A DNA stretch of 33,916 nucleotides. It comes from a virus. A program made the translations under genes and the position numbers. The stretch is taken from the IMG/VR virus record IMGVR_UViG_3300008107_000193, positions 1 to 33,916 of that record; one strand, written 5' to 3'. Below, in pieces: positions 1-33,916 of the stretch. Position 1 is the stretch's first letter. Every line of letters begins with the position of its first letter. The notes beneath the pieces are model-generated. The model saw nothing but the letters and a program-made list of their open reading frames with translations, did not search any database and was not told where the DNA came from.

Positions 1-298
1 TCTAGGTAAGTGGAAAACATATCATGGAGTGAACCATATTGACACCAATACATATTGCCTTAAAACAGAAGTTGCGATAAGATTAGCTTCTGTATGGCAT
101 GGTGGCTGGGGCCAAGACAGAGTTTTCTTATCTACAATATCACAACATTTTACAAAATGGGATTGCACGGGACTTTATACTGCAAACTATCGTGTTGATG
201 GTGGGCCAGGATCAGTCAATAAAGAATTCTTTGATAACGGAAATGAAGTAATGCGAAAAAAATATAATGGAGAGTACCCGTGGAGAAAGACCTCATAA
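1..298 (+). CDS. Glycosyltransferase, C-terminal part (5' end outside window)
   Basis: The reading frame is open from the first base of the window through to the stop at 298, so this is the 3' end of a longer gene; an internal GTG at 29 is not needed as a start. About 98 residues are visible. The stretch with HGGWGQDRVF followed by CTGLYTANYR and a terminal KYNGEYPW resembles the C-terminal end of GT-A type glycosyltransferases seen in T4-like marine phages, where the WGQDR segment lies near the acceptor site. The catalytic DxD would lie upstream and cannot be checked. It overlaps the next gene by 19 bp and heads a run of glycan-related genes, which supports the call. The exact sugar and acceptor are unknown. 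Confidence 0.55.
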   Translation, partial: LGKWKTYHGVNHIDTNTYCLKTEVAIRLASVWHGGWGQDRVFLSTISQHFTKWDCTGLYTANYRVDGGPGSVNKEFFDNGNEVMRKKYNGEYPWRKTS

Positions 299-1137
299 TT
301 GGTGGTTTCACCAACTATAATTACGATCAATTAAAACCTTGGGTTGAATCTATCGATGAATGTGGATTCAAAGGTGATAAAGTTATGGTTGTTGGCAATT
401 CATCAGACGAAACTAAAGAACAATTACTGAAAAGAAATTTCAGATTGGTTCAAATGCCAAACGACACAAATATTCCTATTCATGTGCTTCGTTTTCTTTT
501 TATCTATGAATACTTAAAAATTCATTGGCAAGAATATCGTTATGTTGTAACAACAGATGTTAAAGATGTTTACTTTCAAAAAAATCCATTTGAATGGTTG
601 GAAAAGAAATTCGACAAAGATATACTCTCATATGGTATCGTTTGTGGTTCTGAATGTTTGAAATATAAAGATGAACCATGGGGTAATGATAACCTAATGC
701 AAACATATGGTCCATATGTGTACGATGAATACAAAGAAAAAGTTATTTACAATGTTGGAGTGTTAGGTGGTCGTTCTGAATACATTAAAGACTTAGTGTT
801 TCACATCTTTACAAATGGCGTAAATCGTCCTATTCCAATTGTTGATCAAGCAGTATTCAATGTATTAATTGGCAAACAACCATTTAAAGACATCACATAC
901 TTAGCACAAATGTCGGATGCTTGGGCTTGTCAAGCAGGAACTGTGGCTGATCCAAGTAAAATGGAACAATTCAGGCCAAATCTAACAGAAAAAGAACCTA
1001 CCTTTAAAGACGGCAAAGTTTATAATGCTGATGGTGAGGAATTTTATATTGTACATCAATATGATAGAGTTCCAGAATGGAAAGAAAGTGTGATGAAGAA
1101 ATATTCATTAGAAGATTTAATAGTGATAAGGACATAA
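280..1137 (+). CDS. Putative GT-A type glycosyltransferase
   Basis: 285 residues from a GTG start at 280 that overlaps the previous gene by 19 bp; no in-frame ATG gives a complete N-terminus. The protein begins with a hydrophobic beta strand (DLIIGGFTNYN), has a DxxD-type acidic motif at residues 92-97 (TDVKDV, the usual nucleotide-sugar/metal site position in GT-A folds), then YNVGVLGGR near residue 170 and VDQAVFN near residue 193, an arrangement typical of small nucleotide-diphospho-sugar transferases. No signal peptide or membrane segment is visible, so it should act in the cytoplasm. Donor and acceptor cannot be predicted. Being inside a block of glycosyl- and methyltransferases, it probably helps build or decorate a glycan on the virion, the host surface or phage DNA; which of these is open. 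Confidence 0.6.
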   Translation: MEKDLIIGGFTNYNYDQLKPWVESIDECGFKGDKVMVVGNSSDETKEQLLKRNFRLVQMPNDTNIPIHVLRFLFIYEYLKIHWQEYRYVVTTDVKDVYFQKNPFEWLEKKFDKDILSYGIVCGSECLKYKDEPWGNDNLMQTYGPYVYDEYKEKVIYNVGVLGGRSEYIKDLVFHIFTNGVNRPIPIVDQAVFNVLIGKQPFKDITYLAQMSDAWACQAGTVADPSKMEQFRPNLTEKEPTFKDGKVYNADGEEFYIVHQYDRVPEWKESVMKKYSLEDLIVIRT

Positions 1138-1138
1138 A

Positions 1139-1666
1139 ATGAATTATGAACAAGAATTTATTGACGCTTGTAATAAGTCAACAGATATAAACGAACATTT
1201 ACCTCGTCTGTCTGAATTGGCATCAGAGTGTAAACAAGTAACAGAGCTTGGTGTTGGCTGGGCTCAGAGCACAAGAGCTTTTTTAAGACACGGTAATGAA
1301 TTACACTCATACGAATTTGATCCACTTCCAGGAGTTATGGAGTTTTTTGTCAATGCTCGAAAAGGTGGCCGTGATGTTAAATTTCATGTGGCCGACACAC
1401 GAAAAGTTGTGATAGAAGAAACAGATTTTTTATTTGTTGATAGCCTTCATGTGTATGAACAAGTTAAGGAAGAACTAAGACTTCATGCAGCCAAAGCAAG
1501 AAAATATATTGGATTTCATGACACAACATCATATGAATTTAATGGTGAGTTTGGTGGCAAAGGTATATGGCCTGCAATTCAAGAATTTATAGATTCTCAT
1601 TCAGAATGGAAAATGATTGAACGCAGATACAACAATAATGGCCTAACAATTTTACAACGTGTCTAA
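1139..1666 (+). CDS. Putative class I SAM-dependent methyltransferase
   Basis: 175 residues, ATG one base after the previous stop. It has a Rossmann-type glycine motif ELGVG at residues 36-40, an acidic residue after the second strand (YEFDP, 58-62), then DFLFVDSLHVYEQV (97-109) and FHDT (126-129). This is the layout of the methyltransferase group related to Methyltransf_24 and cephalosporin hydroxylase-like proteins, which methylate sugars or small molecules. It lacks obvious DNA-methylase motifs such as DPPY, so a glycan target fits better than DNA. It sits between two glycosyltransferase genes and overlaps the next one by 8 bp, suggesting coupled translation and a shared product. Confidence 0.6.
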   Translation: MNYEQEFIDACNKSTDINEHLPRLSELASECKQVTELGVGWAQSTRAFLRHGNELHSYEFDPLPGVMEFFVNARKGGRDVKFHVADTRKVVIEETDFLFVDSLHVYEQVKEELRLHAAKARKYIGFHDTTSYEFNGEFGGKGIWPAIQEFIDSHSEWKMIERRYNNNGLTILQRV

Positions 1667-2399
1667 TATATCATTTTTTCATTGCGCTTCAATCTATAAA
1701 ACTGCAACAGAAAAAGTTGTAGAGAATACTCGCAAATATCATCCTGATGATTATTATTTTCTTTGTGTAGATGCAACTCAAAACTTTTCTTATCTCGCAG
1801 AATCATATAAAACTGATTATCGATACTACATTGAGAAACTTGGTGGACCACAACAACCATATGGTTATCAAACAGATAAAGTTTTAAAATTTCTAGAGAG
1901 ATTTTATGAAGCTTGCAAACGATCACCAGCAACACACATAATGATGTTAGAGGATGATGTTTGGTTGAACAATAGAGTTACTGTCGATGATTCGTGGGAA
2001 ATAGCCTGCCATGATATAGAGGGAGGCAATTTCATTCATCCAGAAGTTTTGAAAATGATAGAGGACTTTTCTGGTGTTAAAGTTGAAGAAAGGTCGAAGT
2101 GTTATGGAGGTGGTGGAGGTTCAATATATAAGATTGATACTTTTATAAAAAACTATGACCGTGTTGTAGATTGGTTTTCTAAAAATACAGAAGAAATACA
2201 AAAATATTATCCGACAATAGGCTGGATAGATTGTTTCATGGTTGTATATTATCTGTTATGTGGTAAACAGTATACGAAGAATTTATTTTTAGTGGATACA
2301 CATAATCATCACGCCGGTTTTGATTATGAAAAATTTATGAATGAAATGCCAACAGGCACTCAGATTATTAACAACTACAAGAAATATTATTATGAATGA
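1659..2399 (+). CDS. Putative glycosyltransferase with LEDD motif
   Basis: 246 residues from a GTG start at 1659, overlapping the preceding gene by 8 bp. An N-terminal strand with a following helix (residues 4-25) leads to HIMMLEDDVWLNN at 93-105; the LEDD (97-100) is the likely metal and nucleotide-sugar binding acidic motif of a GT-A fold. A glycine cluster (CYGGGGGS, about residue 148) and a WIDCFMVVYYLL segment near residue 190 follow. It is cytoplasmic by appearance. I do not recognise a precise family. The gene is one of a chain of overlapping genes reading in the same direction, and the next start lies 8 bp inside its end. Confidence 0.55.
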   Translation: MSNISFFHCASIYKTATEKVVENTRKYHPDDYYFLCVDATQNFSYLAESYKTDYRYYIEKLGGPQQPYGYQTDKVLKFLERFYEACKRSPATHIMMLEDDVWLNNRVTVDDSWEIACHDIEGGNFIHPEVLKMIEDFSGVKVEERSKCYGGGGGSIYKIDTFIKNYDRVVDWFSKNTEEIQKYYPTIGWIDCFMVVYYLLCGKQYTKNLFLVDTHNHHAGFDYEKFMNEMPTGTQIINNYKKYYYE

Positions 2400-3192
2400 A
2401 ATTGGAATAGTAACTGCTTTCTTTGATATTGGTCGTGGTGAATGGACACCAGACAAAGGACTACCACATTATCTACACCGAACAAACGATACTTACCTAC
2501 ATCGTTTTCGGCACATGGCACAACTAGAAAATCCTATGGTTGTGTACACATCAAAACAATTTGTCAAGGATGTTAAACTATATCGAGCAGAGCGTCCTAC
2601 TGAAGTCGTTATTGTTGACTTTGAAAAGAACTTCACGCAACTTAGAGAAGATATCACTAAGGTCCAAAAGAGTGAAGAATATTTGAACAAAATAAATCCC
2701 ATGCAAGTGCGAAATCCAGAATATTGGTCGGCTGACTACGTTCTGGTCAATTTACTAAAATCAACTTTTGTAAATCAATCATTAAATCATTTGAAAACTG
2801 ATTTGATTGCTTGGTTGGATTTTGGTTATTGCCGTGACGAATCTACTCTCAATGGTGTTAAAAAATGGTCTTATCCGTTTGCAAAAGATAAGATTCATTT
2901 CTTTAATATAAAAGATTGGGTTGAAGGTACTTTAATACAAGATGTTATTGCAAATAATGATGTACACGTAACTGGACCATGTATTGTTGGTGGTCGTGAT
3001 ATGTGGTATAAACTTGAACACCTTGTATACACACACACTTTGAAACTGTTAGAAAACAATTTAATTGATGATGATCAAACTTTATTGTTGATGTCTTACT
3101 TGTCTAATCCGGACATATTCGAATTACACAAAGTATCGAATCAAGATTGGTTTGTTGCATTTAAGGAATATCATGATAACACTTTATCTTAA
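2392..3192 (+). CDS. HtrL/YibB-type glycosyltransferase
   Basis: 266 residues using ATG at 2392; a longer frame opening at 2341 would run far into the previous gene and the conserved N-terminus IVTAFFDIGRGEW begins only at residue 5, so 2392 is preferred. That N-terminal motif and WLDFGYCRDE at 141-150 are the characteristic blocks of the HtrL/YibB family, proteins often found in LPS or capsule loci and treated as GT-A glycosyltransferases; the aspartates in the second block are the probable catalytic or metal-binding residues. The length agrees with the family. It overlaps its neighbours on both sides (8 and 20 bp). It most likely transfers a sugar to a glycan built by the neighbouring enzymes. 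Confidence 0.7.
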   Translation: MNEIGIVTAFFDIGRGEWTPDKGLPHYLHRTNDTYLHRFRHMAQLENPMVVYTSKQFVKDVKLYRAERPTEVVIVDFEKNFTQLREDITKVQKSEEYLNKINPMQVRNPEYWSADYVLVNLLKSTFVNQSLNHLKTDLIAWLDFGYCRDESTLNGVKKWSYPFAKDKIHFFNIKDWVEGTLIQDVIANNDVHVTGPCIVGGRDMWYKLEHLVYTHTLKLLENNLIDDDQTLLLMSYLSNPDIFELHKVSNQDWFVAFKEYHDNTLS

Positions 3193-3934
3193 TTGTACCG
3201 CAAATTTGGGAGATTTTGTTCAAGTCTTACCTGTAATATCAGGTTTTGTCAAAAAGTATGACAAAGTAAATTTTGTTATAAGGCACGACATGAAAAAATT
3301 CAAAGGCTTGGTAGAATTTTTAAAATATCAAGACCTTTTTGAAACTGTTTGTTTTGATGATGAAGCAACAGAATATGGATCAAAATTGCTTCCTGCTTAT
3401 ATTGTAAGTTCTTGGACTAGAGAAGATAAAGGTGATCCTAATCGTCCTATAGAAACTTGCCGTTATGAGAATTGGTTGAAAGATCATTACCATTTTGAGT
3501 TTGATGTGGATGATGAATTTGTAATAAAGTTTCCAAAATGTAATGTACCAGTTGACATGGATGCCATTTATGTCGGTGATCGTTGGAATCATCAGGGGAT
3601 CGATGACCGTAGAGAGACTGGCGTACTATCACACCTGAATAATTGTAAGTTCCTAGACTACAATAATGATCTCCTGACCAATTGTTATATTATCAGTACA
3701 TCACCAAAACCTTTCATTACAAATTTTACTGGTATTGGTATGATTGCCGATTTATTAAACAAAGAATGCTTAGTGGTATGGAAAGCAGAAGATTGGAAAC
3801 CAGAATATAGAGTTGGTGATAATATCAGTTGGGACAATGGCAAAGATATTAATAAAATATTCGAGAAACATTTTTATTTAAACAGAAAAGCAAAGTTGGT
3901 TCATGCTAGTGAATTGGATTTATCAAAACTATGA
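3173..3934 (+). CDS. Putative glycosyltransferase, GT9/heptosyltransferase-like
   Basis: 253 residues from ATG at 3173, chosen because the typical N-terminal motif NLGDFVQVLP falls at residues 11-20; an in-frame TTG at 3152 would only add a weak leader. The NLGD-x(3)-LP block resembles the acceptor-side glycine loop of GT-B enzymes such as heptosyltransferases (family GT9). A later block (FTGIGMIADLL, about residue 184) occupies the place of the second-domain motif, though it is more divergent than in the 4569 gene. The protein is shorter than typical heptosyltransferases (about 320-350 residues). It overlaps the previous gene by 20 bp and the next by 4 bp. Confidence 0.5.
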   Translation: MITLYLNCTANLGDFVQVLPVISGFVKKYDKVNFVIRHDMKKFKGLVEFLKYQDLFETVCFDDEATEYGSKLLPAYIVSSWTREDKGDPNRPIETCRYENWLKDHYHFEFDVDDEFVIKFPKCNVPVDMDAIYVGDRWNHQGIDDRRETGVLSHLNNCKFLDYNNDLLTNCYIISTSPKPFITNFTGIGMIADLLNKECLVVWKAEDWKPEYRVGDNISWDNGKDINKIFEKHFYLNRKAKLVHASELDLSKL

Positions 3935-4572
3935 TTGATAATTACGAAAAAATTTCTTATGGTCATTGGTATCAAAGAACACCAACTGGACCAGGTCCAG
4001 ATTATAGTAAAGTGTATTCACAGACACGATATGACACATATGCTACAACAGATAAAATGTCTGAGTTGAGATTCAATTTGTTAGAAAGAAAATTAGGCAA
4101 GTTCGATTCTATTTGTGATTTCGGTTATGGCAATGGTTCTTTTTTAAGATACTGCGAACAAACAAAAAAAATAAAAAATATTTTTGGATACGATATCTCT
4201 GATTATCCTATTCCTGATGGAGTATTTAAAATTAATGAACCTACAGATGTTGAAGTTGATGTCATGACTTTTTTTGATTCGATAGAACATCTATTACAAA
4301 GAGATTTAACAATATTCATTAATAAATTAAAATTAAAACACATTTGTATTTCTGTTCCTTGGATGCATGAATCTGAAGGTCCAAATTTCTTTAGAAGTTG
4401 GAAACATAGGAGAGAAAACGAACATATACACCATTTCGATTGTCATGGCCTTATCGGTCTTTTATTGTCATGCAACTTTAAAATAATTCATGTTGGAAAT
4501 GATGAAGATGCAATTAGAACTCCTTACTCGAATTTACCAAACATATTAACCGTAATTGGAACAAAAAATTGA
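3931..4572 (+). CDS. Putative SAM-dependent methyltransferase
   Basis: 213 residues, ATG overlapping the previous stop in an ATGA arrangement. The SAM-binding motif is CDFGYGNGSF at residues 62-71, followed by an acidic residue at the end of strand 2 (FGYDIS, D88) and a motif-IV-like FDSIEHL at 115-121. This resembles the Methyltransf_23 (UbiE/tylosin-type) group that methylates sugars and small metabolites. No target recognition domain for DNA is visible. It is the second methyltransferase in the glycan block, suggesting that more than one position of the final glycan is methylated. Confidence 0.65.
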   Translation: MIDNYEKISYGHWYQRTPTGPGPDYSKVYSQTRYDTYATTDKMSELRFNLLERKLGKFDSICDFGYGNGSFLRYCEQTKKIKNIFGYDISDYPIPDGVFKINEPTDVEVDVMTFFDSIEHLLQRDLTIFINKLKLKHICISVPWMHESEGPNFFRSWKHRRENEHIHHFDCHGLIGLLLSCNFKIIHVGNDEDAIRTPYSNLPNILTVIGTKN

Positions 4573-5267
4573 TTTTAAATATCAATCTAGGTGTTTTTGG
4601 TGGTCCATTAAGGAACGGAGATCTTCTTGCTGTTTGTAATGTTGTTGAACATTTACGAAAACAAATTCCAAACTTAAAGTTTCACATGAAACAAAATTCC
4701 ATTTCTTCTGAAGATTATGTTCGGAAAATGTATGATTTCTTGTTGCAGAATACTGATTTCTTTTCTTTAGAACCTGGAAACGAAGATTTGAAATGGAACA
4801 GAATAAACTTGTGGGATTATAGATCCATTTCTGGAGATGTTGCAACAATTAAGAACAAAGAAAAAATTGAGAAGAAAATTGTAATTTGTCCTTTATTTGA
4901 TGCACCATATAATGTCTATAGAAACTGGCCAATAGAATTTTTCTATAATTTAATACAGTCTTATAATGACTATGATAATTACGAAAAAATTATTTGTATT
5001 AATAAACCTTTAAATCAAGAATTTGTAGGATGGAAGTACAGTACAGACTTTGCAGAAAATTTAAGACATATACAGACAGCTGAATACTTTATTGGTGCTG
5101 AAACGGGAACATCGATATTTGCATCCCTACTCGACCCAGCACCACCCAACCTAATCTATTATTATTCGGGTAGAGGTTTATTACATACAACTCCTTTTCA
5201 CATATTCAACGGAAAAGGTCAGATGAAAAGTTATTGGTTGGATTTTGAGGGTTCTACCTGGCAATAA
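4569..5267 (+). CDS. Putative GT-B glycosyltransferase, GT9-like C-terminal motif
   Basis: 232 residues; the best start is TTG at 4569, overlapping the previous stop (TTGA), because the first beta strand (ILNINLGVFGG) starts immediately and the first in-frame ATG lies well inside. Residues 171-190 (EYFIGAETGTSIFASLL) match the conserved second-domain block of heptosyltransferase-like GT9 enzymes (FIGxDTGxxH...L), and VICPLFDAP...NWP near residues 105-121 fits the strand preceding it. It is shorter than usual GT9 enzymes. This is the last gene of the glycan block: a 123-bp gap with a late promoter follows. Activity and substrate are inferred only by family resemblance. Confidence 0.5.
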   Translation: MILNINLGVFGGPLRNGDLLAVCNVVEHLRKQIPNLKFHMKQNSISSEDYVRKMYDFLLQNTDFFSLEPGNEDLKWNRINLWDYRSISGDVATIKNKEKIEKKIVICPLFDAPYNVYRNWPIEFFYNLIQSYNDYDNYEKIICINKPLNQEFVGWKYSTDFAENLRHIQTAEYFIGAETGTSIFASLLDPAPPNLIYYYSGRGLLHTTPFHIFNGKGQMKSYWLDFEGSTWQ

Positions 5268-5390
5268 ATCCAACATTTTGACATCTATGTATCGGATCGA
5301 ATTTTTACAGATACGGAACACAGAAATCGATATGTTGTATAAATAAGCAATCGGGCAACCATAGTGTGTTGCATATCTAGAAGGAAATCA
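5268..5390 (+). other. Intergenic leader region with late promoter
   Basis: A 123-bp gap separates the glycan block from the virion block. It holds the late promoter at 5338-5345, a weak hairpin (GCAAC at 5355-5359 pairing with GTTGC at 5368-5372) in the predicted leader, and the ribosome binding site AAGGA at 5381-5385. I do not see a convincing terminator for the upstream genes. Confidence 0.5.
5338..5345 (+). promoter_or_regulatory. T4-type late promoter TATAAATA
   Basis: The sequence is an exact match to the T4 late promoter -10 consensus TATAAATA. It lies about 45 bp upstream of the ATG at 5391 with no other gene between. In T4 such sites need only this motif and are read by host polymerase carrying gp55 and gp33 with the sliding clamp. 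No -35 element is visible or expected. It marks the start of the virion-related transcription unit. Confidence 0.75.
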
Positions 5391-6563
5391 ATGTATTCGT
5401 TTTTGTCTTTTCTAAGAGAAGAAACTGAGCCTAAACAACTCAAACATATACACCATGCGGAAGATAGACCTCTACTTCATGGAGAAGAAGGTTTTGATCA
5501 TGCATACGGAGCTCTCCAACAGGCACATGAACATATAAAATCTGGAGGCGAGAGTTCTGCACTCACCATGAAATATGACGGTTCACCATCGGTCGTTTTC
5601 GGCCACCATCCAAAAACTGGTAAATTTTTTGTAGCCAGTAAGTCAGCATTTAATAAAACTCCAAAAATAAACTACAATTCAAAAGATGTTGCAAAGAATC
5701 ATGGCCATGCACCAGGTCTTGCAGAAAAATTGAATTCTGCACTTGTACACTTAAAAAAGGTTGCACCTAAGACTGGTGTATACCAAGGTGATCTTATGTT
5801 CTCAGAAGGAGACAAAGAAGATAAGGGTGCCAAAGGAGTTTCATTTACACCAAATACGATTAAGTATACTGCAAAAGGTGAAGAAGCTGATAAAGTCCGT
5901 AAAGCAAAACTTGGCGTAGTTGTGCATACACAATATCACGGTGATGATATTACCACAATGTCATCCGATTCCCATCCAGATGTACACAATTTTAAACAGC
6001 ATAATGATGTTTGGAGCAAATCAGTAAACCATGACACAAAACAGGTGCATTACTCTGACGCAGATCAAGAAACTTTTCAGCACCACATGAATGAAGCTAA
6101 AAAAATACATGACCAAAATAAGTCCATGTACAAGGCAACAGAAATGCATCGTGGAGACGCTGGCCATCTTGCAACATATATTAACCACACAGTTCGTACA
6201 GATGAAACACCAACCGCTCAAGGTTTAGCGAAACACATACAGTCAAAATATACTAAACAATCAGAGAAATTAAAAACACCGATTGCACAGTCAAGAAAAG
6301 AAGCAGAAGCAAAAACACATATAAATCACATTGCTTCAAATGAAAAACACTATAATAACCTTTTACAAATGCATAACCATTTGCAAAAAGCAAAGAATTT
6401 ATTGGTATCCACATTAGAACAACATACTGGCGGTTTGGAACATCATATAGATAGTAAACCAACAGGTCCAGAAGGTTTTGTTGTAAATCATAAGAGTGAG
6501 CCTACTAAATTGGTTAATCGTTCAGAATTTGCAAAAGCAAATTTATTAAAGGTAAGAAAGTGA
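5391..6563 (+). CDS. Ligase-fold (KxDG) nucleotidyltransferase-like protein with capsid-targeting-like N-terminus
   Basis: 390 residues from ATG 5391 with AAGGA upstream; an in-frame GTG at 5364 lacks a ribosome binding site. Residues 60-64 read M-KYDG, motif I of covalent nucleotidyltransferases (DNA/RNA ligases, capping enzymes), K61 being the predicted adenylated lysine. VYQGDLMF (130-137) occupies the place of motif III, EGFVV at 361-365 fits motif IV and TKLV (372-375, K373) motif V. I recall this family from T4-like marine phages as a domain of unknown function (DUF6267). The first ten residues, MYSFLSFLRE, align with the T4 capsid-targeting peptide and end at an LxE prohead-protease-type site. 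The gene is directly behind a late promoter, fitting a virion-packaged enzyme. No additional nucleic-acid-binding domain is recognisable, and whether it joins RNA or DNA is unknown. Confidence 0.65.
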   Translation: MYSFLSFLREETEPKQLKHIHHAEDRPLLHGEEGFDHAYGALQQAHEHIKSGGESSALTMKYDGSPSVVFGHHPKTGKFFVASKSAFNKTPKINYNSKDVAKNHGHAPGLAEKLNSALVHLKKVAPKTGVYQGDLMFSEGDKEDKGAKGVSFTPNTIKYTAKGEEADKVRKAKLGVVVHTQYHGDDITTMSSDSHPDVHNFKQHNDVWSKSVNHDTKQVHYSDADQETFQHHMNEAKKIHDQNKSMYKATEMHRGDAGHLATYINHTVRTDETPTAQGLAKHIQSKYTKQSEKLKTPIAQSRKEAEAKTHINHIASNEKHYNNLLQMHNHLQKAKNLLVSTLEQHTGGLEHHIDSKPTGPEGFVVNHKSEPTKLVNRSEFAKANLLKVRK

Positions 6564-8413
6564 AATCATTTAAGAATTTAATACAAGAAGAATTTAAAAA
6601 GCCAGCAGTTATTGCTTTTGGCAGAATGAATCCTCCTACTACAGGTCATTTAAAATTAATTGATAAAGTAAGAGAGACTGCTGCTCGTCTAAATGCACAC
6701 CATGAAGTTATTGCTTCTCATTCTCAGGATAGTAAAAAGAATCCATTAACAGCGCAACAAAAAGTTAAACACTTACAGAAATATTCTCCTGGTACAAATT
6801 TTGTTGCCGCCTCAAAAGAACATCCGTCTATTTTTCATCATGCAGAGAGACTGAGTAAAGCAGGCCACGACCATTTGGTAGTTGTTGCTGGTTCGGACCG
6901 TGTAAAAGAATTTCATGATAGTTTAAACAAATACAATGGAAAACCAAATAAAGAAGGCCATGTTCCATACAACTTTAAAAAGATTACTGTAGTTTCTGCT
7001 GGATCTCGTGATCCTGATGCAGAAGGAACAGAAGGTATGTCTGGCACTAAGATGAGAGAACACGCAAAGAATCGTGATTTCGCATCATTCAGAGAAGGTG
7101 TTCCTTCTCATGTTTCAGATAAAGACGCCAGAGAATTAATGAGCGATACTCGTAAAGGGATGGGTATTAATGAGGATGTCAGTAGAGGACAGTTCAGAGC
7201 GATATTTGTTACTGGCGGTCCAGGCTCTGGTAAAGATGTTGTTATCCGTGAAGCAGTTGCAGAATCAAAGATTGTAGAATTAAATGTTGTGCAAGCGCAA
7301 GAATATCTAGGCGACAAACAAAAACTATCAGAACAGTCCAAAGATTATCGCAGAGAAGCAATTAGAAACCGTGGTCCTTTGATTATCAACGGTCCAGCCG
7401 ATGATCGTGACCGTATCATGTGGATCAAAGAAGAACTTGAAGATTTAGGTTACGGAACTATGATGGTATTTGTCAATACCACAAACGAAACCAGTAAAGA
7501 AAGAAATTCACTATTGTCCAGGACGATGGTTGAATCTGTGAGACACGATAAGTGGTTGCGATCTCAAGAAAATACTAAATACTTTAACGAAGTGTTTTCT
7601 AAGTTTATGATTTTTGACAACACAGGCGAGGTTAAAGAAGAAGATATCCATGATGTGTATGAATCTACAAATATTTTTCTAGATTCAGAAATAGTTGGTG
7701 AAACAGCCCAAGAGTGGTTAGAACGCCGCAAGTCAGTAGATATTAATAGATTATTTAAGGAATATAGAAATGTTAAAAAAGATAATAGATTTTCTGAAAG
7801 TAAAACCAGTCCAGTCAGCGAGCTCTTCCCAGGAATCCAGCTCCAAAGAAAGCTCAACAAGCGAGATAACATCAAAGACGATGACATCAGAGCCACAGGC
7901 GGTTACACCTTCAAAACCTACCACGAAGCCTCGCAGCCAGTCGTCAAGGTCCAACCAGAGCCAAAAGAAAGCAACTTCAGGCGGGACAAAGAAAAAGAAA
8001 AGTTAAAAAGAATAGTTCGTGCCCCAAGTGGTGCGATAAAGACACAAGGAGTAGGTCCAGAATTTGACACTCGCCAACAGGGAACAGTATACCCTATGTC
8101 AGGACTAGGCGATGTGACCTACCGAGAACAAAAAGAATTTAAAGATTTTCGTAAGCACAGAAATCCAGTAGCACACGCTTCACAAAAAGTAGGACCAGGA
8201 TCAGGTAAACATAAACAAAAATCTAAAGATGCAGTTCGTGGTGAGAAACATAAAAAGAAACAATATCACGAAGCAATAGACGATCCTGGTGCAAACGATA
8301 TGGGTGTTGCTGGAACTTTAGGTGGTTCTACAAATAAAGAACCTATGCAAAAAATTTCTGATACATACGGTAAAATTAAATTGTTGCGGAAAAATAAAAA
8401 TGTTAAAATTTAA
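6560..8413 (+). CDS. Nucleotidyltransferase-P-loop kinase fusion, NadR-like architecture
   Basis: 617 residues, GTG start at 6560 in a GTGA overlap. Residues 1-10 (MKSFKNLIQE) look like a capsid-targeting peptide with IxE cleavage site. Residues 15-200 form an HxGH-superfamily nucleotidyltransferase: GRMNPPTTGH (21-30, (H/T)xGH) and MSGTKMR (160-166, the ISSTxxR equivalent). A second domain begins with FVTGGPGSGKD (P-loop 219-226) and continues to about residue 375 with basic lid-like residues, resembling AAA_33/zeta-type kinases. The order adenylyltransferase then kinase is that of NadR, which makes NAD from nicotinamide riboside. Residues about 400-617 are lysine-rich and probably poorly ordered, and part of them (404-482) overlaps another ORF. 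Substrate is not provable here; pantetheine-phosphate or sugar substrates remain possible. Expressed late with its neighbours. Confidence 0.7.
   Translation: MKSFKNLIQEEFKKPAVIAFGRMNPPTTGHLKLIDKVRETAARLNAHHEVIASHSQDSKKNPLTAQQKVKHLQKYSPGTNFVAASKEHPSIFHHAERLSKAGHDHLVVVAGSDRVKEFHDSLNKYNGKPNKEGHVPYNFKKITVVSAGSRDPDAEGTEGMSGTKMREHAKNRDFASFREGVPSHVSDKDARELMSDTRKGMGINEDVSRGQFRAIFVTGGPGSGKDVVIREAVAESKIVELNVVQAQEYLGDKQKLSEQSKDYRREAIRNRGPLIINGPADDRDRIMWIKEELEDLGYGTMMVFVNTTNETSKERNSLLSRTMVESVRHDKWLRSQENTKYFNEVFSKFMIFDNTGEVKEEDIHDVYESTNIFLDSEIVGETAQEWLERRKSVDINRLFKEYRNVKKDNRFSESKTSPVSELFPGIQLQRKLNKRDNIKDDDIRATGGYTFKTYHEASQPVVKVQPEPKESNFRRDKEKEKLKRIVRAPSGAIKTQGVGPEFDTRQQGTVYPMSGLGDVTYREQKEFKDFRKHRNPVAHASQKVGPGSGKHKQKSKDAVRGEKHKKKQYHEAIDDPGANDMGVAGTLGGSTNKEPMQKISDTYGKIKLLRKNKNVKI
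7770..8006 (+). CDS. Candidate nested gene overprinted on the nucleotidyltransferase-kinase gene
   Basis: An ATG-started 78-residue frame lies wholly inside the 6560-8413 gene in another frame. It has AAGGA at 7757-7761, 8 bp before the ATG, the same spacing as the nested outer spanin start at 13030. The product starts with a short hydrophobic-basic segment (MLKKIIDFLKVK) and continues as a Ser/Thr/Lys/Gln-rich, disordered tail ending in TKKKKS. The DNA here is visibly richer in G and C than its surroundings, and codon third positions of the long gene switch to C/G (ctc, atc, gac, gtc, agc), while the nested frame uses many A-ended codons (tca, aca, aaa). This suggests that the nested frame constrains the sequence. 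It could still be a non-coding shadow; conservation in relatives would decide. Confidence 0.45.
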   Translation: MLKKIIDFLKVKPVQSASSSQESSSKESSTSEITSKTMTSEPQAVTPSKPTTKPRSQSSRSNQSQKKATSGGTKKKKS

Positions 8414-8702
8414 AGACTTTATTTTAGAAGTTGCTGCCTGGCAACGCAAAGAAGGTAAATCTGAATCTGGTGGATTGAATCGCAAAGGTATTGAATCATA
8501 CCGCAGAGAAAATCCAGGTTCAAAACTTTCTATGGCTGTTACAACGAAGCCATCAAAGTTGAAAAAGGGTTCTAAGTCAGCAAAAAGAAGATTAAGTTTT
8601 TGCAGAAGAATGTCTGGCATGAAAAGAAAATTAACATCAGCAAAAACTGCTCGTGATCCTGATTCAAGAATAAACAAAGCTCTACGTAAGTGGAACTGTT
8701 AA
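8400..8702 (+). CDS. Small basic phage protein (DUF6321-like) with capsid-targeting-like N-terminus
   Basis: 100 residues from ATG 8400, overlapping the previous gene by 14 bp; an earlier in-frame start at 8322 would add a stretch lying inside the previous gene. The N-terminus MLKFKDFILE aligns position by position with T4 capsid-targeting peptides (aromatic at 4, hydrophobic at 7-8, E at 10). The core WQRKEGKSESGGLNRKGIES with the following YRRENPGS is a signature I recall from a conserved phage family (DUF6321). The remainder is very rich in Lys, Arg and Ser with two cysteines, consistent with a nucleic-acid-binding protein packed with DNA. Function is unknown. It is part of the late virion block. 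Confidence 0.65.
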   Translation: MLKFKDFILEVAAWQRKEGKSESGGLNRKGIESYRRENPGSKLSMAVTTKPSKLKKGSKSAKRRLSFCRRMSGMKRKLTSAKTARDPDSRINKALRKWNC

Positions 8703-8716
8703 TAACGGAGAAAAAA

Positions 8717-9730
8717 ATGTTCACCAAGTCAAAAGTAACTCAATCTATGGTCGATGCTGTAAACGAAGCACTCAAAGGCGACCAGCACAAAATCGATGCC
8801 AATAAGAATAAAAAAATCGATGCACAAGATTTTGAAATTCTTCGTTCTAAAAAAGAAGTCAAAGAAGAATTAAAAGGTGATCAGCATAAAATTGATGCCA
8901 ATAAGAACAATAAAATTGATGCACACGATTTTAAAATTCTCCGTAAACAGAAAAAAGAAACTTATGGTGAAGAAGCAATTGCTAGAATCATCGAAACTTC
9001 TCATCTGAATAAAAATAAAAAAGATGATGTTCCTTTTACTCCTGATAAACCAAAAAAATCTCCATCAGCTATAGCTGGCAAATATGGTCAATCATATTCT
9101 ACTGTGCGCCATCTTGCTAGACTAGGAATGAAGCAAGTAACGAAAGAAGATGTTGATTTAGATGAGGCTCGTAAACTGGAAGGCACATATTCAAATAAAA
9201 ATGGTCACGAATCAAAGGTATACAAACTATCCGGTGAACATAATGAAGGTGATCCTTATCACGTTAAACTTTTTAAAAATGGTAAGCATCATGAACCAGC
9301 TGATTACTTTACCAATGATAAAGACGATGCTCATTCAACAGCCAAGGCAATGGTCAAGGAAGAAATTGAACTTGAAGAACGTACACTCACAGAACCAGAA
9401 GCAGCAGAAAAAGAGCGTATTGTTAAAGGAATGAAAAAAGGTTTGCAAGGTTTCAAACAACGATATGGTGAGCGTGCTAAATCTGTTATGTACGCAACAG
9501 CAACAAAACTTGCTAAAGAAGATACCGTACAAGAAGGTGAGAATAAGCAAGTAAAAGGCGGTGATCCTTGCTGGACAGGTTATCAAATGGTTGGCATGAA
9601 GAACAAAGGTGGCAAGAAAGTTCCTAACTGTGTTCCAGAAGAAACACAATGTGACACACCAATGAATCGCACAACCAAAATTGCAAAGTCAGCTTTTGAA
9701 GCAGTAAAGAACAGAACAAAAGTAAAATGA
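8717..9730 (+). CDS. Virion-associated protein with two EF-hand-like repeats
   Basis: 337 residues from ATG 8717, preceded by GGAG at 8707-8710; an in-frame GTG at 8690 lies inside the previous gene and is unlikely. Residues 19-43 and 52-76 are near-identical repeats containing a loop of the form DxNxNxKIDxxDF (D27/N29/N31/D35/D38 and D60/N62/N64/D68/D71), which fits calcium-binding EF-hand or dockerin loops. A later conserved block (about 230-275, ERIVKGMKKGLQGFKQRYG then AKSVMYATATKLAKE) and a cysteine-containing block GGDPCWTGYQMVGMKNKGGK with VPNC after it (about 290-315) recur in proteins of T4-like marine phages that I associate with virions. Highly charged, no membrane segment. Exact role unknown; its place behind the late promoter suggests a structural or head-internal protein. 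Confidence 0.6.
   Translation: MFTKSKVTQSMVDAVNEALKGDQHKIDANKNKKIDAQDFEILRSKKEVKEELKGDQHKIDANKNNKIDAHDFKILRKQKKETYGEEAIARIIETSHLNKNKKDDVPFTPDKPKKSPSAIAGKYGQSYSTVRHLARLGMKQVTKEDVDLDEARKLEGTYSNKNGHESKVYKLSGEHNEGDPYHVKLFKNGKHHEPADYFTNDKDDAHSTAKAMVKEEIELEERTLTEPEAAEKERIVKGMKKGLQGFKQRYGERAKSVMYATATKLAKEDTVQEGENKQVKGGDPCWTGYQMVGMKNKGGKKVPNCVPEETQCDTPMNRTTKIAKSAFEAVKNRTKVK
8771..8944 (+). repeat. Two 75-bp coding repeats (99-bp period) encoding EF-hand-like loops
   Basis: Units at 8771-8845 and 8870-8944 encode LKGDQHKIDANKN-x-KIDA-x-DF-x-ILR twice. Of 25 residues only three differ, while many codons differ at third positions (for example ggc gac versus ggt gat), so the duplication is old and the protein sequence is held by selection. 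Confidence 0.85.
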
Positions 9731-11196
9731 AAAAATTAAATTCTATTCGAAAAAATCCTGAGCCTGCCAGAGGACAAAGTGGAATAAATCCACTTGATCC
9801 TTGGGGTGCAAAAGCAGGTATCAATGAAGAACCAATCAATGAGATATCTGCTCGTGCATCTGAATCTGATTTACTATCTAGATATTTAAAAGCTAGAGGC
9901 ATTAATCCAGAATATGTGCCAAAAAATACAAAAGTTGCACATTCTAAATCTTCAGAATTTATGAAGTGGAAAACAGACCATGCAAATGATCGTTTTGAAT
10001 CGGTTATGACAACACATTCTCCTACAGGTAAAAAGTTTCATCAACTGAAAAAATCTGTTCATACTCATTCGTTAATTGAACCTGTTCACACTAATGGTTT
10101 GAGAAAAGAAGAAAAAGATAAAACAGATACCGTAACATTAAATATACCTCTAATGATTCGTATGTTAGAGTTGGCAAGAGAAGATATTAAATCTGATGCT
10201 GATCTACACAAGGTTATTGAAAAACTTATCAGTATCCGTGATAAAGGCACATTGACAATGGATGACTATGATTTTGTTTCTAAGATACAAGAAGCATATA
10301 GTCTACCTACTGCATCTGATGCTGATCATGAACACGTTAAGAGACATTTGAGTTCTGTATTAGGTGTACATAGTAAACCAGAAGAAAAGAGTTCAGTACC
10401 TGCTGTTCATCGTGCAATACAAAAAGTTTCTGGTATATCAGACTCATCGACAAGAAGAATGTCTAAAGATATTTTAAAATCATTAGTACAGAAACATAGA
10501 ATTGTTGTCGATAAAGATCACAGACAATTATTAAACAAAGAATCAACACAAATAAATGAACTTAGTCCTGCAACTAAAGCGTCATATAAAGAGAAAGCAA
10601 AACAAACAATTGCTCAGCTCAAGCCACACGCAAAATCAGGCGAGTATAAAGATATTGCTCAAAATATTATTAAACGCCGTGAAAAAGGTTTATCAATGGC
10701 CAAAGAAGAAATTGAAACAGCCAATGAATCTTCAGCCTACGGTAGAATTAGTTCCAGATTCAAAACACTATCTGGTCGTTCACTTGATGCAGCTGCAAAA
10801 GAACATGGTGATGAAGCTAAGAGGCTTCAAAAAGAAATAGAAGCACAACAAAAAGAAATAGATCGCCGTAAAGCTGCATTGAAACAAGAAGAAGTTGGAC
10901 AAATTGATGAAGTAGAAAAAAAAGAATATTCTAAATCTGCTCGCATTATCAAAAGCATCTACAAAAGAAAACATATGAAAGAAGATATGTATGATTTTGA
11001 AAAAGGTGACAAACAACAATCTCAAGATGATAATGTTGGAGACGATAGAAAAAGACCTAAAGCCAAAGCTATCATGACTGGTGGTAAAACGATGACCGGT
11101 CAACAAAGAGATGATGTGGAGATTGATCCAGAAATGGCTCGAAAACCTAATCCACCAGATGGTTTTGAAAAGGACTATGGAAAGAAATCGGTTTAA
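9727..11196 (+). CDS. Conserved T4-like phage virion-region protein, coiled coil
   Basis: 489 residues, ATG overlapping the previous stop (ATGA). The N-terminus contains NPEPARGQSGINPLDPWGAK, a motif I recall in proteins of marine T4-like phages, followed by NEISARASESDLLSRYLKAR. A long charged helical part (about 365-400, KRLQKEIEAQQKEIDRRKAA) should form a coiled coil. The C-terminal KAIMTGGKTMTGQQRDDVEI block is also conserved in such phages. No enzymatic motif, signal peptide or membrane segment is visible. The lysine/glutamate-rich character resembles scaffold or internal head proteins, but that is inference. It is the last gene before the second late promoter. Confidence 0.55.
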   Translation: MKKLNSIRKNPEPARGQSGINPLDPWGAKAGINEEPINEISARASESDLLSRYLKARGINPEYVPKNTKVAHSKSSEFMKWKTDHANDRFESVMTTHSPTGKKFHQLKKSVHTHSLIEPVHTNGLRKEEKDKTDTVTLNIPLMIRMLELAREDIKSDADLHKVIEKLISIRDKGTLTMDDYDFVSKIQEAYSLPTASDADHEHVKRHLSSVLGVHSKPEEKSSVPAVHRAIQKVSGISDSSTRRMSKDILKSLVQKHRIVVDKDHRQLLNKESTQINELSPATKASYKEKAKQTIAQLKPHAKSGEYKDIAQNIIKRREKGLSMAKEEIETANESSAYGRISSRFKTLSGRSLDAAAKEHGDEAKRLQKEIEAQQKEIDRRKAALKQEEVGQIDEVEKKEYSKSARIIKSIYKRKHMKEDMYDFEKGDKQQSQDDNVGDDRKRPKAKAIMTGGKTMTGQQRDDVEIDPEMARKPNPPDGFEKDYGKKSV

Positions 11197-11202
11197 ATAA
11201 TA

Positions 11203-11210
11203 GATAAATA
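11203..11210 (+). promoter_or_regulatory. T4-type late promoter GATAAATA (7 of 8)
   Basis: GATAAATA differs from TATAAATA only at the first base. It lies in the short gap just after the stop at 11196 and 31 bp upstream of the ATG at 11242, with AAGGAG in between. The gene it would drive is followed by a strong terminator, giving a single-gene late unit. Confidence 0.65.
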
Positions 11211-11241
11211 AGAAGATAACCCAAGGTTAAAGGAGAAAAAA

Positions 11242-11901
11242 ATGCCATCATGGGGTAATAACGATAACGCAGCCAACGCACCATATTGGGCTGTAAACTC
11301 AACAATTGTCAATGCGACTAACGTAAAAAATAATGCAGCTGGACCAACAGCTGCAAACGTTGCATTGTTGTTCAGCAATACCACAGCTGATGTATATACA
11401 GTAAATGCGACCATCGGTCTCTTTGGTGTATCTGCCGCAGAAGCTGCAGCTGATCTAAACACAGGTGCTCATACTGGTTGGGTATTGCGTACAACTGGTT
11501 CAGGTGGTCGTGCAAACCGTGTTCAAGAAGAAGTTCTCGTTGCGATGAACACAATGAATAGTGACTACGAAGATACCACATACAAAGATGCGGTTATCAC
11601 AATCACTTCACAACCATCTAACGGTTCTGCTGCGAATGGCGCTGGCAACACAGTAACATTTACTGTTGCAACATCTGTTGTGCCATCTGGAACATCATTG
11701 ACATACTACTGGCAGTACAACGATGGTTCTGTTTGGGCCAACACGGCAACTGCTGGAACATTCTTCACAGGAAATACATCTACAACATTGACAGCTAATG
11801 CAGCAAACACTTTCTTGAATACATACAAGGTTCGTGTAATTGTTAATGCAGCAGGTGCAACTAGTGTAACTTCCGCAAACGCAACTATTACGATCACTTA
11901 A
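11242..11901 (+). CDS. Virion structural protein with C-terminal Ig-like domain
   Basis: 219 residues, ATG preceded by AAGGAG at 11229-11234. The protein is rich in Asn, Ala, Thr and Gly. The N-terminal part includes GWVLRTTGSGGRANRVQEEV with TLVAM-like sequence after it (residues about 74-103), a block seen in T4-like phage structural proteins. From about residue 117 the sequence (VITITSQPSN, LTYYWQYNDG, TYKVRVIVNA, TSANATITIT) shows the alternating strands and the conserved W of an Ig-like/bacterial Ig fold, as used in capsid decoration or tail tube proteins to touch carbohydrates. The gene has its own late promoter and terminator, so it is probably made in large amounts. Decoration protein, tail protein or capsid-associated protein cannot be told apart from sequence alone. 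Confidence 0.65.
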   Translation: MPSWGNNDNAANAPYWAVNSTIVNATNVKNNAAGPTAANVALLFSNTTADVYTVNATIGLFGVSAAEAAADLNTGAHTGWVLRTTGSGGRANRVQEEVLVAMNTMNSDYEDTTYKDAVITITSQPSNGSAANGAGNTVTFTVATSVVPSGTSLTYYWQYNDGSVWANTATAGTFFTGNTSTTLTANAANTFLNTYKVRVIVNAAGATSVTSANATITIT

Positions 11902-11937
11902 TAAATAGTTTGCTTTTGGTGGTTTTGTGTTGACGAC

Positions 11938-11972
11938 AACGGAGACATCCTAAAGGTTGTCTCCGTTTTTTA
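11938..11972 (+). terminator. Rho-independent terminator
   Basis: A 10-bp perfect stem (11938-11947 pairing with 11958-11967, core GGAGACA/TGTCTCC) encloses a 10-base loop and is followed by a run of seven T (11966-11972). It stands 37 bp after the stop of the Ig-like protein gene and before the next gene at 11991. It is the clearest terminator in the window. Confidence 0.9.
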
Positions 11973-11990
11973 ATATTAGGGTTTGAATTG

Positions 11991-12377
11991 ATGTTTGATG
12001 ATTTAAATGAAGATAATTTTACTTTATATGCAATGAAGTGTTATGAAGCACCAAATTGTATTATGTCTGAGTTTGAAGGAGATATAAAACGAACAAAATA
12101 TCTTAAAAGATTGTTTCGTAGATATAAGATCACAAAAACTCTAAAAGAAAGATTGATATTAAATCACATTATTCTATTGAACAATGTTTTTGGTCCAGAA
12201 GCAACATCAAGAATATTATTCTATAGGATTGATGAAAGAGATTATGATATACTCAAAACATTTCTTTTATATTTAAATATATTACCAGAAGTAATAAAAG
12301 GCATTAACGGCAAATCAATTTTAACAAATGATATTCCAATAGATATGGATATCGCAGAAAAGTTGAGAAAAATATGA
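11991..12377 (+). CDS. Conserved T4-like phage protein of unknown function
   Basis: 128 residues; ATG at 11991 is used rather than the TTG three bases upstream. The protein is helical, with LKERLILNHIILLNNVFGPEA near residues 54-74 and ILKTFLLYLN near 91-100, blocks I recall as conserved in small proteins of marine T4-like phages (DUF7207-like). An acidic N-terminus precedes EAPNCIMSEFEGDIKRTKYL. No catalytic motif or membrane segment is seen. It overlaps the next gene by 4 bp (ATGA), so the two are probably translated together. The upstream intrinsic terminator means the gene needs read-through or a promoter not recognised here. Confidence 0.6.
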   Translation: MFDDLNEDNFTLYAMKCYEAPNCIMSEFEGDIKRTKYLKRLFRRYKITKTLKERLILNHIILLNNVFGPEATSRILFYRIDERDYDILKTFLLYLNILPEVIKGINGKSILTNDIPIDMDIAEKLRKI

Positions 12378-12697
12378 CATACGACATACTCACATTCAAA
12401 AAATACATGGAAAAGAAAGATGAACTCAATCATCTTAAACACCAATTAAAACAAGCACCAAGTGATGAAGAAAGAGAATCACTAAACAATCAAATCAATA
12501 CAACAACAGCCGATGCAATGGCACATCTAGGTAAATTACATACCGTAAAAGAAGATGGTATCGTTGCAGCTGCACCAACAAATGTACAAGGTTCTGGTGC
12601 TATTGCTGGTACTGGTGGTGCTGGTGGTGAACCAGGTGTTAGCAGAAGAAGAAATCCAATATTGATGAAGTTGATAGCAAGAAAGAAACCAAAGTAA
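12374..12697 (+). CDS. Small phage protein with Gly/Ala-rich linker
   Basis: 107 residues, ATG overlapping the previous stop. The first half (FKKYMEKKDELNHLKHQLKQ) is a charged helix, likely coiled coil. The second half is a flexible, low-complexity stretch (APTNVQGSGAIAGTGGAGGE) ending in a basic tail ILMKLIARKKPK. A similar GxIAGxxxxGxxPGV element occurs at the ends of other phage virion proteins, as far as I recall. Function unknown; possibly a virion or assembly protein. The spanin gene begins one base after its stop. Confidence 0.55.
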   Translation: MTYDILTFKKYMEKKDELNHLKHQLKQAPSDEERESLNNQINTTTADAMAHLGKLHTVKEDGIVAAAPTNVQGSGAIAGTGGAGGEPGVSRRRNPILMKLIARKKPK

Positions 12698-12698
12698 A

Positions 12699-13175
12699 AT
12701 GTGGTATTTGTCATTCATTCCTGATATATGGTTGACATATGCAGTTCATGCCGTTACAATATTAGGATTAATTGGTGTAATTGTTGGATTCTTAGGCAGT
12801 AAAATACCTTTTGTTAGCCACTATGGTGGTGTTGTAAAAGGTATATCAACAATTGTACTTTTAATTGGTATCTATTTTGAAGGCAGTATAACTAATGAAA
12901 TGATGTGGCGCTCGAAGATTGCAGATTTAGAAAAAAAAGTTGATATAGCAAAACAAGAATCTAAGAAAGCAAATGAGCGCCTAGATAAAGAAGTGAGTGA
13001 AAAGTTAAAAGGTATTAAGGACAACTTTAATGTCAATAAACAAGAAATTGAAAAGAATCGTGAAAGCATTGACGCTGAGTGTAAGCTTAGTGATACTGCC
13101 TGGTTGCTTTACAACCGTGCCAGTCAAAATGCCGTTTCCCGAAGCACCAGCAAACCTACTGGAACCAGCAAATAA
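12699..13175 (+). CDS. Probable inner-membrane spanin (Rz-like)
   Basis: 158 residues from ATG 12699. Two hydrophobic segments (about 11-34 and 45-64) are followed by a long charged coiled coil (about 72-128, with KIADLEKKVDIAKQESKKAN) and a polar tail. Inner spanins anchor in the inner membrane and span the periplasm with such a helix to reach the outer-membrane partner and fuse the membranes in the last step of lysis. Classic inner spanins have one N-terminal segment; two here is a variation. The main evidence is that a lipoprotein gene with outer-spanin features begins within it in another frame (13030), the hallmark of Rz/Rz1 loci. The endolysin is about 3.6 kb downstream. Confidence 0.65.
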   Translation: MWYLSFIPDIWLTYAVHAVTILGLIGVIVGFLGSKIPFVSHYGGVVKGISTIVLLIGIYFEGSITNEMMWRSKIADLEKKVDIAKQESKKANERLDKEVSEKLKGIKDNFNVNKQEIEKNRESIDAECKLSDTAWLLYNRASQNAVSRSTSKPTGTSK

Positions 13176-13329
13176 TTTAAAACAATTACCAGAAGAAAAG
13201 AAGTCTCTTTCTGATCTTTTGGAAAATGCCAACGAAAATTATAGTATGTACTACACACTCAAAGAAAAGTATAATGCTTGGATTGAGTGGTATAATGAAC
13301 AAAAAAGAATTCATGATAAAGTAAAATGA
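13030..13329 (+). CDS. Probable outer-membrane spanin lipoprotein (Rz1-like)
   Basis: 99 residues from ATG 13030, starting inside the inner spanin gene in another frame and extending beyond it. AAGGA at 13017-13021 stands 8 bp before the start. The N-terminus is basic (KKLKR), then hydrophobic, ending in LVILPGC with C26 as the lipidated cysteine; proline at -2 of the lipobox is unusual but tolerable. The mature part starts proline-rich (VPVKMPFPEAPANLLEP), as in Rz1 proteins, and ends in a helical, charged region able to pair with the inner spanin. In lysis the pair bridges and fuses the inner and outer membranes once the endolysin has degraded peptidoglycan. Confidence 0.75.
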   Translation: MSINKKLKRIVKALTLSVSLVILPGCFTTVPVKMPFPEAPANLLEPANNLKQLPEEKKSLSDLLENANENYSMYYTLKEKYNAWIEWYNEQKRIHDKVK

Positions 13330-14051
13330 GTGAGAATAAATCCGCACCAGAAGAACTTCTGTCCGAATTATCCAAAATAATTCAAGAAGGTCGAAAATCT
13401 AAAGTAGACAAATTCAAAGAAAAGTTTGATGTTGAAATCAATGCATCTGATTTCTTAGGAGAACTTACAAAAATAAAACAAGAATTTGAAAAACTCGAAG
13501 AACAACTTCCTGATCTCGTCATCGAAGAACCTACGATGGAACCTTTACCAGAAAATGTTCCTATTGTAGAAAAGCAAGAAGATGATTTGGTGGAAGCTTC
13601 TGCCAAAGTAATTAAAAAAAGAATACACGAAGTAACAAATTTGTTTTCTTTGCCTCCTGTTGAAACATATCCAACTACAATGAAATTGATTCAGAAAAGA
13701 ATCGAAATGATGGAACAATGGATATACAAAATATCAGCAGAAGGTCCTGGTGGTGGTGCAGGAGATGTAATTAACTTAGATCATCAAACAACGCTAGTGA
13801 CATCATCATCCTACACAGTTAGTAGAAAAGATTATTATGTTGGTATTAACTATGCTGGAACTGTAACAGTAACTTTGCCTGCGGTTGCTAAAAATGGTAG
13901 ATACATTATAATTAAAGATGAATCTGGACGATGTTCAAAGTTTCCAATAATTGTTCACGGAAATGTCGATAATGATGTAAATGGTTTTATATTAAAAATA
14001 AACAATGGTGGTATACAAATGATTTATAGAAATGGGTGGAGAATAGTATGA
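13326..14051 (+). CDS. Probable baseplate/fibre-associated structural protein
   Basis: 241 residues, ATG overlapping the preceding stop by 4 bp. The first ~140 residues are charged and helical with coiled-coil character (EELLSELSKIIQEG, FLGELTKIKQEFEKLEEQL) and a TMKLIQKRIEMMEQWIYKI segment. After a glycine linker (GPGGGAGD, about 142-149) comes a compact beta-rich domain with YYVGINYAGTVTVTLP, IIIKDESGRCS and GGIQMIYRNGWRIV. That C-terminal domain recurs in marine T4-like phage virion proteins and looks like a trimeric fibre or adhesin tip. Role inferred: attachment or baseplate-periphery protein. It overlaps the next structural gene by 4 bp. Confidence 0.6.
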   Translation: MSENKSAPEELLSELSKIIQEGRKSKVDKFKEKFDVEINASDFLGELTKIKQEFEKLEEQLPDLVIEEPTMEPLPENVPIVEKQEDDLVEASAKVIKKRIHEVTNLFSLPPVETYPTTMKLIQKRIEMMEQWIYKISAEGPGGGAGDVINLDHQTTLVTSSSYTVSRKDYYVGINYAGTVTVTLPAVAKNGRYIIIKDESGRCSKFPIIVHGNVDNDVNGFILKINNGGIQMIYRNGWRIV

Positions 14052-15274
14052 CATATTTGTTCCAAGAAAATACAAGTTATGATGCATTTGGTCGTGCAAG
14101 AGTTAGTGAACCATTTACGCTTGGAGATTATAAACACGTTTATGGTTTAGATCCAAATTTTATAGATTATACTGTAAATGGCGCAACTGTAACATTTCAA
14201 CCTAATCAAGCGTGTGCCAGATTAACAACATCAAGTAATACAACTTCTAGAGTTGTGCATCAAACTAAGTTTTATCATCACTATATGCCTGGAAAAAGTC
14301 AATTCATTTTTTCTAGTTTTAATTTTTATTCAGCGGTAACTAATGTCACAAAAAGAACTGGTTACTTTGATGATAATGACGGTATTTACTTTGAGCAAAC
14401 CGGAAACGGAACATTAAACATTGTATTGAGAAGTTACGTTTCTGGAAGTCCAACAGAAAGAAGAATTCCACAATCTCAATGGAGTGAAGATAAATGTGAT
14501 GGGACTGGAGCTAGTGCTTTTAATTTAGATATTACAAAAACTCAATTATTATGGATTGATTTTGAGTGGCTTGGTGTCGGCACAGTTCGTTGTGGATTTG
14601 TTAACAATGGAGAATTTGTAACTGCTCATAAATTTCACAACAATAACAATTTGGCAACTGTTTACATGAGCAATCCAAATCTACCTGTTCGATGTGAGAT
14701 GCTTAACACGGGAACAACTACAGGTGGATATTATGACCAAATATGTTCTACTGTTATGTCGGAAGGTGGATATGTTGAAGCAGGTATTGATTGGGCAGTA
14801 ACAAATACACCAAGATTACTCTCTGCTGGAGCAACGCTCCCAATCATGGCGATTCGATTGAAGAACTCATTTAAAACATATAAAAACAGAATGATTGTTC
14901 GTATGGGTAATGTTAACATATTCAGCGATGGTGAAAATATAAAGTACCGCCTCATAAAGTTACCAGATTTGAGTCAATTAACTGCGAACACTTGGACATC
15001 AGTTGATGATGATAGTGGTGTTGAATATAATGTGGATGCCACAGCATTTACAGATGGTGATGAAATAGACAATGGATGGGTTAGTGCTTCAACGCAAGGT
15101 AGTCAGAAAACTGGTGGATCTCCTGGGTCAAATTTACCTTCTACTGCAAAGAAAAATTATATTGTACAGAATTACGATTCGACCAACTCAGAAATTTATG
15201 TTATTGTGATAACAAATATAGGATCGCAACCCACCAATGTTGGAGTTGGACTCCAATGGCGAGAGATTTATTAA
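14048..15274 (+). CDS. Conserved T4-like phage virion structural protein
   Basis: 408 residues from ATG 14048, overlapping the previous stop in ATGA; a GTG at 14036 gives four extra residues without better support. The N-terminal YDAFGRARVSEPFTLGDYKH and the later WIDFEWLGVGTVRCGFVNNG, CSTVMSEGGY blocks match a structural protein family common in marine T4-like phages. The protein is Asn/Thr/Gly-rich, beta-structured, with no signal peptide. I would place it in the tail fibre, baseplate wedge periphery or neck; the sequence does not show which. Together with the preceding fibre-like gene it may form one attachment structure. Confidence 0.7.
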   Translation: MTYLFQENTSYDAFGRARVSEPFTLGDYKHVYGLDPNFIDYTVNGATVTFQPNQACARLTTSSNTTSRVVHQTKFYHHYMPGKSQFIFSSFNFYSAVTNVTKRTGYFDDNDGIYFEQTGNGTLNIVLRSYVSGSPTERRIPQSQWSEDKCDGTGASAFNLDITKTQLLWIDFEWLGVGTVRCGFVNNGEFVTAHKFHNNNNLATVYMSNPNLPVRCEMLNTGTTTGGYYDQICSTVMSEGGYVEAGIDWAVTNTPRLLSAGATLPIMAIRLKNSFKTYKNRMIVRMGNVNIFSDGENIKYRLIKLPDLSQLTANTWTSVDDDSGVEYNVDATAFTDGDEIDNGWVSASTQGSQKTGGSPGSNLPSTAKKNYIVQNYDSTNSEIYVIVITNIGSQPTNVGVGLQWREIY

Positions 15275-15303
15275 TAAAAATAATTTAAATTACAGGTAAA
15301 AAT

Positions 15304-15678
15304 ATGAAAAAATTACTATTAATAACACTATTATCCTTTTCACTCTCTGGTTGTGCATTGTATGACATCTATATGATGGCCGGATATGATACCAATGAAT
15401 ATTCACTCATCACAAAGGTAAGAACTATCTCTACCGTCTCCGACTGTTCCAAAGATTCGATAAAGTCTTTATATCAAACTACTGTACAGTTTAATCAATT
15501 TACTCAGTATATACCAAGAAACAAAGAAGCTCACGATTTGAGTAAAAAACTACTATCCATAGTAGAAGAATTGCATAAAAAAGACAATCCTAGTCCTGTA
15601 TATTGTCAGGCAAAACTAAATACAATAAGCAAGACATCTGAACAAATTCAACGTGTCATAGGGAGTAAACAAAGATGA
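15304..15678 (+). CDS. Phage-encoded lipoprotein
   Basis: 124 residues. The N-terminus MKKLLLITLLSFSLSGCA is a textbook lipoprotein signal with lipobox LSGC and lipidated C17. The mature part is helical, charged and contains two more cysteines (DCSKDS and YCQAK), which could form a disulfide in the periplasm. It starts after a 29-bp gap behind the fibre-like genes and overlaps the next gene by 4 bp. It is not proline-rich like the outer spanin at 13030, so a second spanin is less likely. Phage lipoproteins can block receptors or exclude superinfecting phages; that is a possible role, not shown here. Confidence 0.65.
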   Translation: MKKLLLITLLSFSLSGCALYDIYMMAGYDTNEYSLITKVRTISTVSDCSKDSIKSLYQTTVQFNQFTQYIPRNKEAHDLSKKLLSIVEELHKKDNPSPVYCQAKLNTISKTSEQIQRVIGSKQR

Positions 15679-15896
15679 GTGATGTTCAAAAAATACACAG
15701 TATGGCCGCACAGGTACAGGTCTATCAACAACAGCACCAGGCTGGCCTAATTACTGACGCAGAATTCAAAGAGTTAATAAACGACCTTAACATTATGGAA
15801 ACTATTGAAAGTTCCTCTATGGAAATGAAACTTAAACAAGATTATCAAGAATTATTAGCAGGTGCGGTAAATGTAGTTAAAAACTTACCAGTTTAA
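15675..15896 (+). CDS. Small helical protein of unknown function
   Basis: 73 residues, ATGA overlap with the lipoprotein gene. Gln-rich helix (AAQVQVYQQQHQAGLITDAEF) followed by an acidic/hydrophobic helix; LITDAEFKELINDL has the look of a short SHOCT-like oligomerisation segment, though this is uncertain. No cysteine, signal peptide or catalytic motif. It is followed within 9 bp by phoH and shares its reading direction. Confidence 0.5.
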   Translation: MSDVQKIHSMAAQVQVYQQQHQAGLITDAEFKELINDLNIMETIESSSMEMKLKQDYQELLAGAVNVVKNLPV

Positions 15897-15905
15897 GGAG
15901 ATTGC

Positions 15906-16673
15906 ATGGCTCGAAAAACTAACACAGCAGTTAGGTTAGTAGAACAAGATAATAATGAACCAATACAAAGGAAACAAACCGGCAATCACTTAAAGATAAG
16001 AATAGACGACTTAAAAACATTTGATCCTCTTACTGATAATCAGAAACAGTTTTTTGACGCATATAAAAGAGGCGACTATTTCGTAGCATTACATGGAGTA
16101 GCAGGAACAGGTAAAACTTTCATTGCTCTGTATAAAGCGATTGAAGAAGTCTTAGATAAGAACAATCCATTTAACAAAATAATTGTAGTTCGTTCTGCTG
16201 TACAATCTAGAGAGATAGGTCATCTTCCTGGTGATGTTACAGAAAAAATGGAAATTTATCAACAACCATACAGACAAATTTGTGATACTCTGTTTGGTCG
16301 TAGAGATGCTTGGGATAGATTAGAAGAACAAGGTTTCATTCAATTCATTTCTACATCTTTCATTCGTGGTATGTCCTTTGATGATGCGATCATTATTGTT
16401 GATGAAATGCAGAACATGAACTTTGAAGAAATTGATACCGTTATGACTCGTGTTGGTTATCGTTCAAAGATTATATGGTGTGGTGATTATCGTCAAACCG
16501 ATTTGAGAAAAAATAATGATAAGTCTGGACTGTTAAAGTTTTTTGATATCGCTCAACATATGGGCGCTTTCACCAGAATAGAGTTTACCGTTGATGATAT
16601 CGTGAGAAGTTCTTTAGTTAAAGATTACATTTTGGCTAAATTAAAATACGAAGATATTAACGAAGGGAAATAA
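15906..16673 (+). CDS. phoH: PhoH-like P-loop ATPase
   Basis: 255 residues, ATG preceded by AAGGAG at 15895-15900. Walker A is GVAGTGKT at residues 64-71, the conserved RSAVQSREIGHLPGD block is at 96-110, Walker B is AIIIVDEMQN at 161-170, and CGDYRQTD (192-199) is the sensor-like end of the domain. This is the standard PhoH core related to superfamily 1 helicases. In bacteria PhoH belongs to the phosphate-starvation regulon and has been linked to RNA metabolism. In phages it is a common auxiliary gene whose role is not settled. I see no phosphate box upstream. Confidence 0.92.
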   Translation: MARKTNTAVRLVEQDNNEPIQRKQTGNHLKIRIDDLKTFDPLTDNQKQFFDAYKRGDYFVALHGVAGTGKTFIALYKAIEEVLDKNNPFNKIIVVRSAVQSREIGHLPGDVTEKMEIYQQPYRQICDTLFGRRDAWDRLEEQGFIQFISTSFIRGMSFDDAIIIVDEMQNMNFEEIDTVMTRVGYRSKIIWCGDYRQTDLRKNNDKSGLLKFFDIAQHMGAFTRIEFTVDDIVRSSLVKDYILAKLKYEDINEGK

Positions 16674-16674
16674 A

Positions 16675-16788
16675 ATGTTAGATACTATTTTTTGGATTGC
16701 AGTTGGAGCTTTTGTTGGTTGGAATTTTCCACAACCTTTTTGGGCTAAAATGATTCAAGAAAAAATAAGAGGCATGATTAAAAAATGA
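16675..16788 (+). CDS. 37-residue single-span membrane protein
   Basis: ATG 16675, one base after the phoH stop, with AGGGAA upstream, ending in an ATGA overlap with the endolysin gene. The peptide has one hydrophobic helix (ILDT-like start, FWIAVGAFVGWNFPQPFW) and a short basic amphipathic tail (KIRGMIKK). I recall near-identical short proteins directly next to lysis or phoH genes in marine T4-like phages. It may assist lysis (pinholin-like) but nothing in the sequence proves that. Confidence 0.65.
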   Translation: MLDTIFWIAVGAFVGWNFPQPFWAKMIQEKIRGMIKK

Positions 16789-17405
16789 CACTAGAACAAT
16801 TAAAACAAATTATAGGAAAAAATCCTTATGCCGAATATTGGCACAATGCTCTTACTATTTTGTTGCCTGATTATGACATCAATACACCACAAAGAATTGC
16901 AGCTTTTATGGCACAATGTGGTCATGAATCAGCAAATTTTACAGCACTAAAAGAAAATTTAAATTATCGTGCTGCAACTCTCCGTAAATTGTTTCCTAAG
17001 TATTTTCCAACAGATGAACTAGCAAATGAGTATGCAAATAAACCAAACAAACAGGAAGCAATTGCAAATCGTATCTATGCTAATCGCATGGGCAATGGCG
17101 ATGAAGCATCTGGTGATGGATATAGATACTGTGGCCGTGGACTGATTCAATTAACAGGTAAAGAAAACTATTCTTGGTTTGCCGCTTCAATTGAAATATC
17201 TGTTGAAGAAGCATCCGAATATTTACAAACATTTGAAGGTGCTGCTCAATCTGCTTGCTGGTTTTGGGAAACAAATAAACTAAATCAATGGGCTGACAAA
17301 GGCGACATTCTCACATTAACAAAGCGTATCAATGGTGGCACCATTGGTCTTGAAGATCGCATTAAACATTATGAACACGCACTTCATGTACTAGGAGTTC
17401 ATTAA
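16785..17405 (+). CDS. Endolysin, glycoside hydrolase family 19 (chitinase-like)
   Basis: 206 residues. The block CGHESANF contains E48, and ENLNYRAATL contains E57; this pair spaced nine residues corresponds to the two catalytic glutamates of phage GH19 endolysins. DGYRYCGRGLIQLTGKENY (about 111-130) is the family signature, and CWFWETN follows. Such enzymes hydrolyse the glycan strands of peptidoglycan between GlcNAc and MurNAc. There is no signal peptide, so a holin is needed to let it reach the periplasm, and several candidate membrane proteins lie immediately downstream. The full family domain is present with no binding domain added. Confidence 0.9.
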   Translation: MTLEQLKQIIGKNPYAEYWHNALTILLPDYDINTPQRIAAFMAQCGHESANFTALKENLNYRAATLRKLFPKYFPTDELANEYANKPNKQEAIANRIYANRMGNGDEASGDGYRYCGRGLIQLTGKENYSWFAASIEISVEEASEYLQTFEGAAQSACWFWETNKLNQWADKGDILTLTKRINGGTIGLEDRIKHYEHALHVLGVH

Positions 17406-17677
17406 TGGATGATAAAAAATTAGCAAAAGGTCTAATTATTTTATTATTGCTTCCTCTGACATTGGCATATTTTAGTGGTGACCGATTCCGTTATCCGTGC
17501 CAAGATCCCCTAAATTGGGATAATGATATGTGTAAACTACCTTACTGTGATGTAACAAGAACTTGTCCTCAACATATTTTTAAAGGTCAAAATGATCCAA
17601 GAGTAGGACCGGGAGGAAATAAACCTCTTACACAAAATACACCGATAACACCAACAACTGGAGCAACTTGCAAATGA
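17405..17677 (+). CDS. Small membrane-anchored or exported Cys-containing protein
   Basis: 90 residues, TAATG overlap with the endolysin stop. An N-terminal hydrophobic helix (KGLIILLLLPLTLAYFSG) acts as a signal anchor or uncleaved signal. The part beyond holds a cysteine-rich block YPCQDPLNWDNDMCKLPYCD with TCPQ close by, whose C-P-W pattern I recall as conserved next to lysis genes in T4-like marine phages. The tail is Pro/Thr-rich. Likely periplasmic with disulfides; function unknown. It overlaps the following membrane protein by 4 bp. Confidence 0.6.
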   Translation: MDDKKLAKGLIILLLLPLTLAYFSGDRFRYPCQDPLNWDNDMCKLPYCDVTRTCPQHIFKGQNDPRVGPGGNKPLTQNTPITPTTGATCK

Positions 17678-18180
17678 ACTTGAATATTTTAAACAAAGAA
17701 GAAAAGAAAGACGATAACTTCATGTATACTGAAGAGCAATTAATGGCTCGACTAAAATTCTTTATTGGTATATGTTTAGCACTTACATTATTTGGCATTG
17801 TGTTTGTAGTATTGTATTCGTTAATTTTTGTAACACAACCTCTCAATGCTATCTCTCCAATTGATCAAAAATTCTTTGAGTTGATTATACCTATCGCAAC
17901 ATTCTTGACAGGCACATTGTCTGGTATCATGTTGGCTGGTGGTGATAAAGATGCACAGAAGATGGCACTACAAGCAGCAACACGACCAACAACAGTATCA
18001 TCATCACCAACAACTCCATCTACGCCAAGTCCATCACTCGGTGGTATGTCTTTAGGTGGTAATAGTATGAGTATGGGTGCTGCGCCAATTTCACCAGCAA
18101 CATCTTCTTTTACGCCATCTGTAACAATGAGTTCTACAGGTAAACCAATGCCTGTGCTACCACCTCAGCCGGAGATTTAA
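17674..18180 (+). CDS. Two-span membrane protein, holin candidate
   Basis: 168 residues from ATG 17674 (ATGA overlap), preferred over the TTG six bases upstream. Two hydrophobic segments (about 26-54, FFIGICLALTLFGIVFVVLY; and 68-90, FFELIIPIATFLTGTLSGIML) are followed by a polar Ser/Thr/Pro/Gly/Met-rich tail of about 70 residues. The second segment (LIIPIATFLTGTLSG) is conserved in marine T4-like phages. Its position two genes after the endolysin makes it a reasonable holin or lysis-accessory candidate, but the long disordered tail is unlike small classical holins. Confidence 0.55.
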   Translation: MNLNILNKEEKKDDNFMYTEEQLMARLKFFIGICLALTLFGIVFVVLYSLIFVTQPLNAISPIDQKFFELIIPIATFLTGTLSGIMLAGGDKDAQKMALQAATRPTTVSSSPTTPSTPSPSLGGMSLGGNSMSMGAAPISPATSSFTPSVTMSSTGKPMPVLPPQPEI

Positions 18181-18183
18181 TAA

Positions 18184-18417
18184 ATGAATTGGTTAAATAG
18201 TATGTTATCTGATGGACATAATAATTCCATAAGTAGTAAAAGAGTAATAACATTCTTAGCATTTTTAATATGCGCCTTTGCATTGATTGCAGATACATTT
18301 GGTTATAAAGTAACTCCATCATTATTCGATTCGATGATATATCTTGTTATTGCAGGACTAGGTTTTACAGCTTCAGAAAAATTTGCTAAAAAGGAAAATA
18401 AAAATGAAAGCAATTAA
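18184..18417 (+). CDS. Small two-span membrane protein, holin candidate
   Basis: 77 residues. Two hydrophobic helices (about 20-40, VITFLAFLICAFALIADTFG; and 49-66, SMIYLVIAGLGFTASEKF) are joined by a short loop, with a charged C-terminus (KKENKNE). Size, topology and location (three genes after the endolysin) fit a class II holin better than the larger neighbour does. The first helix with preceding SSKRVITF is a pattern found in phage holin-like proteins. It overlaps the next gene by 14 bp. Confidence 0.55.
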   Translation: MNWLNSMLSDGHNNSISSKRVITFLAFLICAFALIADTFGYKVTPSLFDSMIYLVIAGLGFTASEKFAKKENKNESN

Positions 18418-18610
18418 CACATTCGTTTGGTCATTTATGGTTGTTTGTGGTTTTATGGTAGTTGATATGCCAGTCTCTAAAGCTGCTGAGACCAAAAAAT
18501 CTTGTGTAACACAAAAAGATCCAAAGACAGGTAAAGAAAAAGAAGTTTGTAAAGAAATCAAAGTACACAAAAAATTAGAAGGTACTCCTGTACCAGAAAA
18601 GAAAAAATAA
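18404..18610 (+). CDS. Small exported protein with cleavable signal peptide
   Basis: 68 residues from ATG 18404, chosen because it gives a clean signal peptide; an in-frame start at 18383 would place extra charged residues first. MKAINTFVWSFMVVCGFMVV then a polar end with likely cleavage after SKA or KAA. The mature piece is about 40 residues, Lys-rich, with two cysteines (SCVTQK and EVCKE) that may pair. It would be a periplasmic peptide. Function unknown. It is embedded between the holin candidate and a tail-anchored protein. Confidence 0.6.
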   Translation: MKAINTFVWSFMVVCGFMVVDMPVSKAAETKKSCVTQKDPKTGKEKEVCKEIKVHKKLEGTPVPEKKK

Positions 18611-19029
18611 TGTCGGAAGAAGTATCTGATCTGAAGGTTGATGTGGGTGTTCTAAAAACGCAGGTATTGACTTTATCTGCGTTATGTAATAAGATGGATC
18701 AAGTTATCGAAAAGATAGTGGATACCCACGACCGGCACATATCGAAAGTATACTCAGACATGGAAAACCGCAGATTAGAAACAGACGGAGATATTAAAGA
18801 AATTCATGATCGAATTGATATGGTATTGGACAAAATGGAAGCTTCAAATCAAAGAATCATGGATGAATTTAAATCTCTGCGATCAGATATGCAAGACCAC
18901 AATCAAAATGAAAAAGAAGCTTTAGACAAACTTCTACAATGGAAGTGGATGGTTGCCGGTGGTATTATTGTTGTTTCATGGTTGATTTCTAATGTAAATA
19001 TCAATACAATAGTGAATTCAATTAAATAA
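18610..19029 (+). CDS. Coiled-coil protein with C-terminal membrane anchor
   Basis: 139 residues; the ATG overlaps the previous stop by one base (TAATG). Residues 1-110 are a long heptad-rich helix (SDLKVDVGVLKTQVLTLSAL, IHDRIDMVLDKMEASN), and residues about 115-130 (WMVAGGIIVVSWLIS) form one membrane helix near the C-terminus. This looks like a tail-anchored protein with its coiled coil in the cytoplasm. Similar proteins are common in T4-like marine phages without known role. Ending the lysis-area run, it could control holin timing or associate with the membrane during replication. Confidence 0.6.
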   Translation: MSEEVSDLKVDVGVLKTQVLTLSALCNKMDQVIEKIVDTHDRHISKVYSDMENRRLETDGDIKEIHDRIDMVLDKMEASNQRIMDEFKSLRSDMQDHNQNEKEALDKLLQWKWMVAGGIIVVSWLISNVNINTIVNSIK

Positions 19030-19044
19030 ATTATTTTTTATATT

Positions 19045-20058
19045 ATGAGCATTTTTATTGACAGGTCTTTCCTGATGATGGTATCTGGCAAGTTACAAAG
19101 ATTTCAACGAAAGAAGGATGATCTTTATAACTTTAGATGCCCATATTGTGGTGATTCCCAAAAGAACAAAATAAAAACTCGTGGTTATGTCTACCGCAAG
19201 AAGAATGACTATTTCTTCATGTGTCATAATTGTGGTGTATCAACCACATTCTATAATTTCCTAAAACACGTTGATCCAGAATTAATAAAAGAATATCAAT
19301 TAGAGAGGTACAAAAACGGAGAAACAGGAAATAATAATTATCCAAAACCATCATTTGATGAATATAAAACAGAAAAACCAGTATTCAAAGAAAAATTAAA
19401 ACTAGAAACTATCGCATCTTTGCCTAACGAACATTTTGCAAAAACTTATGTAGAAAAAAGAAAGATACCAGAGAAACACTATTCAAATTTATATTTTGCT
19501 GCAGATTTTAAAAAGTTTATAGAAGAACTTGGAATAGAAAAAGATGGTTTAAAAACTGATGATCCTAGATTGGTTATTCCTTTCTATGATAAAGAAAAAA
19601 ATCTAATTGCACTTCAAGGTCGAGCACTTGGTGAGTCCAAACTCAGATATATAACTGTAAAGATGCATGATGATAACAAAAAAGTCTTTGGTTTGGATAG
19701 AATTGATGAAGAAAAACCTATCTATGTTGTAGAAGGACCTATTGATTCGTTGTTTATTGATAATGCAGTAGCCACAGCAGACTCCAATTTACAATCGATT
19801 ACCGAAGTTTTGGACAAGTCCAAAGTGGTTTTAATCTTTGACAATGAGCCAAGAAATAAAGAAATCGTCAAGCAAATTGAAAAAGCCATAGATGAACATT
19901 ATAATGTTGTAATATGGCCAGAGTTCGTTGATGATAAAGATATTAATGATATGATCTTATCTGATTTTTCACTGGATGAAATTGAAGATATTATAAGTAA
20001 GAATACATTCGTTAATTTGAGAGCAAAAATGGAATTCGTGAATTGGAAGAAAGTTTAA
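19045..20058 (+). CDS. DNA primase, T4 gp61-like
   Basis: 337 residues, close to T4 gp61 (342). An N-terminal zinc-binding module has C32 and C35 (CPYCGD) with C60 and C63 (CHNCG). A TOPRIM domain follows, with YVVEGPIDSLF near residue 230 (catalytic Glu) and VVLIFDNEPRN near residue 269 (acidic pair), plus DDKDINDM. It makes short RNA primers for lagging-strand synthesis and would work with a gp41-type helicase that is not in this window. The start follows 15 bp after the upstream gene. The thyX gene begins 3 bp downstream of the stop. Confidence 0.88.
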   Translation: MSIFIDRSFLMMVSGKLQRFQRKKDDLYNFRCPYCGDSQKNKIKTRGYVYRKKNDYFFMCHNCGVSTTFYNFLKHVDPELIKEYQLERYKNGETGNNNYPKPSFDEYKTEKPVFKEKLKLETIASLPNEHFAKTYVEKRKIPEKHYSNLYFAADFKKFIEELGIEKDGLKTDDPRLVIPFYDKEKNLIALQGRALGESKLRYITVKMHDDNKKVFGLDRIDEEKPIYVVEGPIDSLFIDNAVATADSNLQSITEVLDKSKVVLIFDNEPRNKEIVKQIEKAIDEHYNVVIWPEFVDDKDINDMILSDFSLDEIEDIISKNTFVNLRAKMEFVNWKKV

Positions 20059-20061
20059 ATC

Positions 20062-20745
20062 ATGAAAGTAGAATTGATATCATACACACAACCATCAGAA
20101 CGGTTTGCGGAGAACATGACAGAACTGGTTGCATTTTGTGCCAGAGTGTCGAATCCAGGAAACCAACACAACCATGTAACTAGTGAGAAGTTAATTCGTT
20201 ATTTGATTAAAAATCAACATTGGTCACCACTCGAAATGGTGAGCATATGTTTAGGTATAGAAACAACTCGTGACATAGCAAGACAAATATTGAGGCATCG
20301 TTCTTTTTCTTTCCAAGAATCTTCTCAAAGATATGCTGATCCAACTAAAGACTTGGATTTCATACCTAAAGAAGCAAGATTGCAAGATGAAAAGAATAGG
20401 CAAAACAGTATAGAAGTAACTGATGATTCTTTGCAACAAGAATGGTTATCTGTTCAAAATCGTATAATTAGTGAAGCAAGAACAGCATATTCTTGGGCTA
20501 TTGAAAATGGAATTGCAAAAGAACAAGCGAGAGCTGTATTACCAGAAGGTATAACAGAATCTAGGCTTTATATGAATGGAACACTTAGATCATGGGTACA
20601 TTACATACAACTACGCACAGAAAAAGGAACACAAAAGGAACATCGTGAAGTTGCTGATGCGTGTGCTACAGCAATTGAACCGATATTTCCAATGATTAAA
20701 GAATTTGTTGGCAATGAAAGTATGGCTGTATTTGCAACGAAATAA
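20062..20745 (+). CDS. thyX: Flavin-dependent thymidylate synthase
   Basis: 227 residues, the normal size. The ThyX signature is present as RHRSFSFQESSQRY at about residues 78-91 (consensus RHRxxSxNExSxR, with Q in place of N). The enzyme methylates dUMP to dTMP using methylenetetrahydrofolate and FAD/NADPH and is active as a tetramer. TRDIARQILRHR preceding the motif and the later RAVLPEGITE block, involved in substrate binding, are also present. It sits between primase and nrdA, forming a dTTP supply unit with ribonucleotide reductase. Confidence 0.95.
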   Translation: MKVELISYTQPSERFAENMTELVAFCARVSNPGNQHNHVTSEKLIRYLIKNQHWSPLEMVSICLGIETTRDIARQILRHRSFSFQESSQRYADPTKDLDFIPKEARLQDEKNRQNSIEVTDDSLQQEWLSVQNRIISEARTAYSWAIENGIAKEQARAVLPEGITESRLYMNGTLRSWVHYIQLRTEKGTQKEHREVADACATAIEPIFPMIKEFVGNESMAVFATK

Positions 20746-20760
20746 TAATAAAGGTAAGAT

Positions 20761-22551
20761 ATGGAATATCTAGGAATCAATATTGATTTACAAAGAGATA
20801 ATTTATTTGATGATCTTGGAATTAAAAGACTTAAAGAATCGTATATGCGTGAAGATGAAGAATCTCCACAATGTCGATTTGCTTATGTGTCAAAAGCTTT
20901 TGGAACGGATTTAAATCATGCACAAAGATTATATGAATACAGCAGTCGTCATTGGCTCTCTTATTCTACTCCCATTCTTTCTTATGGCCGCAGTAAGCGG
21001 GGCCTTCCTATATCATGTTTTCTTAACTACATTGAAGATACTGCTGAGGGATTAGTTGATAATTTATCCGAAACAAACTGGCTTTCTATGCTCGGTGGTG
21101 GAGTGGGCATTGGCTTTGGTATTCGAGCCGCTGATGATAAGTCTACGGGTGTTTTACCGCATCTTAAAATATATGATGCTTCCTCTCTTGCATATCGCCA
21201 AGGTCGTACTCGTAGAGGCTCTTATGCTGCTTATCTTGACATTTCTCATCCTGATATCATTTCGTTCTTGGAGATGAGAAAGCCAACAGGTGATCCAAAT
21301 GTTCGTTGTTTAAATCTACATCATGGCATTAATATTACCGATGATTTTATGGAAATCATTGAGAAGTGTATGTTAGATTCAGAAGCTTCTGATGATTGGG
21401 AATTAAAAGATCCACATTCTGGTGAAGTTCGAGAAATAGTATCTGCAAAAATGTTATGGCAAATGATTTTAGAATTGCGTATGCATACAGGCGAACCATA
21501 CATCCACTATATTGATACAAGTAATAGGATGTTGCCAGACTTTCTTAAAGAAAAAGGTTTAAAGGTTCATCAGTCCAACCTATGTTCTGAAATTATTCTA
21601 CCAACAAATGAAGAAAGAACCGCAGTATGTTGTCTTTCATCTCTTAACTTGGAGTATTATGATGAATGGAAAAATGATAAATTGTTCTTACGTGATGTCG
21701 CTGAAATGTTGGATAATGTGCTCCAATTTTTTATTGATAACGCTCCTGATGCCATTGCTCGTGCCAGATTTAGTGCTCAACGGGAAAGAAGTATTGGTAT
21801 TGGCGCTCTCGGTTTTCATGCTTATCTTCAGCGCAATAATATTGCTTTCGAAGGAGTAATGGCGAAAGTTGCAAACAATAGAATGTTCAAGCATATCAGA
21901 GAGTGTCTAGACCAAGCAAACATATATCTCGGAAGTCAAAGAGGTGAGGCACCAGACGCTGCAGGCACCGGTAGAAGATTCAGTCATCTCATGGCAATTG
22001 CGCCAAATGCCTCATCTTCTATTATTATGGGTAACACCAGTCCTTCTGTTGAACCATATCGTGCCAATGCTTACCGTCAAGATACATTATCCGGTTCATC
22101 ATTAACAAAAAATAAATGGTTAGATCAAATCATACAAAAGGAATCTGAAGGTAAACCAGAAGAATGGGCCGATGATGTGTGGCGTAGTATTATTGCCAAT
22201 GATGGATCTGTACAACACTTAGAATGGATGGATGAAAATACAAAAGCAGTTTTTAAAACATCTATGGAAATTGATCAACGATGGGTAATAGAATTGGCTG
22301 CGGATAGACAACAATATATTGATCAAGCACAATCCATAAATCTTTTCTTTAGACCAGATTCACATATAAAATATATTCATGCTATACATTTCATGGCATG
22401 GAAAAAAGGACTTAAAACACTATATTATTGCCGTTCAGAAAAGATTGGTAAAGCTGATAAAGTATCTAAGAAAATTGAGCGACAAGTGATTAAAGAAATC
22501 GACATGACACAAATTGCTCAAGGTAACGATTGCATTGCTTGCGAGGGATAA
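20761..22551 (+). CDS. nrdA: Ribonucleoside-diphosphate reductase, alpha subunit, without ATP cone
   Basis: 596 residues, clearly shorter than E. coli NrdA (761) or T4 NrdA (754). The N-terminal ATP-cone (overall activity site) is missing: the sequence starts close to the helical region before the catalytic barrel. Recognisable elements are the redox cysteine in PISCFLNYIED, the radical-site NLCSEI with its thiyl cysteine, the partner in AVCCLSSLNLE, the substrate/effector-side segment RRGSYAAYLDISHPDI, and the C-terminal CIAC pair that re-reduces the active site. The enzyme converts NDPs to dNDPs with NrdB, whose gene starts at the base after this stop. Loss of the cone predicts insensitivity to dATP inhibition. 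Confidence 0.93.
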   Translation: MEYLGINIDLQRDNLFDDLGIKRLKESYMREDEESPQCRFAYVSKAFGTDLNHAQRLYEYSSRHWLSYSTPILSYGRSKRGLPISCFLNYIEDTAEGLVDNLSETNWLSMLGGGVGIGFGIRAADDKSTGVLPHLKIYDASSLAYRQGRTRRGSYAAYLDISHPDIISFLEMRKPTGDPNVRCLNLHHGINITDDFMEIIEKCMLDSEASDDWELKDPHSGEVREIVSAKMLWQMILELRMHTGEPYIHYIDTSNRMLPDFLKEKGLKVHQSNLCSEIILPTNEERTAVCCLSSLNLEYYDEWKNDKLFLRDVAEMLDNVLQFFIDNAPDAIARARFSAQRERSIGIGALGFHAYLQRNNIAFEGVMAKVANNRMFKHIRECLDQANIYLGSQRGEAPDAAGTGRRFSHLMAIAPNASSSIIMGNTSPSVEPYRANAYRQDTLSGSSLTKNKWLDQIIQKESEGKPEEWADDVWRSIIANDGSVQHLEWMDENTKAVFKTSMEIDQRWVIELAADRQQYIDQAQSINLFFRPDSHIKYIHAIHFMAWKKGLKTLYYCRSEKIGKADKVSKKIERQVIKEIDMTQIAQGNDCIACEG

Positions 22552-23535
22552 ATGAAAAAAACGGAATCAAATATAACAGAAGAAAGAAGTTACTTTAAAC
22601 CATTCAACTATCCATGGGCCTATGATGCCTGGTTGAAACATGAACAGTCACATTGGTTACATACAGAAGTACCTATGCTTGAAGATGTAAAAGATTGGAA
22701 AAAGAAACTAACAAAAAGTGAAAAAGAATTCTTAACACACATTTTTCGTTTCTTCACACAAGGTGATATTGATGTTGCTGGAGGTTATGTTCGTAATTAT
22801 CTGCCATATTTTTCTCAACCAGAAATTCGTATGATGTTGATGGGTTTTGCCGCTAGAGAAGCATTACATATTGCTGCATATTCACATCTTATTGAAACTC
22901 TAGGTTTACCAGAAACAACTTATAATGAATTTCTAGAATATGGAGCTATGAGAGAGAAACATGATTATGTTCTCAACATATCAGCAAACAATTCTACAAA
23001 AGAAAACACAGCAACACACATCGCAGTATTTTCTGCATTTACAGAAGGTATGCAATTGTTTTCTTCATTCATTATGTTGTTGAATTTTCCAAGACAAGGT
23101 AAGATGAAAGGTATGGGTCAGATTGTTACTTGGTCGATTGTAGACGAAACTCAACATTGTGAATCAATGATCAAATTATTCAGAACTTATATTGAAGAAA
23201 ATCGTGAAATATGGACAGATGAATTAAAATCGAAGATATATACGATTGCAGAAAGAATGGTTGAATTAGAAGATAAATTTATTGACCTTGCTTTCGGCAT
23301 AAACACGATGGAAGGTTTATCAGCAGAAGATGTTAAAAAATACATTCGATATATTGCTGATCGTAGATTGATATCGTTAGGCCTAAAAGGCGTATATAAA
23401 GTAAAGAAAAATCCTCTGCCTTGGGTAGAAGAAATGATTAACGCACCAACACACACCAACTTCTTTGAGAATCGTGCAACCGATTATGCAAAAGGAGCTT
23501 TATCTGGAGATTGGAGTGATGTTTGGGCTCATTAA
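22552..23535 (+). CDS. nrdB: Ribonucleoside-diphosphate reductase, beta subunit
   Basis: 327 residues, ATG directly abutting the nrdA stop. Di-iron ligands can be placed: the Asp of GDIDVAGG, Glu and His in REALHIAAY, Glu in FTEGMQLF, and Glu/His in VDETQHCES. The Y in EALHIAAY stands four residues after the His, exactly where the radical-bearing tyrosine (Y122 of E. coli) lies, so this should be a tyrosyl-radical class Ia-type subunit and not a radical-free variant. It generates the radical transferred to NrdA. Expression is coupled to nrdA by the zero-base spacing. Confidence 0.95.
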   Translation: MKKTESNITEERSYFKPFNYPWAYDAWLKHEQSHWLHTEVPMLEDVKDWKKKLTKSEKEFLTHIFRFFTQGDIDVAGGYVRNYLPYFSQPEIRMMLMGFAAREALHIAAYSHLIETLGLPETTYNEFLEYGAMREKHDYVLNISANNSTKENTATHIAVFSAFTEGMQLFSSFIMLLNFPRQGKMKGMGQIVTWSIVDETQHCESMIKLFRTYIEENREIWTDELKSKIYTIAERMVELEDKFIDLAFGINTMEGLSAEDVKKYIRYIADRRLISLGLKGVYKVKKNPLPWVEEMINAPTHTNFFENRATDYAKGALSGDWSDVWAH

Positions 23536-23544
23536 GGAAAAATA

Positions 23545-23736
23545 ATGTCAATGAAATCTATTTCTGGAGATTGTTTAAGTTGTGAATCAACTTACAATAT
23601 AGAATATATGGAAGGAATGGTCTCACAAGATTTACCAGAACATTGCCCGTTTTGTGGTGAAGTCATCGAAGAATTAACTGAATCCTATATAGAGGATGAA
23701 GATGATTTTGAAGATGATGAAAAATGGGATCGATAA
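23545..23736 (+). CDS. Small zinc-ribbon protein with acidic tail
   Basis: 63 residues, ATG with AAGGAAAA upstream. C10-x2-C13 (GDCLSCES) and C34-x2-C37 (EHCPFCGE) form a zinc ribbon or rubredoxin-like knuckle pair. The C-terminus is a strongly acidic run (EDEDDFEDDEKW). Such proteins are widespread in T4-like phages beside nrdB; binding to polymerase or to a nucleoprotein is possible, but no function is shown. It overlaps the next gene by 13 bp. Confidence 0.65.
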   Translation: MSMKSISGDCLSCESTYNIEYMEGMVSQDLPEHCPFCGEVIEELTESYIEDEDDFEDDEKWDR

Positions 23737-24158
23737 ACTGGATATATGATAGTAAAGATTTTACGGAAGACTTGATTGGTGATAATTACGGGTTCGTGTA
23801 TCAGATAACTAATCTGACGAATAACAGAAAATACATAGGAAAGAAATTTTTTTATTCTTCCAAAACCAAACAAGTCAAAGGTAAAAAAAAGAAGTATAAG
23901 GTACAGAGTGATTGGCAAACTTACTATGGAAGTAGTGACAGTCTAATGAAAGATGTGTTAGCATTAGGTCATGAAAACTTTAGTAGAGAAATATTACATC
24001 TTTGCCGTTCTAAAGGTGAATGTGGATATCTTGAAGCTAAAGAACAATTTGTCCGTGGTGTAATGGAAAGTGAAGATTACTACAATACATGGATAATGGT
24101 AAGAGTAAGAAAATCACACATAAAGGAATACAATGCTAGAATTTCTAAAATACCTTAA
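23724..24158 (+). CDS. Putative GIY-YIG-type endonuclease
   Basis: 144 residues from ATG 23724. GFVYQITNLTNNRKYIGKKF (about 23-42) fits the GIY...YIG pair of the family; WQTYYGSSDSL and NFSREIL follow as the next helix-strand elements, and EAKEQF (about 104-109) supplies the likely catalytic glutamate. Unlike homing Seg/Mob nucleases there is no DNA-binding C-terminal repeat, and the gene lies in line with its neighbours, so it may be a resident DNA-processing nuclease. It overlaps genes on both sides (13 and 26 bp). Confidence 0.6.
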   Translation: MGSINWIYDSKDFTEDLIGDNYGFVYQITNLTNNRKYIGKKFFYSSKTKQVKGKKKKYKVQSDWQTYYGSSDSLMKDVLALGHENFSREILHLCRSKGECGYLEAKEQFVRGVMESEDYYNTWIMVRVRKSHIKEYNARISKIP

Positions 24159-24471
24159 AGACGACCAGTATGATGCATACTTTTTTCTACCAGGTGAGAA
24201 AGAAAATCAGATACACATAGAAGGTTCACTATACAAAGATCCAGGCGAAGGAATCGGTTCCAGTAACCTCGGACACAATTATCATGTTGTGCTATTCAAA
24301 GAAGATGAGAAACACAATGTGGTCGATTTGGACCAATTTGAGGGTGTTTTGGGTTGTCCTTTAGAGTATATGTCTGGACTATTACCATCTGACTGGTATG
24401 GTATTATTGCCAGAAAGACTACCACTTCTTCCGCCTTTGTGGACAGGCTGGTTGCCAGGTTGACCGAATAG
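24133..24471 (+). CDS. Hypothetical protein
   Basis: 112 residues, ATG 24133, overlapping the nuclease gene by 26 bp. I do not recognise a family. The sequence is mixed alpha/beta and soluble (YDAYFFLPGE, LGHNYHVVLF, VDLDQFEGVLGC, LLPSDWYGIIARK). No signal, membrane segment or clear catalytic motif. Its last 20 bp carry the -35 element of the rnh promoter. Confidence 0.5.
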   Translation: MLEFLKYLKDDQYDAYFFLPGEKENQIHIEGSLYKDPGEGIGSSNLGHNYHVVLFKEDEKHNVVDLDQFEGVLGCPLEYMSGLLPSDWYGIIARKTTTSSAFVDRLVARLTE

Positions 24472-24480
24472 TGATATACT
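24452..24480 (+). promoter_or_regulatory. Sigma70-type promoter upstream of rnh
   Basis: TTGCCA (24452-24457) and TATACT (24475-24480) are separated by exactly 17 bp. The predicted start of transcription near 24487 is 24 bp before the ATG at 24511. The gap between genes is just 39 bp and this pair fits it well, so it is likely the early or middle promoter for rnh and the genes behind it. Confidence 0.6.
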
Positions 24481-24510
24481 AATATATCTGGAAACTATTG
24501 AAAGTTTATT

Positions 24511-25374
24511 ATGATTTTAGTTGATTTAAATCAGGTCCTATTGGCTGGCCTGATGGCACAAATTAATAGCCAAAAAGGTGTCAAACTTGAAGAAAATCTT
24601 GTTAGACACATGGTATTAAATATTATCAGAACTCATATTAGAAATTTTCGTTCAGAGTATGGCGAAGTTGTTCTATGTTGTGATAATCGAAAATACTGGC
24701 GTAAAGAATTCTTTCCTTTCTATAAAGCTGGCAGAAAGAAAACTCGTGAAAAGTCTGATTTAGACTGGCACATGATTTTTGATATTCTCGCCAAACTCAA
24801 ACAAGAACTCAAAGAACATTTTCCATATAAAGTTGTAGATGTTGAAGGTGCTGAAGCTGACGATATTATCGGAACACTAGTACCTCGGCATATTATGCAT
24901 GAAAATATTTTAATACTGTCTAGTGACGGAGATTTTTTGCAATTACAACAATATAATGGAAAAACCAGTTTCAAAATAAAACAATACAATCCATCATTGA
25001 AGAAATATGTAACTTCTTCTGATCCTCTTTTGGAACTCAAAGAGAAAATCATTCGTGGTGATAAAGGTGATGGCATACCAAATGTATTTTCTCCTTCAGA
25101 TTGTTTTGTCCGTGAACTAAGGCAAAAACCAATCACTAAAGGCGTTATTGATAAATTGATTAATGAAGATTGGCAAAATTGGCAAGATGATGTTGCTAAA
25201 ACCGGTTTTTCTCGTAATCAGACACTAATTGATCTCAAAATGATTCCTGTTGAGATAAAAGAGAGAATCATAAATACTTACGATGATGTCAAACCGGCAT
25301 CAAGACAAGGATTGTTAAATTATTTCATGGAACACAAACTGAAAAATCTTATGGAAGTCATCGAGGAATTTTAA
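24511..25374 (+). CDS. rnh: Ribonuclease H / 5'-3' exonuclease, T4 Rnh type
   Basis: 287 residues. It has the PIN/FEN-type acid residues: D5 (LVDLNQ), the Asp of LCCDNRKYWRK followed by the basic FYKAGRKK arch segment, EGAEADDIIG (about 112-121), SSDGDFLQL (about 136-144), and RGDKGDGIPN (about 187-196), the helix-hairpin-helix region. T4 RNase H removes RNA primers and adjacent DNA during lagging-strand synthesis. It overlaps the next gene by one base (TAATG). Confidence 0.88.
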   Translation: MILVDLNQVLLAGLMAQINSQKGVKLEENLVRHMVLNIIRTHIRNFRSEYGEVVLCCDNRKYWRKEFFPFYKAGRKKTREKSDLDWHMIFDILAKLKQELKEHFPYKVVDVEGAEADDIIGTLVPRHIMHENILILSSDGDFLQLQQYNGKTSFKIKQYNPSLKKYVTSSDPLLELKEKIIRGDKGDGIPNVFSPSDCFVRELRQKPITKGVIDKLINEDWQNWQDDVAKTGFSRNQTLIDLKMIPVEIKERIINTYDDVKPASRQGLLNYFMEHKLKNLMEVIEEF

Positions 25375-25817
25375 TGAAAAGTATATATGAAATTTTTGAT
25401 TCTTTTGAAGAAGCAAAGTCAAAAGAACAAAAAATGAAGGTTATCGGTGACAATTTATCGCAAGTACTGGTTTCAGTATTAGAGATGACATTTCATCCAA
25501 AATATGAGTGGCATTTTAAAGAAATGCCTGAAAACTTTAAACCATTGGTTACTGTTCCAGGTATCTCTTATGCGAAACTACATACACATTTGAGGAAGAT
25601 GTACCTTTTTCAAAAAGGTCATTCAGAATCAGCAAATATTACTATGGAAAGAAGAAAACAATTGTTACTTCAATTCTTAGAAGCTCTAGAGCCTAGAGAA
25701 GCAGAAGTTATAATTGGCATATTCAAAAAAGATCAAGGTGTTAAAGGGTTAACTTATAATTTTGTAAAGGACGCATTTCCTGACCTATTGCCAGAATGTA
25801 CCAAAGAGAAAAAATAA
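25374..25817 (+). CDS. Protein resembling the N-terminal domain of T4 DNA ligase (DUF6433-like)
   Basis: 147 residues. I recall this as a conserved family of marine T4-like phages (DUF6433). By eye it matches the pattern of the helical N-terminal DNA-binding domain of T4 gp30 ligase: an N-terminal IYEIFDSFEEAKSKEQKM helix (compare ILNEIASIGSTKQKQ), a conserved LEMTFHPKYEWHFKEMP segment (T4 LTYSRGLQYYIKKWP), and a final AFPDLLP (T4 VWPGLIP). No KxDG catalytic domain follows; the gene simply ends. It lies directly behind rnh, the enzyme that acts just before ligation. Inferred role: a separate DNA or replisome-binding module of Okazaki fragment processing. The similarity is by eye and needs a profile search. 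Confidence 0.5.
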   Translation: MKSIYEIFDSFEEAKSKEQKMKVIGDNLSQVLVSVLEMTFHPKYEWHFKEMPENFKPLVTVPGISYAKLHTHLRKMYLFQKGHSESANITMERRKQLLLQFLEALEPREAEVIIGIFKKDQGVKGLTYNFVKDAFPDLLPECTKEKK

Positions 25818-26176
25818 TAATAACAAGCGGCTCTTTCGATCCTCTCTCCAAAGAAGAAATTAAATTTCTAAAGAAATGTAAAAATAAGGGAGACTGGCTT
25901 GTTGTCGGCATTCATTCTGATACCTTTGTACATTGGACTTTAGGTGGTGTTGTACAAGATTACGAATCACGCAGAGAAATAGTGGAATCGTTAAAATTTG
26001 TAGATGAAGTATTTTATTTTGATGATTCTGATGGAACAGTTTGCCAGTTGTTGAAATTGGTGAAAATATGTTATCCAAATGCGGCATATACTTTTATATC
26101 GCATGAAGATATGCACAATATGCCTGAAATGAAAATTAAAGGCATAAATTTCGAAATTGTAAAAATAGGAGATTAG
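25796..26176 (+). CDS. Cytidylyltransferase-like protein with degenerate active site
   Basis: 126 residues from ATG 25796, overlapping the previous gene by 22 bp. IITSGSFDPLSKEEIKFLKK with GDWLVVGIHSD after it, and SRREIVESLKFVDEVF, follow the TagD/RfaE cytidylyltransferase layout closely. However, the HxGH expected after SFDPL is replaced by SKEE, and the C-terminal ISTT-type motif is not visible. The fold may therefore be kept for ligand binding or regulation without catalysis. There is no signal for export. Position next to replication genes gives no clear clue. Confidence 0.6.
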   Translation: MYQREKIIITSGSFDPLSKEEIKFLKKCKNKGDWLVVGIHSDTFVHWTLGGVVQDYESRREIVESLKFVDEVFYFDDSDGTVCQLLKLVKICYPNAAYTFISHEDMHNMPEMKIKGINFEIVKIGD

Positions 26177-26179
26177 TAA

Positions 26180-26377
26180 GTGGGAAAGTTTGTTGGTAAG
26201 TTTCGTAAGAACAAAGAGTACAATGATGATTATACTTACACTAAACAAAAGAAACATCGGAATGAACACTCCGAGATAAAGAAAATCAAAAATCGTGATT
26301 TTGAGGATATTTTAAGTGATTATGAGAATGAAAATATACCACAAAAACACAAAGGTTTTCACAACTATTCAGCATAA
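26180..26377 (+). CDS. Small basic conserved phage protein
   Basis: 65 residues from GTG at 26180 (AGGAG just upstream at 26167-26171). The N-terminus GKFVGKFRKNKEYNDDY resembles short proteins common in T4-like marine phages; the rest is highly charged with KHRNEHSEIKKIKNRDF. It is probably disordered and might bind nucleic acid. It ends the rnh transcription unit: a hairpin overlapping its stop codon follows. Confidence 0.5.
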   Translation: MGKFVGKFRKNKEYNDDYTYTKQKKHRNEHSEIKKIKNRDFEDILSDYENENIPQKHKGFHNYSA

Positions 26378-26389
26378 GTAGGTATGCTG
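26370..26389 (+). terminator. Hairpin overlapping a stop codon, possible weak terminator or RNA processing site
   Basis: CAGCATA (26370-26376) pairs perfectly with TATGCTG (26383-26389) around a 6-base loop. Only CCTTTG follows, so the U-tract is poor. The stop codon TAA lies at 26375-26377, inside the structure. It may end the rnh unit or protect its 3' end. Confidence 0.35.
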
Positions 26390-26407
26390 CCTTTGATATA
26401 ACGGAAT

Positions 26408-26416
26408 TGGTATAAT
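26408..26416 (+). promoter_or_regulatory. Possible extended -10 promoter
   Basis: TGGTATAAT is a perfect extended -10 element (TG-N-TATAAT). No -35 at proper spacing is visible (TTGATA at 26393 is only 12 bp away). Transcription would begin near 26423, exactly at the hairpin repeat, placing that hairpin at the 5' end of the transcript. Confidence 0.4.
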
Positions 26417-26423
26417 CCAATAC

Positions 26424-26444
26424 TGTTGTTTCCATACAACACAG
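26424..26444 (+). repeat. Hairpin repeat, copy 1 (intergenic)
   Basis: TGTTGT (26424-26429) pairs with ACAACA (26436-26441) around TTCCAT, followed by CAG. The same 21-bp element with three changes occurs at 27417-27437. Both copies lie in an intergenic region just upstream of a sigma70-type promoter. Confidence 0.65.
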
Positions 26445-26448
26445 CCCC

Positions 26449-26477
26449 TTGACATTCCCATAGGTTTGTTATAGAAT
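26449..26477 (+). promoter_or_regulatory. Sigma70-type promoter
   Basis: TTGACA (26449-26454, perfect -35) and TAGAAT (26472-26477, five of six) are 17 bp apart. Start near 26484, GGAG at 26494-26497 and ATG at 26507. The 129-bp gap between genes holds this, the extended -10 element, the hairpin repeat and the possible terminator. Confidence 0.7.
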
Positions 26478-26506
26478 ATGTAATTCCTTGACTGGAGTTA
26501 CATACT

Positions 26507-26893
26507 ATGATGATCTATACAAAAGCACCAAAATCCAAGAAACGCAAAATTCCAAAATCTGTTCAATTGCAGAATCAGCAATGGTTACAATCATTAAGTA
26601 CATTATTGCCTAAACATTCCAAAAATGTTTCCACAAGATTTGTCAATAAGATACCATCTTTGATGCCTCCTCCTGGCCGGGAACTACCAGAAATCGAATC
26701 CTTAGACACAGGTTTTAAGGGAGCGCTCACAAAATCTGGAATTATGAAAGATTATCACAAATTAACAAAACAGGATCGTGAATCTGTTGATCATATCGCT
26801 CAATGTGTAGCACCAATTCACAAAAGCAGTTATGTCTATGTCTCTGCCGGCATGAATCCTGCTTCACTTGGCAGAAAAAATGAGGTTTTGTGA
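26507..26893 (+). CDS. Hypothetical protein
   Basis: 128 residues from ATG 26507; the ATG directly after it is an equal possibility. N-terminus strongly basic (KAPKSKKRKIPKS) followed by a helical VQLQNQQWLQSLSTLLPKHS; then PPPGRELPEIESLDTG and a C-terminal part with AGMNPASLG. I do not recognise the family. The basic N-terminus suggests nucleic-acid binding. It is the first gene behind the promoter at 26449 and overlaps none of its neighbours. Confidence 0.55.
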   Translation: MMIYTKAPKSKKRKIPKSVQLQNQQWLQSLSTLLPKHSKNVSTRFVNKIPSLMPPPGRELPEIESLDTGFKGALTKSGIMKDYHKLTKQDRESVDHIAQCVAPIHKSSYVYVSAGMNPASLGRKNEVL

Positions 26894-26894
26894 T

Positions 26895-27062
26895 ATGCAA
26901 CAGAAAAATGAACTTGAATTTTGGTCAGAATGGTCAGAAATTGAGCCTTTTCTCGAAAAAATGACAGAAAAAGAGCTTGAAGAAATGCTAAAATTTGTAA
27001 ATGCAGTCGGAATTGCAAAAATGCAAGCAAAATTATTACAAAATTCGAATTTTTATCACTAA
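26895..27062 (+). CDS. Small acidic helical protein
   Basis: 55 residues from ATG 26895 (GAGG at 26882-26885, one base after the previous stop); in-frame starts at 26868 and 26880 lie inside the previous gene. Sequence is Glu/Trp-rich (FWSEWSEIEPFLEKMTEKEL) with a helix FVNAVGIAKMQAKLL. No known family; function unknown. Confidence 0.5.
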   Translation: MQQKNELEFWSEWSEIEPFLEKMTEKELEEMLKFVNAVGIAKMQAKLLQNSNFYH

Positions 27063-27073
27063 AAAGGTTAAAA

Positions 27074-27253
27074 ATGTTACAAAAATACGAAGAAGATCAA
27101 ATTTATCGAGGTGTTGATGATATTTTATTCAATCTCAAACACTTGGATGTTAAGGATGTAGCTTATTTTCTTGTAAAATATGATCCTGATTTGGCTGATC
27201 GCTTAGCTACAGCGATAAGTTTTAATATTTTAGATAAGGATTTTAAAAAATAA
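27074..27253 (+). CDS. 59-residue hypothetical protein
   Basis: ATG 27074, overlapping the next gene by one base (TAATG). The peptide is acidic and helical (YRGVDDILFNLKHLDVKDVA, YDPDLADRLATAI). The PDLADRL segment resembles short conserved phage peptides, but no function is known. Upstream ribosome binding site is weak (AAAGG at 27063-27067). Confidence 0.5.
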   Translation: MLQKYEEDQIYRGVDDILFNLKHLDVKDVAYFLVKYDPDLADRLATAISFNILDKDFKK

Positions 27254-27414
27254 TGATTTCTTCAAATAATTCATCATGTGACTATCGTGATTTGTCAAAA
27301 AAAGAGCAAGAAACTTGGTATTTGTTAGATGAAGCAATTCGAAAAATGATTACTTTGTCACAATTTGAAAAAGACCTAGATAATTACCGGAAGTTAAAGG
27401 AACAGTACCAATAG
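27253..27414 (+). CDS. 53-residue hypothetical protein
   Basis: ATG 27253 overlaps the previous stop. DYRDLSKKEQETWYLLDEAI followed by a charged helix and a C-terminal YRKLKEQYQ. The SKKEQETWYLLDEAIR motif suggests a short helix-turn-helix-sized fold. Unknown function; it closes the small-gene run before the hairpin repeat and the next promoter. Confidence 0.5.
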   Translation: MISSNNSSCDYRDLSKKEQETWYLLDEAIRKMITLSQFEKDLDNYRKLKEQYQ

Positions 27415-27416
27415 TA

Positions 27417-27437
27417 TGTTGTTTTTATGCAACACAG
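27417..27437 (+). repeat. Hairpin repeat, copy 2 (intergenic)
   Basis: TGTTGT (27417-27422) pairs with GCAACA (27429-27434), a G-T pair replacing the A-T pair of copy 1, around TTTTAT and followed by CAG. 18 of 21 positions equal copy 1; the differences lie in the loop or keep pairing. It starts two bases after a stop codon. Confidence 0.65.
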
Positions 27438-27450
27438 AATCAAATATTTC

Positions 27451-27479
27451 TTGCCTATTTTTGTTTTTTATGAGATAAT
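27451..27479 (+). promoter_or_regulatory. Sigma70-type promoter upstream of the zincin-VWA gene
   Basis: TTGCCT (27451-27456) and GATAAT (27474-27479) are separated by 17 bp. Start near 27486, GGAG at 27494-27497 and ATG at 27503, so the leader is very short. Confidence 0.6.
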
Positions 27480-27502
27480 GTTTACATTAACTCGGAGATT
27501 GT

Positions 27503-29668
27503 ATGGAAATCATTCAAACAAAATCAATTCTTGCCAAATTAATGGCTACAGAAAATCTAATCATCGAACAGCGAAAAGTTTCAACCGCTTCATTCGATGT
27601 AAAGAATCGTGTTCTTACTGTTCCTGTTCTAGATAAAAACATTTCACCACAACTTTATGACCTTTTTATGGGACATGAAGTTGGTCACGCTCTGTATACA
27701 CCACTTGATGGTTTGATGAGAGTTGTAGAACTGAATATTCCAAGATCAATTGCAAATGTGATTGAAGATCATCGAATTGAAAAACGAATCAAAAACAAAT
27801 ATCCCGGTATTCGTAAACCATTCATACAAGGTTATAACGAATTAATCGAAAAGAATTTTTTCGGTACTAGTGGTGCAGATTTAAATAACCTAAACTTCAT
27901 TGATCGTTTCAACCTTTTCAGTAAGGGTGGACCCGCTCAAGGTATTATTTTCAATGAAAAAGAAAAAGAACTTGTTGCAGACATCGATTCTGTTGAATCA
28001 TATGATGATGTAATTTCTGTTGCTTTAAAAGTAACAAAATATCTAAAAGAAGAAAAGAAAGAAAAGGAAGAAAATGGAACATGGATGCCTGAAGAAGATG
28101 ATGAATCTTTAGAAGGTTTAAGTGGCTTTGGTGATGATGAAGAATTTGATGATGGTGATCAAGAAGATGGTGATGAACAAGGTTCTTTGTCCGATGAAAA
28201 TGATGAAACAACAGATGATGAAAATTATGGAAAACAATCATCTTTTTCAGATCCTAGTTCGGATGGCATCGAATCAAAAACCGATACTATCTTTCAAAGG
28301 ACACAATCTCAACTTTTTCTAGATGACAATCGATACTATTATTATGGTGATATTCCAAAATATGATTTAAATAAAGTTATTATGCCATATAAAGAAGTTT
28401 GGTCGGAATATAAAAAAGATTGGATCATTTTCAAACAAGCAAATAGGGCTTGGATCAATCTAGAAAAAACTAAAGATATTGATACCAAACAATTTTTAAA
28501 GGTTCGTACAGATGCCAAGAAAATCGTATCTTATCTAGCAAAAGAATTTGAAATGCGTAAAAATGCAGATCAAATGAAAAGAGCCTCAATTGCAAAAACA
28601 GGCGAATTGAATATGAGCAAAATTTATGCTTATAAATTAACTGATGATATCTTTAAAAAGATGACCGTTATTCCTGATGGAAAATCACATGGTTTGGTTA
28701 TGTTTATGGATTGGTCTGGAAGTATGTTTAAAAATCTTAACAATACAATTAAACAACTAATCAATCTTGCTATGTTTTGTAAGAAGGTGAATATTCCTTT
28801 TGAAGTCTATGCCTTTTCTGGTAGAGATCAATTTACTACTGCGTACAACCCTACTGAATCTGACATTGGAACAATTGCAACATATCCTCTTAAATTATTA
28901 AATTTAATGTCAAGTAAAATGTCAGCAGCAGAATTCACATATGCCTGTTCTGCTCTGTTAACTTTTGGTGACCGAAGAAAAGATTTTTGTCCAGATTTTA
29001 TGCATTTAGGTTCAACGCCACTTAATGAAACAGTTATGGCCGCTATGGAAATCATTCCTAAATTCCAAAAAGACTATAAACTACAAATTGTTAATACCGT
29101 ATTCTTAACTGACGGTGACGGACACAATTGTGAAAAAGTATGGACAAAAGTAACAAGAGAAAACAAAAGTGAAGATATTGTACATGGGTACAATGATGAA
29201 ACTCTTGATAATGATGGTGTATGGCATAAAGAATTAACACTAGTATTAAGAGATCCTTTAACCAAAAATCAAGAATATGTTTCACAGTTGAGATATGGTC
29301 ACTCCAAAGAATTAACCGCAGCATACATTAAATTATTGAAAGCTCGTACAAATTGTAATGTTATAGGTTTTTACATCCTCTCTAGTCGTGATTTTAATCA
29401 TGAAATACGAAATTTATTACCAGATTTAGTTGATACATCTTCTCTGAAATTGAATTTCCGTACGAATAAATATTCTGTTGTCACAACAGCAGGTTATGAT
29501 GAATATTATTTGTTGCGAGCAGAAGGCCTAGATACTGATGATGATGTTGAATTTGTTGTAAAAGAAAATGCATCAACTAGGTCACTAACATCAGCATTTA
29601 AAAAATATGCTGGCAATAGATTGTCTAACCGAGTAGTTTTAAATAGATTCATAGGACTAATTGTATGA
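27503..29668 (+). CDS. Zincin motif plus VWA domain protein (CobT-like)
   Basis: 721 residues. An N-terminal domain has FMGHEVGHALYTPLDG (HEVGH at 58-62, HExxH zinc protease motif) and VIEDHRIEKRI (87-97), which offers E88 or H90 as a third ligand. A low-complexity acidic stretch (about 195-245) separates it from a C-terminal VWA domain with MIDAS DWSGS (D403, S405, S407) and FLTDGDGHN. This resembles CobT-like/VWA proteins of T4-like marine phages, which partner with a MoxR/CobS-type AAA+ ATPase elsewhere in such genomes; no such ATPase is in this window. Predicted: metal-dependent substrate binding by VWA, with remodelling or peptide cleavage by the zincin part. A role in cobalt insertion is not supported by sequence alone. 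Confidence 0.75.
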   Translation: MEIIQTKSILAKLMATENLIIEQRKVSTASFDVKNRVLTVPVLDKNISPQLYDLFMGHEVGHALYTPLDGLMRVVELNIPRSIANVIEDHRIEKRIKNKYPGIRKPFIQGYNELIEKNFFGTSGADLNNLNFIDRFNLFSKGGPAQGIIFNEKEKELVADIDSVESYDDVISVALKVTKYLKEEKKEKEENGTWMPEEDDESLEGLSGFGDDEEFDDGDQEDGDEQGSLSDENDETTDDENYGKQSSFSDPSSDGIESKTDTIFQRTQSQLFLDDNRYYYYGDIPKYDLNKVIMPYKEVWSEYKKDWIIFKQANRAWINLEKTKDIDTKQFLKVRTDAKKIVSYLAKEFEMRKNADQMKRASIAKTGELNMSKIYAYKLTDDIFKKMTVIPDGKSHGLVMFMDWSGSMFKNLNNTIKQLINLAMFCKKVNIPFEVYAFSGRDQFTTAYNPTESDIGTIATYPLKLLNLMSSKMSAAEFTYACSALLTFGDRRKDFCPDFMHLGSTPLNETVMAAMEIIPKFQKDYKLQIVNTVFLTDGDGHNCEKVWTKVTRENKSEDIVHGYNDETLDNDGVWHKELTLVLRDPLTKNQEYVSQLRYGHSKELTAAYIKLLKARTNCNVIGFYILSSRDFNHEIRNLLPDLVDTSSLKLNFRTNKYSVVTTAGYDEYYLLRAEGLDTDDDVEFVVKENASTRSLTSAFKKYAGNRLSNRVVLNRFIGLIV

Positions 29669-29865
29669 TGACAAAGGAAAGAGAATTGATATGTTATACG
29701 GACATCACCGGTTCTCGATCCGCAATTATCATAATAGAAGAATCATACCTATTAACTTATAGAGTAGAATTGTGTATTAACGATAAAATCGTTGGTACAC
29801 TTTTCTTTAAGAACGAAGAAAAAGCAAATGAGATGGCAAAAGCCTACGCATTTTTAGGAGGTTAA
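29665..29865 (+). CDS. Small hypothetical protein
   Basis: 66 residues, ATG overlapping the previous stop (ATGA; a second ATG follows at 29668). Beta-rich (CYTDITGSRSAIIIIEESYL, YRVELCINDKIVGTLFFK) with a terminal helix KANEMAKAYAFLGG. No family recognised. AGGAGG close to its end acts as the ribosome binding site for the next gene. Confidence 0.5.
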   Translation: MMTKERELICYTDITGSRSAIIIIEESYLLTYRVELCINDKIVGTLFFKNEEKANEMAKAYAFLGG

Positions 29866-29866
29866 A

Positions 29867-30058
29867 ATGAAATCAGACATGAGTGATTTGAGAAGAGCCG
29901 ACATAAAATTCATCGAAAATAAATATGAAATTTCAATGTATGTAGGATATGAATTAATAAAGAAAGAGTATGTTAGCAGTTCTTTTGAAGCGAGAGATAT
30001 TGCTGAACAATTTATATGTGATTATGGAAACTCAAAACCGGAGTTATTGAATGAATAG
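29867..30058 (+). CDS. Small hypothetical protein
   Basis: 63 residues, ATG with TTAGGAGG directly upstream. ADIKFIENKYEISMYVGYEL then KKEYVSSSFEARDIAEQF, an alpha/beta layout similar to the preceding gene's, so the two may be distant duplicates (strand-strand-helix with final AEQF/KAYAF helix). Function unknown. Overlaps the next gene by 8 bp. Confidence 0.5.
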   Translation: MKSDMSDLRRADIKFIENKYEISMYVGYELIKKEYVSSSFEARDIAEQFICDYGNSKPELLNE

Positions 30059-30320
30059 TGTTGATAAAGAAATTTTATTAATCGCACAAGAAGAATGTGC
30101 GGAAGTGACACAAGCAATTAGCAAAGTCTTTCGTTTTGGATTTGATGGACTATACAACGGAAACACCAACAAACAAAGATTAGAAGAAGAAATTGGTGAT
30201 TTGATGGCTATGATTGAATTGATGATAGAAAATGATATTGTAGATAAATCTTCTATACAATTAGCCACAGGCCAGAAAAAAATTAAACTGAAAACTTGGT
30301 CTAAGATTTATGAATCCTAA
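30051..30320 (+). CDS. MazG-like nucleotide pyrophosphohydrolase
   Basis: 89 residues. The all-alpha NTP pyrophosphatase motif EExxE (EECAE, E14/E15/E18) is followed by EEEIGD in RLEEEIGDLMAMIELM, the second metal-binding pair. One short domain is the size of phage MazG-like proteins, smaller than E. coli MazG. The family hydrolyses NTPs or alarmones such as (p)ppGpp or non-canonical nucleotides. In phages it may keep the host metabolically active. It overlaps both neighbours. Confidence 0.75.
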   Translation: MNSVDKEILLIAQEECAEVTQAISKVFRFGFDGLYNGNTNKQRLEEEIGDLMAMIELMIENDIVDKSSIQLATGQKKIKLKTWSKIYES

Positions 30321-30438
30321 TGAGTTATTAAAATTACTCAAACACATCATAGTATGGATACCAGAATCTAATCCAATAAGAAAAGAGATACAAGGTATTA
30401 TTGATCAACTAAGAAATAATTTGAGGCAACAACAATGA
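30310..30438 (+). CDS. 42-residue hypothetical protein
   Basis: ATG 30310 overlaps the previous stop by 11 bp and the stop overlaps the next ATG (ATGA). Helical peptide NELLKLLKHIIVWIPESNPI then RKEIQGIIDQLRNN. Overlap on both sides and the exact joining to the epimerase start support a real gene. Function unknown. Confidence 0.5.
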   Translation: MNPNELLKLLKHIIVWIPESNPIRKEIQGIIDQLRNNLRQQQ

Positions 30439-31268
30439 AAATATTAGTTACTGGTTCAGAAGGTTATATCGGAAAACATTTGGTTAAAATGTTGTTAGAA
30501 GATGGAAACACCGTACATACATTAGACATCAAAGGTGAAAGATCAGAAACACATTTTATAGTCGATATCAATAACGAAACTTTCGTGAAGTATGGCCCAC
30601 ACATAGGAAAAAAATATGATGCAGTTGTACATTTGGCTGCATTAGTCCGTGTTGGTGAATCAGTAAGAGAACCATATCGTTACTACGACACAAATATAAA
30701 CGGAACATTCAAACTATTAAATAATGTAGACACAAATCATTTTGTTTTTGCATCGACTGGTGCAGCAAGTGAACCAAATTCTCCATATGGATTTTCAAAA
30801 AGAGCCGCAGAAGATATCGTTTCTGCAATGGCAAAGAAATTCACTATATTTCGTTTTTACAATGTTATTGGTACTGATGGTTTTCCTCCCACAAATCCAG
30901 ATGGCCTGATGTCGAAATTAATCGATGCAATGGATACCGGCGAGTTTCGCATTTATGGTAGAGATTATAATACTACCGATGGTACTTGTATGAGAGAGTA
31001 TGTCCATGTAAATGATATCTGTGCCGCAATTATGAGGTCACTTGACAAACCAACAAACAAAGTGCATAATCTAGCATATGGTGATCCGAAATCAGTTGCC
31101 GAAATTGTAGATGTTTTTAAGAAGGTAAACAATGTAGATTTTAAAGTTGTATTTGATCGCCGCCGTGATGGAGACCTCGAATCTTGTTACCTGAGAGGTG
31201 GTTCACAATTTATGCGTAGAAGTTACACCTATGAAGAAATGATGAGATATGAACTGGCAACAAATTGA
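30435..31268 (+). CDS. NAD-dependent sugar epimerase/dehydratase (GalE-like)
   Basis: 277 residues. N-terminal Rossmann motif TGSEGYIG (GxxGxxG) at about 6-13, VVHLAALVRVGES near residue 73, catalytic S in FASTGAAS, and YGFSK (Y and K of the SDR YxxxK motif, about residues 118-122). CMREYVHVNDIC near residue 182 is the conserved second-domain block of extended SDR enzymes such as UDP-glucose 4-epimerase. It is shorter than E. coli GalE (338). It probably produces a nucleotide sugar for phage glycosyltransferases, although it lies far from the glycan block. Confidence 0.8.
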   Translation: MKILVTGSEGYIGKHLVKMLLEDGNTVHTLDIKGERSETHFIVDINNETFVKYGPHIGKKYDAVVHLAALVRVGESVREPYRYYDTNINGTFKLLNNVDTNHFVFASTGAASEPNSPYGFSKRAAEDIVSAMAKKFTIFRFYNVIGTDGFPPTNPDGLMSKLIDAMDTGEFRIYGRDYNTTDGTCMREYVHVNDICAAIMRSLDKPTNKVHNLAYGDPKSVAEIVDVFKKVNNVDFKVVFDRRRDGDLESCYLRGGSQFMRRSYTYEEMMRYELATN

Positions 31269-31383
31269 AATAGAATTCTTCTGGCCACTCACAGAACAGT
31301 TACCATTGGATCTCGATTATACAGAATCAGATATATTGGAACTTGATTTATTAGTACAAACATTAGAACAGATGGGATGTTAA
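31249..31383 (+). CDS. 44-residue acidic hypothetical protein
   Basis: ATG 31249 lies 20 bp inside the epimerase gene. Peptide NWQQIEIEFFWPLTEQLPLD followed by an acidic helical segment (ESDILELDLLVQTLEQ). The stop TAA abuts the TTG start of the next small frame. Real-gene status rests on the overlapping pattern only. Confidence 0.4.
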   Translation: MNWQQIEIEFFWPLTEQLPLDLDYTESDILELDLLVQTLEQMGC

Positions 31384-31491
31384 TTGGTCACATTTTTAAT
31401 TTGTTTCTCAATATTCATGGCCATAAATTTGAGCCTAACTCTGTGCTTCAGAAAGTGGGGCACATACAGTAATTGGTGGAAAGATGATTAG
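31384..31491 (+). CDS. 35-residue single-span membrane peptide
   Basis: TTG start directly after the previous stop. A hydrophobic span VTFLICFSIFMAINLSLTLC is followed by FRKWGTYSNWWKDD. The non-ATG start and small size leave doubt, but the gene closes the gap between neighbours and overlaps the next by 8 bp. Confidence 0.35.
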   Translation: MVTFLICFSIFMAINLSLTLCFRKWGTYSNWWKDD

Positions 31492-31570
31492 TTTTATTTT
31501 GGCTATTGTTGCTGCTATCATTGTGTATTATATGATGTGGTGTAACGATCACTTTAATGATGATGAATAA
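31484..31570 (+). CDS. 28-residue single-span membrane peptide
   Basis: ATG 31484, overlapping neighbours on both sides. The hydrophobic segment ISFILAIVAAIIVYYMMW is followed by an acidic end (NDHFNDDE). The composition is strongly non-random for a transmembrane helix. Function unknown. Confidence 0.4.
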   Translation: MISFILAIVAAIIVYYMMWCNDHFNDDE

Positions 31571-31742
31571 ACTCACGACCATAATTATGACTTTTTTGAT
31601 TGCATTTTCATTAAGTCTATTAATAATACCTGGAATTGCAATTCTCGGTGGGGTAACGGGAAAATATATAATCAAACCAATATATGAAAAAATTACCGAT
31701 CCTGGTCCACTCTATGTTGATGACACTAGGTGCTGTAGATAA
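31557..31742 (+). CDS. Small membrane protein
   Basis: 61 residues; three consecutive ATG codons (31557, 31560, 31563) make the exact start uncertain. A hydrophobic segment (TIIMTFLIAFSLSLLIIPGI, about 8-27) continues through AILGGVTGKYII, then a polar tail ending in DDTRCCR with two adjacent cysteines. It overlaps the previous small gene by 14 bp. Unknown function. Confidence 0.5.
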   Translation: MMMNKLTTIIMTFLIAFSLSLLIIPGIAILGGVTGKYIIKPIYEKITDPGPLYVDDTRCCR

Positions 31743-31751
31743 GGAAAACAA

Positions 31752-32030
31752 ATGAATAAAAATTTATCAGTTGTTTCTGTGTTGATATACAACCTAATAA
31801 TTATTTTTGGCACCATATACATGATTCAAGTTTTCAATTGGTCTGTTTGGTGGTTGTTAGCTGCATTTATTTGTTTGATGTCTTTTGAAAAGAACGAAAA
31901 AGTTGAACTATCTGATCAGCCAGAAGAAAATAAAAAAGAACTGATACAAGAAAAAGAAGAATTCAAAGATTCTCTTGATCCAGAAAAAAGTACCACTATA
32001 GTTGTTGAAAAAAGAAGATCTAGAGATTAA
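31752..32030 (+). CDS. Membrane protein with charged C-terminal tail
   Basis: 92 residues, AAGGAAAA before ATG. Two hydrophobic segments (about 6-25, SVVSVLIYNLIIIFGTIYMI; and 28-43, FNWSVWWLLAAFICLM) precede a highly charged tail rich in Glu and Lys (ENKKELIQEKEEFKDS). The small two-span topology with a cytoplasmic tail resembles small phage inner-membrane proteins. Unknown function. Confidence 0.5.
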   Translation: MNKNLSVVSVLIYNLIIIFGTIYMIQVFNWSVWWLLAAFICLMSFEKNEKVELSDQPEENKKELIQEKEEFKDSLDPEKSTTIVVEKRRSRD

Positions 32031-32031
32031 C

Positions 32032-32196
32032 ATGGATAAACCTGTATCAGATTGCATATCAGAAAAAATTGATGATCTCGACAAACTTCTATTGAAACAT
32101 AATATTGATATAACAAGACAAACAATTCACATTTCAAAAGATAGATTATTGGATTTTATTGATGACCTCCGAAGAAACCAAAACAGAGAAAACTGA
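32032..32196 (+). CDS. 54-residue helical hypothetical protein
   Basis: ATG 32032, one base after the previous stop; an in-frame start at 32002 lies inside the previous gene and is less likely. Acidic helical peptide (CISEKIDDLDKLLLKHNIDI, SKDRLLDFIDDLRRNQ). Overlaps the next gene by 35 bp in another frame. Confidence 0.45.
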   Translation: MDKPVSDCISEKIDDLDKLLLKHNIDITRQTIHISKDRLLDFIDDLRRNQNREN

Positions 32197-32389
32197 ACTA
32201 GAGAAGAAATATCGTCACGGGCATTTTTTTCTAGTATCTGTTACACTCAAAGGTGGATTTAAATTTGATATCGTTGTGAGGGGAGCAAATATGAAATCTG
32301 AACTTAAATTCCAAGAATCATTCAATAACACAGTTGAGATTCAAGAAATAACAGAAGAAGAATATAATAAAAAACATCTCGGAACATAA
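32162..32389 (+). CDS. 75-residue hypothetical protein
   Basis: ATG 32162, preferred to the TTG three bases upstream. It begins within the previous gene. After a charged Thr/Glu/Lys-rich start the chain is beta-rich (GHFFLVSVTLKGGFKFDIVV, SELKFQESFNNTVEIQEI), suggesting a compact beta fold. No family recognised. One-base overlap (TAATG) with the next gene. Confidence 0.5.
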   Translation: MTSEETKTEKTELEKKYRHGHFFLVSVTLKGGFKFDIVVRGANMKSELKFQESFNNTVEIQEITEEEYNKKHLGT

Positions 32390-32682
32390 TGTACAAAGTA
32401 AGATATTCTACTAACTGGATGGGTCCAATACATAAAAGTTGGTATTTGGATCGTGGCCTTGAATTATGGACTTATTCTGCTGGCCGTCTAGATTTTTGGA
32501 ATCCTTATGATGATTCTTATTATCCTGATGAAGTTCATGTGCCAGCCATGGTGAGAGAAGATTGGTGTCGGTTTTCAGAATGGTTGAAGACATTCGAAAC
32601 CGATTTTCCATGGACACTCGAACAAATAACAGAATTGTATGAGAGAGAAAATCCAAAGATAAGGTGGTATAAAAATGGTTGA
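32389..32682 (+). CDS. Conserved phage protein, WxxxxE/W-rich
   Basis: 97 residues. Trp-rich sequence with MGPIHKSWYLDRGLELWTYS, AGRLDFW, VPAMVREDWCRFSEWLKTFE and NPKIRWYKNG; I recall this pattern from conserved hypothetical proteins of T4-like and other phages (AGRIDI...EDWxRFSxWL). No catalytic motif is known. The protein is soluble and acidic. It overlaps the next small gene by 8 bp. Confidence 0.6.
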   Translation: MYKVRYSTNWMGPIHKSWYLDRGLELWTYSAGRLDFWNPYDDSYYPDEVHVPAMVREDWCRFSEWLKTFETDFPWTLEQITELYERENPKIRWYKNG

Positions 32683-32782
32683 TCTAATAATAGGTTTAGT
32701 TTACACAGTAATAAGTTTTGGAATTATCATAGGCATCATTATAACTCTTGGTAAAACTCTAGAGAAAATGATTGACAAATGA
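32675..32782 (+). CDS. 35-residue single-span membrane peptide
   Basis: ATG 32675 overlaps the previous gene by 8 bp and the stop overlaps the next ATG (ATGA). One hydrophobic helix rich in Ile and Gly (LIIGLVYTVISFGIIIGIII) with a basic C-terminus (GKTLEKMIDK), consistent with a cytoplasmic tail. Unknown function. Confidence 0.5.
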   Translation: MVDLIIGLVYTVISFGIIIGIIITLGKTLEKMIDK

Positions 32783-33111
32783 AAAAACTCCTACTCTTAC
32801 TAATTTTATTACCTACTCTGGCATATTCATCTGAGGAGACCACCGTAGAATTCTCATCTTACTGTATGAGTGAAAATCAACTAACGAATCTTCTGCAAAA
32901 GTACAAAGAAGTTCCTATGTTTACTATGTCTTCCACCAGAGTTCTTAACGAAAAGATGATAAGGCACTCTCCCACTACCTTATTTGCAAATCCAAAAGAA
33001 GGTTCATGGACTTTGGTGGAGAAAGTAATGGATGAATTATACTGTGTAATCGCAACAGGCATGGGAATTACGCCTATTAGATCCAAAAGTGATAAAGAAG
33101 TATCTCGGTGA
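32779..33111 (+). CDS. Exported periplasmic protein of unknown function
   Basis: 110 residues. A signal peptide MKKLLLLLILLPTLAYSSEE with cleavage expected after AYS is visible. The mature part holds two cysteines (SSYCMSEN and ELYCVIA), able to pair, and the segment VPMFTMSSTRVLNEKMIRHS. It resembles no family that I know. Together with the lipoprotein gene beginning in its last codons it could act at the cell envelope. Confidence 0.6.
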   Translation: MKKLLLLLILLPTLAYSSEETTVEFSSYCMSENQLTNLLQKYKEVPMFTMSSTRVLNEKMIRHSPTTLFANPKEGSWTLVEKVMDELYCVIATGMGITPIRSKSDKEVSR

Positions 33112-33239
33112 AATACTTCCTATTAATATTACTATTAGGTTCTATAGTCTCTTGCGCTCCGATGGCTTATATGATGTACAAACAATGTACCGTAGATAAA
33201 CCTTGTGAAACACCTAAAGTGAAAGTTCTATCGTGGTAG
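33108..33239 (+). CDS. 43-residue lipoprotein
   Basis: GTG start overlapping the previous stop (GTGA). KYFLLILLLGSIVSCA carries a lipobox IVSC with C16 as the lipidated residue; the mature peptide of about 28 residues has two further cysteines (QCTVDKPCE). It may be an outer-membrane-anchored peptide. Pairing with the exported protein before it suggests a common role in the envelope. Confidence 0.5.
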   Translation: MKYFLLILLLGSIVSCAPMAYMMYKQCTVDKPCETPKVKVLSW

Positions 33240-33251
33240 TTATGATGATAT

Positions 33252-33279
33252 TTGACAGATAAGAAAGAACAACTATAAA
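33252..33279 (+). promoter_or_regulatory. Possible sigma70-type promoter
   Basis: TTGACA (33252-33257) and TATAAA (33274-33279) are 16 bp apart in the only gap of this region. However, transcription would begin near 33286, inside the following gene whose ATG is at 33280, so the promoter would serve guaC at 33539 better than that gene. Confidence 0.35.
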
Positions 33280-33525
33280 ATGAAATATGATTGGAGAGAT
33301 GGTGGCAATAGTGTAAATTGTTATTACTATTACAATACAGAAAGTGGTTTGGTTGTAGGACAAGTCAATAACGTAACACACACTAATATATGGGTTGCCA
33401 AGATATACAGATCCCATAATGATGAGCATTACCTTGGTCAATTCATTACACTTGATTTTTCCAAGTCGGCCATACAGAAGTACTTTGATGTACAATCAAG
33501 AACATTGTTAGAATCAGATTATTAA
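33280..33525 (+). CDS. Conserved small T4-like phage protein
   Basis: 81 residues, ATG 33280 without a clear ribosome binding site. KYDWRDGGNSVNCYYYYNTE, then GLVVGQVNNVTHTNIWVAKI and YLGQFITLDFSKSAIQKYFD are blocks I recall from a small conserved family of marine T4-like phages. The chain is beta-rich with a final helix, no membrane segment. Function unknown; it stands directly before guaC, 13 bp apart. Confidence 0.6.
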   Translation: MKYDWRDGGNSVNCYYYYNTESGLVVGQVNNVTHTNIWVAKIYRSHNDEHYLGQFITLDFSKSAIQKYFDVQSRTLLESDY

Positions 33526-33538
33526 TTAGGACTTTATT

Positions 33539-33916
33539 ATGAGAATTGAAGAAGATATTAAATTAGATTTTCGTGATGTATTGATACGACCAAAACGGTC
33601 TACATTAAGTAGCCGCAAAGAAGTTGACCTCGAAAGACAATATCACTTTAAGCACTCAGGTCAAACATGGTCTGGTGTGCCAATTATGGCCTCGAATATG
33701 GATGGCGTAGGCACATTTGAAATGGCAAAGGCTCTCAGTTCATTACGCTTGTTCACAGTATTAAAGAAAGGTTATACTGTAGCAGAGCATCGTGCTGGTT
33801 CTGAGAATATCATGTACAATGATACCTTTGCTGTATCTACAGGCACCAGCGACATGGAGTTTGCCAAACTTGGTATTATCCTACAAAACAATCCAGATAT
33901 TTCTTTTATTTGTATT
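33539..33916 (+). CDS. guaC: GMP reductase, N-terminal part (3' end outside window)
   Basis: 126 codons are visible, open to the right edge. TAGGA at 33527-33531 precedes ATG 33539. The N-terminus [20 protein letters not shown], then [20 protein letters not shown] and VSTGTSD, matches E. coli GuaC closely in sequence and register, more so than IMP dehydrogenase, which has a CBS insertion after this part. GMP reductase converts GMP to IMP with NADPH, releasing ammonia, and moves guanine nucleotides toward the adenine pool. The catalytic cysteine lies beyond the window. With NrdAB, ThyX and MazG-like this supports a phage purine and dNTP programme. Confidence 0.88.

Follow-up and report, generated by a model that had tools for sequence, protein, structure and literature searches.

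Three adjacent genes of a T4-like phage start with ten residues of one and the same pattern, and this raises the question of whether their products are sent by this leader into the phage head. The genes are found in the window, that is, the whole stretch analysed, which is a 33.9 kb virus fragment (33,916 nt). All the features described here are on the + strand. ORF translation places the starts at 5391 (ATG), 6560 (GTG) and 8400 (ATG), within one adjacent late-gene set. The products are a DUF6267 protein of 390 aa (5391..6563), a 617 aa nucleotidyltransferase-kinase, here called the CTase protein (6560..8413), and a basic DUF6321 protein of 100 aa (8400..8702; Pfam PF19846). Their decapeptides are MYSFLSFLRE (5391..5420), MKSFKNLIQE, read from the GTG start (6560..6589), and MLKFKDFILE (8400..8429), exactly as the preliminary description had read them. 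Each has an aromatic residue at position 4, a hydrophobic one at 7, I or L at 8 and E at 10, thus meeting the definition of the tag, and each ends in the putative I/L-x-E cleavage motif. The T4 proteins IPI, IPII, IPIII and Alt carry a leader of about ten residues with the same features (MKTYQEFIAE in IPII and IPIII).

As the motif is short, a chance likeness of the three N-termini has to be considered. The N-termini of the 57 ORFs in the window were scanned with the pattern M..[FYW]..[hydrophobic][ILVM].E, and exactly these three genes were returned, against an expectation of 0.04 derived from the rate of the same pattern inside the same proteins (P(>=3) ~7e-6). Furthermore, two of the families each keep the tag in some 60 or more non-redundant homologues, and chance is all but excluded. 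As a positive control, the pattern returned IPII, IPIII and gp61.1 from the first 150 kb of T4 (242 ORFs). In two larger relatives of 160-176 kb, G001 and G002, the tag was found on DUF6267 and CTase genes, in G002 also on DUF6321 and in G001 also on one small ORF. In these genomes, it marks essentially only the DUF6267, CTase and DUF6321 genes.

The conservation of the decapeptide, which had been proposed as a check, was followed in homologues taken from viral contigs (62 DUF6267 and 68 CTase, non-redundant). These sequences are related to one another, and the counts are therefore not independent events. The decapeptide is conserved in both families. Phe4 and Glu10 are near-invariant, being present in 60/62 DUF6267 proteins, the same number that match the strict pattern, and in 67/68 (F4) and 66/68 (E10) CTases. 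Position 8 of the CTase relatives is often V and sometimes Y. Behind the tag, both large families have a variable linker that starts at about residue 11 and extends up to the folded domain. AlphaFold models of the DUF6267 and the 617 aa proteins similarly predict a poorly ordered leader and linker followed by folded domains; in the former, residues 4-7 are predicted as a short helix and residues 11-17 have a pLDDT below 50. The positions conserved in these families are the ones mapped experimentally in T4 IPIII, where targeting depends on residues 4 and 7 and processing on residues 8 and 10 (PMC9026906).

The tag is also found in a wider group of phages. At 47 marine contig loci, cyanophage-type CTases carry leaders of the MKSFFQFLxE type, position 4 being Leu or Tyr in a few of them. 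Some cyanophages have an untagged DUF6267 (S-SZBM1_141, P-SSM4), and the leader of the HTVC008M CTase is degenerate; the trait has thus been gained or lost. The jumbo-phage CTase outgroups RaK2 and phi30-2 have no leader.

The three genes most probably make up a single late operon in a T4-like (Kyanoviridae-type) freshwater phage. A T4-type late promoter, TATAAATA, lies at 5338..5345, 53 nt 5' of the first start codon, and this is its single exact copy in the window. The same octamer occurs within 150 nt of DUF6267, nearly always about 53 nt before it, in 79/85 distinct relatives, as compared with 1.8% of random stretches. It is absent directly upstream of the CTase and DUF6321 genes, and at most loci there is a 4 nt overlap between the DUF6267 stop and the CTase start. 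A separate promoter for each gene is ruled out, since one TATAAATA serves an overlapping operon. The earlier claim that all three genes follow a late promoter is, therefore, correct in the operon sense only. Late transcription is inferred here from the promoter and its conservation, without expression data.

In T4, the internal head proteins are late products, and a gp21-type protease is present in the lineage. The genes described here are likewise inferred to be late, and for the protease the evidence comes from relatives. The gp21-type protease (PF03420), whose co-occurrence with the tag was another proposed check, was found in 7/9 large relatives as well as in HTVC008M and Melnitz. No such gene was found in the window, itself a genome fragment. 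It is likely that the three genes encode internal head proteins directed by the tag. In the proposed mechanism, the first ten residues would act as a T4-type capsid-targeting sequence and bind the prohead core, the gp21-type protease would cut behind residue 10, the last of the I/L-x-E, and the trimmed proteins would remain in the head until they pass into the host along with the DNA. The cleavage and injection steps are inferred by analogy with T4. The cargo, unlike the leader, is unrelated to the T4 internal proteins, as it comprises a predicted RNA-ligase fold, a nucleotidyltransferase-kinase and DUF6321.

The strongest evidence for head packaging comes from three published virion proteomes of cyanophages. 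A CTase/NMNAT-like protein was detected in the CsCl-purified virions of S-CREM2 (gp154; PMC10665884), S-SZBM1 (S-SZBM1_140; PMC9146016) and S-SCSM1 (S-SCSM1_91; PMC9602691). Translation of these genes gave the N-termini MKNFSSFLTE|A, MRFRQFIIE|A and MKSFLQFLKE|A, respectively; the tag thus stands on the very proteins that others reported from purified virions. They share with the window protein the leader and a homologous CTase domain; the window protein differs from them by its extra kinase domain and tail. The other two tagged annotated genes of S-CREM2, a SAM hydrolase (gp6, MKDFDSFLEE) and an APH/ChoK-like kinase (gp14, MKRFDAFLTE), are likewise represented in its virion. Altogether, eight annotated genes of the three cyanophage genomes are tagged, if the nine-residue version is accepted beside the strict tag; one stretch within the S-CREM2 long-tail-fibre gene was left out of the scan. 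Of these genes, 5/8 are virion-detected (P ~0.006). The remaining ones, S-SZBM1_191, S-SZBM1_192 and S-SCSM1_30, are small (105-165 aa) and are not among the detected virion proteins. The untagged DUF6267 of S-SZBM1 is also missing from the virion list of that phage. Looser forms of the tag are seen on the S-CREM2 virion proteins gp13 (MKDLHSFLTE) and gp15 (MNFSEFNES), and in the Cas9-like virion protein gp12 an N-terminal extension precedes LRFASFMAE|A, which lies at residues 17-25.

It could be argued that the leader is an uncleaved docking helix, which holds the enzymes together or on the replication or transcription machinery, and that virion detection reflects carry-over. The authors of two of the proteomic studies do consider carry-over in CsCl preparations possible (PMC10665884 for S-CREM2; PMC9602691 for S-SCSM1). 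The short helix predicted at DUF6267 residues 4-7 and the DNA metabolism genes that adjoin the tagged genes in some relatives also favour this view. Against it, Glu10 is as invariant as Phe4, as it must be under the T4 processing rule; unrelated virion proteins such as the SAM hydrolase and the APH-like kinase also bear the tag; and DUF6321 retains the I/L-x-E where the remaining leader is lost. The docking helix is, hence, regarded as very improbable, and packaging by way of the tag remains the preferred reading. The preliminary description had proposed that the enzymes are packed into the capsid, trimmed and injected. The first of these is supported by the conservation of the tag, the gp21-type protease of relatives, the late promoter and the cyanophage virion data; trimming and injection rest on the T4 analogy only, as there are no N-terminal peptide data. 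Direct proteomic support is restricted to the CTase family, and packaging of DUF6267 and DUF6321 is inferred from the motif only. For the window phage itself, which is uncultured and without virion data, the claim is made by analogy. The leader goes unmentioned in the relevant sections of the three proteomic papers. In the open-access literature searched, no paper linked the tag with the cargo, and a search for capsid targeting in cyanophages gave only a T4 review.

What would such a phage carry in its head? The DUF6267 protein (Pfam PF19782, E=4e-95), a family found in 468 phage records, is predicted to be a covalent nucleotidyltransferase of the RNA-ligase fold (AF2 pLDDT 86.6). It has K61-Y-D-G as motif I, QGD (132-134) as motif III, EGFVV (EG at 361-362) as motif IV and KLVNR (KLV at 373-375) as motif V. 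These follow one another as they do in ligases, with D in motif III where E is usual. K61, D63 and G64 are invariant in 48/48 sequences; QGD and EG are invariant as well, and K-L-V is near-invariant. With VIA, the model matched Naegleria RNA ligase with a Z of 9.1 (3.8 A over ~190 residues). The top ranks were this enzyme, REL1 and T4 Rnl2 (Z 9.1 to 7.2), and the highest-ranking matches were RNA, tRNA or DNA ligases. Foldseek alone gave no significant match for the model, and sequence profiles gave no PDB relative. The protein thus shares its predicted fold and motifs with the Rnl2/NgrRnl group (T4 Rnl2, Naegleria Rnl, T. brucei REL1), from which it differs in its low identity (~8-12%) and in a long helical segment inserted between motifs III and IV. 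The VIA matches and the motif columns lend the fold moderate support and make it likely. The earlier suggestion of a ligase-fold enzyme is upheld to the extent that a prediction allows, and ligase activity is only inferred. Neither DUF6267 nor DUF6321 was named by any paper in the open-access literature searched.

The CTase protein comprises a CTP_transf/NadD-like domain (~15-200), a P-loop kinase domain (~211-391) and a disordered basic tail (392-617). The first domain has near-invariant PPTTGH and SGTKMR motifs and passes the PF01467 cut-off; it meets the (H/T)xGH and SxTxxR-type motif requirements of CTP_transf_like/NadD nucleotidyltransferases. NadR (NMN adenylyltransferase-ribosylnicotinamide kinase) has the same order of domains, a nucleotidyltransferase followed by a P-loop kinase. 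However, the best structural matches of the kinase domain of the window protein are PSTK, polynucleotide kinase and Kti12 (Z ~13), with polynucleotide/tRNA-ligase kinases and a fungal GDP-bound kinase also near, and not RNK. Membership of NadR is thus not established, and the initial NadR-like label is retained only in part, for the first domain.

Between the two domains lies Ile-Asn-Glu (residues 203-205; 7166..7174), a possible second protease site. E205 is invariant in 48/48 CTases, residue 203 is I or L in 47/48, and residues 202-206 are modelled with a pLDDT below 50. The CTases of HTVC008M and Melnitz have V-x-E at the corresponding site. I-N-E cannot be taken as a proven interdomain cleavage site, since CTases that have V-x-E and no kinase behind it retain the Glu as well.

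The tail of the CTase gene also contains a nested +1-frame ORF of 78 aa (MLKKIIDFLKVKP...KKATSGGTKKKKS; 7770..8006) with AAGGA upstream. Most of 57 relatives have a homologous +1 ORF whose ends are conserved (MLKxxIxFLKxKP ... KKxTSxKTKKK), often with AAGGA before its ATG. Codon-position divergence is flattened within the overlap, and a synonymous-codon permutation gave p<0.05 individually in 16/41 genes. As judged from sequence alone, an overlapping gene is possible; the evidence is suggestive and not proof.

The third family gives a separate view of the candidate cleavage site. There are 55 distinct DUF6321 domains, 16 of which lie directly behind the tag; the other 39 lie within other proteins, mostly ending them, with differing upstream sequence. 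I/L-x-E is found at the start of the domain in 52/55, as compared with 8% expected per ten residues. As the candidate site is the feature shared across different DUF6321 fusions, it appears that the site itself is selected. Downstream are two modular basic proteins. The first (8717..9730) has dockerin-like repeats and other modules, some of which begin just after LDE or LEE. The second, of 489 aa (9727..11196), has INE, LIE, IQE and IDE sites, and its first module has a nearby I/L-x-E in 61/80 homologues. The idea that every module of the two proteins starts after I/L-x-E was not supported for the dockerin-like (4/42), CWTGY (1/41) and TEPEAAEKER (7/39) modules. Such a site at the module start has support in DUF6321 and, in part, in the first module of the second protein. 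In S-SZBM1, a hypothetical protein encoded directly 3' of the CTase, S-SZBM1_139, is found in the virion (PMC9146016); its homology to the protein at 8717 is not shown.

It may also be proposed that these proteins are components of the scaffold core, needed for head assembly, with enzymatic domains that are incidental or inactive. T4 IPIII is known to influence head assembly (PMC9026906), and the neighbouring modular basic proteins look core-like. However, the near-invariant catalytic motifs of the ligase fold, the nucleotidyltransferase and the P-loop argue for activity, and this alternative is considered unlikely. The preferred reading is still that of packaged, functional enzymes.

The most likely role, by inference, is that the injected enzymes would work very early, within the first minutes after infection begins. 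One candidate task is the repair of RNA cut by the host, given the likeness of DUF6267 to an RNA ligase and of the kinase domain to RNA-directed kinases. A role in NAD metabolism is a further possibility, suggested as a hypothesis by the NadD-like domain. The counter-defence or RNA/DNA repair proposed in the preliminary description likewise remains a hypothesis, without functional data.

It is likely that aquatic phages of this group inject RNA-ligase-like and nucleotide enzymes with their DNA, injection again being inferred by analogy. A bolder reading, which is possible and no more than that, holds that a cargo code exists in the aquatic T4-like phages (Kyanoviridae and freshwater relatives), in which the decapeptide leader and cassettes bounded by I/L-x-E load interchangeable enzymes into the head. 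Here, the load would be an injected RNA-repair kit of RNA ligase, RNA-directed kinase and nucleotidyltransferase, which may undo an anticodon-nuclease-type defence before phage gene expression. A probable function, that of an RNA-ligase fold, is indicated for DUF6267, and the tag explains the recurrent presence of a supposed metabolic enzyme in cyanophage virions. The tag thus provides a sequence signature by which head-packaged, and probably injected, proteins may be predicted in a group that is among the most abundant of aquatic phages.

Nested inside the gene for the CTase, the nucleotidyltransferase and P-loop kinase protein, is a +1-frame ORF of 78 aa (window 7770-8006, + strand). It is preceded by AAGGA, and homologues at the same position are found in most of 57 diverged relatives. 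The product has an amphipathic N-terminal start and a basic tail rich in Ser, Thr, Pro and Lys; against PHROG, nothing matched at E < 0.1. This ORF is a candidate for an overlapping gene. Further downstream, two basic proteins (window 8717-9730 and 9727-11196) are built from short recurring modules: the dockerin-like ELKGDQ.KIDANK, CWxGYxxxGMKxKxGKxVPNC and LSPxTxxSY. Such modules are common to aquatic T4-like phages.

DUF6321, the family of the third tagged window gene, is also present in Pelagibacter and Prochlorococcus podoviruses (search matches H190, H213, H217, H218 and H220). The genomes of these phages measure 33-40 kb, and no gp21-type prohead protease would be expected in them.

The capsid-targeting pattern is matched in full by the N-terminus (MKTFKEFIKE) of T4 gp61.1 (gene 61.1, 18966-19130; 54 aa), which is annotated only as hypothetical. 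The cyanophages S-SCSM1 (44215-44535) and S-SZBM1 (122311-122628) encode, in the head/terminase gene region, small proteins of 105-106 aa sharing the tagged N-terminus MK[TS]FK[QS]F[ML]SE, followed by SVNISGDFNGNL. These were not detected in virions, and may represent a further internal protein.

In cyanophage S-CREM2 (3837-5081, 7704-10313 and 10579-12846), the capsid-targeting peptide opens the SAM hydrolase and the APH/ChoK-like kinase, and the Cas9-like protein carries a resembling segment at residues 17-25. All three are virion-detected. These findings suggest that S-CREM2 injects anti-restriction and other effectors.
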